Positions 1 to 64,000 of a stretch of DNA of 64,000 nt are shown here, piece by piece. How positions within the stretch are numbered: position 1 is the stretch's first letter; each line of letters begins with the position of its first letter. Below the pieces are notes generated by a model that had not been told where the DNA came from, did no database searches, and worked only from the letters and a program-made list of their open reading frames with translations. A program made the position numbers and the translations under genes. This DNA comes from Stieleria bergensis (lineage in GTDB: Bacteria > Planctomycetota > Planctomycetia > Pirellulales > Pirellulaceae), in contig CP036272.1 in the NCBI GenBank assembly GCA_007745635.1, forward strand, positions 6,935,566-6,999,565, in the 5' to 3' direction.

Positions 1-2672
1 TCGCGATCCGGATAGTGGATCTGAGCACCAAAAAAGTGAGACTCACTCAGCGACGTTTGTTGATCAATGGAGACGCTCTCCAAGGGCAGGTTCGATTCAT
101 CAGCGAGTGAAGTGAATTCAATCCCATGTTTTGTTCGTGCATTGCGTAGCAGCTTGGTGAAGTCGGTGAACTCGGACTTCGCATCGCTACCGGCATCGAG
201 GGCAATCACCAGTCGACAGCGACGCCGCAATAATGGATCAACGCCGAGGTTATCAAAAAAGCCTCCGTCGGCAACGAAGCACAACGACCTGCGTTCTGCG
301 CGCTGTGTCATACTGAGCAACACACGAATGGGAGAAATGGGCAAGTAACGGTTGATCAAGACGCCAAGTGTATTGGAAACCTTGGGCCGAAAACCTGGGT
401 TCTCAATCCATTGGCCAAGCCGGACGTTCAAGACGAGCAATAACAGCATGAGCAGCGGATTGCTGGTCAAGTGCAGAATGCTGGTGGCTGCGCCTGAGAC
501 GGCCATCGCCTCCTCCAGCGAGTACCTGCTATTCATAAAGTCCTTGGTTTTGACGTACTTTGTGCGGGTCGATCCACAGAACCTGTTGGAAAACAGGAAG
601 TAATCAAACGGCTCGGCACGAGAGTTTCGTTTTCGCCGGCCCGGAAAGTACGCCGAACCAGAAATCAGGTGATACGGATAGCCGCGAGAAACGGTGTCCA
701 GTTTGGTCAAGGGGATTTTTAGACGATCGTTGGTTTCGTGGACGATCCAGGCATTGGCCAATCGCCCGGCATACTCCTGATGAATTGACGTTGAATTCAA
801 ATCCACCAGCAACCCCAGTACAAGAAACACGAACCCGGCATAGAACATCACGGAGAGCCGAAAGGTTTGGTCATGAAGTCCGACGACGCCCCAAAAGACG
901 GTTGCCGGAGATCGTAATGCGCCCGGGTAATACAACTCAAGAAGCTGCCGGTTCGTCTTAATCACCTCCTTCAACAACTGCTTATCGTACTCGTTGTTCA
1001 ATGTGAGTTTTCTCTTATCGATCAAACTGGAGAGGGCATCTGCCCGTTTACGAAGCTTTGCAAAACGACTGAGATCGACGGAACTTCGGTTGCTGGGGAG
1101 CTCAACATGCTGGAAGAAACGGGGGTTGATCAAGCAGCAATTTACGTAGTAAAGCATGACAGACTTCTGGCGAGACACTTTGTCGCGGGACCGCATCATC
1201 CGGACCAGATTATTCCGTTCGAATTCACCAGCAAGCCATTGCATGGGAAGCCGGCTCAAGGATCCCCAAGCCGCCAACATTGAGCCAACTTCGCGCTGTC
1301 GTTCATCGACTTCAGCGCTGCTCTGACGTAGCCGACTGAACTGCTCACGAAGAGCCCTGACATGAATCACTTCAGTATCTTCGAGCGACTTATTGCACTT
1401 CGGAATCACCAACGCGTGCTCGAAGGCCTGGTAACGTTCTAGCTTCGACAAGGCGGTTAGAATGTGATTGTCGCCCTCAGTCGGACCTGCTTTCATGGCA
1501 AACTTATTGATGCGTTTGCCGATGAGATCCGAGGGCGGACTGGATAAGACCTGCTCCCACAACGGTGACAGCACACCCCATTTCTTCCATTCACTGATCT
1601 CCTGTTGCTTCAGCAACAAGTGATAACGATCGGAGTTAAATCCCGAAACGTTTTCGCGAGCAGCGAAAACCAGCAATAGAAACGGAACGCCGAGGATCAA
1701 AATCCGAGTGACCGCCCACAAGCCGACACGACCAACAATCCGTTTCGATTTCCCACTCTCAATCAAGACAGAGGGTTTTAGATAAGGCAATAAGGCAACG
1801 CAAATCGCAATACTAACGATGATGACCAGCGGACGGGTCAAGCGTTCTGGGGAAACCTCTTCACTGATGATTCCCATCCAGTGAGCGAAATGCCCTAACG
1901 AGATATCTCCAGTGCCCAGTAACAAAGCAAACCCAGTCATCAAGGTCACGATGGCCGCCAACAGAAATGGCTTCGCGAATGCGCCAGTGGTGTTGCCACC
2001 GCGACGCACAAAACTAAACAGCCACGCCAGCAACCATAGCAAGACGCAGATCACTGTTGGAAAGAAGGCTGCCGTGACGTCCGAGTCGAACCCCAGAGGA
2101 TTAATAAAGAAACGAAAGCTCTCGTAGTTGACCCATTGGTGACAATAAGCGATCAAGTTCGTGGAGAAGATCAACGCACTTGAGATCACACCCAAAATCA
2201 GAACCGAACCCAAAAACGCTCGGTTGAGAAACGAGCCGAGAAACCGCAATTGATTGCCGCCATGCACAATCTGTGAGATCCGATGATTGTCAAAGGGCTG
2301 CTCGGCGGGCTGGAGACTTTGAGGTGCGGACGGCTCCTCATTGACATCAACAGACTGCGACTTGCGCGGAACACCCGGCGGTAGTGTCAGCGAGTAAGAG
2401 CTCAAAAACGCGCCAACATAACCGCCTCCGGAGATCGTCGACATGTAGTCGACGTAAGGCATGATGCCTCTCTTGATCAGTGCCTGAATGAAACCTAAGC
2501 CTAATGCCCCGGAGCGGACGCCGCCGCCAGAGATGGCCAGCCCAACCGTTTCCTGATCATCGCCTGTTTCGTGATCATCATCAAAGGCAATGCGCCGGCG
2601 ACGCTGGATCTCTTTGGACTCTTCTTCAAAGACATGGTGTTCAGAATAGCGATTCTTTAAAACTCGACCCAT
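1..2672 (-). CDS. Patatin-like phospholipase, multi-pass membrane protein (C-terminus beyond window)
   Basis: The reading frame is open from an ATG at 2672 to the window edge, about 890 codons, so the C-terminus is missing. An N-terminal glycine-rich loop (AISGGGVRSGALGLG, about residues 46-60) resembles the patatin oxyanion hole. It is followed by STISGGG with Ser81 as the likely nucleophile. The partner Asp of the Ser-Asp dyad fits ADGGFFDNLG (Asp802). Between them lie several strongly hydrophobic stretches and a charged middle part, so a large membrane-embedded region splits the catalytic core. Patatins hydrolyse acyl esters of membrane lipids; the substrate here is unknown. The frame stays open upstream to a TAG near 2775 without another ATG, and codons there (for example PLFSFHAFSWLL) look coding, so a non-ATG start further upstream is possible. 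Confidence 0.8.
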   Translation of the reverse strand, partial: MGRVLKNRYSEHHVFEEESKEIQRRRRIAFDDDHETGDDQETVGLAISGGGVRSGALGLGFIQALIKRGIMPYVDYMSTISGGGYVGAFLSSYSLTLPPGVPRKSQSVDVNEEPSAPQSLQPAEQPFDNHRISQIVHGGNQLRFLGSFLNRAFLGSVLILGVISSALIFSTNLIAYCHQWVNYESFRFFINPLGFDSDVTAAFFPTVICVLLWLLAWLFSFVRRGGNTTGAFAKPFLLAAIVTLMTGFALLLGTGDISLGHFAHWMGIISEEVSPERLTRPLVIIVSIAICVALLPYLKPSVLIESGKSKRIVGRVGLWAVTRILILGVPFLLLVFAARENVSGFNSDRYHLLLKQQEISEWKKWGVLSPLWEQVLSSPPSDLIGKRINKFAMKAGPTEGDNHILTALSKLERYQAFEHALVIPKCNKSLEDTEVIHVRALREQFSRLRQSSAEVDERQREVGSMLAAWGSLSRLPMQWLAGEFERNNLVRMMRSRDKVSRQKSVMLYYVNCCLINPRFFQHVELPSNRSSVDLSRFAKLRKRADALSSLIDKRKLTLNNEYDKQLLKEVIKTNRQLLELYYPGALRSPATVFWGVVGLHDQTFRLSVMFYAGFVFLVLGLLVDLNSTSIHQEYAGRLANAWIVHETNDRLKIPLTKLDTVSRGYPYHLISGSAYFPGRRKRNSRAEPFDYFLFSNRFCGSTRTKYVKTKDFMNSRYSLEEAMAVSGAATSILHLTSNPLLMLLLLVLNVRLGQWIENPGFRPKVSNTLGVLINRYLPISPIRVLLSMTQRAERRSLCFVADGGFFDNLGVDPLLRRRCRLVIALDAGSDAKSEFTDFTKLLRNARTKHGIEFTSLADESNLPLESVSIDQQTSLSESHFFGAQIHYPDR

Positions 2673-3228
2673 AACGACTTGGTCAGCAATGCGGATGCCC
2701 GAGCGTAGCAGCCAAGAGAATGCATGGAATGAAAACAGCGGCAGGCCAGGGGAGGAGCGCCAACCGCTAGAGGGCTAGTCCAAAGTATCAAATCAGCGTT
2801 TCGATACAAGCCGCTCCCAATGCCGAGCGGTGTTTGTCAACCAGATTGATGCCAGTGAAGCGAGTTAATCGCATCGGAACAATCAGCGTGAGTTGAACGA
2901 ATCCCAGGCTGGCAAACATCGGCAAGACATTCGTCTTGCGGAAAACAAATCGACTGCAGTCTCCCTACTGATTAGATTCGGTCGCATAAACGATGAAACC
3001 ATCGCTCTTGCCCGAAGATCGCCCCTTGATGTTGCGCCACACAACTCGCAGTTGCTGTGTGACTGTGAAAACTACAAGCAGGCCGCGCCAGAGAGTGGAT
3101 GGCGTCTCTTTGAATTAAGTTGACACGTGATCGTTTATCATTCCGCGATTCCCTCGCTTGTGCTGCGGGCCTGTATGCATTGCGCAACATCAAAAAGGAT
3201 CGACGGCAGTTGTTGAACCCGGAACAAG
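2673..3228. other. Intergenic stretch with no supportable gene
   Basis: About 550 bases separate two minus-strand genes. Short open frames exist on both strands but none has a signal peptide, a known motif or a convincing ribosome binding site. The first 100 bases may belong to a longer N-terminus of the patatin-like gene. Confidence 0.5.
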
Positions 3229-4026
3229 TTAAAGCACTCCCAAGATCCAGCCTTCCCGCAGTGCGATCTCGCGCTCCTGATCAGTCAGCGGAACGTTCAA
3301 GTAGTGACCGAGTGTTTGTTGATCAACAAGTCGTCGCAGCCAAGCCGCTAAACAATACGCATCGTGCTGATCAGCACTGCGCCCCTCGCGCGGGTAGCGT
3401 TTGCGTAGCAGTGTCGGATAGCCTTCGCAAATGATTGACTTCTCCTGCGGAGGGTCCCAACCATCAAACGGCCACCAATGGACCTGGTACTGGAACTTTG
3501 CTTTCAGCCAATGCAACCAGGGAATCCCAGCGTGAGTCGATTTGGCAACCGATCCCTGGACGTCAAATTGGAAGACGGACTTTGCTGATCCGGACCATGA
3601 TTCCGTCAAACGAAGCTCACGACTCGATCCGCATCGTTGCTGTACCAAAGACTTCTCGTTCGCACGCAAATCATCAATGGAAACCGTTTCCTCACCGGTG
3701 GCCCAGTGAGCGACAAAGTCCTCTAGAAACTGATTCCAGTCATGGATCTGGTTGCGTTGGAAGTAGTCGATTGGAAACGAGAATCCATGATCGATAGCAA
3801 CGATCATTCGTCGCTCTTCCTGCAAGTGCTCCGCCAGCCACCAGGCGATTTCTTTCCGATTCCAATTGCGTTTTCGATTGTCGCTGGAAGCTGGGGAAGT
3901 GACGATGCGGGGCTCGCTACCTGGTGAGGCTTTGTAGACCTGCAGGGCCGCGGATCGGCTAAGCGGTGTTTTCGCACCCGAATAGTCAATGCCGATGGCT
4001 AACTCAAAATCATCGTGTGCCCGCAT
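3229..4026 (-). CDS. DUF429-like predicted RNase H-fold nuclease
   Basis: The protein has 265 residues when started at the ATG at 4026, where the text changes from low-complexity sequence to MRAHDDFELAIGIDYSGAK. The motif IGIDYSG near the N-terminus, an inner VAIDHGFSFP and a C-terminal DQHDAYCLAAWLRR match the spaced acidic residues of the DUF429/RNase H-like superfamily, thought to act on nucleic acid; the substrate is not known. The frame is open to 4152, but that extension overlaps the DUF2256 gene in another frame and is not believable. The DUF2256 stop lies only four bases before this start, so the two are probably co-translated. It is divergent from the EXO-LIG-HEL-MPE cassette. Confidence 0.7.
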   Translation of the reverse strand: MRAHDDFELAIGIDYSGAKTPLSRSAALQVYKASPGSEPRIVTSPASSDNRKRNWNRKEIAWWLAEHLQEERRMIVAIDHGFSFPIDYFQRNQIHDWNQFLEDFVAHWATGEETVSIDDLRANEKSLVQQRCGSSRELRLTESWSGSAKSVFQFDVQGSVAKSTHAGIPWLHWLKAKFQYQVHWWPFDGWDPPQEKSIICEGYPTLLRKRYPREGRSADQHDAYCLAAWLRRLVDQQTLGHYLNVPLTDQEREIALREGWILGVL

Positions 4027-4030
4027 CAGA

Positions 4031-4201
4031 TCACCCACTGCCGGTCGCTTTTGGCGTTCCTGTGGCTTTTTCACGGCGGCACCGCTGGCTACAGTACTTG
4101 ACCGAATCCCAGCTGCGTTCCCATTTCTTGCGCCAGCTAAACGGTCGCCCACAGACCGCGCAGAGCTTACGGGGCGAATCGGTTTTGTTGTTTTTGGCCA
4201 C
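4031..4201 (-). CDS. DUF2256 zinc-ribbon protein
   Basis: A 56-residue protein starts at a GTG (4201) and ends with TGA at 4031. It carries [20 protein letters not shown] followed by [10 protein letters not shown], the paired cysteines (CxxC ... CxxxC) and the Trp/Arg-rich centre typical of DUF2256. No in-frame ATG exists between the upstream TGA and this GTG, which decides the start. In many marine bacteria DUF2256 genes lie next to photolyase-related genes and TIGR03643 genes; both families occur elsewhere in this window. Its biochemical role is unknown; zinc binding is inferred from the cysteines. It overlaps a longer false frame of the following gene and is easily missed. Confidence 0.85.
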
Positions 4202-4425
4202 GTGCCGTTTCCAAAATCAGGGGGAGATAGGGAAGTTTAGGACTTCGTCCAGCCGTCGCCGATCATCGCATTCGGAGGACGCAATTTCTGTTACAGAATC
4301 GCCAATTGACCGGAGAACATACTGACGTCGCGTAACGATCCGAAACCTGCGCCCCAAACGATAGATTCTCTCTGCTCACCAGCGCTCGCAGCCAACCTTC
4401 TCTTGCACCTGGAATCACAAATCTG

Positions 4426-5460
4426 ATGAATCCGCCGCTCACGTACACGGACTCCGGATTGTATTGTCCGGCCGGCGATTTCTTCATCGATCCGATCCGT
4501 CCGGTGAAGCGAGCCGTCGTCACGCACGCTCATGCTGATCACGCTCGCCCCGGTTCCGAATCTTACTTAGCTTGCGCCGTTGGCAAACCCCTGCTGAGAA
4601 TGAGATTAGGAAGCGAGAGCGACTTCCACTTCCTGGATTATGGCGAAACCATCAACCTTGGCGGAGTCAACCTAAGCTTGCATCCGGCTGGTCACATGCT
4701 GGGATCCGCTCAGGTTCGATTGGAGCATAAGGGTTACGTTGCCGTTATCACTGGCGACTACAAATTAGGACATGAACCAACTTGCCAGAGCTGGTCACCT
4801 GTTGAGTGCAATCTGTTAATTACCGAGTCGACCTTTGGATTGCCAGTCTTCCGCTGGCCTCCAGAGGAGACCGTTGTCAGGCAAATCAATGATTGGTGGC
4901 GTGATAATCAAGCAAAGGAGATTTGCAGTGTGTTGTATGGCTATGCGATCGGCAAGAGTCAGCGAGTGCTGGCTGCACTTGATGATAGCATCGGATCGAT
5001 CTTTACACACGGGGCCATCGAGAAAGGAGTTCAGGCTTATCGCGACAGCGGCGTTGCGCTTCCCGACACCAAGCATGTCGCGTCAGCGGAATCAAAACAG
5101 GACTTTCGTGGAGCATTGGTACTGGCTGTCCCAAGTGCACACGGCACGACTTGGATGAAACGCTTCGGACAAGTCAGTACAGCCATGGTGAGCGGATGGA
5201 CCATGATCCGCGGCTGGAGACGCCGGCGCTTCATGGACCATGGCTTTGTGATCAGCGATCACGTTGATTGGCCAGCGCTGATGCGGGCGATCAGACTATG
5301 CGATCCCGAAGAGGTATGGGTCGATCACGGCTACAGTGACATCGTCGCGAGGTACTTGAATGACACCGGTCGCAAGGCCCGAGCGGTGGAAAGCAAGATG
5401 TCGAGAATTGAAGAGGATCAACCGCAAAGCTCGCCAGCTGCAAGCGAGGCCTATCAATGA
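4426..5460 (+). CDS. Ligase-associated DNA exonuclease (EXO), metallo-beta-lactamase fold
   Basis: The 344-residue protein shows the metallo-beta-lactamase metal motif HAHADHA (His34, His36, Asp38, His39), a following HPAGHMLGSAQ, GDYK, and a late SDHVDW, the order seen in beta-CASP-like nucleases. It belongs to the ligase-associated exonuclease family (TIGR04122-like). It is the first gene of a four-gene cassette known in other bacteria as exo-lig-hel-mpe, in which the exonuclease processes DNA ends before ligation. Its last four bases overlap the ligase start (ATGA-type overlap), so translation is probably coupled. Cytoplasmic; no signal peptide. Confidence 0.9.
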   Translation: MNPPLTYTDSGLYCPAGDFFIDPIRPVKRAVVTHAHADHARPGSESYLACAVGKPLLRMRLGSESDFHFLDYGETINLGGVNLSLHPAGHMLGSAQVRLEHKGYVAVITGDYKLGHEPTCQSWSPVECNLLITESTFGLPVFRWPPEETVVRQINDWWRDNQAKEICSVLYGYAIGKSQRVLAALDDSIGSIFTHGAIEKGVQAYRDSGVALPDTKHVASAESKQDFRGALVLAVPSAHGTTWMKRFGQVSTAMVSGWTMIRGWRRRRFMDHGFVISDHVDWPALMRAIRLCDPEEVWVDHGYSDIVARYLNDTGRKARAVESKMSRIEEDQPQSSPAASEAYQ

Positions 5461-7076
5461 TTCACTTCGCAGAGCTATACACACGGCTCGATCGGACCAC
5501 AAAGACCAACCAAAAGATCAGTGCTCTGATTCATTACTTCGAAGCCGCTGATCCCGCTGACGCTGCTTGGGCGACGTACTTCCTTTCCGGCAACCGATTG
5601 GGACGCGTGATCGCCACTCAGCTGGTGCGCACATGGGCCGCCGAAGAAGCAGACATCCCCGCCTGGCTGTTTGAAGAGTCGTACCAGACGGTTGGTGATC
5701 TGGCGGAAACCGTTGCATTAGTCGTTCCAGACGGAAACCACCACTACAGCAAATCGCTTGCTGAGTGCGTTTGTGAGGATTTGCTGCCCATGCGAGATCT
5801 TCCGGAAGCGGATCAGCGATCGCGAACGCTACAGATCTGGCGAAACACGACCAAGCAGGTGAGGTTTGTGTTCATGAAACTCCTGACCGGAGGATTTCGC
5901 GTGGGCGTCAGCAAGCGTTTACTCATTCGGGCATTGTCAAAGCACTCCGGGGTCAACACAGAGGTCATCGCTCATCGATTGATGGGAACATGGGAATCAA
6001 CGGCGGAATCGTTTCTGCGACTCGTCGATCCCGATGAAGGTGACTCAGTAGCGAGTCGGCCGTATCCGTTTTGCCTTGCTCACGCGGTTGATAACAAACG
6101 ATCAATCGAACAGCTTGGCGAGCACAATGAATATGCGGCCGAGTGGAAGTGGGATGGCATTCGCGGACAGCTGATCCGCCGCCAGGGCCAAACCTTTCTC
6201 TGGTCGCGTGGCGAGATCCTGATGGAGAATACATGGCCCGAGATTGAAGCGGCAGCGGCAAGTCTACCCGACGGCACCGTCTTAGACGGAGAAATTCTAG
6301 CCGCCGCCACAGTGGGCGACGTCCTTCCCTTTGATCAGCTACAACGTCGCATCGGGAAAAAACGGGTGGGTAAGAAACTGCTCAAGGAAGTCCCCGTCGT
6401 TTTTCATGCGTTTGATCTATTAGAGCGCGAGGGCGAAGACATTCGTCTGGAGCCCTTTGCATCACGCCGGAAAAAGCTAGAAGCATTGCTCCGGAAAGTC
6501 GACCCTCCAAACTTGCGGATCACTCAACTGATGCAACAAACGGCTTGGGATCAGCTGGCAAAGATCCGTGAAACAAGTCGTCAGCATCATGCCGAGGGCC
6601 TGATGTTGAAACGGCTCGATGCGTCGTACTCAGTAGGCCGAGTCACAGGAACTTGGTGGAAATGGAAAGTCGATCCACACACCATCGACGGCGTGTTGAT
6701 CTACGGTCAAAAAGGTCATGGCAGACGAGCGAATCTGTTCTCGGATTACACGTTCGCCGTCTGGGATGGTGACGCCCTGGTACCATTCGCAAAGGCCTAT
6801 AGCGGTTTGAGCGACCAGGAGATTCGTCAAGTCGATCGTTTCATTCGCCAAAACACTTCGGAATCCTTTGGTCCCGTGCGCAGCGTAACGCCAACGCTGG
6901 TCATGGAAATCGCATTCGAAGGCTTGAGAATCAGCAAGCGACACAAATCCGGGGTTGCCACCCGGTTTCCCAGAATTGTGCGATGGAGGCATGACAAGCA
7001 GCCATCCGATGCCAGCTCATTGGCTGAACTGAAGGCGTTGCTGGACAGTCCAACGGAGCCGATCGAACAGCCATGA
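5457..7076 (+). CDS. ATP-dependent DNA ligase (LIG) of the exo-lig-hel-mpe cassette
   Basis: 539 residues. The adenylation motif I is EWKWDGIR with Lys231 as the nucleotide-accepting lysine. Upstream is the helical DNA-binding domain (about 1-200), including KLLTGGFRVGVSKRLL; downstream follow LDGEIL (motif III), EGLMLKR (motif IV) and WWKWK (motif V). The OB-fold part fills about 410-525. The length fits the bacterial ligase family linked to cross-link or cisplatin damage response (TIGR04120-like). Start and stop overlap with both neighbours by four bases, which indicates one transcript and coupled translation. All catalytic motifs are intact. Confidence 0.93.
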   Translation: MIHFAELYTRLDRTTKTNQKISALIHYFEAADPADAAWATYFLSGNRLGRVIATQLVRTWAAEEADIPAWLFEESYQTVGDLAETVALVVPDGNHHYSKSLAECVCEDLLPMRDLPEADQRSRTLQIWRNTTKQVRFVFMKLLTGGFRVGVSKRLLIRALSKHSGVNTEVIAHRLMGTWESTAESFLRLVDPDEGDSVASRPYPFCLAHAVDNKRSIEQLGEHNEYAAEWKWDGIRGQLIRRQGQTFLWSRGEILMENTWPEIEAAAASLPDGTVLDGEILAAATVGDVLPFDQLQRRIGKKRVGKKLLKEVPVVFHAFDLLEREGEDIRLEPFASRRKKLEALLRKVDPPNLRITQLMQQTAWDQLAKIRETSRQHHAEGLMLKRLDASYSVGRVTGTWWKWKVDPHTIDGVLIYGQKGHGRRANLFSDYTFAVWDGDALVPFAKAYSGLSDQEIRQVDRFIRQNTSESFGPVRSVTPTLVMEIAFEGLRISKRHKSGVATRFPRIVRWRHDKQPSDASSLAELKALLDSPTEPIEQP

Positions 7077-9328
7077 TCAACGCCGAAGTCACAACCATCG
7101 CCTCTCCAGATGACTTGGTCAACGAGTACTTTGAAAGCCAACGTTGGCGCGCGTTTCGTTTCCAGCGATCTTGCTGGCGCGCCTACCAACAGGGACAAAG
7201 CGGAATTGTTCACTCCGCTACGGGCACCGGCAAAACACTGGCGGTATGGATGGGTCCACTCATCAAATGGATGCGAGAGAACCCCGACACCGTGCGTTGG
7301 AATCCCAAACGTCCGCCGCCGGTCCGTGTCCTTTGGATCACGCCGCTTCGCGCTCTCGCCGCTGACACCGAGGCCAGCTTACGTGCCCCACTTGATGCGT
7401 TTCAACTGCCATGGCGACTGGAGTCACGAACGGGCGATAGCAAGTCATCGATGAAAGCTCGCCAGCTGAAGCGATTGCCCACCGCCTTAGTCACCACTCC
7501 AGAAAGCTTGTCGCTCTTACTGACACACGAGCAAGTCTTAACGCAACTCGCTGGCTTGGAAGCGGTGATCATTGATGAGTGGCATGAACTGCTGGGATCG
7601 AAACGAGGAGTCCAGACCGAGTTGGCACTGGCACGGTTGAGAAAACTTAATCCGAACCTAAGGTCTTGGGCTCTCTCAGCAACACTCGGCAACATGCAGC
7701 AAGCTGCAGACACGCTGGTTGGCTGCACTCCCAACGAAGCGCCGCGGCTGATTGAGGGCTATCGCAAGAAAAAGCTGAAGTTCGAATCAATCATTCCTGC
7801 AACGATCGAGCGGTTTCCTTGGACCGGACACATCGGGACCAAGATGGCACCACAGGTCGCGCAGCGTCTCAATGAAGTCGATAGTGCGTTAGTCTTTACC
7901 AACACAAGATCACAATCTGAGATCTGGTATCAGGAGCTCTTAAAGCTGCGGCCAGACTGGGCTGGCAGCATCGCACTTCATCACGGGTCCTTGGACGCGG
8001 AGGTACGATCGTGGGCGGAAGAAGGTTTGCGCAATGGCGAATTGAAGGCCGTCGTTTGCACCAGTAGCCTGGACTTGGGAGTTGACTTCACGGCGGTCGA
8101 CTTTGTGGTTCAAGTCGGCAGCCCCAAGGGCTCGGCAAGACTGCTGCAACGCGCTGGACGGAGTGGACATCAACCGGATGCGGTGAGCCGATTAGCGTTT
8201 GTTCCCACCAACGCGATTGAACTCGCAGAACTCGCCGCTGCACAGCAAGCCATCAAAGAGCAAAACCTAGAGTCGTACCGCTTGCTGGACAAGCCGCTCG
8301 ACGTACTCGCCCAGCACGCCATCACGATCGCAATTGGAGGCGGCTTTCGCCCCAGCGAATTGCTGGACGAAGTCCGCAGCGCGTCCACGTACCGCACGTT
8401 GAATGATACTGAGTGGCAATGGATTCTAGCCTTTGTCGAGCATGGCGGCAGTTCCCTTAAAGCCTACCCTGACTTTCAGCGTGTCGAAGTTCAAGACGGC
8501 CGTTACAAGGTGACGAAAAAGCGGGTCATGACCATGCACCGCATGAACATTGGAACCATCGTGTCAGACACGGCCATGGTCGTCAAATACATGTCTGGAA
8601 AGCGACTCGGAATGGTCGAAGAAAGCTTCTTATCCAAGCTGAAAAAGGATTGCGTGTTCGTTTTCGCCGGAAAGCTGGTCTCGCTAGCCCGAGTCCAAGA
8701 CAACGTGGCCTACGTGCGGCGTGCAAAAGGAAAGCCCAACGCTGTACCGAGATGGATGGGCGGCCGCATGCCGCTTTCGGCCGAGCTTGGTGATCAACTG
8801 CGCAGGAAGTTCGACGAAGCCTCGCGGGGTCAGTTCGCCGGCAAAGAGATGAAAGCAATCCGACCCTTGCTGGAGGTCCAAACGCGTTGGAGCGTGATTC
8901 CCAGAATGGATCAGTTACTGATTGAACAACAGAAAAATCGCTCGGGGTGGCAACTGTTTGTTTACTGCTTCGAAGGTCGGCTCGTCCATGAAGGTCTCGC
9001 TGCTGTCGCTGCCTATCGTCTTGCACAAGCCCAAAAGACGACGTTCTCGATTGCCTGCAATGACTATGGCTTCGTCTTGCAATCCACAACTCAGATCGAT
9101 CCGTCAGCGTTGCTTGACGGGAGCGTTTTCTCTTCCGATTCCTTGGTCGAGGACATACATAAAAGCATGAATGCGACCGAGATGGCCAAGCGGCAATTTC
9201 GACAGATCGCTCGAGTCGCAGGGCTCGTTCACCAAGGGCTACCAACCCGTCGAAAAAGTTCTAAACACTTGATGGCCAGCAGCAATCTGTTCTTTTGTCT
9301 TGGTTCAACGGGAATTGGAATTTGCTAA
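7073..9328 (+). pseudogene. Lhr-Core-like DEXH helicase (HEL), truncated by IS insertion
   Basis: The helicase has Walker A SATGTGKT (Lys54), motif II DEWH, motif III SATLGN, and motif VI QRAGRSGHQ, followed by the winged-helix and Lhr-type C-terminal regions. From residue 742 on, the frame reads ten codons of insertion sequence and stops at 9328. The missing end is found at 10881-11144. Codons 1-741 (7073-9295) join exactly in frame with the remnant, giving an 828-residue ancestral protein, a usual length for the family. About 87 residues are lost. The motor domains are intact, so residual activity cannot be excluded; loss of function is an inference. Confidence 0.9.
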
Positions 9329-9332
9329 CCGG
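9296..9332 (+). repeat. Left terminal inverted repeat of the IS
   Basis: The left end reads TGTCTTGG, then a short unmatched part, then GGAATTGGAATTTGC. It mirrors the right end with small gaps. Confidence 0.75.
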
Positions 9333-9530
9333 CGAGTAGTACAGGATGGCGGCTTCCTGCCGTGAAGATCAGGCATCCTGCCCGAAGGTTTTTCGCATTG
9401 TGGAAACATCGAAGGGAAGAGTAGCGACATCGTCTGACACCGCTGCCCTTCGACGTTTCACTTGGCACGGCGCTCGGGTTGGTCCTCACCAGTGCCCTAT
9501 CCTCCGACCAAGTTCTCTCAGTCTCTCACA

Positions 9531-10385
9531 TCAGCTCGCGATTGCAAGTGATGCTTGCTCGCGACGGCGTGAACGAGCTTCTTCAAGCTTGCGATCACGC
9601 TCTGCATGGATCTCGCCGGACAGGCCATTCAAGCAGTCCGCTGGCGTGATGTAACCGATCCCGCTGTGCAAACGCGTCTCGTTGTAATGACACACATAAG
9701 CAGCTATTTGCTTGACCGCTTCGTCACGATCTCGCGGCGGATTGGGACGAATGCACTCCGTCTTCAACGTCCCGTAAAATCGCTCCTGCTTTCCGTTGCT
9801 TTGCGGGTAGTAAGGACTCGTCGTCACATGCGTCAAACCGTTGAAGCGAACGAATGCTTTAAAGTCTTTCGCGATGTACTGCGGACCATTGTCGCTGATG
9901 ATTCGGGGCTTCACACCGGGATGTTTTTCCAGCGCTGCTTGAATCACAATCTCAATATCCACTTCCGTCATCGACTCGCGAAGTTCATGGTGCACGATGT
10001 AACGACTGAAGCCATCGAGTACCGTGATCAAGTAAAAAAACGTTCCACCAACGTTGATGTAAGAAACATCGGTATGCCAATGGCTATGCGGCTTTTTAGG
10101 CTGTTTGAAGCCTGTTCCTTTGAGCGACTTGGTCGCGGATTTGCGGTCCAAACGCCCCGCTGCTTTGAGAACGCGATAAACCGTCGAAGGGCTCACCGCA
10201 ACGATGTCATCGTCAAGCATCATGAAAGTCAATCGGCGATAACCCTCCAGTGGATTCTTGTCATGGAACGCGACAATGGCTTGCCGCTCCCAATCCGCGA
10301 GCCACCAGTCGCGAGGGATCTTTCCGTTGTGGTCATTGACCATTCCGTAGCGTTTCTTCCAGGTGTGGAACTTGTTGGCCGCCAA
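9531..10385 (-). CDS. IS transposase OrfB (DDE integrase domain)
   Basis: This is the catalytic half of the transposase. The DDE residues fit HTDVSYI (first Asp), SDNGPQY (second Asp) and NGKQERFYGTLK (Glu). The listed start is a TTG, but coding continues upstream in the same frame through WGALTGRWVPHDTRDQ up to the slippery site at 10511-10517. The natural product is therefore most likely an OrfA-OrfB fusion made by -1 frameshifting, not a separately started protein. A PHSHW-DV-type integrase core and a C-terminal RLHSGIGYITPAD match IS3-family OrfB proteins. Confidence 0.9.
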   Translation of the reverse strand: MAANKFHTWKKRYGMVNDHNGKIPRDWWLADWERQAIVAFHDKNPLEGYRRLTFMMLDDDIVAVSPSTVYRVLKAAGRLDRKSATKSLKGTGFKQPKKPHSHWHTDVSYINVGGTFFYLITVLDGFSRYIVHHELRESMTEVDIEIVIQAALEKHPGVKPRIISDNGPQYIAKDFKAFVRFNGLTHVTTSPYYPQSNGKQERFYGTLKTECIRPNPPRDRDEAVKQIAAYVCHYNETRLHSGIGYITPADCLNGLSGEIHAERDRKLEEARSRRREQASLAIAS

Positions 10386-10492
10386 GCCAAGCCACAGCAG
10401 CAGTTGCTTTGCAGGCAGCTCAGTTTGTTTCGTCCAATGGTTGATGTAATCGACGATTTGGTCTCGTGTATCGTGAGGAACCCAGCGACCGG

Positions 10493-10807
10493 TTAGAGCT
10501 CCCCATTTTCTTTTTTTGAGCGGATGTTCTCCTCCATCAGCTCAGAGATGACTTCGTTCTTAGCGTCGAGTTTCTCACGCATCTTCTGGAGCTTGGCATC
10601 GTGCTTGGACGTTTCAGCCTTCGTCGATCGCGGCGACTCAAAAGAGCGTTCAGCCTGTTGAAGCACGGAATTGATCCAGTTGTGGATCATCGTTGGCTGG
10701 ACGTGCATCTCGTCAGCGATCTGCGAGACAGGAATTTGGTCTTTAAGATGCCTGCGAACCGCATCAGCCTTCTGTGAAGCGGTGAAAGATCGTCGTTTTT
10801 TTGTCAT
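10493..10807 (-). CDS. IS transposase OrfA (helix-turn-helix)
   Basis: The 104-residue protein starts at ATG 10807 behind an AGGAG ribosome binding site. The N-terminal half (RRSFTASQKADAVRRHL ... VSQIADEMHVQPTMIHNW) is an IS3-type helix-turn-helix that recognises the element ends. The C-terminal half is a coiled-coil (KLQKMREKLDAKNEVISEL), expected to dimerise. It ends just after the A7 slip site; OrfB lies in the -1 frame. Confidence 0.9.
   Translation of the reverse strand: MTKKRRSFTASQKADAVRRHLKDQIPVSQIADEMHVQPTMIHNWINSVLQQAERSFESPRSTKAETSKHDAKLQKMREKLDAKNEVISELMEENIRSKKENGEL
10511..10517 (-). promoter_or_regulatory. A7 slippery heptamer for programmed -1 frameshift (OrfA to OrfB)
   Basis: On the minus strand the OrfA frame reads TCA AAA AAA GAA. 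This is an in-phase A_AAA_AAA heptamer, six codons before the OrfA stop. A -1 slip leads directly into AGA AAA TGG GGA GCT, which is continuous with OrfB. The arrangement is the standard one for IS3-family fusion transposases. Confidence 0.85.
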
Positions 10808-10839
10808 CAGAATTCTCCTCGGGGGGTGAGATTAATTCA

Positions 10840-10876
10840 CCGGAGGCAAAATTCCAATTCCATGAGAGGCAAGACA
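10840..10876 (-). repeat. Right terminal inverted repeat of the IS
   Basis: Read inward on the minus strand it begins TGTCTTGCCTC and continues with GGAATTGGAATTTTGC, matching the left end. Confidence 0.75.
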
Positions 10877-10877
10877 A

Positions 10878-11144
10878 TTTGACGTCTTCTGCAATTACGA
10901 TCCTGAGAACCTACTGTTGCAACAAGCCGAACAAGAGGTGCTTGACTTGCAGCTTGATGCGAATCGCCTGCAGCGTGCCATTCGTCGCATTGAAGACAGT
11001 GAAATCATTCTTGTCTCTCCCGAGAAGATGACGCCGCTGGCGTTTCCATTGTTGGTCGACAAACTGCGTGAACGCTTGAGCAGCGAATCACTGGCTGAAC
11101 GTGTCGCGCGCATGCAGAAACAACTTGAAGCTGCGGCAGGTTAG
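10878..11144 (+). pseudogene. C-terminal remnant of the Lhr-Core-like helicase
   Basis: After the IS the sequence resumes as FDVFCNYDPENLLLQQAEQE and continues to the TAG at 11144. This is the normal end of ligase-associated DEXH helicases, rich in charged helices and ending in LAERVARMQKQLE. It has no start codon of its own with a good ribosome binding site. The stop is three bases before the phosphodiesterase gene, so before the insertion the two genes were tightly coupled. Confidence 0.88.
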
Positions 11145-11147
11145 AAC

Positions 11148-11807
11148 GTGCACGGAAGAAACCCGGTCACGATTAAGAATCATCAGCTTTGGCTTTGCAG
11201 CCCAGGAGGAGTGTTCGATCCGGCTGCCGGAACCCTGTACGTCGCCGACACACACTTTGGGAAAGACGCGACGTTTCGGCAACATGCTGTGCCCGTCCCG
11301 GAGGGGACAACTGATGAAACTCTACAGAAGATCAAGCGCATGCTGCACATGAGTTCGGCGACAAAACTGGTCATTCTCGGCGACATGTTCCATGACCAAG
11401 CAACTCTGACCCCATCAACCGTGCACTCCTTGGAGCCGTTCTTCGATGAAATCGCACCCGTCAGTGTCTACCTGGTCCCCGGCAATCACGACTCCCAATT
11501 GAGACGACTGCCGAGCCACTGGCCGATCCAACTCGTCAAGCCCGGTACAATCTGGAACAACCTCATTGTGTCGCACTATCCTGTCGTCCCCGAAGACCCG
11601 TCAGCCATTGTGCTTGCGGGTCACATTCATCCAGCCGTTCGGATTAATTCTCGCACCGACCGTCTGAAACTTCGCTGCTTTTGGTATCGCGAAGGCACAC
11701 TCGTATTACCGGCGCTCGGCAGCTTTACGGGCTCGCAGATCATCGAGCCCAAAACCACCGATCAGGTCTGGCTCGTCGCCGACCATGAAGTGATTCAGTG
11801 GGGCTAA
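11148..11807 (+). CDS. pdeM: Ligase-associated metallophosphoesterase (MPE/PdeM-like)
   Basis: 219 residues, GTG start three bases after the helicase stop. The calcineurin-type metal motifs appear in order: YVADTHFGKD, ILGDMFHD, VPGNHD, SHYP and AGHIHPA. Homologues in exo-lig-hel-mpe operons are manganese-dependent phosphodiesterases acting on nucleic-acid ends. The reading frame is intact, but its position downstream of an IS inside the same operon may reduce its transcription unless the IS supplies a promoter. Confidence 0.9.
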   Translation: MHGRNPVTIKNHQLWLCSPGGVFDPAAGTLYVADTHFGKDATFRQHAVPVPEGTTDETLQKIKRMLHMSSATKLVILGDMFHDQATLTPSTVHSLEPFFDEIAPVSVYLVPGNHDSQLRRLPSHWPIQLVKPGTIWNNLIVSHYPVVPEDPSAIVLAGHIHPAVRINSRTDRLKLRCFWYREGTLVLPALGSFTGSQIIEPKTTDQVWLVADHEVIQWG

Positions 11808-11866
11808 CCCAGCCAACTCCATTTCCATGGCAAGCCAACTCAGTGGAACTTAGCGAGGCCGACGTT

Positions 11867-12544
11867 TCAGCGATCAGCCGCTTCTGATTCGCGCTGGCCG
11901 CTGGGCCGCTGATCACTCTCGCGCAGTCCCGATCGTTCTCGACTACCTTCACGGGCACCGTCGCGGGCACGTAAACCCGTTCGTTCACCGGCGTCTTCAC
12001 GCTTACCGCCTCGAGACCGTCGCTCCATCCAGCGAAAGAACTCATCAAGCGTGATGACTTCATCCTCACCAGCAGGATCCGCGAAATATTGTCGTTCGCG
12101 TGCTCGCCGCTCCGGTGTCATCTCGCCTTCACGCATGGCCAACCATTCTTCGAACGACACGCGCTTGTCGTTGTTCTTGTCGTAGGCTTGGTAGATTCGC
12201 TGGGCTTTGCGATACAATGCGTTTGCTTGAGTATCCAGACGCGGTGAATCTCGTCGCGACACTTCTCTCGCAGCATCGCCCTCAGCAGGTCGACGGATGA
12301 TCGAGCCTTCTCGATCGCGAAGATTGGGCAGACTGCGTTCCCGAGATCGCAATTGGGTGCGCAGGCTAGCCACTTCACTGCGCAACTCCTTGATCATTTC
12401 GAACAATGCGCGTTCACGATCATTCTGCGGCTGAAAATCGGGCACTGGTTTTGCCTCCGATTCCCGTCGCTGATCTTGCTGAGCGGACGCGATAGGAACA
12501 GCACCCATCAAGAACACCAGTAACAGTATGCCGCTGCGTGACAT
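11867..12544 (-). CDS. Secreted EF-hand protein
   Basis: The chosen ATG at 12544 gives a clean signal peptide (MSRSGILLLVFLMGAVPIAS-AQ). A longer open frame to 12691 lacks such features. Residues 44-70 form a short coiled coil (FEMIKELRSEVASLRTQL). One canonical EF-hand loop is present at 122-133 (DKNNDKRVSFEE), and a weaker second one near 155-170 (ADPAGEDEVITLDEF). The tail from 175 is Arg/Glu/Gly/Ser-rich and low complexity. Such proteins are common in planctomycetes and presumably bind calcium outside the cytoplasm; the function is unknown. Confidence 0.75.
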   Translation of the reverse strand: MSRSGILLLVFLMGAVPIASAQQDQRRESEAKPVPDFQPQNDRERALFEMIKELRSEVASLRTQLRSRERSLPNLRDREGSIIRRPAEGDAAREVSRRDSPRLDTQANALYRKAQRIYQAYDKNNDKRVSFEEWLAMREGEMTPERRARERQYFADPAGEDEVITLDEFFRWMERRSRGGKREDAGERTGLRARDGAREGSRERSGLRESDQRPSGQRESEAADR

Positions 12545-12809
12545 TTTAAACCTCTGGTCAATTGAAACGAAGTGGAATGGGACGTTGGCCGAATTCGCTA
12601 GGATAACGAAACACGACTGACCTTGCCTGGTGGCCAGAACCCGCGAACTCCAATTTGCACCTGCACACAATCTTGCGCCGGTGTCGCGCACTGGGCCTCA
12701 TGACTTCCGTCAGACGCAGCCATTCTTACACCTCCTCGAGCGCGTCGGGAATTACAATGTGTCCTTTATCTCACCACTGGCTCTTTCTCTTTGGTCTTGC
12801 GTGAACAAA

Positions 12810-13709
12810 ATGATCACCGCCTACCGTCACCTGATTATCCTCGTTTTCCTGTGTCTCACGCTCACCGCTCAGCACAGCCAGGCTGTCGAAAACGAATCGG
12901 CTCACCTGCGACTCATTACGTACAATGTATGGTACGGATTCAGCAAAGTCCCAGATCGCAAGCCCGCGTATCTGACCTGGATGAAACAGCAGGCCCCCGA
13001 CATCGTGTCACTTCAAGAGCTTAATGGTTACACCGAAGAACGATTGGCCAAGGACGCCGCGGCTTGGCAACATCCGCATTCTGCACTGCTTAAAACCAAG
13101 GGCTTTTCAACTGGCATCACCTCACGATATCCGATCGAGGAGATCCAGCGCACGCTGACCGGGTTTCATCATGGCTTGCTGCGAGTCAAAATTCGTGGGC
13201 TGTATGTGTATGTGATCCATCTTCACCCCAGCAACTGGGAAACACGCCTCGGAGAAACGGAACTGATCTTGAAGGACGTCGCTTCACTGCCTGAAGGATC
13301 GCACGTTATCTTAGCGGGTGACTTCAACACCTTCTCCAGCGACGATGCCAAGTACTATCAACATGGCAAGCTGGAGCCCTTCTTCAATCAACGCGATCAG
13401 AAGTACGGCGAGAAGAATCTGCGCAGGGGCAAACTGGACTTTAGCGTCATCGAGCATTACAAAGCGGCAGGCTTTGTGGACTTGGAAAACTCCCAACGCG
13501 GCCCGGACTTTGCATTCACTGGCAGCTTTCCAACCAAAATCGAAAAGCCCGGCGATCACGGCAGTGCTCGACGACTGGATTACGTCTTTGCCAAGCCTCC
13601 ATTGGCCAAACACGTTTCGCGTGCCCAGGTCGTCGCATCGGAAACGACTTGGATCCTGTCGGATCACTTGCCGGTCATCGTTGACTTCGCGACACTGCCG
13701 GCGGAATGA
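12810..13709 (+). CDS. Secreted endonuclease/exonuclease/phosphatase family protein
   Basis: Starting at ATG 12810 the protein has 299 residues and a signal peptide (MITAYRHLIILVFLCL). A GTG at 12801 is in frame and also possible. Motifs of the family are visible: LRLITYNVWYG, DIVSLQELNG (metal-binding Glu), the central HHGLLRV and YVIHLHPSNW, AGDFNTFSSDD, and the terminal SDHLPVIVDF. The fold hydrolyses phosphodiesters or phosphomonoesters; an exported version could act on extracellular DNA or phosphorylated compounds. Divergent from the EF-hand gene. Confidence 0.85.
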   Translation: MITAYRHLIILVFLCLTLTAQHSQAVENESAHLRLITYNVWYGFSKVPDRKPAYLTWMKQQAPDIVSLQELNGYTEERLAKDAAAWQHPHSALLKTKGFSTGITSRYPIEEIQRTLTGFHHGLLRVKIRGLYVYVIHLHPSNWETRLGETELILKDVASLPEGSHVILAGDFNTFSSDDAKYYQHGKLEPFFNQRDQKYGEKNLRRGKLDFSVIEHYKAAGFVDLENSQRGPDFAFTGSFPTKIEKPGDHGSARRLDYVFAKPPLAKHVSRAQVVASETTWILSDHLPVIVDFATLPAE

Positions 13710-13751
13710 GACCACCGCGCCGCATCCTCCCGTCCAAACGACGGAAGTCTT

Positions 13752-13821
13752 GGCAAGCTTGCCTGCTGACCGGAGGTGTTCGGTCAGCGAGCGGTGTGCA
13801 GCGCTGCCCGCTCCGCTGGAG
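13752..13821. repeat. Cluster of four small hairpins
   Basis: GGCAAGCTTGCC (13752-13763), an 8-bp stem GCTGACCG/CGGTCAGC (13765-13788), GCAGCGCTGC (13798-13807) and CTCC/GGAG (13811-13821) follow each other. They lie downstream of the phosphatase-family gene and may end transcription from both sides, although there is no T-run. Confidence 0.5.
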
Positions 13822-13844
13822 CGAACGCACTAGCACTTCGGTTT

Positions 13845-14130
13845 CTACAAGAACTTAAATTGAAACACTTCTTTCAGCGCTGAAAGCCCCAGCGTTGGCA
13901 ACGAAGCAATCGCCACGATCTCCAGCAGGTGCCTGGCCTGCAGCGGTGTGGTGCCAAGCACCAAGTTCCCCGGCGTGGTGTAGATCGCTAGCAGTGACAG
14001 TGCAGCGGACAGAGCAACCGCGCCAAGCAGAGCGCGATTGCCTAACGGATCCTTGCGAAACAACGTGCTCGAGGACCGTGAATCAAAGACGGTTTCAATA
14101 CTCACAGCGAAGATTCCATCAAGAAAACAG
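13845..14130 (-). pseudogene. C-terminal remnant of a cation-transporting P-type ATPase
   Basis: The frame reads SRSSSTLFRKDPLGNRALLG, then two hydrophobic helices around LLAIYTTPGNLVLGTTPL and an ending near LSALKEVFQF. This matches the last transmembrane helices of calcium/cation P-type ATPases (Cation_ATPase_C). Nothing of the pump core (DKTGT, TGD) is found upstream; the next 300 bases on this strand have no matching sequence. It is a decayed fragment and probably not expressed. Confidence 0.65.
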
Positions 14131-14447
14131 CACGACACCCTAGAAAACCGCCCTGCAAAACCACCCTGAGAGCCGGGAAGTTTTTGCAACAGTTGGCGGG
14201 GCTCACTCATTCAATCGAGCACCAAGCCTGCATCTTACATCGCAGAGACAGGGGAGACATTGGCAAAGTTTGCAAACCCCCAATTCGCGCAGTGGCAAGT
14301 GCCGACAGCGGAGAAAACGGCAGATCAAGGCGTCTAGCAGATCCTAGTGTCTGGCTGCTCGGATCGAGACTCCGAGCGCAATCCACGCGTCTCAGTTCAT
14401 CGATGGAAACTCCGCACTCGGGCTGACTGATGCTGAGTCTGCCTGTT

Positions 14448-14987
14448 CTAAAGGTTAAGCTTGATCGGATAATAAGTCGTCATGCCGGCTCGGCTGAGGC
14501 CAGCATACATTTGCCCTGGAGCGCCGCCATTGGCCATCGCTCGATTCGCACCTGCGGCATAGCCTGACTTGTTCGCTGGAACATTATCGGCGGCCTCATT
14601 CCAGGCTCGCGCTTGGATCACACATTTGTTGCCAGGAACCAACATGAAGTCAATGTACGCTGAACTTCCTGGGAACCCTGTAGTCAACCAGTACGTTGCG
14701 TTTGCGCAGCCAAACCTTGCTGCTACCTGAGCCACCTCTTCAATGTCCCGTGCGCCACTGTTCTGATTGCAGGCCACATACATGATCGTCACTGCAGCAC
14801 CGTTTACGAAGTTGGCCAACGCATCCAGCTTGGTACCGTTTAGCGATCCATTGAGATGCAATCCATACAAGCCGCCGGCGGTACCGAGCACAATGGCGCG
14901 ACAGCCATCGATACTCGGAAATCCAATCTCCGTGTTATCGGATCCGATCTCTCGTTCACACAAATAAATCACGTTGACTTGCCCCAT
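14448..14987 (-). CDS. Unknown protein, no recognised family
   Basis: The frame is open from 15227, with candidate starts at 15227, 15074 and 14987; I chose 14987 (MGQVNVIYLCERE, 179 residues) because the compact globular sequence begins there. No clear ribosome binding site supports any of the three. Visible features are a central GCRAIVLGTAGGLYGLHLNG, a hydrophobic AAVTIMYVACNQ, several cysteines, and a Gly/Asn-rich end. It has no signal peptide or membrane helix in this form. It could be a small enzyme of an undescribed group; I cannot assign a function. Confidence 0.5.
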   Translation of the reverse strand: MGQVNVIYLCEREIGSDNTEIGFPSIDGCRAIVLGTAGGLYGLHLNGSLNGTKLDALANFVNGAAVTIMYVACNQNSGARDIEEVAQVAARFGCANATYWLTTGFPGSSAYIDFMLVPGNKCVIQARAWNEAADNVPANKSGYAAGANRAMANGGAPGQMYAGLSRAGMTTYYPIKLNL

Positions 14988-15419
14988 GGATTGATTGCTC
15001 GATCGTGAATTCACAATGTAGCTTTCCAACGCGATGCAAGCAACCAACCGTTGCTGGGACCAAACGGCGCGCATGGCTTGCCTTGGTTCGCGGCAAACGC
15101 GTCTCGTTGAAGGCACACGATGAAGCATGGTGGTCAGCGGAGGACAGGGCGGTGCAGAACGAGAACGCGCGACGTTGATTTTTCCGCAGCTAGCGACTGC
15201 GATGATCACTAAGCGACAAACCGTCACTCGCAGGCCGCCGATCGACCTGAATGAGAATCCGCCAACAAATTCCCCTCATCTCTAGAACCGAATGCAGATC
15301 AACACTGTACCGGGATAAAATCGCAAATCAAAATGCGGCATGAATCTGATTCGCTGCCACTGCGAATCAGCTACACTGAAGTGTGATTCTGCACGGCGAA
15401 ACTTGATAGAGACATTGAG

Positions 15420-16367
15420 ATGAAATTGAAGCATTGGTTTTTCGCATCGCTATCGTTGTTGTTTACCAGTTCGCTCTCCGGGCAAGAGGCAGCAACCACG
15501 GCCCCCATCCAAGAGAGCCAACCAGCTCCAACAACCGAGTCTGCCCAAGCGATCCAGCGTTTGGTGAAGGACTACGTGACCGCGTTTAACGCCGCAAACG
15601 TGGAAGAACTTGCAAGTTTTTGGGCAATAGACGGAATCTTCGTCGATCATGCTACGGGTGATGAAGTCAAAGGACGCGAGGCACTTGCCGAGAGCTTTCG
15701 CGAAACCTTTGAGCTGCACCCTGGCTTGAAACTGGAATGCAGCACTCAAGCGATCCGCGAGACATCGCCAAGGGAAATCGTCGAAGACGGCCAGGCCATT
15801 GTGACTCGGGCCGATGGCACCGTCTCGCGAACGCTGTATCAAGTCCAGTACGTCAAAAAGGACACGGGCTGGCAAATCGTTCGCGTGACTGACAATGTGT
15901 CGCCTTCCCAGCCCGCGAGTAGCGGCCCGGCGGCAGCGGATCCGTTGAGCCAACTGGATTGGCTGCAGGGCGAGTGGCAGGACAAAGCTGGCGACTCGAC
16001 CATTCGCATGAGCTGCCAACGGACTCGCGGCGGTAAATTTCTGTCGCGTAAATACACCGTCACCATTGGCGAAGACGTGCGATCATCGGGCCTTCAGTTG
16101 ATCAGCTGGGATGCCGCTTCGCAACAGATTCGCAGCTACCTTTTCGACGAAGAAGGAACGGTCGTTCAAGCGACTTGGACCAAGGATGGTGATCAGTGGA
16201 GAATCGAATCGGTGGGAACATTCGGTGACGGAGGACAGGGATCTTCAACGTCGATCGTGACGCCACTGGATGAAGCAAGCTATCGCGTGGAAAAGGTCAA
16301 GCGAGTGATCGACGGCCAGATCTTACCGAACCTGGAACCCGCAATTGTCGTTCGCCAACCGGAATGA
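15420..16367 (+). CDS. Secreted SnoaL/NTF2-like protein with C-terminal beta-barrel-like domain
   Basis: 315 residues with a signal peptide (MKLKHWFFASLSLLF ... SG-QEA). Residues about 40-160 are an NTF2-like/SnoaL (DUF4440, SgcJ/EcaC type) domain: IQRLVKDYVTAFNAANVEEL, DGIFVDHATG, and the final GWQIVRVTD. Residues 175-310 begin LDWLQGEWQD and resemble DUF1579-like lipocalin-type barrels. Duplicated or extended versions are frequent in planctomycetes. The NTF2 pocket probably binds a small molecule; no catalytic residues can be named. Confidence 0.75.
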   Translation: MKLKHWFFASLSLLFTSSLSGQEAATTAPIQESQPAPTTESAQAIQRLVKDYVTAFNAANVEELASFWAIDGIFVDHATGDEVKGREALAESFRETFELHPGLKLECSTQAIRETSPREIVEDGQAIVTRADGTVSRTLYQVQYVKKDTGWQIVRVTDNVSPSQPASSGPAAADPLSQLDWLQGEWQDKAGDSTIRMSCQRTRGGKFLSRKYTVTIGEDVRSSGLQLISWDAASQQIRSYLFDEEGTVVQATWTKDGDQWRIESVGTFGDGGQGSSTSIVTPLDEASYRVEKVKRVIDGQILPNLEPAIVVRQPE

Positions 16368-16457
16368 CCAACGCGGCAGGATGCCCATCTCTGGCGGGCT
16401 GGCTCCGGTTGCCGCCATTGAACAATCAAACGCCCCACCTAACCCATCTCATTTGTG

Positions 16458-18149
16458 ATGAAAACGATGTTCAGCATTCCCATCAAGGCACGCTCTGTGC
16501 TGCCGGCCTTATTGGCCATGGTGTTGTTACCCAGTGCAGAACTGTCTGCACAGCGTGGACGTGGCGGAGGCGGCGCCAGACCATCGGTCAGTCGGCCATC
16601 GGCACGACCATCGGTCAGTCGGCCATCAATGAGCCGTCCAACCTCGCGGCCATCGATGTCTCGACCGACCTCGCGGCCTTCAATGCCATCGATGTCTCGG
16701 CCATCATCGCGGCCTTCGATCAGCCGGCCTTCGATGCCCAGCACAAGGCCCTCAACGCGCCCCTCATTCCCATCAACCAGACCGTCGAATCCCAGCACGC
16801 GTCCATCGCTGCCAAACACGCGACCATCACTGCCAAACACTCGGCCTTCGCTGCCAAACACTCGGCCTTCGCTGCCAAACACTCGGCCTTCGCTGCCAAA
16901 CACTCGGCCGTCGCTGCCAAACACTCGGCCTTCGCTGCCAAACACTCGGCCATCACTGCCAAACACTCGGCCATCACTGCCAAACACTCGGCCTTCGCTG
17001 CCAAACACTCGGCCAGCACTGCCAGGAAACAGGCCATCACTGGGAGATATCCAAGACTTCATCCGACCGGGTCAACCTGGCACACGGCCCAGCAATCCCG
17101 CCGGTGACTTCTTGCAGAATCGTCCGTCGACTCTACCAGCGCCCGGGACTCGACCCGGCGGCGGAGATCGACCTTCGGTCATGCCCCTGCCCGGAGAAGG
17201 CAACCGACCCGGCGGCGGAGATCGACCAGGCGGCGGAGATCGTCCTTCGATCATGCCCCTGCCCGGAGAAGGCAACCGACCCGGCGGCGGAGATCGTCCC
17301 TCCATTACACCGCTGCCCGGAGAACGTCCCGGTGGTGGAGATCGACCTGAGCGGCCCGGCACGTTACCGACTCGGCCTCAACGCCCACCGGGAGCTCGTC
17401 CGCCGGCCAACCTTCCTGTCCACCGTCCAGTGCTTCGTCCCCCAGGGTCGCGTCCACCAGGATGGCGACCACCAGGGGCGCGTCCACCGGGTTGGCGTCC
17501 GCCAGGCTGGAGACCACCTGTGCACCTTCCCGTCTATGGTCGCCATTTCTGGAATCGCTATCCATGGCGTTGGGGTTGGCACCGCTATCCTGTCAACTGG
17601 TATCGCTGGGCTTCAGTCCCTTTGATCACCTCATGGTGTTTCCGTGTGAACACGCAACCGGTGTACTATTCCTACGGAGACAACATCTACTACGAAGGTG
17701 ACAATGTTTACTACGAAAACAATGTCATTGCCTCGGCGGATGAGTACGCAGCCCAAGCTCAGGAGATCGCTGCTGCGGTCCCTGATGACGTCGACACAGA
17801 CGACGTGGAATGGCTGCCGCTAGGTATCTTTTCAGTCATGGAACGAGATGGTGACGCTGAAGACGCGACGCTGTTTTTACAGTTGGCTGTCAACAAAGAC
17901 GGCATCATCGCTGGCACGGTGCAGAACACCACAACCGACGATGCCTTTGAAGTCGAAGGCACGGTGGACAAAGAGTCTCAACGTGCTGCTTGGGGTCCGG
18001 TTGGAAAACCGTGGCCCATCATGGAAACTGGAATCTACAACCTGAGCGAAAACGCGACCGACGTGTTGCTGCACTTCGAAGGCGGTGAAACTCAGCAGTG
18101 GAGTCTTGCTCGACTGGATGAGCCCGAAAACTCCTCCGACGAGCAGTAG
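16458..18149 (+). CDS. Pro/Arg/Ser-rich tandem-repeat surface protein (mu-protocadherin-like)
   Basis: 563 residues with a signal peptide (MKTMFSIPIKARSVLPALLA ... LSAQ). Residues about 30-115 are degenerate RPS(M/V/I)S repeats. Residues 118-194 are eleven heptads of the type LPNTRPS. Then come units of RPGGGDRPS with PLPGEGN, and Pro/Gly/Trp repeats (RPPGWRPPG). The last 230 residues are different: Trp/Tyr-rich, then YYSYGDNIYYEGDN, and a globular domain (about 450-555; EWLPLGIFSVMERD). Similar proteins in Rhodopirellula were named mu-protocadherin. It is most likely exported and wall- or matrix-associated; binding through the C-terminal domain is an inference. Confidence 0.75.
   Translation: MKTMFSIPIKARSVLPALLAMVLLPSAELSAQRGRGGGGARPSVSRPSARPSVSRPSMSRPTSRPSMSRPTSRPSMPSMSRPSSRPSISRPSMPSTRPSTRPSFPSTRPSNPSTRPSLPNTRPSLPNTRPSLPNTRPSLPNTRPSLPNTRPSLPNTRPSLPNTRPSLPNTRPSLPNTRPSLPNTRPALPGNRPSLGDIQDFIRPGQPGTRPSNPAGDFLQNRPSTLPAPGTRPGGGDRPSVMPLPGEGNRPGGGDRPGGGDRPSIMPLPGEGNRPGGGDRPSITPLPGERPGGGDRPERPGTLPTRPQRPPGARPPANLPVHRPVLRPPGSRPPGWRPPGARPPGWRPPGWRPPVHLPVYGRHFWNRYPWRWGWHRYPVNWYRWASVPLITSWCFRVNTQPVYYSYGDNIYYEGDNVYYENNVIASADEYAAQAQEIAAAVPDDVDTDDVEWLPLGIFSVMERDGDAEDATLFLQLAVNKDGIIAGTVQNTTTDDAFEVEGTVDKESQRAAWGPVGKPWPIMETGIYNLSENATDVLLHFEGGETQQWSLARLDEPENSSDEQ
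16809..17039 (+). repeat. 21-bp tandem repeat (11 units)
   Basis: Ten nearly identical 21-bp units containing CTGCCAAACAC, plus one degenerate unit, encode the LPNTRPS heptads. Because the unit is a multiple of three, unit gain or loss keeps the frame. Other frames stay open only because of the repeat. Confidence 0.9.
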
Positions 18150-18184
18150 CGTCTGTTCGCGTCAGTCCATGTGTCAGTCAGTCC

Positions 18185-18243
18185 ACGCGGCGTCTCGCCG
18201 CGTGGGGATGAAATCAGCACGCCGCAGCAGGCCGCTTTGACGG
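18185..18243. repeat. 59-bp double-hairpin intergenic repeat, copy 1
   Basis: Begins ACGCGGCGTCTCGCCGCGT, a perfect hairpin, then GGGGATGAAATCAGCA, then a second GC-rich hairpin ending GGCCGCTTTGACGG. It sits between two convergent genes. It is about 90 percent identical to 21760-21818. Confidence 0.8.
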
Positions 18244-18246
18244 ATG

Positions 18247-18690
18247 CTATCCATTGATTAACCGCACGGTGAAGTAACCCAATAGAATCCCGCGCAGCGA
18301 CCAAGCGATCGTGCGGATCCAATTGGTGTTCACTAACTTGCGATAAGCATCTTGGTCGAAGCCATTGACCAGCGTTGAATGGCAGGGCACGCTGACAAAG
18401 AACGTTGTCAGCCAAACAACCCCGATCAAAGCCAGTCCAGCCCAAGCGGCCCATCGCGGGAATCCTGCCGGCGACATGGCAATCAATCCCATCGCCGAGA
18501 TCAGTTCGATCAACATGGGCAGGGCAACGATCGGCGTGATCAACCGAGTATGGTCCGTTTCATAACGCGCAAACTGATCGGCACCCACGCGATCAAACAG
18601 TTCATAGTGAACAACTTGAACCATCCAGATCAATCCCATCAGATACCACGTCGACAGCAGATTGGTTAAGAAAACGAGATTGGCGTTCAT
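18247..18690 (-). CDS. Small four-helix membrane protein of unknown function
   Basis: 147 residues with four hydrophobic segments: NLLSTWYLMGLIWMVQVVHY, ITPIVALPMLIELISAMGLI, AAWAGLALIGVVWLTTFF and a weak last one near the end. Between helices 3 and 4 is PCHSTLVNGFDQDAYRKLVNTN, which is well conserved in look. It is 67 bases downstream of the photolyase-like gene on the same strand and probably co-transcribed. I do not recognise a named function. Confidence 0.7.
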   Translation of the reverse strand: MNANLVFLTNLLSTWYLMGLIWMVQVVHYELFDRVGADQFARYETDHTRLITPIVALPMLIELISAMGLIAMSPAGFPRWAAWAGLALIGVVWLTTFFVSVPCHSTLVNGFDQDAYRKLVNTNWIRTIAWSLRGILLGYFTVRLING

Positions 18691-18757
18691 GAATCAGACG
18701 TGCTCTACGGGTGGTTGCTCTAATAGGATCGCGTGCTGACGATCGATCATCGTGAGA

Positions 18758-20260
18758 TCAGTTCTTGTGAATGCGTTTCAAGAAGGATTCGGCATGATGA
18801 AGATGTGACTCTCGTTTTTGATCATCCATCTTCTCGGCCATGCGGCACATCATTGCCCAACGCGGGTTGCTGCCTAACTCATCGCGATGCAGCCAGATCC
18901 ATCGCCAATACAAACCATCCCAGACTTCGCACCATGCTTCACGCCGATAATGACTCATCTTGCGAAGATACGACGAACCGGAGAAATAGGGCTTTGTCGT
19001 AATCGCTCCACCGTCTGCATTTTGACTCATCGCATACACGTTGGGCACCATCACCCAGTCGTAGCTGTCGACGAACATTTCCATAAACCAGCGATAGATC
19101 TCGTCCGGGTGGATTTCACATAGAAACATGAACCCACCTAACACCATCAATCGTTCGATGTGATGGCAATACCCTGTATCCAATAAACGATGGATCACGT
19201 CATCCACAGGATCGATGCCCGTGGTACCATCGTAGAAGCACTGCGGCATTGAATGATGATGTTGCCAACGATTGGTTGTTCGCATGGTGACGCCAAGATC
19301 TTCATAGGTTGCACGCATGTACTCGCGCCAGCCAATCAACTGTCGAACGAATCCTTCAACCGAATTGATGGGCACCTCGTTTTGCTGGGCAAACTTCAAC
19401 GCAGCCTTCAGGACCTGATCTGGTGTTAACAGCCCAATGTTCAGAGCCGGCGTAAGCATGCTGTGCCAAAGCCATGATTCACCTTCAACGATTGCATCTT
19501 CAAATGCCCCAAACCGTTCAAAACGGTGTTCCAAAAAATGCTGGAGCCATCGTTTGGCAGCTGCATGCGATGTGGGATAATACAATGTGTCAAGATTGCC
19601 TGGATGACTGGCAAACCGTTCGTTGACGTACTGCACGGCCTCTTGATCAAAGGCATCACGCTTTAGCTTCAATCGTTCCGGAATCTCACTCAGTAGGTTC
19701 TTGGGTACTTTCTTGCGATTGTCTTCATCAAAACTCCAGCGATCTCCCCGCGGCTGATCTCCCTCCATCAAGACACTCAGACGCCGGCGCTGCCACTTGT
19801 AAAAGTCCGCCATGAACCAGCGTTTCTTGCCCTGGCGGTATTCCCTGTTTTGCTCCGTGGTGTTCAGAAATCCCGGGTTCGGCAACAGCTCAAGCCTTAG
19901 ACCAAATCGATCACAGACTTTGCGAATGTGTTTCTCGACCAAGAAATCTGTGGGCTCGACTACCGCAAGCGTCTCTCCTTTCATTTCCGCCAGACTCAAC
20001 ACAGCCGGCAGCTGATCAATCAATCGCGGCTGATTGGGGTTGTAGTCGATGTATGTCAGATCGTGATCTTTACTCTGTAACCCTGCCGCGTACCGCTTCA
20101 TGGTTGCACGGTGAAGCCATACCTTTTGCTGGTGGATTTCCATTGGACACGCTGGATCGCCAAAGAAAAACGAATCTTCAACCAGCACAATCTTGTCTGG
20201 ATTTCGCTTTAGACCGGGATGTTTGGCGAACAGCTGATGGGGCAAGACCAAGAGAATCAT
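18758..20260 (-). CDS. Cryptochrome/photolyase-related flavoprotein (FeS-BCP/PhrB-like lineage)
   Basis: 500 residues. The N-terminal Rossmann domain begins MILLVLPHQLFAKHPGL and contains VLVEDSFFF, as in the deoxyribodipyrimidine photolyase-related family. The helical FAD domain shows LIGWREYMRATYE, HHIERLMVLGGFMFL, DSYDWVMVPNVYAMSQNADGG and KPYFSGSSYLRKMSHYR. The family repairs UV photoproducts or senses light with FAD. The usual cysteine-rich CxxC-to-C stretch before LYWDF is shortened here to REAWCEVWDGLYWRW, with a single Cys, so the iron-sulfur cluster may be absent. It precedes the small membrane protein in a likely operon. Confidence 0.85.
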   Translation of the reverse strand: MILLVLPHQLFAKHPGLKRNPDKIVLVEDSFFFGDPACPMEIHQQKVWLHRATMKRYAAGLQSKDHDLTYIDYNPNQPRLIDQLPAVLSLAEMKGETLAVVEPTDFLVEKHIRKVCDRFGLRLELLPNPGFLNTTEQNREYRQGKKRWFMADFYKWQRRRLSVLMEGDQPRGDRWSFDEDNRKKVPKNLLSEIPERLKLKRDAFDQEAVQYVNERFASHPGNLDTLYYPTSHAAAKRWLQHFLEHRFERFGAFEDAIVEGESWLWHSMLTPALNIGLLTPDQVLKAALKFAQQNEVPINSVEGFVRQLIGWREYMRATYEDLGVTMRTTNRWQHHHSMPQCFYDGTTGIDPVDDVIHRLLDTGYCHHIERLMVLGGFMFLCEIHPDEIYRWFMEMFVDSYDWVMVPNVYAMSQNADGGAITTKPYFSGSSYLRKMSHYRREAWCEVWDGLYWRWIWLHRDELGSNPRWAMMCRMAEKMDDQKRESHLHHAESFLKRIHKN

Positions 20261-20632
20261 GACGAGACATTTCCATCAACCAAAGCAACCGATCAATCGA
20301 CACAACGCTAAATGATAGATCGGCGGAAAGCATCCGCAGCCGAGCGTTGGGGAATGCCTGGAAGTGACGTGCAAACCCATGGTGTTGGATTCCTGAATTG
20401 ACCCACCATGAGAAGGAAACTTTTCCAACAAATCGCGAACCTGCGATAGAGTTTGACGTTCCTATTGTCAATCGCATCTTGGAGGCAACCATCCAGCGAA
20501 CAGCTCGTTGTCTCTACTGAGCAGATCCTCATCCAGGGTCACGCAGCGCTCACCGACATGTCCCGAACGCGCTGCAACGGCACTCCAAGATTCGAAACCA
20601 GCTGGTAGCCAATCAGGCGACCAGCATGGGAA
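20261..20632. other. Intergenic stretch with no supportable gene
   Basis: About 370 bases upstream of the photolyase-like gene. It probably holds that gene's promoter. Open frames on both strands look random. Confidence 0.4.
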
Positions 20633-20706
20633 TGCTCGGCAAGTAACTGGCTGACCACTTTGGCTTCGAGCCAAAGGTGCCGTGGGTTCGAATCCCACTC
20701 GAGCAA
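20633..20706 (+). tRNA. tRNA-Arg(TCG)-like element with degenerate D-arm
   Basis: A 7-bp acceptor stem (TGCTCGG with TCGAGCA), an anticodon arm TTTGG-CTTCGAG-CCAAA starting exactly at tRNA position 27, and a canonical T-arm GTGGG-TTCGAAT-CCCAC all fit. The anticodon would be TCG (Arg). The D-stem does not pair properly and position 8 is C instead of T. No CCA is encoded. It may be a divergent tRNA or a tRNA pseudogene; I lean slightly to the latter. Confidence 0.45.
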
Positions 20707-20870
20707 CTTGCCTCGGCGGCGTTAGGAGCGAGTAAGCAAATGGATCCTGCGTTCACTATTCGAAATGATCGCTCAGATTTTCCACATCTGATGAACTCGT
20801 CCTTCATATCAACTCCGCTCCGAGGCTCCATTCAATCATTACCTTTCAACCATCAATCAGTGTCACCCAT

Positions 20871-20876
20871 AGGAGG
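20871..20876 (+). promoter_or_regulatory. Strong Shine-Dalgarno site (AGGAGG)
   Basis: A perfect AGGAGG lies six bases before the ATG at 20883 and fixes the start of the slipin gene. Such a full match is unusual in this window. Confidence 0.85.
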
Positions 20877-20882
20877 TGCATC

Positions 20883-21743
20883 ATGATCATTAGCGGAGCG
20901 GGGCGAGAATTCATTATCAAGGACACGCACCGCGGCTTGTACTACGAAGATGGCAAGCTAACCAAGATCCTGGAAGCAGGGCACTACAAGATTCCACCGC
21001 GAAAGCGATTTTTGACGCAACTGCCCACCGTTGAGTGTTTGTTGGTCGACGTTCGCGAGCGCGAGCTAACGCTGAAGGGTCAGGAAATTCTGACGGCCGA
21101 CAAGGTCGCCATTCGCGTGAGCATTTTAGTTCAGTACCGAGTGACAGACCCCAAGGCCGCCGTCCATACCGTGGACAGCTTTGAAGATCGACTATACAGC
21201 GATGTTCAACTGGCCGCTCGACGCGCACTCGCATCGATGACGCTGGAAGAAATCCTGACCAACCGGAACCGACTCAGTGAGGAGATCCTGTCCGACGTGA
21301 CGGAATCTGCCGGCAGCTATGGTGTCACGATTCGACGCGCGGACGTAAAGGACTTGATCTTCCCGGGAAACCTACAGGAGATCATGAACCGCGTTCTCGC
21401 CGCCGAACGGCACAGCCAAGCACAACTCGTTGAAGCGCGAACACGAGCCGAGGTAGACAAGATTGAGGCCGAATCTCGAGCGGAAATCACACGGCGAGAT
21501 GCTCAGGCAGATGCCGATGCACGACGACTGCGTGAACAAGCCGAGGCAGCAGCGACCCAGGCCAAGGCTGAGGCAGAAACGCAAGCCTATGCGCTACGCG
21601 TGAAGGCTGCCGAGGCATTGGAAGATCACCCAACACTGTTACGTTTGACAGAACTGGAAACGTTACGCGAGTTGGCTCACAACGGGAACGCTCGACTGTA
21701 TTTCGGCCTCGACCGAGTCCGCCTGAACGAAACGGATTCGTAA
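20883..21743 (+). CDS. SPFH/band-7 (slipin, stomatin-like) protein
   Basis: 286 residues. The band-7 domain covers about 20-180 (VECLLVDVRERELTLKGQEI, RVSILVQYRVTDPKAAVH, VTIRRADVKDLIFPGNLQEI). It is followed by a long Ala/Glu/Arg coiled coil (about 180-250). Slipins oligomerise on membranes and organise lipid microdomains, often with an NfeD partner; no NfeD gene is nearby. The usual N-terminal hydrophobic hairpin is absent, so membrane contact would have to be peripheral. It is a lone gene between the tRNA-like element and a convergent DUF1552 gene. Confidence 0.88.
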   Translation: MIISGAGREFIIKDTHRGLYYEDGKLTKILEAGHYKIPPRKRFLTQLPTVECLLVDVRERELTLKGQEILTADKVAIRVSILVQYRVTDPKAAVHTVDSFEDRLYSDVQLAARRALASMTLEEILTNRNRLSEEILSDVTESAGSYGVTIRRADVKDLIFPGNLQEIMNRVLAAERHSQAQLVEARTRAEVDKIEAESRAEITRRDAQADADARRLREQAEAAATQAKAEAETQAYALRVKAAEALEDHPTLLRLTELETLRELAHNGNARLYFGLDRVRLNETDS

Positions 21744-21759
21744 TGGAACAGCCCTTTTA

Positions 21760-21818
21760 ACGCGGCGCCTCGCCGCGTGGGGATGAAATCAGCAAGCGGC
21801 GGCAGGCCGCTTTGACGG
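21760..21818. repeat. 59-bp double-hairpin intergenic repeat, copy 2
   Basis: Begins ACGCGGCGCCTCGCCGCGT and has AGCGGC/GCCGCT as its second stem, which is a perfect version of the weaker second stem in copy 1. It again lies between convergent genes. Confidence 0.8.
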
Positions 21819-21824
21819 GCGTTT

Positions 21825-23219
21825 CTATGCGTGGAACGACTTGATTCCGCCGGTCTGATCGATCTTTAACGCTACGTCCAAAGCGCCGTAGTGCTCAATC
21901 GGATTGCCATAGGCATTGAGTATCGTCGTGTACAAGTTACCGATCGTTTTGTGTCCAGGCTGGTTATAGCCCGGCAAACGAATGTAACGTCGAGCAATGT
22001 CCAGCCGCGCGTTGTTTCCAGCCAGCACAACAAACGGCCACTCGCTGCCCTTGCTGTGGTGAGTTTCTCCGTTGTTCGGCAAATAGAACAACATCGTGTT
22101 GTCAAACATCGTGCCATCACCTTCAGGCACACGCTTCAACCGACTGACAATGCGATCGATCAACGTCATGTGCTGATGTCGAACCTTGTCCCGGATCCCC
22201 AGTGCTTCAACGCCACCGAATGACTTGCCGTGACCCACATCATGCAGATTCACGTTCTCACCTTCGATGCCTGGCAACCCAGTGTAGGGCGTTCCGAGTT
22301 CATCCGCGGTGAAGGCAACCACGTTGGTCATGCCCGAGATCAGTGTCGACAACAAGACCTCAACCAACCCATCCTGACGATCAACGGTGGTAAGATCTTC
22401 CGCCATGTATTTGGCATCAAGCTGTGGGATGTGCTTGCGAATCACATCGCCCATGGCATCCACACGTGCATTGCGTTGCCGAATGTCGTTCAAGGCATCA
22501 GCGTAGTTGCCAACTTTGCGTTGTTCGAAACCACTCAACTGCGCCGCCAACGAGGACTCATCATTGGAAAGAAACTTCAACACCTGACGCTCAAGCTGAT
22601 ACCGCGTCTTGGCATCCTGATTGGCTGAGACAGACTTGAACAGCTCCTGCACGGCGATCTTTGGCGAACCAAAGGCATAGTTGGGCTGCTGTGGCCCGCG
22701 AGCGGAAAAGCCTTTTTCAATCCCGTTGACATTGCCGCGTGAGTTGCCGCCACCACTGGGGAAGCAAGCCAGTTCAATGTGGTGAAACGGCGAGGGGCAC
22801 AAGTCTGCGAGCTCGAAGTCAACCGTTGCCCAGCGAATCGTGCTCAGCCGCTCATTGGCTTTATAGGCTCCCAACGCGGAACACCAAGTGTGGTGCCCCG
22901 TCGTACACATCTTGCCTGACAAGCCTTGCAAGATCGTCATGTTCTGTTTGTGACCGGCCAGCGGACTCATCCAGCCCGGCAATTCATGCTCGTCCAGATC
23001 CGCCACAAAGGCTGACTTCTGTTTCTCCGCTGCAGCCTGTTCTGCATCAAAGGTGGGTAGTGCCAGCGAGTCTGGCAGCAGCCCATTGCCCTTGTGCATG
23101 AAAATGAAACGCATCGGCGGCTTCGACTCCGAACGCTGATCGGCTAACGATTGCGACGCCAAACTCAACGCTCCAACACCAGCCAACGACTGTGAGAGGA
23201 ATTCTCGGCGAGAGGTCAT
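21825..23219 (-). CDS. DUF1552 family secreted protein
   Basis: 464 residues. The N-terminus MTSRREFLSQSLAGVGALSL carries a twin-arginine type signal. The core shows FIFMHKGNGLLP, TGHHTWCSALGAYK, DLCPSPFHHIELACFPSGGG and a C-terminal LFYLPNNGETHHSKGSEWPF, typical of DUF1552 (a sulfatase/alkaline-phosphatase-superfamily relative). The family nearly always accompanies a DUF1592-type cytochrome protein; here one lies 164 bases upstream on the same strand. The pair is thought to act outside the cytoplasm on complex organic matter, but the biochemical role is not established. Confidence 0.88.
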   Translation of the reverse strand: MTSRREFLSQSLAGVGALSLASQSLADQRSESKPPMRFIFMHKGNGLLPDSLALPTFDAEQAAAEKQKSAFVADLDEHELPGWMSPLAGHKQNMTILQGLSGKMCTTGHHTWCSALGAYKANERLSTIRWATVDFELADLCPSPFHHIELACFPSGGGNSRGNVNGIEKGFSARGPQQPNYAFGSPKIAVQELFKSVSANQDAKTRYQLERQVLKFLSNDESSLAAQLSGFEQRKVGNYADALNDIRQRNARVDAMGDVIRKHIPQLDAKYMAEDLTTVDRQDGLVEVLLSTLISGMTNVVAFTADELGTPYTGLPGIEGENVNLHDVGHGKSFGGVEALGIRDKVRHQHMTLIDRIVSRLKRVPEGDGTMFDNTMLFYLPNNGETHHSKGSEWPFVVLAGNNARLDIARRYIRLPGYNQPGHKTIGNLYTTILNAYGNPIEHYGALDVALKIDQTGGIKSFHA

Positions 23220-23383
23220 GGTTTCTTCCTGAGGTAAAAGAGTTGGGTCAAATCAGCCGCTTGATTGTAAGCCGCGGCCAAAGATTCGTTATCAAAGTCG
23301 ATCCAATCACTAGGCCGAACCGTTCATCGCGAATCGGCAACGGCTAGCGATTAGATCAGTTTCCAGTCTGCTGAATCAATACA

Positions 23384-26014
23384 TCAATCGTCGTTCGAGC
23401 CTATTTTGTCTTTGCGATACATGAACGAGTCCGACGTCAACAGCGAAACGATCACCGCTCGGAAGCTGCCACCGCTCTGCAAATAAGCTTGATCGGCATC
23501 CATCAAGGTCTGCGAATCGGACAGCATCTCGTTGCGGCCCATAAAGTACCGAAACGCGTGCCTGACGAAGGACTGCCGCACGCGATCAGACTTGGCCATT
23601 CGATCAATCAAATCAAAGGCGTCTTTCACCTCGCCGTCTAAGGCCGGGTCACCGGTACCCGACAACATTCCCGAGGCATCGACGGGCGCCGCCTTCTGAT
23701 TGGGGTCACTTTGTTTTCCTTTGCGTATGAGCAGATTGCTCTCCCAATCCCCGAGGCTCTCCTTTGTCCGATAGCGCCCGAAATCGTCAAAGATCTCGAA
23801 AGTCAACCCTAGCGGATTCATGTGCTGATGACACTTCCAGCACGCTTGCTGGCCGGTCACTGAATCCAACCGTTGACGCAGCGTGCGGTGTGGATCTTCA
23901 GGAATCTGTGCGTCAACCGTGATCGGTACATCGGGCACCCGTCCCGCCAAAAGCTTCTCACGAATCCAGCGTCCACGTCGCACGGGATCGGTCTCGGCGT
24001 TTTGCGAATGAGCAAGCAACCAGGCGGGATGCGTCAAGATCCCCATGCGATGTTTGATCACAAAGGGTTGCTCGACGGGGTAATCCCAAGTCTGGATATC
24101 GGGATACTCACCGCGTGAGAACACGCCATCGTAATGCAAGGGACCTGCCCCAGTGACGTGAGGCAAGTTATAGATTTCGGCATGACGATACTTTTGCCCA
24201 CCATGAAAAAACCAAGGGTAAGTATTGGGAGTGATCCCTTTGCCAAACGTGTTCTCAAAGAACACCATAAACCGACTGAAGTCACGAAGATGCACGCGGC
24301 GGCGATCTTCACGAATGTTATCAATGCGAATGATCTTGAAGAGTTCTTGATGAGTTTCAAAATTGTCGAGCAGCGCTTGCTCTGTGTTCTCTTTCCAATC
24401 AGTGTCCTTCAAGCCTTCGTAAGCCCGCCGCCACTGTTCGACAAGCTTTCTACCCTCTTCGTTGCTCTTCGTATGCAACACAAAGTATTCGTTGGTCGTC
24501 AGCAAACGTGTGAAGACCTCTTTGTCCTCACGTAGAATGCGATCGACAATCAAGTCCGCCTCGCCAGTCACCGAGCCCGCCGTGCCGCTGTAACCACGTT
24601 CAAGGTTGTCATAGAATCCTCCACTGCGAGCAACATCTTTGAACAGTTTTGTGCTACTCGGGTAACCGAAGAACTCGCGAAAGAATCGATTGATCTTGGG
24701 GTGCGTGACCTGACTACCATGAATCGTAATCCCCGAAAGCGTCGGATCAGCCACCGCATAAAACGACTGCTTATCGTCCAGCAACCGGTTCACCTCGCGG
24801 CGGTAATCTTCTTTTGTTTGCAAACGTCCTTCGCGAGCGGCCTGAAACAGCTGAGCATCAGGGATGCGATCATCAATGGCGTAAGCAATCGCATACGCTG
24901 CCTCGCGCGGGGACAGTTTCCGGCGGCCAAACGCATCCGGCTTACCAGCACCGAACTCCAAGCGGTATAAAAATTCGGACTTCAGCAGCACACTGATCAG
25001 CATCTGCCGCAGGCCTTCGACATTACCACCGAGTTCAATCGCGGACTTGAGCAGTGGCAGGTATTCGTGCAGCTCTGACTCGGTGGCCTGTCGCTGCAGC
25101 ACGTTGTCGAACTGAGCATGAATCGCCGCTATCATGACCTCGTCACTGGGCATCGATTCAAGACCAACAATTGCCACAAAGGCTTCCGGCGCATGAGAAG
25201 GCAACCATTTGTCTTTCGGATTCGGGAACTCCAACTTGCGTGGATCGTCTTCGTGATGCACGGCCGCCATGATCTGCTTGTCAGCGATCCACTGGGCATT
25301 GTTTAGCATCACTAGCAGGTGACCACCATCAAGCGTAGCAGTATCGTAGTAACGCACTCCAGAGTGATCGGGCAAGACGATCGGATTGGTGACACCATAG
25401 AACTTTGACTGTCGCGACCGGCCATCAAGTTTAAAGATTGCGTTGACGCGTTGGTGAAAGATTTGGGGGCTGACCAACCAACGCCGCGCAGGCGTGAATG
25501 GCTTGGTAGTGATCGAGCCATCGAACAGTTGATCGTGATCCACGTAATTTCCGTAAGCCGGTTCGCGGAGCTTCTCGTCCAACTTTGAAGCATTCCGCGA
25601 TCGCAGTTCGTGGCGCAGCCACTTTGTCAGTTCTTGACGCTCAGTGTCACGAGGCTGCTCTGCGTCCTCCGGTGGCATCAACTGAAAGAACAACTGATCC
25701 TGAGATCGGTTCAGCAGGTCGATCTTGGCGGCCTGGCTAAGTGTTTGAAACTGATCAAACCGAACACCCGCTTCTGCCGATTCACCTTGATGGCAGTCCA
25801 AACAGGCTGAATCAATGATCGACCGAATCGGCCCCGGCATCGCTAGCGCAGCAGCCTCGTTGGCTGTTACGGTTACTGGTGCCAGGCAAAGACTGGTCCA
25901 TAGCAGTACAGACAGGCCCAGCCACGATCGCGAACGAACATTAAAACGCAAGGGAGGCTCCCGAATAGGCGGAGGGTTGGATGGCATGAGCACAGGCAAA
26001 CAATGCGATTCCAA
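23384..26014 (-). CDS. DUF1592/DUF1588/DUF1585 planctomycete cytochrome-c-like protein
   Basis: 876 residues; an internal ATG at 25987 is an equally possible start, and the signal segment is WLGLSVLLWTSLCLAPVTV. A heme-binding motif ACLDCHQ sits near residue 73. The middle is the DUF1592 region. DUF1588 includes ACWKCHQHMNPLGLTFE, with a second CxxCH, and the end has DUF1585 (RHAFRYFMGRNEMLSDSQTL). Two CxxCH motifs suggest c-type heme and electron transfer in the periplasm. It is paired with the downstream DUF1552 gene. Confidence 0.87.
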   Translation of the reverse strand: MESHCLPVLMPSNPPPIREPPLRFNVRSRSWLGLSVLLWTSLCLAPVTVTANEAAALAMPGPIRSIIDSACLDCHQGESAEAGVRFDQFQTLSQAAKIDLLNRSQDQLFFQLMPPEDAEQPRDTERQELTKWLRHELRSRNASKLDEKLREPAYGNYVDHDQLFDGSITTKPFTPARRWLVSPQIFHQRVNAIFKLDGRSRQSKFYGVTNPIVLPDHSGVRYYDTATLDGGHLLVMLNNAQWIADKQIMAAVHHEDDPRKLEFPNPKDKWLPSHAPEAFVAIVGLESMPSDEVMIAAIHAQFDNVLQRQATESELHEYLPLLKSAIELGGNVEGLRQMLISVLLKSEFLYRLEFGAGKPDAFGRRKLSPREAAYAIAYAIDDRIPDAQLFQAAREGRLQTKEDYRREVNRLLDDKQSFYAVADPTLSGITIHGSQVTHPKINRFFREFFGYPSSTKLFKDVARSGGFYDNLERGYSGTAGSVTGEADLIVDRILREDKEVFTRLLTTNEYFVLHTKSNEEGRKLVEQWRRAYEGLKDTDWKENTEQALLDNFETHQELFKIIRIDNIREDRRRVHLRDFSRFMVFFENTFGKGITPNTYPWFFHGGQKYRHAEIYNLPHVTGAGPLHYDGVFSRGEYPDIQTWDYPVEQPFVIKHRMGILTHPAWLLAHSQNAETDPVRRGRWIREKLLAGRVPDVPITVDAQIPEDPHRTLRQRLDSVTGQQACWKCHQHMNPLGLTFEIFDDFGRYRTKESLGDWESNLLIRKGKQSDPNQKAAPVDASGMLSGTGDPALDGEVKDAFDLIDRMAKSDRVRQSFVRHAFRYFMGRNEMLSDSQTLMDADQAYLQSGGSFRAVIVSLLTSDSFMYRKDKIGSNDD

Positions 26015-26273
26015 GCTTGATCGCTGTCTGGTCGTCAGACAATCAAAACCAGTTCATTGTTTCCCTAGCCACGGCGATCGGCAAAACCAGTGATCACTGC
26101 CAATCATGACGATCAATGCAGCGACTTTCTGCCGGGAAAGGAAATCGAGTGACGGCCGTGGGGAAGGCAGGAAGGGGTTAGAATTATAGTTCATTCCCAA
26201 ACGCAGGTCCACAATCCAGATTCTAACGCGGACCTGGCCACACAGCTTACCCACACGCGAGACTCGCTGTTTC

Positions 26274-26702
26274 ATGAAGTCGCTCACCCTGGTCGTCCTG
26301 CAGAGCACTCTGGCGGCTGCCTTGGTGCTTTCTGCGAGACCCAATGCTGTTGATTTGATTGCGATTCTGCTGGTGGTGATCGGCTTCTTTTGGGGAGCCT
26401 GGGCCGTGGCGGCGGTGGGAGTTCGAAAAGTGCGCGTGATGCCCGAAGCAAACGAACGAACTCAGCTGGTCACCACGGGCCCCTTTCGATTCGTTCGGCA
26501 TCCGATGTACACAGGACTAAGCATCGCCTGCGTGGGCTTTTCGTTGATGCCATTCCACCCTTGGAAAGGCATCGCATTGGCGGTCCTGATCGTCGTCTTG
26601 GTGTTGAAATCCAACCTCGAAGAAGAGCAGTTGAGCGCTCAGTTCGCAGAGTACGAGGCCTATCAGAAACGCACCAAACGGTTCATCCCGTTTGTGATTT
26701 GA
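26274..26702 (+). CDS. Isoprenylcysteine carboxyl methyltransferase-like membrane protein
   Basis: 142 residues with three to four membrane helices. The signature GPFRFVRHPMYTGL is the SAM-binding motif of the ICMT/PEMT superfamily, and the C-terminus EEEQLSAQFAEYEAYQKRTK fits. These small bacterial members methylate unknown, probably lipid-like, acceptors. It stands alone, divergent from the DUF1592 gene. Confidence 0.85.
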   Translation: MKSLTLVVLQSTLAAALVLSARPNAVDLIAILLVVIGFFWGAWAVAAVGVRKVRVMPEANERTQLVTTGPFRFVRHPMYTGLSIACVGFSLMPFHPWKGIALAVLIVVLVLKSNLEEEQLSAQFAEYEAYQKRTKRFIPFVI

Positions 26703-26755
26703 CAGTTAGGATCGCGCGACCAGAGCCGACCCGCTCGCCGCATCCTGACACTCGG

Positions 26756-27031
26756 CTAGCCGCGCTGCGACTTGGCTCTGAACCGACGCAAGGGTTGCCC
26801 CGACTGAGATTGCGAAAACTTCGCTTCATGCTTGGTCATTCGTCTGCGGGTTCGCTTCCGCCAGAGTCTGAATGAGCTCGCTTTTAATTCCCGCCGCATC
26901 AGCTTGATCACTTCGCCAGGTGAGATTCCGAATTGCTGGCGAATCGCATCGAAACTCGTTCGATCCTCCCAAGCCATCATGATGATGCGATCTATCTGAG
27001 CACAACAAAGTTGTCTCCTCTCGTCAGTCAT
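26756..27031 (-). CDS. TIGR03643/DUF2805 family protein
   Basis: 91 residues. QIDRIIMMAWEDRTSFDAI, FGISPGEVIKLMRRELK and SSFRLWRKRTRRRMTKH match TIGR03643 closely, a small basic family with a helix-turn-helix look. Its function is unknown. In many marine bacteria this gene is found beside photolyase-related and DUF2256 genes. Here it is 6.5 kb from the former and 22.5 kb from the latter. Confidence 0.85.
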   Translation of the reverse strand: MTDERRQLCCAQIDRIIMMAWEDRTSFDAIRQQFGISPGEVIKLMRRELKASSFRLWRKRTRRRMTKHEAKFSQSQSGQPLRRFRAKSQRG

Positions 27032-27275
27032 CTCGTTTTCCTAGATCTAAAAGGAGAGCGAAAACACATCGAATCATTCCGGATTCACTTACGGATTCCG
27101 GAAATTCGCAAACCAAGTTAACCGACCCTCACCCAGAAAGACCGCGTTCCAAGCCCTGCTCAACACCGCTGTGATCCAGCCCCGCTGCCATGACCGTTCA
27201 CCGTCACAAGGCCAGCACTTGGCTCTCTAGCCGGCTTGCTATAGTTGGTTACCAATTCATTTGTAGGAGACAGTG

Positions 27276-27896
27276 ATGAAACGACGAATGATCATTCTGA
27301 CGGCGATGGTGGGGCTCATCGGAGTCGGTGTCACAACCTGGGCCATGGCTGCTCGTGCGATGTATGAGTCAGCGGAATACAAAGTGCTGGAAGCTGACGG
27401 TAAAATCGAAATTCGCCAATACCCCGATTTGATGCTTGTCTCGACCCGTTCTGAAATGGATTCACAGGGACGTGACGGCAGCTTCATGCGATTGTTTCAA
27501 TACATCAGCGGTGCCAACGAAGACAAGCAAAAGATTGCCATGACAACGCCTGTCTTCATGGAAGGAAAGACCAGCGACGCCGAGGTCTCAATGGGTTTTG
27601 TCTTACCGAAGGAAGTGGCCGCCAATGGCGTTCCTGATCCGCAAGGGGCTGGTGTGACCATTCGCAAACGCGAGGGCGGACGCTTCGCGGTCATTCGTTT
27701 CGCTGGCCGGCTCGACAAAAAGCTGGCCAAAGAACAGGAGGCAACGCTGCGCCAGTGGATCAAAGCGCGAGGGCTAAAGGGTGCAACCACGTCTGAAGCA
27801 GCAGGCTACGATCCACCGTTCACTCCACAACGCTTGCGTCGCAATGAAGTGTTGATTCGCCTGGACGATGCCGATCAGACCCAGACAGAATCATGA
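27276..27896 (+). CDS. SOUL-type heme-binding protein
   Basis: The ATG at 27276 follows AGGAG; a GTG three bases earlier is in frame. 206 residues with an N-terminal membrane anchor or signal ([20 protein letters not shown]). The SOUL signature is clear: [47 protein letters not shown] and [17 protein letters not shown] proteins bind heme or tetrapyrroles. The stop overlaps the start of the next gene by four bases (ATGA), so both are probably translated from one mRNA. Confidence 0.88.
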
Positions 27897-28288
27897 ACCA
27901 CCCGCGAGGAAGTGACTGGCAGGTCGAAGTCTTCTTTGACGGAGACTGTCCGCTGTGCCTTCGTGAAATCAGATTCCTTCGCTGGATGGATCGTCGCGAT
28001 CACATCCGTTTCACCGACATCGCTCATCCCAGTTTTCGCCCTGCCGATTATGGCAAATCGATGACCGAGTTCATGGACGAGATCCAAGGACGTCTACCCG
28101 ATGGTTCTTGGATCGTTGGTGTCGAGGTCTTCCGTCGCGTCTACGCTGCGCTACGCTTTCGGGCGATCGTTGCGATCACGCGACTGCCGGGAATCTCTCA
28201 TGGCTTAGATTTCGGCTACAAGCTGTTCGCGAAAAACAGATTGAAATTAACTGGCCGATGTAAAGCAGAATCCTGTGAACTGAAGTGA
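27893..28288 (+). CDS. DCC (DUF393) thiol-disulfide oxidoreductase-like protein
   Basis: 131 residues. The motif [17 protein letters not shown] carries the DxDCPLC signature of the DCC family, a thioredoxin-like group with a CxxC active site. The C-terminal half has the usual [13 protein letters not shown] and a final [10 protein letters not shown]. The substrate is unknown. It overlaps the SOUL gene and may act with it. Confidence 0.87.
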
Positions 28289-28366
28289 TCCTCCTGCGGT
28301 TGTCGCGTTGGCAATGGACGTCGTTGTCCGCTCGCGATTCACAAACCTCTTAGGAGACCACGATCA

Positions 28367-28531
28367 ATGTTCGGTTCCGCTAACAGCAAAGTCAAATTGC
28401 AAACCAAGTACAACAAGCTCATGCAAGAAGCCTATGACCTCTCAACCGTGAATCGCAAGAAAAGCGATCAGAAGCGGGCTGAGGCTGAAGAGATCGGCCA
28501 GCAACTGGACGAACTGGAACGGCAATCCTAA
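28367..28531 (+). CDS. Small Lacal_2735-like (DUF6435) protein
   Basis: 54 residues, ATG at 28367 with AGGAG eleven bases upstream. MFGSANSKVKLQTKYNKLM, EAYDLSTVNRKKSDQKRAEA and EEIGQQLDELE match the small helical Lacal_2735 family. The family is a short coiled coil with no known role. Confidence 0.75.
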   Translation: MFGSANSKVKLQTKYNKLMQEAYDLSTVNRKKSDQKRAEAEEIGQQLDELERQS

Positions 28532-28953
28532 ACACTTCGATCATGTCTGGCGAAATCGGGTTCGTGGTCGGCCCGTCCCCGTAAATTGATGCTCAACGCG
28601 CCAAACCGTCTCGGACAAACACTGGCGCCAGAGCGGTCAAAGCAACGGCGCTGCTGAACCAGCATTCTTGGTTTCAATGATGAACCGCCTTCGCAGCGAA
28701 TCGGCCACCTCCTCTCGACCTCCGATCGGAGTCTCTCAAGCCCGGGCTGTGTTGAACAGACACTACTCCCCCCAAGATCACTAGGCAAGCGAACCGCCCA
28801 CGGGGCGGATGGGTACATCACTGGCCCCCGGGGACAGCCGCCATCTTGCGGTTCTTTTCTATCTTCCGACCCATTTTTCCGTTGTACTGGGACACGGCGC
28901 GTCTAGCTTGCAGGCTCAAACAGTTTTGTTGCCCCATCTAGCCTGCCAAGACG
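28532..28953. other. Intergenic stretch with no supportable gene
   Basis: About 420 bases. A 97-codon frame on the minus strand has atypical codons and no motif. Likely contains the promoter of the PEP-CTERM gene. Confidence 0.4.
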
Positions 28954-29684
28954 ATGTCAACTCAAAGACTCCTGTCGGTTACCTGCCTGACACTTTTCTC
29001 CGTACTATGGACCAGCCACTCCGAAGCGGGGATCATGAACTGGTACAACCAGGCGAAATCGATCTCCGGCAATGTCGTGGCTGATAAGACCGGATACACC
29101 TTTAACGGTGGCAACAGCGCGATTCAATACAACTTCGGCGACCTAGACGAAGACAACAACACAACCACTGTCGGCGCCGGTGCGGCTTTTGAATTCATCT
29201 ACAACGCATCCAACAATGGAGGTTCCATTGCGTTTGCCAAGTACGAAGGTTGGGCTGGCGAGGACACGATCCTAAAGCTGGAACAGTGGAGAAACACCGG
29301 AGTTTTCGGCATTACAATCCGTGGATACTCGGATCACCGATTCCCAAGCGCGTCCTCGCTCTTCGATGCCGACACGCACGTGATCTTCAATAACCGTCCG
29401 GATGGTGAGATGGAGATTTACCTTAATGGTGTCTCCGCGGGGTCGCTACACGCGGTTCGTGGATTGTGAATGGTGATCTGCCGGGCCAAACCAACTATCT
29501 CGGTGGCAGCCCAAATGAATCACTCGTCGGCGAGATTTTTGGCGTGGGAACCTACGAACGCGCCTTAACCCCAGAAGAGATCGGTGGCCTAGCGCGAGCG
29601 TTCGCTGTCCCCGAGCCAAGCTCGCTAGCAATGCTTTCCATTGGTTGCGTTGGACTGATGTTCCGCCGCCGCAAACGTGCGTAA
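28954..29684 (+). pseudogene. LamG-like PEP-CTERM protein with a frameshift
   Basis: Frame 1 (28954-29469) begins with a signal peptide (MSTQRLLSVTCLTLFSVL) and a LamG/concanavalin-like domain. It stops at 29469 after GSLHAVRGL. The homologous continuation lies in the -1 frame and reads GSWIVNGDLPGQTNYLGGSP, then GVGTYERALTPEEI, a standard LamG ending, and the sorting signal VPEPSSLAMLSIGCVGLMF-RRRKRA. A one-base loss near 29430-29455 explains this. PEP-CTERM proteins are cut by exosortase and exported. Either a real mutation or a sequencing error; both halves are otherwise well preserved. Confidence 0.8.
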
Positions 29685-29712
29685 AGCACACTCGATTGAA
29701 ATTCAGTGATTG

Positions 29713-29741
29713 AAAGGCACGCCACAAAGCGTGCCTTTTTT
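29713..29741 (+). terminator. Rho-independent terminator
   Basis: Stem AAAGGCACGC / GCGTGCCTTT with a 6-base loop, followed by a T-run. It lies 28 bases after the PEP-CTERM gene. Confidence 0.9.
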
Positions 29742-29815
29742 AATGCGCGCCTTGGAACTCCTCAACCCGATCCCGTTCAAGTGCGGTTGAATGCTTGCAA
29801 CACGCATTCGATAGA

Positions 29816-29887
29816 GTGCCGTGCTTGCACGCACCAATCAAACCGTAGAATGCCTGCGAGAAAATTGGTGCGTGCAAAGCACGGCAC
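29816..29887. repeat. Long near-perfect inverted repeat
   Basis: GTGCCGTGCTTGCACGCACC and its continuation CAAT (29816-29838) pair with 29864-29887 with a single extra base. The loop is 25 bases. It would form a 23-bp hairpin between the terminator and the sulfatase gene. Confidence 0.85.
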
Positions 29888-30001
29888 CCTACACGGCGGG
29901 TACCAACGCTTGCTGAACGACGATGTAGAATGGTCCTCTTTGACCTGAGAACCTAAACCAAGATGACCTCAACCGCCGGGGTCATTCACAGAGGAAGACG
30001 C

Positions 30002-31306
30002 ATGCTCACCCGGTTGCTATCACTTGTTGTTTTCTCAATGACTGCGCTACCACTGTGGGCAGCGGACAAGCCGAACGTCATCATGATTCTCTGTGACGAC
30101 GTCGGATTCGAGTGTTTTAGTGCTTATGGCAGCCATGAATACGCGACTCCCCGGCTGGACGCCTTGGCGGCTGGCGGCGTTCGTTTTGAAAACTGCCACT
30201 CCACGCCGCTTTGCACTCCCAGCCGCGTGAATTTGATGACCGGCAAGTCCAACGTCTATAACTACAATGACTTTGGCGTTTATCCCAAAGGCGAGCCAAC
30301 GTTTGCCAACCATTTCAAACAGCATGGCTATGCGACCGCTGTTGCAGGAAAGTGGCAGTTACTAACAAAGAAGGGCGGCATCACACCGCAGGACGCTGGT
30401 TTTGATAGCTATTGCCTGTGGAACTTCCCGGGCGGAGGGTCCAAGCGGTATTGGAATCCATCGTTGGTCCAGAACGGCAAATTATTGGATCTTCCAGCCG
30501 AAAGCTATGGCCCTGACATCACGACGAACTTCCTGATTGATTTCATCAAGAGGAATCAAGATGGACCGTTCCTGGCCTACTTTCCGATGATCTTGCCGCA
30601 CAATCCATTCCCCGTCACTCCAGACAGCAAAGTTCCTAAGTCAACAGACAGTAAAAGCAATTTCATCGACATGGTGCAGTACATCGACAAAAACGTTGGT
30701 CGCTTGGAGGACACCTTAAAAGAGCTTGGACTCAGAGAGAACACGCTGATCATCTTCACCGGCGACAACGGCACCAACTCCGTCCTAACATCGGAACTCA
30801 ATGGCCAGCAAATTCGCGGCGGGAAAGGCTACACTCACGACTACGGCACCCACGTCCCATTAATCGTCAACTGGCCGGGCAAAGCATCGGGCGGGCAAGT
30901 CGTCGATGATCTGGTTTGCTTCTCGGATCTATTCCCCACCATGGTCCAGGCTGCTGGCCTGCCGGCAAAAACAATCGAAGACGGCGATGGCTGGAGTTTC
31001 TGGCCGCAGTGCATTGGCCAACGCGGCAAACAGCGCGAAGCGATCTACTGCTACTATTTTCCCAGGCCATCAGCGAAGAAATACAACGACAAATACAGCC
31101 ACTACGAAGTTCGCTTTGCCCGAGACAAACGCTACAAGCTTTACGACAATGGCCAGCTCTACGACACCGTGAATGACGTGCTTGAAAAGCAGCCGATTGG
31201 CAGCGATCCAGCCAATGCCACCATCCACTCCGTGCGTCAGAAACTGCAAGCGGTAATCGACTCCTATCCAGCAGCGGGACAGAACGCGAATCGAAGAAAA
31301 CCCTAG
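30002..31306 (+). CDS. Sulfatase (arylsulfatase A-like, formylglycine type)
   Basis: 434 residues from ATG 30002, which follows GAGGAAG and starts a signal peptide (MLTRLLSLVVFSMTALPLWA). An in-frame ATG at 29963 is less likely. The signature is CTPSR with Cys71 as the residue converted to formylglycine. Metal ligands fit CDDVGFE near 31-37 and FTGDNGT. The substrate is a sulfate ester, probably in a polysaccharide. The stop codon overlaps that of the convergent sialidase frame by four bases (palindromic CTAG). Confidence 0.9.
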   Translation: MLTRLLSLVVFSMTALPLWAADKPNVIMILCDDVGFECFSAYGSHEYATPRLDALAAGGVRFENCHSTPLCTPSRVNLMTGKSNVYNYNDFGVYPKGEPTFANHFKQHGYATAVAGKWQLLTKKGGITPQDAGFDSYCLWNFPGGGSKRYWNPSLVQNGKLLDLPAESYGPDITTNFLIDFIKRNQDGPFLAYFPMILPHNPFPVTPDSKVPKSTDSKSNFIDMVQYIDKNVGRLEDTLKELGLRENTLIIFTGDNGTNSVLTSELNGQQIRGGKGYTHDYGTHVPLIVNWPGKASGGQVVDDLVCFSDLFPTMVQAAGLPAKTIEDGDGWSFWPQCIGQRGKQREAIYCYYFPRPSAKKYNDKYSHYEVRFARDKRYKLYDNGQLYDTVNDVLEKQPIGSDPANATIHSVRQKLQAVIDSYPAAGQNANRRKP

Positions 31307-32703
31307 AACCCTTCTGAAGGCAACTTGGGTCGCACCGAATCCTCTGCGTGGCCAGAGAGAAGCTGATCAAATGGAATCTTGATGAATGATTCCGTTCGAT
31401 AACCGTTGTCTTCAAACAAGCATAAGAGGCTCTTTTGATCCGGTGACACCTGCAATGCCGAGTACGCAAAGTGTCCCGGAATGACTTTGACGATCTGCCA
31501 AGACTGGCCATGATTCCGTGAAACCGCAAACTGACCCGCTTTTCGGCCTGCTGCTGAGGGAAACGAAGCCCACAAGTCCCAGTTACCATCTGGTTTGACG
31601 GGGCCTTTGACAACCGCCCCCATGCAAGCGACCGATGGCAAAGTCGTGTCCTCTTGCAGAGCCGTCCATGTTTCCCCACCATCGCGACTGATGGCTTTCT
31701 TGCGAAAACGCTTGCCACCTTGGTTGCGACTGATCAAAACCAAGTCACCGTTGGCTGCCTGGACGACCTGACATTCGTTAGGAAAACCCAACTGGCTGGC
31801 GTCTTGCAGGAATTCAGTACGCTGCCAGGACTGGCCATTGTCATCACTGTAAGCGACCACAACTCGCCACTCACGCGATCGCTTACCGCCCTGTGTCACT
31901 GGATAGGTGCCCCACAGCCCCGTCACGATTCTTCCTTGATGCGGCCCCTTCGTCAACTGGATCATGGCGCCTGGGGTGTTGGCATTTAGCAAGGCGGGAT
32001 GTTTGACCTGCCGGCTAATATCAACTGGCTGGGACCAGGTTAAACCGTCATCATCACTATGGCACAGGAATGTCAACACATTGGCTGTGGGATCATCGTA
32101 GCCAAGACTGGCCATTTTAATCCAACCGGCATCGCGGGCATGTCGCCCATAGGGAAACCGCGCGAACATCAACAGGATCCGGCCATTGTCTAACTGAACC
32201 GTAAGCGGATCGTTGATCGAGTTCTTGCCGTCTTCGTACGCAACGATCTCTTCGCTCCAAGTCTTGCCACCGTCAGTGCTTCGCTTAAGCACAATGTCAT
32301 TCTGTGCGTGATCATGCAGCCCCAATCGGCGCTCGCTGAACGCCAGGATGCTTCCTTGCTTGGTGACCAGCAACGACGGAATGCGATAGCCAAACTGCTT
32401 GGCATCCTTAGCATGTCCCAGACGCGGAACACCATCAGGAATTTCACGCTGCTGAAAGAGGGTTTGTCGTTGCAGCGGCCATTCAACTTCAGAAGCCAGC
32501 GCGATCTCCAGGTGATCGATCAAGACACCTGTCTTTGGGGGACTAGTGACCAAAAATCGCAGTTGCTGGACTCCCTTGTCAACTGGCACAACGACGCGGG
32601 AGAGAAATCCACGACCAACACGTACCTTCTGATCACCGTTGAAGATTTCCTGCCAGCCGCTTGCATTCTTTGCCTCGATACGAAATGAAAAGGGCTTTCT
32701 CAC
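31303..32703 (-). CDS. Exo-alpha-sialidase (BNR) module, separated from a sulfatase by an in-frame TAG
   Basis: The frame from the first GTG (32703) has 466 codons. It shows the RIP motif (GYRIPSLLV) and five Asp boxes (STDGGKTW, SDDDGLTW, SDDNGQSW, SRDGGETW, SRNHGQSW), which build the six-bladed sialidase propeller. It has no signal peptide. The first 70 residues continue a beta-sandwich domain that begins in the upstream sulfatase frame; the two frames are identical in phase with only TAG CGA TGG ACG between. It is thus probably the second half of one long protein. Alternatives: real separate gene without export, or dead remnant. Confidence 0.8.
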   Translation of the reverse strand: MRKPFSFRIEAKNASGWQEIFNGDQKVRVGRGFLSRVVVPVDKGVQQLRFLVTSPPKTGVLIDHLEIALASEVEWPLQRQTLFQQREIPDGVPRLGHAKDAKQFGYRIPSLLVTKQGSILAFSERRLGLHDHAQNDIVLKRSTDGGKTWSEEIVAYEDGKNSINDPLTVQLDNGRILLMFARFPYGRHARDAGWIKMASLGYDDPTANVLTFLCHSDDDGLTWSQPVDISRQVKHPALLNANTPGAMIQLTKGPHQGRIVTGLWGTYPVTQGGKRSREWRVVVAYSDDNGQSWQRTEFLQDASQLGFPNECQVVQAANGDLVLISRNQGGKRFRKKAISRDGGETWTALQEDTTLPSVACMGAVVKGPVKPDGNWDLWASFPSAAGRKAGQFAVSRNHGQSWQIVKVIPGHFAYSALQVSPDQKSLLCLFEDNGYRTESFIKIPFDQLLSGHAEDSVRPKLPSEGF

Positions 32704-32712
32704 CGTCCATCG

Positions 32713-32715
32713 CTA
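32713..32715 (-). other. In-frame TAG between sulfatase and sialidase modules
   Basis: The minus strand reads GTT CTT GCG TTT TGG GCC TAG CGA in the common frame of both modules. GAG or CAG to TAG by a single base change would explain it. The flanking protein sequence (SVLAFWA, then RWTVRKPFSFRIEA) is continuous across the stop. Confidence 0.8.
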
Positions 32716-34500
32716 GGCCCAAAACGCAAGAACACTTTCTGCAGCCACCTTTTCAGCCAACTGCAATGTCGCCACCGTCTTGGTCCCGCCGGTCAGCTGC
32801 AAACATTGCTGACCGGTTTTGGCGTGCCGATCATCGATCAGTGCGCGACCGGCGTTAACATGCCAAGCACCAAGCTTCGTTTGCAGGTTACTGAAGTTGC
32901 CGGGCCGTGCCCGCTCAAATCCCAAGACACGATCCGACACATCGCCGCCGCCCCCTTGAGATCCCTCGGGTTCCCTTGAACGCTCTTTCCACTCGGCAGA
33001 CGTCACCAACGACTGTAACTGCGTGGACAAACGCGATGCTAATTCAGGATTCTCGGCGGCGAGGTTCTCTGTCTCCACCAGACCGCCGGAATAGTCATAG
33101 AGTTCTGTCGCGCGCACTTGACCGGACGCTTTGTGCACCCACTTCGTCAAACGATGAGTTGGCGTGCGCAGCGAATATCCCATTAAGCCTCCGGCCCTGG
33201 GGTACTGACTGACCGCCGCTGATTTGATGACCTGTTCGGGATCACCGAGAACGGAAACCAAGCTGCTGCCTTCCAACTGTTCGTTCACTGGCAACCCAGC
33301 CAGTTCAGCCAAGGTCGGATACAGGTCCACAAGTTCCACCAGAGAATCACTGGCCTGTCCAGCGGCGTGCATGCCGGGAGCACGGATAATCAGTGGGACC
33401 CGAGTATCGAGTTCAAAGTTCGTTGTCTTTCCCCACAAGCCTTGCTCGCCAAGGTGATAACCATGATCCCCATAGAGCACGACGATCGTTCGCTCGCTTA
33501 ACCCCGTCTGTTGCAGTTCCCTGAGCACACGCCCGATCTGCGCATCGATATAGCTGACACAGGCGTAGTAAGCTTGACGAACGCGGCGCTGATTCACATC
33601 AGGAATCGGGCCGGAACCAGGCTGGTCGGTGTAACGCCTTAGTTCACCGGAACGATGTCCCGCAAAGGGTGGCGCGTTGTCAGGCAAGTTGACATCAGCC
33701 GGCAGATCAACACCTTCGTACAGGTCGAAATACTTCTTGGGGGCAATGTAGGGCGAGTGCGGCTTGATGAAACCAACGGCTAGAAAGAACGGTTGATCTT
33801 GATCGCCTAGCTCGCTGAGTCGCTCAATTGCCGCATTGGCCACCTGGCCGTCATACAAGACATTATCCGCCACATCAGGCGATTCCGTCGCGGGCCCGAA
33901 CACCAGTTTTGTCGTCCAGTCATCTGGCCCAGGATTCTGGGGACGGTAGATCTTTTCATAGATCGACTTCGCGGCCGCGATGCCTTGCTCTGTATAGTAG
34001 TAGCGCGGTCCAAAGCGGAGCGCGGGAACGGACCAGCTTTCGGGATCCCCCATGGTGTCCCATTTGGTGACACTGGCGCCGTCGGGAAAAACGCCGTGGT
34101 AGATCTTTCCAATGGCGGCGGCATGATAGCCATGCCGCTTGAAATGCTGCGGCAGTGTGACGATGTCAGGATGCTGAGTGCGAAAGTGCGAATGATTCCC
34201 AGTCACACCAATGGAATCGGGCCGCATCCCGGTCATCAAACTCGTGCGTGATGGATTGCACACAGCTTGCTGGCAGTACGCATGATTGAATCGACGTCCA
34301 CTAGCGGCAAACGCATCAATGTTTGGGCTATGGATATGCGAGGCGCCGTAACAGCCAAGTTCGGGACGCAAATCGTCAACCGCGATGAACAGCACGTTCG
34401 GTCGCGACTGACGTTTGGAAATCAGTTGGGTCGCCTGACCCGACGAAGAATTAGCAAGAAAACAAAGCAGCCACAGCGTAGCGAGCGATCGGCACATCAT
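32713..34500 (-). CDS. Sulfatase (iduronate-2-sulfatase-like) with start of a CBM-like domain
   Basis: 595 residues. Signal peptide MMCRSLATLWLLCFLANSSSG. The active-site motif is CNPSR (Cys81). VDDLRPELGCYG, FFLAVGFIKPHSPY, YGDHGYHLGEQGLWGKTTNF and an ending of the catalytic part near residue 500 fit the iduronate-2-sulfatase-like group. Residues 515-595 (VLGFERARPG to SVLAFWA) do not belong to the sulfatase fold; they form the first half of the domain completed in the sialidase frame. A second ATG follows the first directly, so the start may be 34497. Confidence 0.88.
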   Translation of the reverse strand: MMCRSLATLWLLCFLANSSSGQATQLISKRQSRPNVLFIAVDDLRPELGCYGASHIHSPNIDAFAASGRRFNHAYCQQAVCNPSRTSLMTGMRPDSIGVTGNHSHFRTQHPDIVTLPQHFKRHGYHAAAIGKIYHGVFPDGASVTKWDTMGDPESWSVPALRFGPRYYYTEQGIAAAKSIYEKIYRPQNPGPDDWTTKLVFGPATESPDVADNVLYDGQVANAAIERLSELGDQDQPFFLAVGFIKPHSPYIAPKKYFDLYEGVDLPADVNLPDNAPPFAGHRSGELRRYTDQPGSGPIPDVNQRRVRQAYYACVSYIDAQIGRVLRELQQTGLSERTIVVLYGDHGYHLGEQGLWGKTTNFELDTRVPLIIRAPGMHAAGQASDSLVELVDLYPTLAELAGLPVNEQLEGSSLVSVLGDPEQVIKSAAVSQYPRAGGLMGYSLRTPTHRLTKWVHKASGQVRATELYDYSGGLVETENLAAENPELASRLSTQLQSLVTSAEWKERSREPEGSQGGGGDVSDRVLGFERARPGNFSNLQTKLGAWHVNAGRALIDDRHAKTGQQCLQLTGGTKTVATLQLAEKVAAESVLAFWA

Positions 34501-34791
34501 GTTTCAACATCAATCGGCAGAGAACAGGTTTTCGTCATATCATGTTATAACACGAATGTCATTGCCAGAGAACGAAAACTTTGCCAGCCGATCCCACAAA
34601 CTGCCAGAGCGATCAAGCGCGACGCCGGTTAGCCGAAAGACATTACCAAAACCTACAGTGCTAGAGGACGCCTTAAAGGCCCCTGCCAGTGGACTGCTGC
34701 GTCATCCAAGGACGACACAGCGTTCACGATTCCCGCAGCGAACACTTGTTGCGCCACGCAAGATCAAGCCGTCGGCGCTGGCAACAGTGCC

Positions 34792-36387
34792 TCAGTTTTC
34801 CAGCTGTTTTAGATCGAAACCTTTCTTCTCTAACAGCTGCTTGATGTCCTCGATTTTGCGAAAGCGTTCGATGGTCATTGGTCCTGTATAGACTTCGCTT
34901 TGAAGCTTTCGCGGCGGATCGATTTGATAGGTCTTCATCAGCTCGGCAACCGATTTATTGAACGTCACCAGCGTCCAAGTCTTTTCTGTCCAGCTGTTCA
35001 TGAACACATCGTAGCGTTCTTGAGGATCCTGCCAGAGATCGTAAACCGCTGGCACGGTTGCAATGTACCTCTCTGGCCCACGCCAACCCAACTCTGGTGC
35101 CGGTGCTTCCGTTCCCGCCATGGCCCCGTTGTCGCCGCGCAAGTTAAACACGGCCTTCCATTTACCGGAGCGGACAGCGCCGGGAGACAACTCTGTTTCG
35201 GTGAAGTAATACCAAGTGTCCCGTTTCCAACCGTCCTGGCCCATCAACAACGGTGTCATATCATAGCTATCAAACACGATCGGCTTCCCTTCACGATCCA
35301 GCTTGGGCACATCGACGCCAGCGAGCGAGGCAAAGGTTGCCAAGAGATCCAAACCGCCAACAATCTCATGTGACTCACGGCCAGCCTCGATTGTCCCGGG
35401 CCACCAAGCTAGCGCCGGCACGCGGCTACCGCCTTCTCGACAATTCCCTTTTGTCCCGCGAAACGGCGTGTAACCCGAGTCTGGATGAACATCTTGCCAG
35501 GCACCGTTATCGACCGTGTAGATCACCAAAGTCTTTTCCTTGATCCCCAATGCCTCGATCTTTTTCAGCACTTCGCCAACGTGATGATCGAGCTCAACAA
35601 CAGAATCTGCGTATGGACTCTTCGCTGGAGACGCTCCCTTGAACGCCTTGGCAGGCAGGTTGGGCTGGTGGTTTTTGCCGAAGTTGATGCTCATCAGAAA
35701 CGGCTTGTCTTGCTTTGCGAGTTTCTCCATGTGCTCCAAGGAAACCTTCGTTGTCAGCATATCGATTTCGGCGATGTTTCGATCGTCGATCTTGGCGACT
35801 TCTCGCACTTTGCCACCGGCTTCGCCTTCCAGAAGACCCGTGGTGACCTTTTCGAAGAAGGCTCGCAGTTCGGGATCCATGTCAGGGTTGAACGATTCAA
35901 GCGGATAGGTGTAGGCGTTGAGGTGATACAAGAACGTGTTCCGCATCACATCAAACCCGTGGTTGATGGGCATCGCATAGTCGGCTTCGCCCAAATGCCA
36001 CTTTCCTGAATAGAACGTGTTGTAACCGGCTTGCTTCAACACCGAGGCATAGGTCCATTCCGCAGCTGGCAAGCCACCGCCTTGTCCCTGAAAGGCCACG
36101 GTTGTCATGCCACTTCGGTTGGGGATTCGGCCAGTGAGCATCGCCGCCCGGCCGGGCGTACAACTAGGCTGACCATAGAAGGACCAGAACTTCATGCCTT
36201 CACGAGCCATCCGATCAAAGTTAGGCGTGGGCATCCCTCGGCCGACCCCGCCACCATAGCAACCGAAGTCTCCGTATCCTGTGTCGTCAGAAATCAAGAC
36301 AACGATGTTCGGCTTTTCAGCCAAACTCAGGGAGGCCAGCGGCACTAAAACAACGGCGGTAATCCCTAAGAGGCGAAGGAGAACCAT
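34792..36387 (-). CDS. Sulfatase (arylsulfatase, formylglycine type)
   Basis: 531 residues from ATG 36387, where a signal peptide begins (MVLLRLLGITAVVLVPLASL). The open frame continues to 36591 without coding character. Active-site motif SCTPGR with Cys76; ISDDTGYGDFGCYGGG gives metal ligands; SGKWHLGEADY and VDNGAWQDVHPDSGYTPFRG are typical. The length fits arylsulfatases. It is 291 bases upstream of the sulfatase-sialidase gene on the same strand. Confidence 0.9.
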   Translation of the reverse strand: MVLLRLLGITAVVLVPLASLSLAEKPNIVVLISDDTGYGDFGCYGGGVGRGMPTPNFDRMAREGMKFWSFYGQPSCTPGRAAMLTGRIPNRSGMTTVAFQGQGGGLPAAEWTYASVLKQAGYNTFYSGKWHLGEADYAMPINHGFDVMRNTFLYHLNAYTYPLESFNPDMDPELRAFFEKVTTGLLEGEAGGKVREVAKIDDRNIAEIDMLTTKVSLEHMEKLAKQDKPFLMSINFGKNHQPNLPAKAFKGASPAKSPYADSVVELDHHVGEVLKKIEALGIKEKTLVIYTVDNGAWQDVHPDSGYTPFRGTKGNCREGGSRVPALAWWPGTIEAGRESHEIVGGLDLLATFASLAGVDVPKLDREGKPIVFDSYDMTPLLMGQDGWKRDTWYYFTETELSPGAVRSGKWKAVFNLRGDNGAMAGTEAPAPELGWRGPERYIATVPAVYDLWQDPQERYDVFMNSWTEKTWTLVTFNKSVAELMKTYQIDPPRKLQSEVYTGPMTIERFRKIEDIKQLLEKKGFDLKQLEN

Positions 36388-36545
36388 AGCTAAAATCCTG
36401 TGAGTCAATGGATATAAACTGTACTTGCTGCAACTCAACACGTTGAAGCAAAAAACTGTACGCCATTGGATTGCGCCGCCTGGTTGATTCCCAGGGCGGG
36501 CATGAGGTTGAGCCGCCATCGGGCAAGAGACCCGGCACTGTTTCC

Positions 36546-36564
36546 GGCCAAGCAATGCTTGGCC
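36546..36564. repeat. 19-bp palindrome
   Basis: GGCCAAGCA-A-TGCTTGGCC in the intergenic region between the sulfatase and ArsR genes. It may be a regulator site or a hairpin. Confidence 0.5.
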
Positions 36565-36601
36565 CCACGGGGAATGACGAAGAAAACACAAGAAACACTC
36601 A

Positions 36602-36629
36602 TTGACATCTCGTGAGATAGCGATATATT
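36602..36629 (+). promoter_or_regulatory. Sigma-70-type promoter with embedded operator palindrome
   Basis: TTGACA (36602-36607), 16-bp spacer, TATATT (36624-36629). The spacer contains the perfect palindrome ATCTCGTGAGAT (36607-36618). This placement is typical for autoregulated ArsR repressors. It lies 20 bases upstream of the ArsR start. Confidence 0.65.
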
Positions 36630-36648
36630 GATAACAGAGAGTTTACAA

Positions 36649-36993
36649 ATGGCAAAGAAAACCACCAAGACACAGACGGCAGCGACATCCAAGCCAGCCG
36701 GCAGCCCCGAAGCATTCGCAGAAGCGGCGGAATGCCTCAAGACGCTGGCTCATCCGGTACGGCTGCGGATCGTGCAATTACTGCTACATGGCCGATACAC
36801 CGTGGGCGAGATTGCTGAAGACTGCGGGATCCCAGACAACGTGGCATCAGAGCATCTACGCCTGATGCAGCGCTGCGGATTCTTCACCAGTGCTCGAGAT
36901 GGCCGGCGAGTGTACTACCAGATCGCTGAGGCACACTTAGCGAACCTCATGAACTGTATTGAGAGCCGATTCCTGGACTCGGCAAAACCGTAA
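36649..36993 (+). CDS. ArsR-family transcriptional repressor of the sulfur operon
   Basis: 114 residues from ATG 36649. Winged-helix DNA-binding domain: LKTLAHPVRLRIVQLLL, TVGEIAEDCGIPDNVASEHL, RLMQRCGFFTSARDGRRVYY. Cys29, Cys59, Cys76 and Cys103 are candidates for thiol-based sensing, as in persulfide-sensing relatives (BigR/SqrR). Which pair is used cannot be told; the positions do not clearly match those proteins. It heads a run of sulfur genes and probably controls them through the palindrome in its promoter. Confidence 0.87.
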   Translation: MAKKTTKTQTAATSKPAGSPEAFAEAAECLKTLAHPVRLRIVQLLLHGRYTVGEIAEDCGIPDNVASEHLRLMQRCGFFTSARDGRRVYYQIAEAHLANLMNCIESRFLDSAKP

Positions 36994-37060
36994 CCCTTTT
37001 TTTGGACAAACACCTCGTCGGCTCACGACATGTCGACTATTAGAATCGAAGGAGATTCCC

Positions 37061-37615
37061 ATGAGTTCCTTTCTTACCATTTCCGTCCAGCAGCTTGCCG
37101 AACGCAACCAGACTGGCAAGACGGAGGTCATCGATGTCCGAACACCCGTTGAGTTTCGCGAGATCCACGCGTCCATGGCGCGCAATGTTCCGCTTGATTC
37201 GCTCGACGCGAAAAACGTCATGGCGCAACGAAACGGCAGTGCTCACGAACCTCTGTATGTGATTTGCCGAAGCGGCAGTCGATCCACCAAAGCGTGCCAA
37301 AAGTTTATTGACGCTGGCTTTGAGAATATCGTCAACGTTGACGGAGGAACCACCGCCTGGGAACAAGCAGGCCTGCCCGTCGAGCGTGGCAAGAAAGCGA
37401 TTTCGCTGGAGCGACAGGTTCGAATCTGCGCAGGCCTGATCACGCTCAGCGGCTCCGTTGCTGCAATCATCACGGGCAACGTTTACCTGGCAGCGATTCC
37501 TGCCTTCATTGGTGCCGGGCTGACCTTCGCTGGGATCACCGACACCTGTGGCATGGGAATGATGCTCGCCAAGATGCCCTGGAACCAATGCCGAGATGAA
37601 TCATGTTCAGCCTAG
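37061..37615 (+). CDS. Rhodanese with DUF2892 membrane domain (YgaP-like)
   Basis: 184 residues; ATG 37061 follows a GAAGGAGAT binding site. The rhodanese domain (1-120) contains VIDVRTPVEF and the active loop CRSGSRS (Cys69). The C-terminal part has the DUF2892 helices (LITLSGSVAAIITGNVYLAA, AFIGAGLTFAGITDTCGMGM). YgaP-type proteins transfer sulfane sulfur at the membrane. The stop is 13 bases inside the next gene. Confidence 0.9.
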   Translation: MSSFLTISVQQLAERNQTGKTEVIDVRTPVEFREIHASMARNVPLDSLDAKNVMAQRNGSAHEPLYVICRSGSRSTKACQKFIDAGFENIVNVDGGTTAWEQAGLPVERGKKAISLERQVRICAGLITLSGSVAAIITGNVYLAAIPAFIGAGLTFAGITDTCGMGMMLAKMPWNQCRDESCSA

Positions 37616-38502
37616 CAATCATCTTCGGAGCCATTATCGGTTTTGCGTTGGGACTAACCGGTGGCGGCGGCGGTGTTTTCGCTGTGCCATTGCTAGTTTA
37701 TGGCATGTCCTTTGCACCTCGTGAGGCGGTAGGTGTCTCACTTGCTGCAGTGGGCGGGACGGCACTGCTGGGCGTGGCTCCAAGATTGATTCGTGGTGAA
37801 GTGGAATTGAGAACAGGCGTTCTGTTCGCGGTCGCTGGCATGCTGGGTGCTCCGCTGGGAACCTCAATTTCTGGCATGATTTCCGAAACGTTGCTGTTGA
37901 TGCTCTTTGGTTTATTGATGTTCGTCGTTGCTTGGCGGATGTGGGCGAAAACGCGCAACGCTACGGGAGACAAGCAGGGTGCAGGCAACACGGATCTGGG
38001 CGTTAAAGGGACTAGCAAAGAGTCCAGTGATTCAGAAAACACATTGCCGCAGTGCAAACAACCGACCTGCCAGCGGGATGAAGCCGGTGAGTTAAAGCTG
38101 ACCTCCAAATGTGCCGTCATGCTGGCCGCCGTTGGCTTCTTGACCGGAGTGTTATCAGGCATGTTCGGCGTCGGCGGCGGATTTGTGATTGTTCCGGCTC
38201 TGGTACTTTTCAGCGGAATGAAGATTCATCAAGCCATCGCCACTTCACTGTTGGTGATTGTACTGGTCAGCATAAGCGGGGTGACATCATACGTCGCGGC
38301 AGGCCACTCGTTGCCATGGAAGATCGCGGCGTTGTTTCTGCTGGGAGGTTTCTTTGGAATTTGGGTGGGCGGTCGCTTATCGACTCATTTCAAGGGTCCA
38401 ACGCTTCAGAAAGTGTTCGCGGGCGGAGTTGTCTTTACGGCTGCGTTTGTGTTCTCCAAAACCATTCTTTCCACTTCATTAAATCTAACAAACGGGGACT
38501 GA
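37603..38502 (+). CDS. TauE/SafE-type sulfur anion exporter
   Basis: 299 residues, about eight transmembrane helices. The duplicated motif is visible: GFALGLTGGGGGVFAVPLLV and GVLSGMFGVGGGFVIVPALV. Between the halves is a hydrophilic loop with Cys (TLPQCKQPTCQRDEAG). The family exports sulfite, sulfoacetate or thiosulfate. It overlaps the rhodanese gene by 13 bases and is followed by the persulfide dioxygenase after four bases, so sulfite is the likely cargo. Confidence 0.88.
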   Translation: MFSLAIIFGAIIGFALGLTGGGGGVFAVPLLVYGMSFAPREAVGVSLAAVGGTALLGVAPRLIRGEVELRTGVLFAVAGMLGAPLGTSISGMISETLLLMLFGLLMFVVAWRMWAKTRNATGDKQGAGNTDLGVKGTSKESSDSENTLPQCKQPTCQRDEAGELKLTSKCAVMLAAVGFLTGVLSGMFGVGGGFVIVPALVLFSGMKIHQAIATSLLVIVLVSISGVTSYVAAGHSLPWKIAALFLLGGFFGIWVGGRLSTHFKGPTLQKVFAGGVVFTAAFVFSKTILSTSLNLTNGD

Positions 38503-38506
38503 ACCA

Positions 38507-39946
38507 ATGTTCTTAAAATACTTCTACGATCAGAAACTTGCACACGCCTCCTACATGGTCGGCTGCCAACGGGCAAAAGCGGCCCTGATTGTTGACCCGG
38601 GCCGCGACATCGCTCCCTATCTGGAAGCCGCGGCCAGCGAAGGCTTTGAAATCACTGCGGTTGCTGAGACTCACATCCATGCCGACTATGTCTCTGGTGC
38701 TAGAGAACTTGCTGACCGAGTCGGAGCCAAACTGCACGTCTCCGATGAGGGACCGACGGAATGGAAGTCTCTTTACTTGGACCAATACGACCACCAGAAG
38801 CTGCACGATGGTGATCAGTTTATGGTTGGTGGCATCAAGCTAGAAGTGATGCACACCCCCGGCCACACTCCGGAAAGCATTTCGTTTTTATTGACAGACC
38901 AAGGTGGTGGAGCCGAGCACCCAATGGGCATCTTCACGGGTGACTTTGTGTTTGTTGGTTCCATAGGTCGCCCGGACTTACTAGAGGAAGCTGCAGGCAT
39001 TGACAACACAGCTGAACCTGGCGCCCGTGATTTGTATCAATCGATCCAACGCTTCCGCCAGCTTCCAGATCATCTGCAGGTTTGGCCCGCCCATGGAGCT
39101 GGCAGTGCATGCGGCAAAGGACTGGGTGCGATTCCATCGTCGACCGTTGGTTATGAAAAACGGGTCAACCCAGCACTGCAGTACACCAACGAAACTGATT
39201 TTGTGAATTACATTTTGACTGATCAACCCGAGGCCCCGAAGTACTTTGGGCTAATGAAGCAAATCAACAAAGAAGGGCCGGCCATTCTTGGCAAGCAAGG
39301 CAACACACCTACGCTACCGGTGACAGAGATCGATGACGCGGTCGCCAACGGCACGGTGATTGACCTGACGGGCTCCGCCCAATTCGGAAAACAACATGTC
39401 GGGGGAACACTCAACATTCCCAGCAAGATGCTCGCGGCCTGGGCGGGTTGGCTAGTGGACTATTCCCGACCGGTCTACCTGATCTCGGACGGACTCGATG
39501 ATGCTCAAGAAGCGACGCGTGTCCTTCAGAAAATTGGCATCGACCGAGTTGCCGGCTTCATCGATCGCTCGGCATTGATCAGCGCTGGCAGGGCGACGCA
39601 ATCTTATCCAAATGCGAGTCCGCAAGAACTTGCCAAGGACATTGAGAATCAGCAAGCGCTCCTCATTGACGTGCGAAACATCACCGAATGGAACCAAGGT
39701 CACATCCCCCAGGCCCAACATCGGTTTCTTGGTAAACTCCCTGACACAATGAATCAGTTGCCCAACGATCAACGAATTCTCATTCAGTGCCAGAGCGGTG
39801 CACGATCTGCAATTGCTGCCAGCCTGCTACAAGCGGCCGGACTGCTGGTCACCAACATGACAGGAGGTTACTCAGCCTGGACGCGGCAGGGTTTGCCAGT
39901 CGTCACCAGCAGCGAACCTGTTTGCAGCACAGCATGCAACCTATGA
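38507..39946 (+). CDS. Persulfide dioxygenase-rhodanese fusion (ETHE1/Blh-like)
   Basis: 479 residues. The metallo-beta-lactamase domain has ETHIHADYVSGA, HTPGHTPESIS and TGDFVFVGSIGRPDL, which fit the ETHE1 iron-binding group that oxidises persulfides to sulfite. Two rhodanese domains follow. The first (about 275-360) lacks the catalytic Cys (VYLISDG); the second carries QCQSGARS with Cys428. So the protein probably couples persulfide oxidation with sulfur transfer. It is the core enzyme of this operon. Confidence 0.92.
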   Translation: MFLKYFYDQKLAHASYMVGCQRAKAALIVDPGRDIAPYLEAAASEGFEITAVAETHIHADYVSGARELADRVGAKLHVSDEGPTEWKSLYLDQYDHQKLHDGDQFMVGGIKLEVMHTPGHTPESISFLLTDQGGGAEHPMGIFTGDFVFVGSIGRPDLLEEAAGIDNTAEPGARDLYQSIQRFRQLPDHLQVWPAHGAGSACGKGLGAIPSSTVGYEKRVNPALQYTNETDFVNYILTDQPEAPKYFGLMKQINKEGPAILGKQGNTPTLPVTEIDDAVANGTVIDLTGSAQFGKQHVGGTLNIPSKMLAAWAGWLVDYSRPVYLISDGLDDAQEATRVLQKIGIDRVAGFIDRSALISAGRATQSYPNASPQELAKDIENQQALLIDVRNITEWNQGHIPQAQHRFLGKLPDTMNQLPNDQRILIQCQSGARSAIAASLLQAAGLLVTNMTGGYSAWTRQGLPVVTSSEPVCSTACNL

Positions 39947-40012
39947 TCACGTCAACCGCCACTCCTTGTTGTGCCCCATCGTCAATCCCCACCATCATCC
40001 CCCGGTTCTCCG

Positions 40013-40567
40013 ATGAAAACCTTCCTATCTCTCCTCAGCCTGTTGCTGCTAACGCCGGCTGCCTTCGCTCAGACCCTGCAACACAGTCCGCTCACGTACA
40101 GCTATCCAAAAATTGATGAGCTTGGCAAAGTCGTGCGACTGCCAGCAGCGCAGCAACAACCAAGACCGCGTAGCAAAATCGTCGTGGACTTAATCAAGGG
40201 CGGTGACCCGTCGAAGCTGAATCCAGGAATTGAGAAAGTGGCACGTTTTGTCAACATCTACGCTGGCGCTGGCGCCAGACCGGCGGAGGTTGACATCGCC
40301 GTCGTGCTGCATGGAGACGCGACCCTTATCTGCTTGAAGCCTGACGTCTATACCGAGCGATTCAAGTGCGACGAGAACCCGAACGCGGAGTGCATCAAGA
40401 AGCTACGCCGGGCGGGAGTCGAGCTCTTTGTCTGCGGCCAGTCACTTGTGGGGAAAGGCCAACATCCAGACGAGGTCGAAGCAAACGTAAAGGTTGCGGT
40501 ATCGGCCTTGACGTCCCTGGTGAACTTGCAAGCTAATGGTCACGCCTATGTTCTTCTAGGCAAGTAG
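40013..40567 (+). CDS. Exported DsrE-family sulfur-relay protein
   Basis: 184 residues from ATG 40013, with a signal peptide (MKTFLSLLSLLLLTPAAFA). DsrE fold motifs: KIVVDLIKGGDPSKLNPGIE, VARFVNIYAGAG, DIAVVLHGDATLICL and a late VELFVCGQSLVGKGQ with a conserved Cys. Such DsrE proteins pass sulfur between partners; this one acts outside the cytoplasm. Last gene of the sulfur operon, 66 bases after the dioxygenase. Confidence 0.83.
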   Translation: MKTFLSLLSLLLLTPAAFAQTLQHSPLTYSYPKIDELGKVVRLPAAQQQPRPRSKIVVDLIKGGDPSKLNPGIEKVARFVNIYAGAGARPAEVDIAVVLHGDATLICLKPDVYTERFKCDENPNAECIKKLRRAGVELFVCGQSLVGKGQHPDEVEANVKVAVSALTSLVNLQANGHAYVLLGK

Positions 40568-40644
40568 ACCATCAAATTGCGAGACTCGATGACTGTTCCA
40601 TCAGACCGTCCCCATGAGCCTCGATGACTTACCCGGCGGTGGCT

Positions 40645-40681
40645 GTGAAGTCTGGCGAGCTACAGAGGCGGGTGACTTCAC
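40645..40681. terminator. Hairpin between convergent genes
   Basis: GTGAAGTC (40645-40652) pairs with GACTTCAC (40674-40681). No T-run. It lies between the end of the DsrE gene and the end of the DUF1501 gene. Confidence 0.4.
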
Positions 40682-40820
40682 CGCGGCGAACACACACGCG
40701 ACTTCTCTACCAACACGCTCCATCCTGGACGGCATCGATTGCTGCCGATTGGTGTAAGTCCAAACCTTGTGACGGATAGCCATGGATGGGGCGTCCACCA
40801 CACCTCTGCTAATTACAGGG

Positions 40821-42257
40821 CTAACTCAAGATCTCATTGACGACTTCGCCGTAGACATCGGTCAACCGAAAATCTCGGCCGGCATAACGATAGGTGAGTC
40901 GCTCGTGATCTATGCCTAAGAGATGCAAGATCGTGGCGTGCAGGTCATGCATGTGAACTTTATTTTCTACCGCATAATAGCCAAAGTCGTCCGTGGCTCC
41001 GTGACTGTAACCCGGCTTGACGCCGGCACCGCTGAGCCACACGGTGAAACCCGCCGGATTGTGATCACGACCGTTCTTACCCTGAACCACCGGTGTGCGA
41101 CCGAATTCGGTCCCCCAAACGACGAGGGTGTCGTCCATCAACCCACGTTGCTTCAAATCGGCAAGCAAGGCCGCAATGGGCTGATCAACGGAGAGTGCAT
41201 TTTTGGTATGTCCAGCCACCAGATTGCTATGCTGATCCCAAACATAACGCGTACTGACTTGGACAAATCGGACACCGGCTTCGCTAAAGCGGCGAGCCAA
41301 CAAACAGCGATGAGCAAACTCTGCGGTTTCCTTCTGATCGACCCCGTACTGCTCTCGCGTCGCTTTGGACTCACCTGAGATGTCAATCAGTTCCGGAGCA
41401 ACTCCCTGCATGCGAAAAGCCATTTCATAGCTTTGAATCACACCATCAACTTGAGCGTCCTTGGTTTGGGAATAGTGTCTTTGATTCATCTGTTGCAACA
41501 GCGCCAGTTGCCGCTGCTGATCGGACTTGTCAACACCATGGTTTTGCAAGTATTCGATCGTTGCATCGTCGGCCTTGCTTGCCGAATGCCCAAGCGTGGT
41601 AGCTTGATGCTGTGCCGGCAAGAAAGCCGATCCAAAATTTCTGGTTCCACCATGACCTGCTGGTGGCGTGATGCTCACAAAGGCCGGCAAGTTTTCGTTT
41701 TCCGTGCCCAGACCATAGCTAACCCAAGCGCCCACTGAAGGCCGCAACAAATTGTCATTGCCGGTATGAATCATGGCCACCGCTTGGCCGTGCGAAGTGC
41801 CGCGGGTATGCATTGACTTGATGAAACACAGATCGTCAGCGTGCTTAGCCAAGTGCGGCCATAACTCGCTGATCCAAGCACCGCTTTCGCCGTGCTGCTT
41901 AAACTTCCAGGTGGTATCCAAAACTTTCCCGTTGCCAGCTCGATGCTTCAAAGCGACATCCAAGTTATCAAGCCCCTTAAACGGCAGATCCTGACCGTCG
42001 AATTCGCTCAGTTTTGGCTTGGGGTCAAAGGAATCAACTTGAGAGACACCGCCATGCATGAACAGAAAGATCACACGTTTGGCCTTGGCTGGATGGTGCA
42101 CGCTGTCAGCATTCCCGGCGGCGGCAGCAATTTGCTGTGCAAAGGCTTGGAAGGCGACGGCGCCGAATCCGCAACCTGAAGCCGTCAGCATCTGGCGGCG
42201 GCTAAGGTTATCTGAAAATCGGTGACACTGTTTCATGGCGAGGTTCCCTGTCATCAT
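40821..42257 (-). CDS. DUF1501 family secreted protein
   Basis: 478 residues from ATG 42257, which overlaps the PSD1 stop (TGA in ATGATG); a second start at 42236 (MKQCHRFSDN) is also likely. The twin-arginine signal is NLSRRQMLTASGCGFGAVAF. Core motifs: VIFLFMHGGVSQVDSFDPKP, MHTRGTSHGQAVAMIHTGND, VVWGTEFGRTPVVQGKNGRDHNPAG. DUF1501 proteins are sulfatase-superfamily relatives nearly always paired with PSD1 proteins in planctomycetes, as here. Role unknown, presumably in polymer use. Confidence 0.9.
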   Translation of the reverse strand: MMTGNLAMKQCHRFSDNLSRRQMLTASGCGFGAVAFQAFAQQIAAAAGNADSVHHPAKAKRVIFLFMHGGVSQVDSFDPKPKLSEFDGQDLPFKGLDNLDVALKHRAGNGKVLDTTWKFKQHGESGAWISELWPHLAKHADDLCFIKSMHTRGTSHGQAVAMIHTGNDNLLRPSVGAWVSYGLGTENENLPAFVSITPPAGHGGTRNFGSAFLPAQHQATTLGHSASKADDATIEYLQNHGVDKSDQQRQLALLQQMNQRHYSQTKDAQVDGVIQSYEMAFRMQGVAPELIDISGESKATREQYGVDQKETAEFAHRCLLARRFSEAGVRFVQVSTRYVWDQHSNLVAGHTKNALSVDQPIAALLADLKQRGLMDDTLVVWGTEFGRTPVVQGKNGRDHNPAGFTVWLSGAGVKPGYSHGATDDFGYYAVENKVHMHDLHATILHLLGIDHERLTYRYAGRDFRLTDVYGEVVNEILS

Positions 42258-45064
42258 TCGACCAATCGGAATTCTGCGGAACTGAACATCACTTGGATCA
42301 ATGAGGCGACTGCCTGCGTGCGAGTCTTGCCGTCGGCGGTTAACTCAGCGACGTACGCTCGCCCCATCGCCAACTCTTGCTGGTCAGCCTGGCGACTGAG
42401 AATGCGCAAAAATAGCTGAGCGATGATCTGGTCGACGGAAAGCGATGGATCGCTGAACTGCTCACTGGTGGATTTCGCCATCTCGATCGCAAAGCTCGAA
42501 TTCATCATAAACAACGCTTGCGCCGGAACAGTGGTCACCGAGCGTACTCCAGCAACCAAGTCCGGATTGGGCAAGTCGAACACAGCCAATGAAGGTGGCA
42601 CAGCACCGCGAACGATGGGCAGATAGATGCTGCGCTGGCGCAGTTCGTCGGTCTGAGCCAGCGAAGCATGCCGCTGCCCGCTTGTCTGGATCGCATAGGT
42701 CCCTAGATGAGCCACCACAGACTCGCGCGGCTTGGCATCAAGTTGCCCCGCGATGACCAGCATCGAATCACGAATGGATTCAGCGACCAGCGGTCGACGG
42801 TTCTGATGCTTGAAACGCTGATTATCGGGATCTTCGCTGACGGCAACACGCGCTGCCTGCTGGTAGGTTTTGGACGTGACAATCTTGCGAATCAGTGATT
42901 TCGTCGACCAATGTTCACTCACATACTCTTGGGCGAGATAGTCCAACAATTCGGGATGCGAAGGCAGTGCACCGCGTGCTCCGAAGTTATCACTGGTTGC
43001 GACGATGCCACGACCGAATAATTGCTGCCAGACGCGATTGGCCATCACGCGGGCAGTCAGCGGATGATCGGCTCGGGTCAACCAGGCCGCAAGTTCAACA
43101 CGTCCGGATTGCCCGGCTGGAATCGCGGGCGGCTTTGCTCCTGGCTGACTGGCAACTTGCAAAAAGCCTCGCGGGACGCGGGGACCAAGATTCTTGGTTT
43201 CGCCTCGGATGCGAATATTTAAGTCACCTAGCCGATCGCCTTTAGCGTCCATTGCCGCCATCGCTTGGGGCACTTTGGGCTGACTGGATTGCAACTTGGT
43301 TAACTGCCGACGAAGCTCCTTGAGCTGCAACCCGGGAGATTCGCCCTCCGATTTGTCCGCCGCCTTCAGTTCATCGACGGAAACAAGCTGAACGGCGTCC
43401 GCCAGTAAAAATCCGCCAGCGTTCTCATCAGTCAAGAAAACTTCAGCGACAACGTTTCCGGTGCTCTGTTGCTGGTCAAAACGAAACTGGCCCAAACGAA
43501 ACCAAAGACCATCAATGTCCGGCGTCACCGTTTGATCGATCACCAATTTGGTTTCGCCGTCTGCGTGCCGAATCGTATAGGCAGCCGTCTTGGCCAACGA
43601 TCCGCCGCCGCAAAAGCTGACCCGCAAGTCGTACTTCCCGGGCTTTGGCAAACTTGCCTTCCACGTAATGGTGTGTGGCCCATCACCACCATTGTTCGCC
43701 AAGTAGTGTTGACCGACATGATTGGTTCGATAAGTTGACTTCCGCCAAGGCCCTGTTTTCTCCGCTGCGGTGTCATCGACCACGATACCTTGCGGCGAGG
43801 CTTGCTGAACAGCTTCCAGCTTTTTGATCTGCTGTATCACTCGATCGACATCGGATCGATGCTTCTTCATCGCTGCCTTGGATGCGTCATCGACAGCCAA
43901 ATCCGTGTTTGTCCAACCAGTGACGTTCACGTTGTTCATTAGCACGCGATCGGCTGTCCGTGTGCTGTGCAAGATGCCAGCCATCGCATAGTAATCGGCG
44001 GCAGAGATTGGATCGAATTTGTGATCATGGCAGCGTGCACAGCCCAAGGTCAGCCCCATCGCTGCGCGACCAATCGTGTCCAGTTGCTCATCAGCGATGT
44101 CCAAATGCATCTTGGGCTTATCACGCTCAGTCAACATTTTGGCCGAGACCATCAAAAATCCCGTCGCGATCAATTGGCGATTACGTTGTTCAGCGGAATC
44201 AAAAGGCAATAGGTCACCAGCAATTTGCTCTCGCAAAAACTGGTCGTATGGCATGTCTTGATTGAACGCATCGATCACATAGTTGCGATACCGCCAGGAT
44301 TCAAAAAACGTCAGGTTAAAGTCACCCCCATTCGAATCCGCATAGCGAGCAACGTCCAGCCAGTGCCTGGCCCATTTTTCACCAAACTCTCTGCGTGCCA
44401 ACAGCCGATCAGCAACGGTCTCAACAGCCACTTGAGGTGACTGCTGATGGTAGAGACTGAGAAAGGACTCTCTTTCCTGGAGTGAGGGTGGCAAGCCAAT
44501 CAAATCCAGATACAGACGCCGCACCAACTTATCCGGTTCAGCGACCGAAGTCTCTGGTTGAATGAAACGATCAATGGACTGATCATCGGAAAACGTACGG
44601 AGCGGCTGGAACGACCAAAACTGGCGTCCTTTTTCAATATCGACTTTGGTTTCCCTGGGAAGCTCCGCTGCCGTGGTGCGAGGATCAACGGCGCCGTGTT
44701 CTATCCATTGCTGAAAGTCTGCGATCGTTTGTTCAGGCAGCTTTCCTTTGGGCGGCATCTCGAAGGATTCATACTTCAGCGCGTCAAGCAATAAACTGTC
44801 GCCAGACTTGCCCGGAACAATGGCCGCTCCGGAGTCACCGCCCACTTGCCAACCTGATCGCGAGTCCAGGACCAATCCGCCTTTAGACTTCCCCAACTCG
44901 CTGGAGTGACAGGGGTAGCAATGTTTGACAAGAACAGGACGAATCTTGGCTTCAAAGAAATCCACCTTCGCTGTTTGCTCTTGAGCAGTGACTTGCCTCA
45001 CAGCACACAAGCTGAACGAACCGATGACAAGCAAGACGATCTGATAAACAAACGTTGTCTTCAC
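42254..45064 (-). CDS. PSD1-type planctomycete cytochrome protein with golvesin-like insert
   Basis: 936 residues from a GTG at 45064, which begins a signal peptide ([20 protein letters not shown]). The open frame reaches 45250 with poor coding sense. Order of parts: cytochrome motif HCYPCHS (residues 49-53) with [15 protein letters not shown]1549 ([19 protein letters not shown]); a beta-sandwich insert of about 130 residues ([32 protein letters not shown]) resembling the golvesin C-terminal-type carbohydrate-binding domain; DUF1553 ([38 protein letters not shown]). Followed without gap by DUF1501. Confidence 0.88.
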
Positions 45065-45402
45065 GGGACGGTGAACAGGGATGATCGGGAGGGAGGGAAG
45101 GAGGAGGGAAGATCGACCGTCGCACAAGCCGACCGACCTACAATCATAACCGAGACTGTCGGCAGCATTGTCGATTCTGCGGCTGATTGGTTGATTTGCC
45201 CATAAAATGGCCGCCCAATCGTGAAAATCGGTCTCCTTTCCTGACGGCAAGGGACGACTTGATTGGTTACGTCACGATCGCCAGGAGGCGCTGGCTCGGG
45301 AAGGGGCTGGCTCTACAGAAGCACCGTCGATGACTATGATGGACGGCATCAAATGATTCCCGGGAAATGACAAATCCCTGCACCCTGCCTTGAGAGCGAT
45401 TC

Positions 45403-47319
45403 ATGTTGCGTTTTTGTCTGTTGTTGATGGCCTGCGCTTCCGTGCCATGGACGGTGGCAGCCCAGCGGCCGCCCAACGTCGTCTTCATACTGGCCGATGA
45501 TCTGGGTTGGAGCGATACAACTTTGTATGGAACGACATCATTGTATCGAACGCCCCATATTAAACGGCTCGCCAAACGCGGCATGACCTTCACGCGAGCC
45601 TATTCGTCCAGTCCGCTTTGTTCGCCGACCCGCGCCAGCATCTTAACGGGACTGAGCCCAGCGAGGCATGGAATCACCACTCCGCGCTGTCATCTGCCTC
45701 AAGTCATCTTAGCAGCGACGGCCACCAAAACAGCAGCGCCACAGAACAAGTCCACGATTCCTGATTCAGTGTCCAGGCTGAAGACGGATTACTACACATT
45801 GGGTGAAGCGTTTCACGATGCAGGGTACGCGACAGGCCATTTTGGTAAATGGCACCTGGGCCCCGAACCCTATTCACCGTTGCAACATGGTTTTGACATT
45901 GATGTGCCACACTGGCATGGCCCCGGACCGGCAGGTAGCTATGTAGCGCCTTGGAAATTCAAAGACTTTGACCACGACCCAGACGTACCAGACCAGCATC
46001 TTGAAGATCGGATGGCAACCGAGGCCGTGGCGTTCTTGGAACAACACCAGGACAAACCGTTCTTTTTGAACTACTGGATGTTCAGTGTTCACGCACCATT
46101 TGATGCCAAGCAGGCACTGATCGAAAAGTATCGCTCGCAGGTTGACCCCGATAACCCACAGCGCTGCCCAACCTATGCGGCGATGATCGAAAGCATGGAT
46201 GACGCAGTGGGCACCTTGATCGACACCCTTGATCGCCTGAAGCTAAGCGACAACACCATCATCGTGTTTGCGTCCGACAATGGCGGCAACATGTACAACC
46301 GTGTCGAGGGTGAAACACCGACGAGCAACGCGCCACTGCGTGGTGGGAAAGCCACGATGTACGAAGGCGGTGTCCGTGGACCATGCTGCGTCATCTGGCC
46401 GGGTCAAGTCAAATCGGATAGCCGAAGTGACGAAATCATTCAGAGCAGCGACTTCTATCCAACACTGGTTGAGATCAGCAAACTAACGTTACCGCAGCAG
46501 ATCCCATTCGATGGCGTGAGCATCGTGCCTGCATTGCAGGGCGGCCGACTTGAGCGTGATGCGATCTTCACTTACTTCCCACACAATCCCGCGGTTCCAG
46601 ACTGGCTACCACCATCTGTCAGTGTTCATCGTGGCGACTGGAAACTGATTCGAATCTTTCACGGAGGCAAAACCGACCAGCATCGCTGGAAGCTGTTCAA
46701 CCTAAAAAGCGACATTGGCGAAACGCAGAATCTGGCGGCAAAACATCCCGCTTTGGTTCAAGAGCTAGACGCGTTGATCGAATCGCACCTTGTCCAGACT
46801 CAAGCCGTGCGTCCACTGGCAAATCCAAACTTCGACCCCACAAAGCATCACCCCGAACGAGAAGGAATCGCGTTCAACCGCCAAGCGAAACCTGCCAAGC
46901 AAACAGCCCAGCGAACCGCCGGATGGCTGCCCAGCAAGGACTGTTCGCTCGCCAAAAAGAGCGGCCAGCTTGTGGTTACCTCGACAGGCAACGACCCTTA
47001 CCTAAGCTTCAACTTCCCCAAGCCATTGGAGACAGGTTCATTCAAACTCAATCTGACGCTGACTTCCAATGCTCGTGGAGATGCTCAATTGTTCTGGGGC
47101 GAACGTGGCGCTGACCGACCGTTCTTTCGCGAGCGTAGCAAAACGTTTCCCATCAAGAACGATGGAAAACCACATCAGTACACGATTCTGATGGAAACCC
47201 AGGCCGACCTGACCGCGATCCGATTGGATCCTAGTCGTGGTCCTGGCACCATCCGAATCGAGTCCATTGAACTTAAAGACCAAACCGATGAACTGATTTA
47301 TCGGTGGCCCCTGAAGTGA
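45403..47319 (+). CDS. Sulfatase with C-terminal beta-sandwich extension
   Basis: 638 residues, signal peptide [20 protein letters not shown]. Active-site motif CSPTR (Cys73); [36 protein letters not shown] and [12 protein letters not shown] are sulfatase motifs. The catalytic part ends near residue 460. About 120 extra residues ([19 protein letters not shown] to [10 protein letters not shown]) look like a beta-sandwich domain, perhaps for carbohydrate binding. Divergent from the PSD1-DUF1501 operon and possibly co-regulated with it through the shared upstream region. Confidence 0.9.
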
Positions 47320-47333
47320 GCTTCCCACCAGCG

Positions 47334-47361
47334 AGCGCCAACGCAGTCAAGCATTGGCGCT
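47334..47361. terminator. Hairpin between convergent sulfatase and PhoD genes
   Basis: AGCGCCAA (47334-47341) and TTGGCGCT (47354-47361) form a perfect 8-bp stem with a 12-base loop. No T-run follows; could serve both directions. Confidence 0.5.
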
Positions 47362-47370
47362 GCCGTGGCA

Positions 47371-48945
47371 TCAGGCGGAGTGAGCTCCCGGCGTGCCGGC
47401 TTCAACGACAAACGTTGCTTTGGTTTCTATCGGAGACCCTGGTTTATCGACAAACGGTGTGCAGCGGAAGAACGATGTCCAGGTTTCGGGGGTGACGAGG
47501 CAACTGACATATCCGCGATTGGAGTTGTACCATTTGACAAAATCGTTCTGTTCTGCGGCACGCACATACTCCGCGATCACATTCCCACCGTTGCCGCCGG
47601 ACGACATCGCGGTGCCAACGAATTCAGTGGCCACCACTGGCGAGTTCGCTTCTTGAAAACCGAGCTGTAAATCGTTGACCCAGTTGACGTGAATGTCGCC
47701 AGTAAGCACGACGGGGTTGGGAATTTCACGTTCATGAAAGAAGTTCAATAGCCGCCGCCGACTGACTTCGTATCCAGGCCATTGATCCATACTAAAGCGT
47801 TGATCATCGCCTTGACCGCGATTCAGCGGAGCCATCATGACCTGCTGAGCCAAGACATTCCAAGTGGACTTTGATTGCAACAACTTGGACATCAGCCAGT
47901 GCTCCTGCTGGTCTCCGAGCATGGTTGCTTGCGGATCAAACACTTTATCAACCATGGGTTTCTGCCCATCGCCATTGGGCTGATCGGTGCGATACTGGCG
48001 AGTATCAAGCACACTAAAGTCTGCCAACTGACCGTAGCGACACGACCGATACAGCTTCATGTGCGGACCTTGGGGGAACGATCGTCGCCGCAAAGGCATG
48101 AATTCATAATAGGCCTGGTAGGCGTTCATTCGACGCGCCAGAAACGCTTCGGGAGAAACACCGTCCTGTTCCGATACCAAGTTGGCATAGTTGTTATCGA
48201 ACTCATGATCATCCCAAGTAACGAGCCAGGGGAATAAACGATGCGTGTCCTGCAGGCTCTGATCCAATCGATACTGAGAGTAACGTCGCCGGTAGTCATC
48301 AAGGCTGACGATCTCATTGCCCAAGTGCTTGCGGACTCGGTGATCGACTCCTTTGTATTCATAGATGTAGTCGCCCAAATGCACGACGAGATCTAGATCC
48401 TCTTGCTGCATATGCGGATAGCCATTGAAGTATCCGGACTCGAAGTGCTGGCAGGAGGTAAAAGCAAAACGCAATTGTTCCGGCATCTCATCCTTGGCCG
48501 GCGCTGTTCGCGTTCGCCCCACAGGACTGACTCCATCGCCCACATGGAAACGATAGAAGTACCAGCGAAATGGCTTCAGGCCACTTACCTCGACATGCAC
48601 CGAATGCCCCAACTGTGGCGTCGCCAAGGCATCGCCTTTCTGAACCACATGGGCGAACTTTTCATCCGTTGCCACTTCCCACTGCACCTTCACCGTTGCA
48701 TTGGGCATGCCGCCGTCTTCCAGAGGCCGAGGTGCCAAGCGAGTCCAAAGGACCACGCCATCGGGAGTCGGATCTCCAGAGGCGACGCCCAACTGAAAGG
48801 GATCGTCGGCAAACGTAAGGTTCTCGACAACCTGTCCTTGTGCAACCGTCGCAAGTGTAGGAATCGCGGAGACCGCGGCAAGGTAACGCAAAAATTCACG
48901 ACGCTGCACACCATACGTTCGCAGATTAGAAGAAGAGCCCGCCAT
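47371..48945 (-). CDS. phoD: PhoD-like alkaline phosphatase/phosphodiesterase
   Basis: 524 residues from ATG 48945; an in-frame ATG at 48984 is the alternative. The twin-arginine signal is VQRREFLRYLAAVSAIPTLA. Motifs of the PhoD family: FQLGVASGDPTPDGVVLWTR (N-terminal domain), FAFTSCQHFESGYFNGY, LVVHLGDYIYEYKG, VTWDDHEFDNNYANLV, NPVVLTGDIHVNWVNDL. It would release phosphate from phosphomonoesters or diesters in the periplasm. Single gene. Confidence 0.9.
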   Translation of the reverse strand: MAGSSSNLRTYGVQRREFLRYLAAVSAIPTLATVAQGQVVENLTFADDPFQLGVASGDPTPDGVVLWTRLAPRPLEDGGMPNATVKVQWEVATDEKFAHVVQKGDALATPQLGHSVHVEVSGLKPFRWYFYRFHVGDGVSPVGRTRTAPAKDEMPEQLRFAFTSCQHFESGYFNGYPHMQQEDLDLVVHLGDYIYEYKGVDHRVRKHLGNEIVSLDDYRRRYSQYRLDQSLQDTHRLFPWLVTWDDHEFDNNYANLVSEQDGVSPEAFLARRMNAYQAYYEFMPLRRRSFPQGPHMKLYRSCRYGQLADFSVLDTRQYRTDQPNGDGQKPMVDKVFDPQATMLGDQQEHWLMSKLLQSKSTWNVLAQQVMMAPLNRGQGDDQRFSMDQWPGYEVSRRRLLNFFHEREIPNPVVLTGDIHVNWVNDLQLGFQEANSPVVATEFVGTAMSSGGNGGNVIAEYVRAAEQNDFVKWYNSNRGYVSCLVTPETWTSFFRCTPFVDKPGSPIETKATFVVEAGTPGAHSA

Positions 48946-49121
48946 CACTGTGTTTCCTGTGTACGAAGAAGCCAATGCCAACACGACCAGCCACTGTCTT
49001 GCCGGACGCCATTGTACTCATGCGCCCCCCTTCATACTGACTAACAAACGAAAAGCAGGCATGGGATGTCGAAACTTCCCATGCCTGTTCTCTGCAGTAG
49101 GCGAGACCTTCACCGAGCTTG

Positions 49122-50132
49122 CTACTTTTTCTTCTTGAACAAGTCACCGACTTTCTTGAATCCTTCGCCAATTTTCTCGCCGGTCTTCTTGATGCCTTTG
49201 CCAACCTTTTCACCGGTCTTCTTGACGCCCGTGCCGACTCGTTTGGCAGCACCCTTGGGGTCGGTAACGGTTTGTTTGACGAGTGAACGATCAAAGGCAT
49301 CGTCAATATTTTGAAACGTTTTCTTGGTGTTTTTGGTGCCGTGAATCAAATCACCAACGACGTCTGCTCCCAGGCTGAATGGGTCCGTCCCAATCATATC
49401 GTTCATGACCATTCCGGCTGGATTGAGCTTCTTGATGGACGCCAGCGTCGCGACTCCATCGATGGCACGTTTTTCCTGTCGTTGTTTGTACTGAGCTTGC
49501 GTGATCTTGCCGGTGCGCAGATCTTCCTTGTCCTCCTTCATCTGTCCCGCCATGCCTGCTGCGGCACCACCGACAGCCAATGCTCCGGATGCAACTCCGA
49601 GTCCTTTGTACGGGGACTTGGATTTCTTTGGAGCAGAACTTGGACCGCGTGTTCGTGGCGAAACTGAATTCGGCGTCTTTGCGACGACGCGACTTCCTGG
49701 CTTGCGACCGACTGGACTGGCCGCACTGGGACGACTACCGGAGGTGGCCAAACGCCGCGTCCCCATCCGATTGGGAGTGCGAGTGACGCCGGGAGACCGG
49801 TTGGGCGTCGTGGGCTTCAAAAGACTCTTGCCCGGTGCTTTCGAGCGATGTGGACTTGAGGGCGTGCGTCGCAACGATTGAGGATTACCGGTCCGCGTGG
49901 CACCGGTCGCTCGCGTCCTTGTGGGGCCGCCTGTTGGTCGGTGACTGCTCTGCGCGAGGCGGGACGGCGGATCGTTCTTGCGAAAACGGCGGACTTCGTT
50001 TTGGCCTTCATCAATCAAGACCCCGCCGCGTTGCGGAGGGAACCGACCGGCTCCAGCTCGATCGACGCAATAAGCAGGAATTGCAAAACAGACGGCGCCA
50101 CTGAGCGATAGAAGGATTCTGCGAACTGACAT
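49122..50132 (-). CDS. Exported basic protein with Lys/Gly amphipathic repeats
   Basis: 336 residues from ATG 50132 with a signal peptide (MSVRRILLSLSGAVCFAIPA). Residues 25-165 are Arg/Pro/Ser/Thr-rich and disordered. A hydrophobic Gly/Ala segment (GLGVASGALAVGGAAAGMAG) follows. The C-terminus consists of about 11-residue repeats (KKTGEKVGKGI, KKTGEKIGEGF, KKVGDLFKKKK) that form amphipathic helices like those of LEA-type proteins. Function unknown; membrane or nucleic-acid contact is possible given the charge. Its leader shares an element with the PDZ gene at 54452. Confidence 0.65.
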   Translation of the reverse strand: MSVRRILLSLSGAVCFAIPAYCVDRAGAGRFPPQRGGVLIDEGQNEVRRFRKNDPPSRLAQSSHRPTGGPTRTRATGATRTGNPQSLRRTPSSPHRSKAPGKSLLKPTTPNRSPGVTRTPNRMGTRRLATSGSRPSAASPVGRKPGSRVVAKTPNSVSPRTRGPSSAPKKSKSPYKGLGVASGALAVGGAAAGMAGQMKEDKEDLRTGKITQAQYKQRQEKRAIDGVATLASIKKLNPAGMVMNDMIGTDPFSLGADVVGDLIHGTKNTKKTFQNIDDAFDRSLVKQTVTDPKGAAKRVGTGVKKTGEKVGKGIKKTGEKIGEGFKKVGDLFKKKK

Positions 50133-50157
50133 TGGATTTCCATGGGTTGGGTGGTTT

Positions 50158-50217
50158 GCGGGAGCGGTTTGCACTCTGTCAATCCATGCGGAAGCCAAGC
50201 CTGTCAGGGGACATGAT
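50158..50217 (-). promoter_or_regulatory. Conserved 5'-leader element, copy A
   Basis: On the minus strand: GTCCCCTG, then GGCTTCCGCATGG, then CAGAG, then GCAAACCGCTC, ending about 26 bases before the ATG at 50132. The same blocks in the same order occur before the PDZ gene (55200-55262). The coding sequences are unrelated. Confidence 0.55.
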
Positions 50218-50392
50218 TAAAACAATAAAACCCGATAGAACAGACTGAAGGGGAAATTAGCCGCTGGACATTTATGCATCATCAGGGAGAATATTTTGGA
50301 AAGCTGTACGCAGGGGCCTAAGTTGACGTGCTGGCAATCGTTTGCCCCCTGGAAACTAAACCCATGGCCAGAACAGAACAGGGAAGCCTGTC

Positions 50393-51013
50393 ATGTCAGA
50401 AAACACGATTGCCGTACAAAGCTGTATCGACCGCATCACCCGTGGCGATAGCGAAGCGAAGGCTGAACTCATCCAAGTCGCCTACGAGCGTTTGCAGCGA
50501 ATGACTCGCAAAATGAAACGCGACTTCGATCGCGTGGGTCGCTGGGAGCAAACCGACGACATCTTTCAGAATGCTTCGCTGCGTTTGTGTGCAGCCTTAG
50601 AGCAAGTTGACATCATTGATGCCCGACACTTCTTTCGACTTGCCGCAGTACAGATCCGTCGCGAGCTGATCGACTTGGCCAGGCACTATCACGGACCTCA
50701 GGGCATGGGGGCCAACCATCACACACAGATGGGCAGCGCCGATCAAGAATCCAGTTCTGCCATGCCGCCAGCCTATGACGCGGCAGAGGTCACCAGCGAT
50801 CCTGGCAAGATGCAACAATGGTCTGAATTCCATCAAGCGGTTGAAGAACTGCCGCAACGTGAACGCGAGGTCTTTGAACTGCTTTGGTATCATGAACTGC
50901 CCCAGGATCAAGTCGCTGAACTGCTGAACGTTTCGACGCGACAAATCAAGCGTCTCTGGAGAACAGCAAAACTGTCTTTACATGATCGCTTGCATGGAGA
51001 AGTTCCCGATTAA
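50393..51013 (+). CDS. ECF-type RNA polymerase sigma factor
   Basis: 206 residues. Sigma region 2 covers about 10-100 (LIQVAYERLQRMTRKM, DRVGRWEQTDDIFQNASLRL). Region 4 covers about 140-200 (LPQREREVFELLWYHELPQD, VAELLNVSTRQIKRLWRTAK). No anti-sigma gene is adjacent. Instead a Ser/Thr kinase gene follows after about 95-110 bases, the arrangement known in planctomycetes in which a kinase probably replaces the anti-sigma factor. Confidence 0.9.
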   Translation: MSENTIAVQSCIDRITRGDSEAKAELIQVAYERLQRMTRKMKRDFDRVGRWEQTDDIFQNASLRLCAALEQVDIIDARHFFRLAAVQIRRELIDLARHYHGPQGMGANHHTQMGSADQESSSAMPPAYDAAEVTSDPGKMQQWSEFHQAVEELPQREREVFELLWYHELPQDQVAELLNVSTRQIKRLWRTAKLSLHDRLHGEVPD

Positions 51014-51106
51014 AACACCACTGCTTAAAAACCTCCAGCACCATGATTGCCGTTTCAATTCCCAGCTCGATGCCTGAACCAAACGTTCGGCTCGATTTCG
51101 CTTTAG

Positions 51107-53368
51107 ATGGTTGCAGCCTTGATGTCCGATGAATCAGCAATTGATGACTTGCTAGATCAATGGGAATCTGCAATTGAGCGTGGGGAGACGCTCTCGGTCG
51201 ATGACCTGTGCCATGATCAGACGGACTTGAAAGCCGAGGTCTCGCGACGAATTAGCGCTCTGCAGGCGATGGATCAACACATCCAGGATCCCGCCGATCG
51301 ACCGTTGGATGGGCTTGGCGGCAATCTGTTTTCAGTCGCAACCGGTCGGTCTGCAACGGAACCGCCAATGCTGGCCTTTGAAACCGATGTCGATGATCTG
51401 GTGTTTCATGCCAAAGGTGGCTTGGGTGCAGTTTATGTTGGTGGTGATCGTCAGCTAAATCGTCGTGTCGCGGTCAAGTTCATTCACCGTGCTCTGGCCA
51501 GCGACAAAGAGAGCTGTGACCGATTCCAACTGGAAGCTGAAGTCACCGGACGTCTCGAACATCCGGGCGTGATCCCAATGTACGGCGTCGGCAAATCAGA
51601 GGATGGCCGACCGTTTTATGCCATGCGGTTTATTGATGGGCATACGCTGGACGAAGCGATTCGCCGATTCTACGGCGATAGCTCACGGCGCGAGCAGTGG
51701 CAAAGCATCGAGTTCCGTCGCCTGCTGCAATGCTTTGTGTCAATCTGTGAGACCATTGCCTATGCACACAATCGCGGCATCGTGCACCGGGACATCAAAC
51801 CAGACAACGTTTTGCTTGGCCGCTATGGAGAGACCATCGTCGTCGATTGGGGCTTGGCAGTTCCCGTGATTCGCGATGAACGCTTCCGGATCAGTGGAGA
51901 ACAGACCTTGCTGCCTCGCAGTGGCAGCAGTCCCAGCAACTCATCGCGCGGTGCCGGAACGCCTGCCTACATGAGTCCTGAACAAGCTTCGGAACTCGCG
52001 CCGACTCCAGCCAGCGATATCTATAGCCTCGGCGCAACGCTCTTTAAGGTACTCACCGGCCGGCCACCGGTCAGCGGAGAGTCGCTACAAGAAATCAAAA
52101 CCAACGTGATCGAAGGCCGCCTGCCACGGCCCACCGATTTGCGGCGTGGTGTTCCAGGTGCGTTGGAAGCCATCTGTCGCAAGGCAATGTCATTGAACCC
52201 CAATGATCGCTACACCACAGCGATCGATCTGGCTCGTGATGTCGAGCGGCACCTGGCCGATGAACCGATCGAAGTTTATCGTGAATCGGCTTCTCAGACC
52301 TTGGGGCGCAGCATTCGTCGACATCGCTTGGCTGCCTTCGTCGCATTCATTGGCTTAACGGGTTGTCTGTTTATCGCCGGGTTAGCCTCCGTTTGGTTGG
52401 CGAGCTCGGCACGAGAAGAAAGCCAGGCCCGCGGGAAAGCCGAAGCGGCTACAAAGAATGCTGAACTTGCCAGGCGTCAGAACCTGGGCGCCTCGTCGAT
52501 GTTCTTGGCAAAGTCGCTTTCACATGAGGTCGACCTGCGCTGGCGAATCCTGGAAGCGGAAGCTGCTTCACCCTCTCTTCGCCAGCTAATGACGGAGATC
52601 AATCAAATCAACCTGGCTGCTGGAAAGGCCGCGGCGGACACCACCGAACTGCAACGCTGGGTCGAGAAACGCTGGATTGCCAATAGCAATGCCTTCCGCT
52701 CAACCTGCTGGGCGATCAATGGAATTGATGGCACACAGGTCGCACGCGTGCCCGAGATTGTCAACGGCAAGCGTGCCTCTAGCCTGGGCAACAACTATCG
52801 ACACCGCGATTACTTTCATGGCGAAGGCCGCGACTTCACAAACGCCGAACTCCATTCGCGCAACGATGTTCTGCCACTGGCTGAAAAAGACGTTTATGTC
52901 TCAGCCGTGTTCGAAAGCGTGAACACCAAAACGCTGATGGTGACGTTCTCGGTTCCGATCTGGAGCGGACCACCGGAGGAAGTGGGACGGCATCGCATTG
53001 GAATTCTGGCGGCACCGGTTGAACTGGGAGACTTCGGCGTTGGCAAGAATGCGATGCTAGCCGACACGCGAAAAGATCAACTCAACGGTGCTGCCGGCTT
53101 GGTGCTACATCACCCCGACCTAGGCAAGCGTCATGAGGGGGAAGAGCTCCCGTATCTTGATCAAGCAACCTTAGATGTTGCTCGGCGATTGACGGAGTCA
53201 GACTTAAACAACCCCGGACTGACACGAAACTTCTACGATCCTGTCACCAAACAGGAACGGTTGTCATCCATCGAACCGGTCATGATTCGAGGCCGAAAAC
53301 ACCCCGAACGCGAAACCGGTTGGGTCGTGATTGCAATGGAACAATTACCAGAGCATGTGGACGAGTGA
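51107..53368 (+). CDS. Ser/Thr protein kinase with extracytoplasmic Cache-like sensor
   Basis: 753 residues; an alternative ATG is at 51122 (MSDESAID). Kinase domain about 105-395: KGGLGAVYVGGD (Gly loop), VAVKFI (Lys), HRDIKPDNVLL (catalytic loop), VVDWGLAVP (DWG for DFG) and GTPAYMSPEQAS. One transmembrane helix (AFVAFIGLTGCLFIAGLASV) at about 405-428 is followed by a coiled linker. Residues 480-740 are a PDC/dCache-like sensor (WAINGIDGTQVARVPEIVNG, NNYRHRDYFHGEG). It should transmit an outside signal to the neighbouring sigma factor; this link is inferred from gene order. Confidence 0.88.
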   Translation: MVAALMSDESAIDDLLDQWESAIERGETLSVDDLCHDQTDLKAEVSRRISALQAMDQHIQDPADRPLDGLGGNLFSVATGRSATEPPMLAFETDVDDLVFHAKGGLGAVYVGGDRQLNRRVAVKFIHRALASDKESCDRFQLEAEVTGRLEHPGVIPMYGVGKSEDGRPFYAMRFIDGHTLDEAIRRFYGDSSRREQWQSIEFRRLLQCFVSICETIAYAHNRGIVHRDIKPDNVLLGRYGETIVVDWGLAVPVIRDERFRISGEQTLLPRSGSSPSNSSRGAGTPAYMSPEQASELAPTPASDIYSLGATLFKVLTGRPPVSGESLQEIKTNVIEGRLPRPTDLRRGVPGALEAICRKAMSLNPNDRYTTAIDLARDVERHLADEPIEVYRESASQTLGRSIRRHRLAAFVAFIGLTGCLFIAGLASVWLASSAREESQARGKAEAATKNAELARRQNLGASSMFLAKSLSHEVDLRWRILEAEAASPSLRQLMTEINQINLAAGKAAADTTELQRWVEKRWIANSNAFRSTCWAINGIDGTQVARVPEIVNGKRASSLGNNYRHRDYFHGEGRDFTNAELHSRNDVLPLAEKDVYVSAVFESVNTKTLMVTFSVPIWSGPPEEVGRHRIGILAAPVELGDFGVGKNAMLADTRKDQLNGAAGLVLHHPDLGKRHEGEELPYLDQATLDVARRLTESDLNNPGLTRNFYDPVTKQERLSSIEPVMIRGRKHPERETGWVVIAMEQLPEHVDE

Positions 53369-53376
53369 GCACGTGA

Positions 53377-54186
53377 TCACTCAACCGCCTTGAACTTGGC
53401 GTCGCCGCTGATGCCGTTCATGCCTGTGCCACGACTGCAATAAGTCGCTGTCAACGTGTAGTCGCCAGGATGAACGATCGCCCAAGTGCCACCCAGAAAG
53501 CGTGCGCCGTATCCAAATCCGCTGACCTGGATCGTCTTCGACTCACCGGCTGCCAATTCGACTTGCTTACCAGCGCGAATCTCCATTGTCGTGATTCGCG
53601 GGCCATACTTCACCTGAAACGCACCCGCGGGGTTTGCTTTTGAAGGAGTCACTTTAATCTTCAGCCACGCGAAGTCACAGCCGAGTGACTCGTTGACCGT
53701 GGCGGGTTTGTCGCCAGTATTCTTGAACGTAAGCTGCCACTTGATGTCACTGCCTTCAGGAGGCGCCGCGTATTCAGGCCGTTTGGGGAGCTTGCTGGTA
53801 ACCGCTTCAGGATACTGAGTCAGGTTGCGATACCCGCGATGACTTTTCAGCCGCTCTTGTGCCGTGCCTGATTTCTGATCATTCAATTGCTGCATGAGCT
53901 TGTCAGCGTTTGCTTCCCAGTCAGCGTTCGCGTCAAGAAACTCTTTGTGAGCTTTCAACTGCTGGGCTGCTTTCGGATCAATCTTCACGGGCTCTGTGAC
54001 AGCAATAGAAATTTCCACGTCAGTTTTGGTTTCCTGCTTTGGTTTCCCGACGGGCTTGCCCACCGTTGGAGGTGCGAAACCGATCGTTGGTCTTGCTTGG
54101 ATTGTTTCAAAATCATCGTCGGCTGAAACGTGCAAACCACCAAACGCTAGGAGGGCGACGGCGGTCAATCGAAGAGGTGTAGACAT
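53377..54186 (-). CDS. Secreted protein of unknown function
   Basis: 269 residues from ATG 54186 with a signal peptide (MSTPLRLTAVALLAFGGLHV). The longer frame to 54606 overlaps the next gene's end and is not used. Residues 30-110 are Lys/Glu/Pro-rich and helical (KAAQQLKAHKEFLDANADWE). The rest is beta-rich: IKWQLTFKNTGDKPATVN, SKTIQVSGFGYGARFLGG and HPGDYTLTATYCSRGTG, resembling an immunoglobulin-like fold. The last gene on this strand before the convergent kinase. Confidence 0.65.
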   Translation of the reverse strand: MSTPLRLTAVALLAFGGLHVSADDDFETIQARPTIGFAPPTVGKPVGKPKQETKTDVEISIAVTEPVKIDPKAAQQLKAHKEFLDANADWEANADKLMQQLNDQKSGTAQERLKSHRGYRNLTQYPEAVTSKLPKRPEYAAPPEGSDIKWQLTFKNTGDKPATVNESLGCDFAWLKIKVTPSKANPAGAFQVKYGPRITTMEIRAGKQVELAAGESKTIQVSGFGYGARFLGGTWAIVHPGDYTLTATYCSRGTGMNGISGDAKFKAVE

Positions 54187-54381
54187 TGGATCTTGGGGGT
54201 GAGGGGTGGTTCCGAAGTCGTGGATGGAACCTGCAACGGTTGCCAACGCGGGTGCCTTCAAGTCAATAGCATCCAACCGATTGATGACTGAAATAGCTTC
54301 TTGAAGAACGTCGCGTAACCGACAGGAGTTTTCGCAGCGAGTGAGGAGCAGTCGCTGCAAGTGACAATACAAGTAACGAAA

Positions 54382-54414
54382 AAAGCCGATGACTCTTAGT
54401 GAGCAATCGGCTTT
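54382..54414 (-). terminator. Rho-independent terminator for the PDZ gene
   Basis: Stem AAAGCCGAT/ATCGGCTTT with a 15-base loop; on the minus strand it is followed by a T-run. It lies 37 bases after the PDZ gene. Confidence 0.85.
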
Positions 54415-54451
54415 GAGTTGATTTTTGGTGCCTTCATTCCAGCCCAGCCAC

Positions 54452-55159
54452 TTAGTTGCGGCCGCCGCGGCGGATTGGCAAGCGTCGCTTGAGTTCAGAT
54501 TGGACAGCGTTGACAGCTGCGTTTCGAACTGACTGACGCATGTTGTCGGTACGAGCGGTTTGGAAAGTCCGTGGTTGGCGTGCAGCATTGCTTCCATTGT
54601 TGACACCCAGCGAACGGTTCTTTCGTTGCACCGATTGTTGCGTGGCCTGAACTTGGGCCGCGAACAGGGGGCTGGTGTTCGTCGGGTCGGTCTCTGCGAC
54701 CACCCACACCATGTTGCCGCTGCGGCTATCGAGGACCTTCATTTCCAAAATGCCCTCGGAAGTATTGATGGAGTGCTGCAGGTCCGCCAGCGAGTCCATT
54801 GGAAACCCATTGGCATCGATCAGGATGTCACCAGGCTCCAAGCCGGCGTGAAAGGCTGGGGAGTTGGGTACGATCGTGTTGATCCGCTGCCCGTAAACCG
54901 CTTCGCCGTATCCAGGAGCAACAGCAACAACTGGGCCGCTATCTGGTTCACCGATGTCGATGCCACCACCGACCACGTCGATTTCGACGGTCGAAACCGT
55001 CACACCTAGAAAGTAACCGTCTGAAACCGCTGGTGGAGGCAGGATGGGGCCAAATCCAGGATTGCCGCAGTAAGGTTTCTGAGCCGAAGCCAATGGAGCC
55101 AGGTAAACTGCAGCGATCAGGGCCAAAGTCTTCAAAGTGTTTTGCAGGAAAGTCTTCAT
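54452..55159 (-). CDS. Exported PDZ-domain protein
   Basis: 235 residues with signal peptide MKTFLQNTLKTLALIAAVYL. The PDZ domain covers about 48-150: DGYFLGVTVSTVEIDVVGGG, INTIVPNSPAFHAGLEPGDI, LIDANGFPMDSLADLQHSIN. No protease domain is present. The C-terminal 80 residues are Gln/Asn/Arg-rich and disordered, ending RRLPIRRGGRN. It probably acts as an adaptor in the periplasm. Its leader carries copy B of the conserved element. Confidence 0.78.
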   Translation of the reverse strand: MKTFLQNTLKTLALIAAVYLAPLASAQKPYCGNPGFGPILPPPAVSDGYFLGVTVSTVEIDVVGGGIDIGEPDSGPVVAVAPGYGEAVYGQRINTIVPNSPAFHAGLEPGDILIDANGFPMDSLADLQHSINTSEGILEMKVLDSRSGNMVWVVAETDPTNTSPLFAAQVQATQQSVQRKNRSLGVNNGSNAARQPRTFQTARTDNMRQSVRNAAVNAVQSELKRRLPIRRGGRN

Positions 55160-55199
55160 CGTTCTTCTCGTGTTCGTTTTTAAGGTTTTTGGTGCCGTG

Positions 55200-55262
55200 C
55201 GAGCGGTTTGCCTCGCCTCTGATCAGCCATGCGGAAGCCGATCACACCAGGGGACCTCAAAT
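55200..55262 (-). promoter_or_regulatory. Conserved 5'-leader element, copy B
   Basis: Same blocks as copy A: GTCCCCTG, GGCTTCCGCATGG, CAGAG and GCAAACCGCTC. In this copy TGATCGGC and GCTGATCA can form an 8-bp stem enclosing TTCCGCATG. It lies about 41-103 bases before the ATG at 55159. Confidence 0.55.
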
Positions 55263-55572
55263 CGAAAAAGAATCTTCAAAAGTTTCCTGCCCGGCCAAAA
55301 GGACACGATTCCAGCCGGTTTCAGCCCTGTTTTCTCCAGTTCTCGTGCTTCAAAAAGACGTGCAGAGATCTTTGCTGGCACAGGTCTCGCACAAGATTTC
55401 GTAGCAAACCGTCTTCACAGCTCCCCAAAACGATGCTGTCACTTAGGGCAGGGCCTTCGCCGTCGACAGCAAAGTCAAACGCTCGCAGAGGCCGACTCGG
55501 ACCGAACCGGCTCATCATTCTTGAAGGATCGACGGAGCGTTTCAGAGTGTGCTGCATCGATGGGCTTGAAAC
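55263..55572. other. Intergenic stretch with no supportable gene
   Basis: About 310 bases between the leader element and the end of the PEP-CTERM gene. No gene, clear terminator or repeat is seen. Confidence 0.4.
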
Positions 55573-56370
55573 TCAGCTGGCAGCGCGGCGTTTACGGCGA
55601 GTCAGCACTGGAATGATGCCAGCGAATGCCAGGACCGCTAAGGAACCGGGCTCGGGAACCGCAGAGACTTGCTCGAGCCGGAAGTTTGAAAATGAACCAA
55701 GTGTGTTTCGATTGTTAGAGATCCCGACGTACTGGAAATCCCCGTCACTGGTATAGGAATGAGTGCCTAGCAAAGCACCGGTCTCTGAATCACCCTGGTA
55801 AAAGCTAATGTTACCGAAATCGGTCGTGTTATCATGTGTTCGCAAGTCAAGCACGACGGTTAACTGCTGGTCACCGGTTAATCCGTTCGGCCCATCGATA
55901 TTGTTGTCAGCACCAGGGCCACCAAAACCATCTAACTCGCCAGTGTCTCGGTAGAGCAACGACCCTTGGCCAGAACCGATACTTTCCGCGAAGTGACGAT
56001 CAGTGTTGGCATCATCATTAAAGAAGCTGATGGCCAGCCAACCTCCGCTCGTCGGACTGATAGTGGCCGAAAGATCGAATAGACCGTCAGCGGTACCCTT
56101 GGAGTCGTTAACGAAGCTACCCAGGTCCAAGAACGCACTTTGTGTGTTGAACGTTGTTGCACCATTGTCCTGAAAACTACTGCCAGCCTGCCACGTTGCT
56201 GAACCACCCGCAGTGACGATTCCGCCGGAAAAGGTGTCAGCGGTCGTTCCATTGAGTGCAGCGCCTCCGCCGCCAAAGTTCTCAACAATCACGACTTCAG
56301 CAAACAATGACGAAGACATCAGGCAGACCGTCGCCAAAGCGGCGATCCAATGTTTTGTAAGGCTCAACAT
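55573..56370 (-). CDS. PEP-CTERM sorted secreted protein
   Basis: 265 residues. Signal peptide MLSLTKHWIAALATVCLMSS. The middle is a beta-rich, Gly/Asp/Asn-rich domain (FLDLGSFVNDSKGTADGLFD, FNDDANTDRHFAESIGSGQG), perhaps concanavalin-like. It ends with VPEPGSLAVLAFAGIIPVLT and RRKRRAAS, the exosortase sorting signal. The frame is intact, unlike the other PEP-CTERM gene at 28954. Role unknown. Confidence 0.85.
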   Translation of the reverse strand: MLSLTKHWIAALATVCLMSSSLFAEVVIVENFGGGGAALNGTTADTFSGGIVTAGGSATWQAGSSFQDNGATTFNTQSAFLDLGSFVNDSKGTADGLFDLSATISPTSGGWLAISFFNDDANTDRHFAESIGSGQGSLLYRDTGELDGFGGPGADNNIDGPNGLTGDQQLTVVLDLRTHDNTTDFGNISFYQGDSETGALLGTHSYTSDGDFQYVGISNNRNTLGSFSNFRLEQVSAVPEPGSLAVLAFAGIIPVLTRRKRRAAS

Positions 56371-56774
56371 GGTGGGAAACTAAGGTGTAGAGAGCAGGGG
56401 ACACTTCTTTCTGGACTCAATGCGTGCCTGCCGGCAAATCATGTGATGGCACGCTCAATCAGTTCATTCGTTATCAGAAAGCTAGTTTCTTGGTAATGAA
56501 AACCTTCACTTCTTGATCCAAATCTCACTTGTTTCCCCAAATCAATCCAGAAGGGGTCCAGTTATAACGGCAACCAATCACAACGCAAATTCCACTGCGT
56601 CACCTAATAGGAGCGTCTTTAGATCCGACTCTGATCATGAATCGGTGACAGAGCGGTGCTTGCCACGACCAACTCACCCAATGGCGCAAACACGCCTCAA
56701 TCCCGGGGGTTACTGAACTTGACCAAGACATTGCGACGCATCACTCGCAATGAGCCAACGGGGCCCAAGAGTTC
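56371..56774. other. Intergenic stretch with no supportable gene
   Basis: About 400 bases; contains the promoter side of the PEP-CTERM gene and the 3' side of the esterase operon. No further feature recognised. Confidence 0.4.
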
Positions 56775-57461
56775 CTAGAGCGACAATCCAAGCTCGTTAC
56801 ACACCGAATCCACGATCGGCTGATGAATGGGCTTTCGATCGAAGAAGAAGGGATCAGCGTTGTGACTGGCGGGCTTGTCCATGTCGATCAGATCCTTGAC
56901 AAACCCATACATTTCATTGATCGCAACGCCATGGCGACGCATGACTTTCTCAGCGATCGCGTTGTACTCTATCTCCGATCCTTTCACGAACAGTTTGGTT
57001 CCCGAATGCCGAATCGGAGTTGTGCTGGCCCAAATCAACTTCGCTCCACCGCTTTGGAGGCGTTTGACGAGCTGGTCCAAATTCTGCTCGTATTGCGCTG
57101 GGCTTGTGGCCCGGACTCCGCCGGCATCAATCGGCATGACCCGAAACGAGTTCATTCCCGGAGCTCGGTAAACCAAATCGCCGAGACCGAGATTGAAATG
57201 AATGACGTCCCAGCTTTGATTCTTTAGTAACTGATCAAGCTGGTTGAGCACCGTTTGTGTGTTGCGCACTTCACCTGGCTGAATTGCGGCGAAAACCACC
57301 TTCACTTTGCCTTTGAGCGCTTTGGAGACCTCTGCCGACGGCTGCTGATAAATGCTGTCGCCAATGATCAAGACCTGTGGCAGCGACTGATCCTGCGCAA
57401 CCACCACCGTGGGCAGGAGCCAGCAAGCAAGCAAAGCAATAAGACGTAGGCGGCACAACAT
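56775..57461 (-). CDS. SGNH/GDSL-like hydrolase, exported
   Basis: 228 residues with signal peptide MLCRLRLIALLACWLLPTVV. Block I is VLIIGDSIYQQ with the nucleophile Ser; block III is HFNLGLGDLVYR; block V fits DRKPIHQP. The family hydrolyses acyl esters, often acetyl groups on polysaccharides. The start follows the DUF1552 stop by three bases, and it is the last gene of a four-gene operon that also begins with an SGNH esterase. Confidence 0.85.
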   Translation of the reverse strand: MLCRLRLIALLACWLLPTVVVAQDQSLPQVLIIGDSIYQQPSAEVSKALKGKVKVVFAAIQPGEVRNTQTVLNQLDQLLKNQSWDVIHFNLGLGDLVYRAPGMNSFRVMPIDAGGVRATSPAQYEQNLDQLVKRLQSGGAKLIWASTTPIRHSGTKLFVKGSEIEYNAIAEKVMRRHGVAINEMYGFVKDLIDMDKPASHNADPFFFDRKPIHQPIVDSVCNELGLSL

Positions 57462-57464
57462 TGA

Positions 57465-58826
57465 CTATCCCATCAACTGGTTGAGGTTTCCAGTGCTGTC
57501 AGCGAATCGTTCGACGGGCACATCGATCGCATTGAGCATTGAGACAAACAGATTCGCCAGCGGCACCTTTTTGTCGCCTTCGAACGCATGCAGTTGGCCA
57601 TGCCGAAAACCAAGTCGATTGCCGCCAGCCAATTGGAGGGGATAGTTTTTGGTACTGTGCGAGGCATGCGGATGAGCCGATCCCCACAGCACCAGGGTCC
57701 GATCCAACAGATTGCCATCGCCTTCGGGCGTCTCATGCAAACGTTTCAGAAAATAGGCATGCTGTTCAGCTCGCCAGCGATCCCACTTCCCAGAGTAGTC
57801 TTCTGGACGCTTGTGAGCGATATCGTGCGTGGCTCCTTTGTAACCTAAGACATAAGTCGCATAGTTCCATAGCTCACTGCCCTGCGACTGCTCGCTCTCT
57901 AGCATGAGCGTTGCATACCGAGTGCTATCGGTTTGAAAAGCAAGATAGATCAGGTCGTACATACAGCGGATGTACTCTTGTGGCTCTTTGTGAGAGACTT
58001 CGATGTTAAGCCCTTTCGTGTCAATGTCAGGCAACTGAGCGTGTGTCCATTGGCTTGTCCGCTCCACGCGTTTCTCGAGTTCACGAATCGACTCCAGATA
58101 TTCAGAGACTTTGACTTGGTCTCCGCGACCGAGTTGCCGCTGAAAGCTGTGACTGTTGTCCAACATCAAATCCAGAATACTGGCCTCTCGTTTCAAGCCT
58201 GCACGGACTTGCTGAACTCCCTTGCCGGCATAAGGCTTGAACAGGCGATTGAAGATCTCCTGCGGTTTGTGGAGCGATGGAATGGCTCGCCCCGGACCTC
58301 GATGGGACAAGGTTTTACTTGAACCGTACGAGCCGGTCCCTCCCTCTGTCCCTAAAACAAGAGAGGGATAACGCGTTTGATGACCATGCCGATTTGCAGC
58401 AACTTGATCGATGGAAATGTTGTTCGTTTTTTCGTGCTCAGTCATGTCCGCGCCGGTGGCGAAGACATCACCGCTGCTGTGACCACCCATCTTCCAGCCG
58501 CCCTTGTGATCCAAGCCACGCAGGTAGCTCACTGAATCAACCAAGGGTTCGAACGGCGCAGCAGATTGATTAAACGACAGTGGCCCTGGTTCGTTACACG
58601 GCCACCAGCTCCAATCATGATGGGGCTGATTTCCGCCAGGAACACCGGTCTTTCCGCCCGGCATGTAGGCCCCGTAGGCAAAATAGCTGACAAACAGACG
58701 CTTGGGTAATTCAGCACCCGCAGAGCGTTCGGCGTGACACATTCCGTTTAGCAAAGGCAGAGCGAGGCCGAGGCCACCGCCCTGTAGAAGGTCGCGGCGG
58801 TTCAGATGCCAAGATTTCGTTGTCAT
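57465..58826 (-). CDS. DUF1552 family secreted protein (second copy)
   Basis: 453 residues. Signal: LNRRDLLQGGGLGLALPLLN (twin-arginine type). Core: LFVSYFAYGAYMPGGKTG, YLRGLDHKGGWKMGGHSSGD, LDRTLVLWGSAHPHASHSTK and an end like other DUF1552 proteins. It is a paralogue of the gene at 21825 but clearly divergent in sequence. Two bases downstream of the DUF1592 gene, so strictly co-transcribed. Confidence 0.9.
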   Translation of the reverse strand: MTTKSWHLNRRDLLQGGGLGLALPLLNGMCHAERSAGAELPKRLFVSYFAYGAYMPGGKTGVPGGNQPHHDWSWWPCNEPGPLSFNQSAAPFEPLVDSVSYLRGLDHKGGWKMGGHSSGDVFATGADMTEHEKTNNISIDQVAANRHGHQTRYPSLVLGTEGGTGSYGSSKTLSHRGPGRAIPSLHKPQEIFNRLFKPYAGKGVQQVRAGLKREASILDLMLDNSHSFQRQLGRGDQVKVSEYLESIRELEKRVERTSQWTHAQLPDIDTKGLNIEVSHKEPQEYIRCMYDLIYLAFQTDSTRYATLMLESEQSQGSELWNYATYVLGYKGATHDIAHKRPEDYSGKWDRWRAEQHAYFLKRLHETPEGDGNLLDRTLVLWGSAHPHASHSTKNYPLQLAGGNRLGFRHGQLHAFEGDKKVPLANLFVSMLNAIDVPVERFADSTGNLNQLMG

Positions 58827-58828
58827 GA

Positions 58829-61384
58829 TTAATCCTTGCTTCCCCGAAACGTTTCGCTCTGACAGATCAACACGATCATGTCTTGCAACTTGTTTCCATG
58901 CTTGTTTGAGTGCGTTACCAGAGCCTCCACTGCAAACCGGTCACGCCATGATAATTCGCGGCCGATTGCATAGCTTAGCAATCGGCGGATCAGATTCTCC
59001 GCGATGTCCTGTTTTCGGTGTTCCAACAAATAATTCTTTAGTTGTCGTATGCCGTCAACCTCAGGACCGTGCGGCAATCGCGCTCGCGCCGCTACCTCAA
59101 CGGTGCTGATGGAACGCAAATAGTCTTGATAACCGGCAAGGTCGCGGTGAGTGTCTTTCTGAAAGCCACTGACCCGGACTCCCTCCTGAGGCACCAGAGG
59201 CTGGTATTGGCCAATCGCATTGTATTGCTCAAAGGGGAGACCCCAGGGATCAAGCTGAGCATGACAATCGTTGCAACTTTCCTTTTGGCGATGCTGACGA
59301 AGCAGATCTCCAATCGTGAGCGCCGATTCGGCGGACTCACCTGCTGAATCCGACAGAGCAGGGACGTCCGCAGGCGGTGGTGCAACTTCGTCACCCAGAA
59401 TTGCCTCACGCAGCCAGACCGCGCGGTAAATCGGATGTGGCGCCGACCCCGTCCCGTTGCCAATCAAGATTGAACCATGGGTCAGCAATCCACCCAGTTG
59501 ATCGCTGGCCTGAACCGGGACAGGACGCAACTGGTCACCTTGAATCCCCGCAATGCCGTAGTGAACTGCCAGTGGCTGATTGACGAACACAAAATCGGAG
59601 TCAACCAGATTCAAAACACTGGCGTTGCGACGAATAAGCTCCGCCACAAACCCGACGGTTTCATCGTGCATGTAGTCGCGAATGGTCGGTCGATAAGGAA
59701 CCTCCGTCCCTCGCCGCTCTCCGGCTGAAACATAGTACAAGAAACGAGGGAACAGCTCACTATTGATCGGCACTGTCTTTTGCTTGTTGAGGCTTAGCCA
59801 CTGGGTGGTAAAGTTCTCGACAAAATCATGTGAACGGGGATCGGCCAACAATCGCCTCACCTGCTGCTCAATGACGCTGGGATCATGAAGCGTTCCTTGA
59901 GCAGCTAGATCCATCAATTGCTGATCAGGCATGCTCGCCCAAAGAAAGTAAGACAGTTTTGAGGCGAGTTCATAACCGTTCTTGCCTGTGTTTTCATCGC
60001 TGCGATTTAGAGCAACTGCCGGTGCGGCGTCAGTGTGATATAAGAACTGAGGTGAAACCAAAGAAAAGGAGAGTGTCTCTCGCATGGCAGCCTCCAATGA
60101 CCCCAATTCTGGCAGCACCAAGTCATAAATTTGCACGAACCGAGCGACCTCTTCAGGCGTTGCAGGTCTTCGAAAGGCGCGCGACACAAATCGCTCGATC
60201 ACTTGCCGAACGTACTCGGCTGGATCTTCATCCCGCAACGAAGAATCAAAGAGGATCTGGGTATGATGCAGCGGGGGCCACTTTTCTATGACAGGAGCTT
60301 CAAACTCCATCCAGTTGATCACCGCACGTGGCATTGCCAAATCGCGTCGACCGTCGTTCAGAGTACCATCGTCATAAAGATTCTGGGGCGTAATGGCCAT
60401 CGAGTCTGGGCCACGCTCGCCGTTTTTAATTTTCCCTGGCTGCGGCGGAAAATTCTCGATGCGACCACGAAACTCAATCACACGCGGATTATCGGGACTG
60501 TTGCGGAGCCGAACCGTGCCAACAGGTTGCACGCGCTGCGTGGCACTGTTGACGTTGATTCCATAGCCCATGATCAAACGCAAGGGCAGCTCATCCACAC
60601 CGGGAGGAAAGATAGCTGAAGCCTGCACGCGAATACGAAACTCCCCCGTCTTTGGAAAACCTTTCAACCCCATGCCCCAAGCAGGACTGTGGCGACGATT
60701 GCCCCACACACCGATCTCATCAAGGCCGAGTTGTTTTTCTCGGCCATAGGGCTGCCACTCACGGCGCGTCTTATAAACTTCAGGCTGTTGTGGATCAACA
60801 ATCGCACTGGCCATCGCTGAACGAGCACACTCCAAGTAGCGATTGATCTGCTCGGGGCCCAAACGCATCAACTCCGCCGTGTTGTTGAACTGGTAAGGCT
60901 TCACAGGATCGTTAGGCAGCTTTTCTGTCAGCTTTAGATCGATGCCCAACAAATCACGCATGGTGTTCTGGTACTCGACATTGGTGAGCCGCCGTGCCGT
61001 GATGGGTCGCGCATGCTCAGCATCCCTGCCGACTTGTATTCGCAGTTGCGATTCAATCCAATCAATCGCTTCGCTGCGATGCTTTTCGGAAGGTTGCGAT
61101 TCATCTTCCGGTGGCATCTCCCCGGATTGCAGCTTGTCAAGAATCAGCGACCATTGCTGGACATCTCCTCCGCGTGACAAGTCCCCCAAACCTGGCAACG
61201 AAAGCTCGCCCTTGCTGGCATCGTCGCCATGACAGTCAACGCAATGCGACTGAAGAAACGGCCACACCTTGGACTGCGAAGCAAGTGAACGCGACGCGGA
61301 CGAGTCTTCTGCATGCGTCTGTGCACCAGCGACGACGCCGACGAGAAGAACGCAGATCGAAAGAAGAGAGGTTTGTTGTCGCAT
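58829..61384 (-). CDS. DUF1587/DUF1592/DUF1588/DUF1585 cytochrome-like protein (PSD2 type)
   Basis: 851 residues, signal peptide MRQQTSLLSICVLLVGVVAG. The heme motif is SHCVDCHGDD. DUF1587 (ARRLTNVEYQNTMRDLLGID), DUF1595 (VSRAFRRPATPEEVARFV), DUF1592 (YFLWASMPDQQLMDLAAQGT), DUF1588 with a second CxxCH (SCNDCHAQLDPWGLPFEQYN) and DUF1585 (RRLLSYAIGRELSWRD) follow in that order. The ATG overlaps the TAA of the preceding esterase gene by one base. The pair with DUF1552 suggests a periplasmic redox system on organic polymers. Confidence 0.9.
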   Translation of the reverse strand: MRQQTSLLSICVLLVGVVAGAQTHAEDSSASRSLASQSKVWPFLQSHCVDCHGDDASKGELSLPGLGDLSRGGDVQQWSLILDKLQSGEMPPEDESQPSEKHRSEAIDWIESQLRIQVGRDAEHARPITARRLTNVEYQNTMRDLLGIDLKLTEKLPNDPVKPYQFNNTAELMRLGPEQINRYLECARSAMASAIVDPQQPEVYKTRREWQPYGREKQLGLDEIGVWGNRRHSPAWGMGLKGFPKTGEFRIRVQASAIFPPGVDELPLRLIMGYGINVNSATQRVQPVGTVRLRNSPDNPRVIEFRGRIENFPPQPGKIKNGERGPDSMAITPQNLYDDGTLNDGRRDLAMPRAVINWMEFEAPVIEKWPPLHHTQILFDSSLRDEDPAEYVRQVIERFVSRAFRRPATPEEVARFVQIYDLVLPELGSLEAAMRETLSFSLVSPQFLYHTDAAPAVALNRSDENTGKNGYELASKLSYFLWASMPDQQLMDLAAQGTLHDPSVIEQQVRRLLADPRSHDFVENFTTQWLSLNKQKTVPINSELFPRFLYYVSAGERRGTEVPYRPTIRDYMHDETVGFVAELIRRNASVLNLVDSDFVFVNQPLAVHYGIAGIQGDQLRPVPVQASDQLGGLLTHGSILIGNGTGSAPHPIYRAVWLREAILGDEVAPPPADVPALSDSAGESAESALTIGDLLRQHRQKESCNDCHAQLDPWGLPFEQYNAIGQYQPLVPQEGVRVSGFQKDTHRDLAGYQDYLRSISTVEVAARARLPHGPEVDGIRQLKNYLLEHRKQDIAENLIRRLLSYAIGRELSWRDRFAVEALVTHSNKHGNKLQDMIVLICQSETFRGSKD

Positions 61385-62787
61385 TACTCGTTATCCAACT
61401 TCAACAATTTCACCATCGCTTTGCCAAGGCCGATCCCGACGTCCATGTAGGTTTGCGCGTTACCGTTGTAATGGCTATTGGATGCGCCGCCTTGACTAAG
61501 CGGGTTTGTGTAAACGGTTGCCACGTTGCCTTTGAAGGTCGAGTATTTACCGGATTCGCCATCAACTGCAAGCTGAGCCTCCAGGATAAACTTCTCGTTT
61601 CCGGCAGCGTTTTCTTTTTGAGTTTGCCCCAACGTTCCGAGGACAAACTTGGCGTTTGGCGCTTTAAATTCTTTGCGAAGCGTTTTGATCAGGTGCACGA
61701 GATTCTTCTCATACTGCATCGCGTGCGCTTCAACATATCGGTCTTTGTCCCCCTGCCACCAGACAAAACCTTGAATTTCGTAACCGCGGCCTTTCCAATG
61801 AGGGAACTGTTCGTCGAAGTTGTCCAACACCTCATGAGCGGCCGAAAAGCAGTCGTCGTATTGTTTGCCCGCATACCAGTTAATGGGCTCAGGATCGGCC
61901 CCTTTCTCCCATGACAAGGGAGATTCTTTGTAGCCCGCGTAGACCTTACCATCGTGCTCAAAGCGTTCGCTTCCCGGCGGCAGAAAATCCCAAGAGAGCG
62001 AGCGATTGCCCTGGGAGGTCTTCAGAATCAGAACGGGTTCATCGATGGCATTCCCAACGATGTGTCCAAAACCGACCTCGGGGCCGATCCGACCTCCATC
62101 GACACCCAGCCATCGACTGCCGCCAGCCGTGACGACACCCTTGTACCAAACGTCATCACGGGACACCCACTGTCCCTGTTCATTCATCAAGTAGGGATAC
62201 ATACCATGTTGCTTGACGAGCGTCGAGAGAGCCCCCGGCACATCCATGCGAGCGATCCAGCCGAGGCCATTGGCGTCGTTGCTAAAGTAAGTGATTTTGA
62301 ACGGCACCTTCTTCCCAGCTTCTAGTTTGATATCAACTCGAACTGCTCCTTCACCCGCTCGCTTGCGATGCACCTCTTTGCCGTCGACTTCCATCACGTT
62401 ATCCATTGATCCGCCATAGCCGGGACGGAATTGATAGACTCCTGTTTCGTTAACTTGAACAGAGCCACGCGTTACCTGCACGCCACCGCCAGGATAAGGA
62501 GTTGGCTCGGTGCCACCGAACTTGTCTAACTTAAGCGTCTTGAGAGGCTTGAGAGAGTCGTAGTCAACTGCCGGGTCATACTGTCCCTCGTAGACAGACA
62601 CGGTGGGTTCCAAAAACTGAGATCCCCACCGACTGCTGCCTCCGTCTACTTTTCCTGCGCCGACCATATTGGACTGGCCTGACAGGATAAAGACTTTGAC
62701 GGGGGACTGGGCCAACGCTGATTTTGCTGAGACGGCTACGATGATCAATGCCCATAACATCGCGCGTGCAGGACTACGCCATTGCAT
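61384..62787 (-). CDS. Sialate O-acetylesterase-like SGNH esterase with PA14-like insert
   Basis: 467 residues with signal peptide MQWRSPARAMLWALIIVAVS. The esterase core begins VFILSGQSNMVGAG (nucleophile Ser in GQSN) and resumes after an insert with GFVWWQGDKDRYVEAHAMQY and SNSHYNGNAQTYMDVG. The insert (about 110-200; VNETGVYQFRPGYGG, DVPGALSTLVKQHGMYPYL) looks like a PA14-type sugar-binding module. Similar proteins remove acetyl groups from sugars (CE6 or SASA family). It is the first gene of the operon and points to an acetylated polysaccharide as substrate. Confidence 0.85.
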   Translation of the reverse strand: MQWRSPARAMLWALIIVAVSAKSALAQSPVKVFILSGQSNMVGAGKVDGGSSRWGSQFLEPTVSVYEGQYDPAVDYDSLKPLKTLKLDKFGGTEPTPYPGGGVQVTRGSVQVNETGVYQFRPGYGGSMDNVMEVDGKEVHRKRAGEGAVRVDIKLEAGKKVPFKITYFSNDANGLGWIARMDVPGALSTLVKQHGMYPYLMNEQGQWVSRDDVWYKGVVTAGGSRWLGVDGGRIGPEVGFGHIVGNAIDEPVLILKTSQGNRSLSWDFLPPGSERFEHDGKVYAGYKESPLSWEKGADPEPINWYAGKQYDDCFSAAHEVLDNFDEQFPHWKGRGYEIQGFVWWQGDKDRYVEAHAMQYEKNLVHLIKTLRKEFKAPNAKFVLGTLGQTQKENAAGNEKFILEAQLAVDGESGKYSTFKGNVATVYTNPLSQGGASNSHYNGNAQTYMDVGIGLGKAMVKLLKLDNE

Positions 62788-62917
62788 GAAGAGCTACCTC
62801 ATTTTCCTTGCTGATAAATCGGAGTGCGAAATGCTTCCCACCATGGTCTTCCTTTTGGATTTAGCGCCGATGCAAGCGGATAAAGAAGGGCCAGGCGAAG
62901 GTTATAATAGCATGTGA

Positions 62918-63040
62918 GCCAGCGAATGTTCGGGTTTTGGAGCCCAATTCGAACGCTGGCCTGAAGGAGTGGACTCGCGAGTCCGAGCACAGTGCCAGGT
63001 TGCACCGCCGTTCACCTTGGCCCGGCAATTGCGAATTGCC
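62918..63040. repeat. Palindrome array upstream of the RAYT-like gene
   Basis: GCCAGCG (62918-62924) pairs with CGCTGGC (62954-62960); then the perfect palindrome GGACTCGCGAGTCC (62971-62984); then GGCAATT-GCG-AATTGCC (63024-63040). REP-type palindromes are usual neighbours of RAYT transposases. Confidence 0.55.
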
Positions 63041-63402
63041 ATCACGGTGGCCTCTCCTGGGGTGCCGAACCACCAAAAGCTAGCGCCGCCACTGAAGTGA
63101 AAAAGCGATGTCACGTCAATACGTCAGCGCAATGGCGTCACGGCTCCTCATTCATTGTTGACGGGCTGAGAAATCGAAGCAAGCGAACCATTTAGCGCTC
63201 GGGTTACGTTGCTCCATGCTCAACGATAACTTCCTGCAGATTTTTCCGCCGAAGATCAATCCACTCTTGACAAACGGTGCCGGGAGTAAGGTAATACGAG
63301 AAATCCTTTCAGGGTGTGAAGATCCGCCCTTTGATTAAACGCATGGTACTGGCAGGTACGCGTGGCTAGGTCCTGCTGCTTTTCCTTAGGAACCTTGCGT
63401 TT

Positions 63403-64000
63403 ATGTGTCGTGACCCTCGTTCAGAGGTGCTCGATCCTCATCAGGTCGAAGCGGTGCACCTCTATAATCGGACCATTGATGGCCTTTATCTCTTAGGCAA
63501 AAATCCAGACACCGGCGAGGACTTTTCCTATCGCCAGGGCTGGCTGGTGGACAAAATGAACCAGCTGTTTGCACATCTGTGCATTGAGCTGCTCAGTTAT
63601 GGCGTGCTGTCGAATCACTATCACCTCAACGTTCGCACTCGCCCCGACATTGCTGCGTCTTTGACCGATCGCCAGGTGGCCGAGCGTTGGCTGAGTGCGT
63701 TGTCAGGTCAGCCGGACAAGGACGGGAATTTCAAGCAGCCCTCTGAGCAGGCTATCGAGATGTTGATGGCCAACAAGGAGAAGCTGGAGAAGTGCCGAGC
63801 TGAGTTGAGTGATTGTTCGCACTTGATGAAGCAACTCAATCAGTACCTTGCTCAGCGGGCGAATTACGAAGACGGTCGACGTGGGAGTTTTTGGGCTGGG
63901 CGTTATGGATCGACTCGGTTGGTCGATGATGCGGCTTTGTTGGCGTGCACGGTCTACATCGACTTGAATCGGATTCGAGCGGGTCTTGTGATAAGCCATT
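63403..64000 (+). CDS. HUH (Y1) transposase, RAYT-like, incomplete at window end
   Basis: The frame runs from ATG 63403 for 199 codons to the window end. The metal-binding HUH motif is SNHYHLNV. An extended helical insert (IEMLMANKEKLEKCRAELSD) and the motif GSFWAGRYGSTRLVDDAALL, then CTVYIDLNRIRAGL, match the planctomycete branch of REP-associated tyrosine transposases. The N-terminus (MCRDPRSEVLDPHQVEAVHL) is also usual for this branch. Such proteins handle single-stranded REP sequences. Confidence 0.85.
   Translation, partial: MCRDPRSEVLDPHQVEAVHLYNRTIDGLYLLGKNPDTGEDFSYRQGWLVDKMNQLFAHLCIELLSYGVLSNHYHLNVRTRPDIAASLTDRQVAERWLSALSGQPDKDGNFKQPSEQAIEMLMANKEKLEKCRAELSDCSHLMKQLNQYLAQRANYEDGRRGSFWAGRYGSTRLVDDAALLACTVYIDLNRIRAGLVISH

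Follow-up and report, generated by a model that had tools for sequence, protein, structure and literature searches.

A probable recent nonsense mutation in a gene joining sulfatase, carbohydrate-binding-module-like and sialidase domains in Stieleria bergensis

The window analysed here is a stretch of 64,000 nucleotides from the genome of Stieleria bergensis, a member of the Pirellulaceae (contig CP036272.1, positions 6,935,566 to 6,999,565). On its minus strand, a frame of 595 codons (595 aa, ORF 34500-32713) starts with ATG at 34500 and has TAG as terminator, and beyond this TAG the same frame is open until the stop at 31305-31303. Frame reading places 34500-32716 and 32712-31306 in one phase with the lone TAG at 32715-32713 between them, as had been claimed in an earlier note made from the letters alone. 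The whole frame, with X in place of the TAG at residue 596, has 1,065 residues, in agreement with the product length of about 1,065 proposed there for the gene without its stop. Neither a second stop nor a frameshift occurs in the 466 codons downstream of the TAG. The parts of the frame, each followed by its basis in brackets, are as follows.

32971..34500, minus strand: sulfatase part, residues 1-510, with the leader-like start MMCRSLATLWLLCFLANSSSGQA and the active-site motif C81-N-P-S-R (Pfam, PDB matches; leader by eye)
32716..32922, minus strand: first half of a beta-sandwich resembling carbohydrate-binding modules (CBM-like), residues 527-595 (homology limits and model)
32713..32715, minus strand: in-frame TAG, residue 596, glutamate in 58 of 58 homologues (frame reading and homologue alignment)
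32494..32712, minus strand: second half of the CBM-like beta-sandwich, residues 597-669 (homology limits and model)
31303..32703, minus strand: open frame after the stop if called alone, GTG start at 32703, 466 aa, without visible leader (ORF list)
31360..32460, minus strand: sialidase part, a GH33-like propeller, residues 681-1047 (Pfam BNR_2 and BNR over cut-off, PDB, relatives)

Three more sulfatases lie within about 11 kb of the gene (29963-31306, plus strand; 34792-36591, minus strand; 45403-47319, plus strand). The first of these and the sialidase frame are convergent, with a terminal overlap of four bases (31303-31306). Adjacency in the same phase is by itself weak evidence for a single gene, the window having six stops, the present TAG included, that each separate two open stretches in one frame, both no shorter than 130 codons; of the other five, the two pairs that were read (at 39944 and 57467) look like ordinary separate neighbour genes. 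The TAG-split frame is regarded as one gene because homology runs across the stop, and chance same-phase neighbours were ruled out on that ground.

The first half of the frame is assigned by profile and motif to the formylglycine (S1-type) sulfatases. The Pfam Sulfatase and SGSH_C models match residues 34-402 and 351-497, respectively, both above cut-off (PF00884 scores 174 bits against a curated cut-off of 25), and the C-x-P-S-R motif, described as the sulfatase active-site motif in PMC4807772, is present as CNPSR at residue 81. The best PDB match is an arylsulfatase (6hhm, E 7.7e-89), followed by an iduronate-2-sulfatase (5fql). The leader at the sulfatase start was judged by eye.

The second half is assigned to the GH33-like sialidases by profile (PF13088 scores 81 bits against a cut-off of 31.4), by similarity to bacterial sialidases of the PDB (E 6e-34) and by its active-site letters. 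Residues R107, E310, R326, R387 and Y414, in the numbering of the second ORF, are invariant across seven sequences and have the same letters in 5tsp and 2vk5; we take them to be the catalytic arginine triad, glutamate and tyrosine of sialidases. This half begins within the beta-sandwich and has no signal peptide visible by eye, in keeping with the earlier statement that it lacks one.

Residues 527-669 form a single homologous unit. An AlphaFold2 model of it, built from a three-row alignment with the TAG read as Q, is an eleven-stranded beta-sandwich (mean pLDDT 80.8, pTM 0.80) in which the stop is model residue 77, within strand 70-78, the sixth of eleven; the proposal that the stop cuts one fold in half is borne out by the model and by the homology limits. 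The best Foldseek hits include CBM22, CBM4, CBM16 and CBM29 (E from 2.5e-6, TM about 0.45-0.58, rmsd mostly 4-8 A), with a few non-CBM proteins interspersed among them, and the predicted fold would resemble carbohydrate-binding modules, the match being a modest one. The stretch has no Pfam match at E up to 10, and among PDB sequences a profile search yielded no hit under E 0.3, so that by these searches the domain appears to lie outside the catalogued CBM families.

Within the family, the domain was matched in 54 of 241 genomes, at 61 places, of which 60 are free of stops; the sole stop is the TAG of the window. The alignment across the TAG, which had been suggested as a check, comprises 58 distinct homologues, two of them other copies in the window's own genome, and all 58 have glutamate at the column of the TAG and no stop within the domain (a smaller, earlier set gave glutamate in 33 of 33). 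These 58 genes are chosen loci rather than all hits of the domain search, with the repeats L078, L079 and L082 and the domain-less L195, L196 and L211 omitted. The same domain was also seen in a Kiritimatiellia genome (L015, 5042-5473), where it sits behind, not before, a related sialidase.

Twenty relatives have a sulfatase, 58-75% identical to that of the window, which continues in frame into the beta-sandwich; among these, L095 and L194 carry a stop within the sulfatase and L190 is truncated where its contig ends. In all 20 the beta-sandwich is followed by a linker and a sialidase; an acetylesterase follows in frame in 16 (it holds a stop in L190, and only a short piece of it matches in L194), and the remaining four break off where, or close to where, the contig or locus ends. 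A second sulfatase lies within the same open frame in seven of the 20. The resulting giant frames of about 2,000-2,200 codons (L092, L093, L095, L097, L184, L185, L208; in L095 the stop cuts off the first sulfatase) have the order sulfatase, CBM-like domain, linker, sialidase, acetylesterase, second sulfatase. Another locus, L107, lacks the sulfatase core (about residues 139-436) through a deletion that preserves the frame, and keeps the CBM-like domain and the sialidase.

The window gene departs from this scheme in its sialidase. L092 (G284), of 2,175 aa, resembles it in the sulfatase (71% identical) and the beta-sandwich (59%); unlike it, L092 is uninterrupted and carries a BNR_assoc_N-type linker, another sialidase only 26% identical to that of the window, a SASA acetylesterase and a second sulfatase. 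By this comparison the two sialidases are of different types. A sialidase of the window's type was found at E <= 1e-70 in five of 240 family genomes, the window genome included; three of the other four carriers have sequences 71-76% identical to it and one 41%, and at the same threshold the type is absent from 13 other genomes of the genus. One such sialidase occurs in a Mariniblastus sp. of the Pirellulaceae (L001, 1,235 aa), whose single frame joins a sulfatase to a sialidase with 71% identity to that of the window; L001 is free of stops, its sulfatase is a different one, the locus lacks the CBM-like domain, and the frame contains a further central section of about 350 residues. The earlier note had reckoned with homologues that are two genes with export signals of their own. 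Such sialidases exist as stand-alone exported genes with their own leader in L222 (G485) and L223 (G495), which are 74-75% and 71-72% identical, respectively, to the sialidase part of the window, but both lack the beta-sandwich piece.

Judged by these relationships, the window gene is a mosaic of sulfatase, CBM-like domain and sialidase, a variant of the family with a different sialidase. No second example of the exact three-part arrangement was found among the family loci and sialidase records examined, and the arrangement has for this reason not been seen with a sense codon at the site of the TAG. Among 18 distinct other sialidase records listed, none has the beta-sandwich ahead of the sialidase, and L015 has it behind. 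The fusion may have originated by a deletion beside a separate sialidase gene, as hinted by L192, but in L192 the sialidase is itself the terminal part of a sulfatase fusion of 1,235 residues; L192 and L001 are apparently the same record.

As to biological role, the sialidase gene of L223 adjoins lyase-like, NanM-like/symporter and epimerase-like genes. The NanM Pfam score is over its cut-off and those of the lyase and the epimerase are under the NCBIfam ones, and the neighbourhood suggests the use of sialic acid; such cluster neighbours were looked for and not found at the lyase-like gene of the window genome. From domain content and gene neighbourhoods, it is plausible that the full-length product would have been one enzyme taking both sulfate and sialic acid off one glycan.

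The preservation of the two halves was examined at positions otherwise invariant among the homologues. The window departs at 0 of 176 such positions in the sulfatase, 0 of 5 in the first half-domain, 0 of 10 in the second half-domain and 7 of 152 in the sialidase, the counts resting on the 21, 43, 49 and 13 sequences, respectively (window included), that were left after identity and coverage limits had dropped rows. These few departures and the absence of a second stop give no sign of the further decay of an old pseudogene, and if evolution has been neutral, the absence of a second stop bounds the divergence since the TAG arose at about 0.05 substitutions per site. Since there is no second stop and departures are few, the TAG is recent at most, or an error, or tolerated. 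The seven departures of the sialidase are the most among the 13 sequences (three others have 5 of 150); some relaxation of the sialidase half, before or after the stop, is possible.

Interruptions at other places were found in at least five of the 58 relatives (L095, L190, L194, L197 and L206), a lower bound as several of the 58 are cut by contig or locus ends. They comprise a TAA at residue 443 of the sulfatase in L095, a TAG at residue 96 of the sulfatase in L194, a TGA in the sialidase of L206, a TAA in the acetylesterase of L190, and a frame change with a stop in L197. In the window genome, one of 29 other listed sulfatase places is decayed (150 of 238 candidates scored): L215 (G000:C1:2633500-2639500), iduronate-sulfatase-like, has an in-frame TGA where the window sulfatase has Gly and has lost its C-terminal part. 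L214 and L216, also flagged in that genome, have stops at the end of the sulfatase match that look like natural ends. Conservation of the stop elsewhere was a further candidate, four sialidase places having been flagged with an internal stop, two of them in G037; it was set aside for the other two, G053:C1150 showing no stop in the aligned part and G048:C153 none in the matches to the domain or the sialidase. The loss of such secreted enzymes seems to recur, with the caution that the interrupted relatives come from multi-contig assemblies. As a control, no internal stop was found among the family matches listed for rpoB, including that of the window genome; 16 of 240 genomes, among them the lesion carriers G053 and G519, gave no rpoB match. 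As rpoB is essential, its freedom from stops bears on sequencing error and not on the rate of stops in dispensable genes.

The reading that we favour, with a probability of about 0.8, is a recent single-base nonsense mutation in a fusion gene of sulfatase, CBM-like domain and sialidase; of the origins offered in the earlier note, the one-base nonsense mutation is the one that the alignment supports, glutamate standing at the site in 58 of 58 homologues and the domain being uninterrupted in all 60 other places. The original gene would have encoded one exported protein of the three parts, with the sulfatase leader directing the whole of it out of the cytoplasm, until a single-base change turned the codon of the invariant glutamate in the beta-sandwich into TAG. 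The cell would now export a sulfatase that ends in half of the beta-sandwich and may retain activity, its catalytic part being whole, while the sialidase would have lost export and probably production as well. The mutation may be recent or still segregating, as no other stop or frameshift has appeared. The number of departures in the sialidase half, the highest of the 13 sequences, counts against this reading.

It is unlikely that the TAG is an error of sequencing or assembly in an intact gene. Such an error would fit a TAG that is the sole lesion in 1,065 codons and the preserved appearance of both catalytic parts, but the assembly consists of one contig of 7.1 Mb and the stop-free rpoB of the window genome and of every other listed family match argues against it. 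We think it rather doubtful, too, that the sulfatase-sialidase giants have been stopped repeatedly and independently at different places, with stop alleles segregating as a reversible off-state and the truncated exported sulfatase as a partial product. The idea arises because the window gene and five of the 58 relatives are stopped and none of the listed rpoB matches is; if true, it would mean that a costly secreted enzyme is switched off while its substrate comes and goes.

Read-through of the TAG at a regulated level, which would yield chiefly the sulfatase and, in small amounts, the full-length bifunctional enzyme, had been listed as an option in the earlier note and is in our view highly improbable. 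The 466 codons open past the stop and the retention of residues aligning with the sialidase active site are what it would predict, and many in-frame stops of bacterial genes have been argued not to mark pseudogenes (PMC7918605). However, the stop is found in none of the 58 homologues and replaces an invariant glutamate, release factor RF1 is present in the window genome over its profile cut-off, and none of the 39 detected tRNA genes (150 of 240 candidates scored) has the anticodon CTA. On these grounds recoding of the TAG was ruled out and any designed read-through is unlikely. It is hardly to be expected, either, that both halves now function as genes, with translation of the second restarting at the GTG ten bases past the TAG. 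That GTG at 32703 is near enough to the stop for coupled restart, and L095 has an ATG directly after its interrupting TAA; the latter, however, stands where the window sulfatase also has Met (a GYSMRT/GYSLRT-like region) and marks no special start. Restart would leave the halves in different compartments, as the second half has no visible leader, and no homologue was seen split inside the beta-sandwich, which also removes the ground for the natural split gene proposed earlier.

The preferred explanation makes of the stop itself probably an ordinary nonsense mutation and not a new way of reading genes. Of more interest than the stop is its context, the secreted multi-enzymes of the Pirellulaceae of up to about 2,200 aa, a family that, by its domain content, would unite the removal of sulfate, sialic acid and acetyl groups in a single chain built around an uncatalogued CBM-like domain. 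The window gene, such a chain reassembled with another sialidase and afterwards seemingly lost, offers a small case of birth and death among modular enzymes.

A literature search for sulfatase-sialidase fusions returned no paper recognisable, by title and the start of its abstract, as treating them. Planctomycete sialidases and Nan clusters have been described (PMC11929135), with no mention of sulfatase fusions in the parts of that paper concerned with them. The survey of in-frame stops in bacterial genes (PMC7918605) describes cases that resemble the window gene in having one stop in a frame otherwise preserved; its focus is on stops common to orthologues, whereas the TAG of the window is common to none of 58. 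The nearest known systems are the multi-domain sulfatases of planctomycetes, some fused with glycoside-hydrolase domains and thought to have arisen by gene fusion (PMC4807772). The word sialidase is absent from the main text of that paper and the window gene differs in carrying a stop, whereas the joining of a sulfatase with a glycoside-hydrolase domain in one planctomycete protein is common to both.
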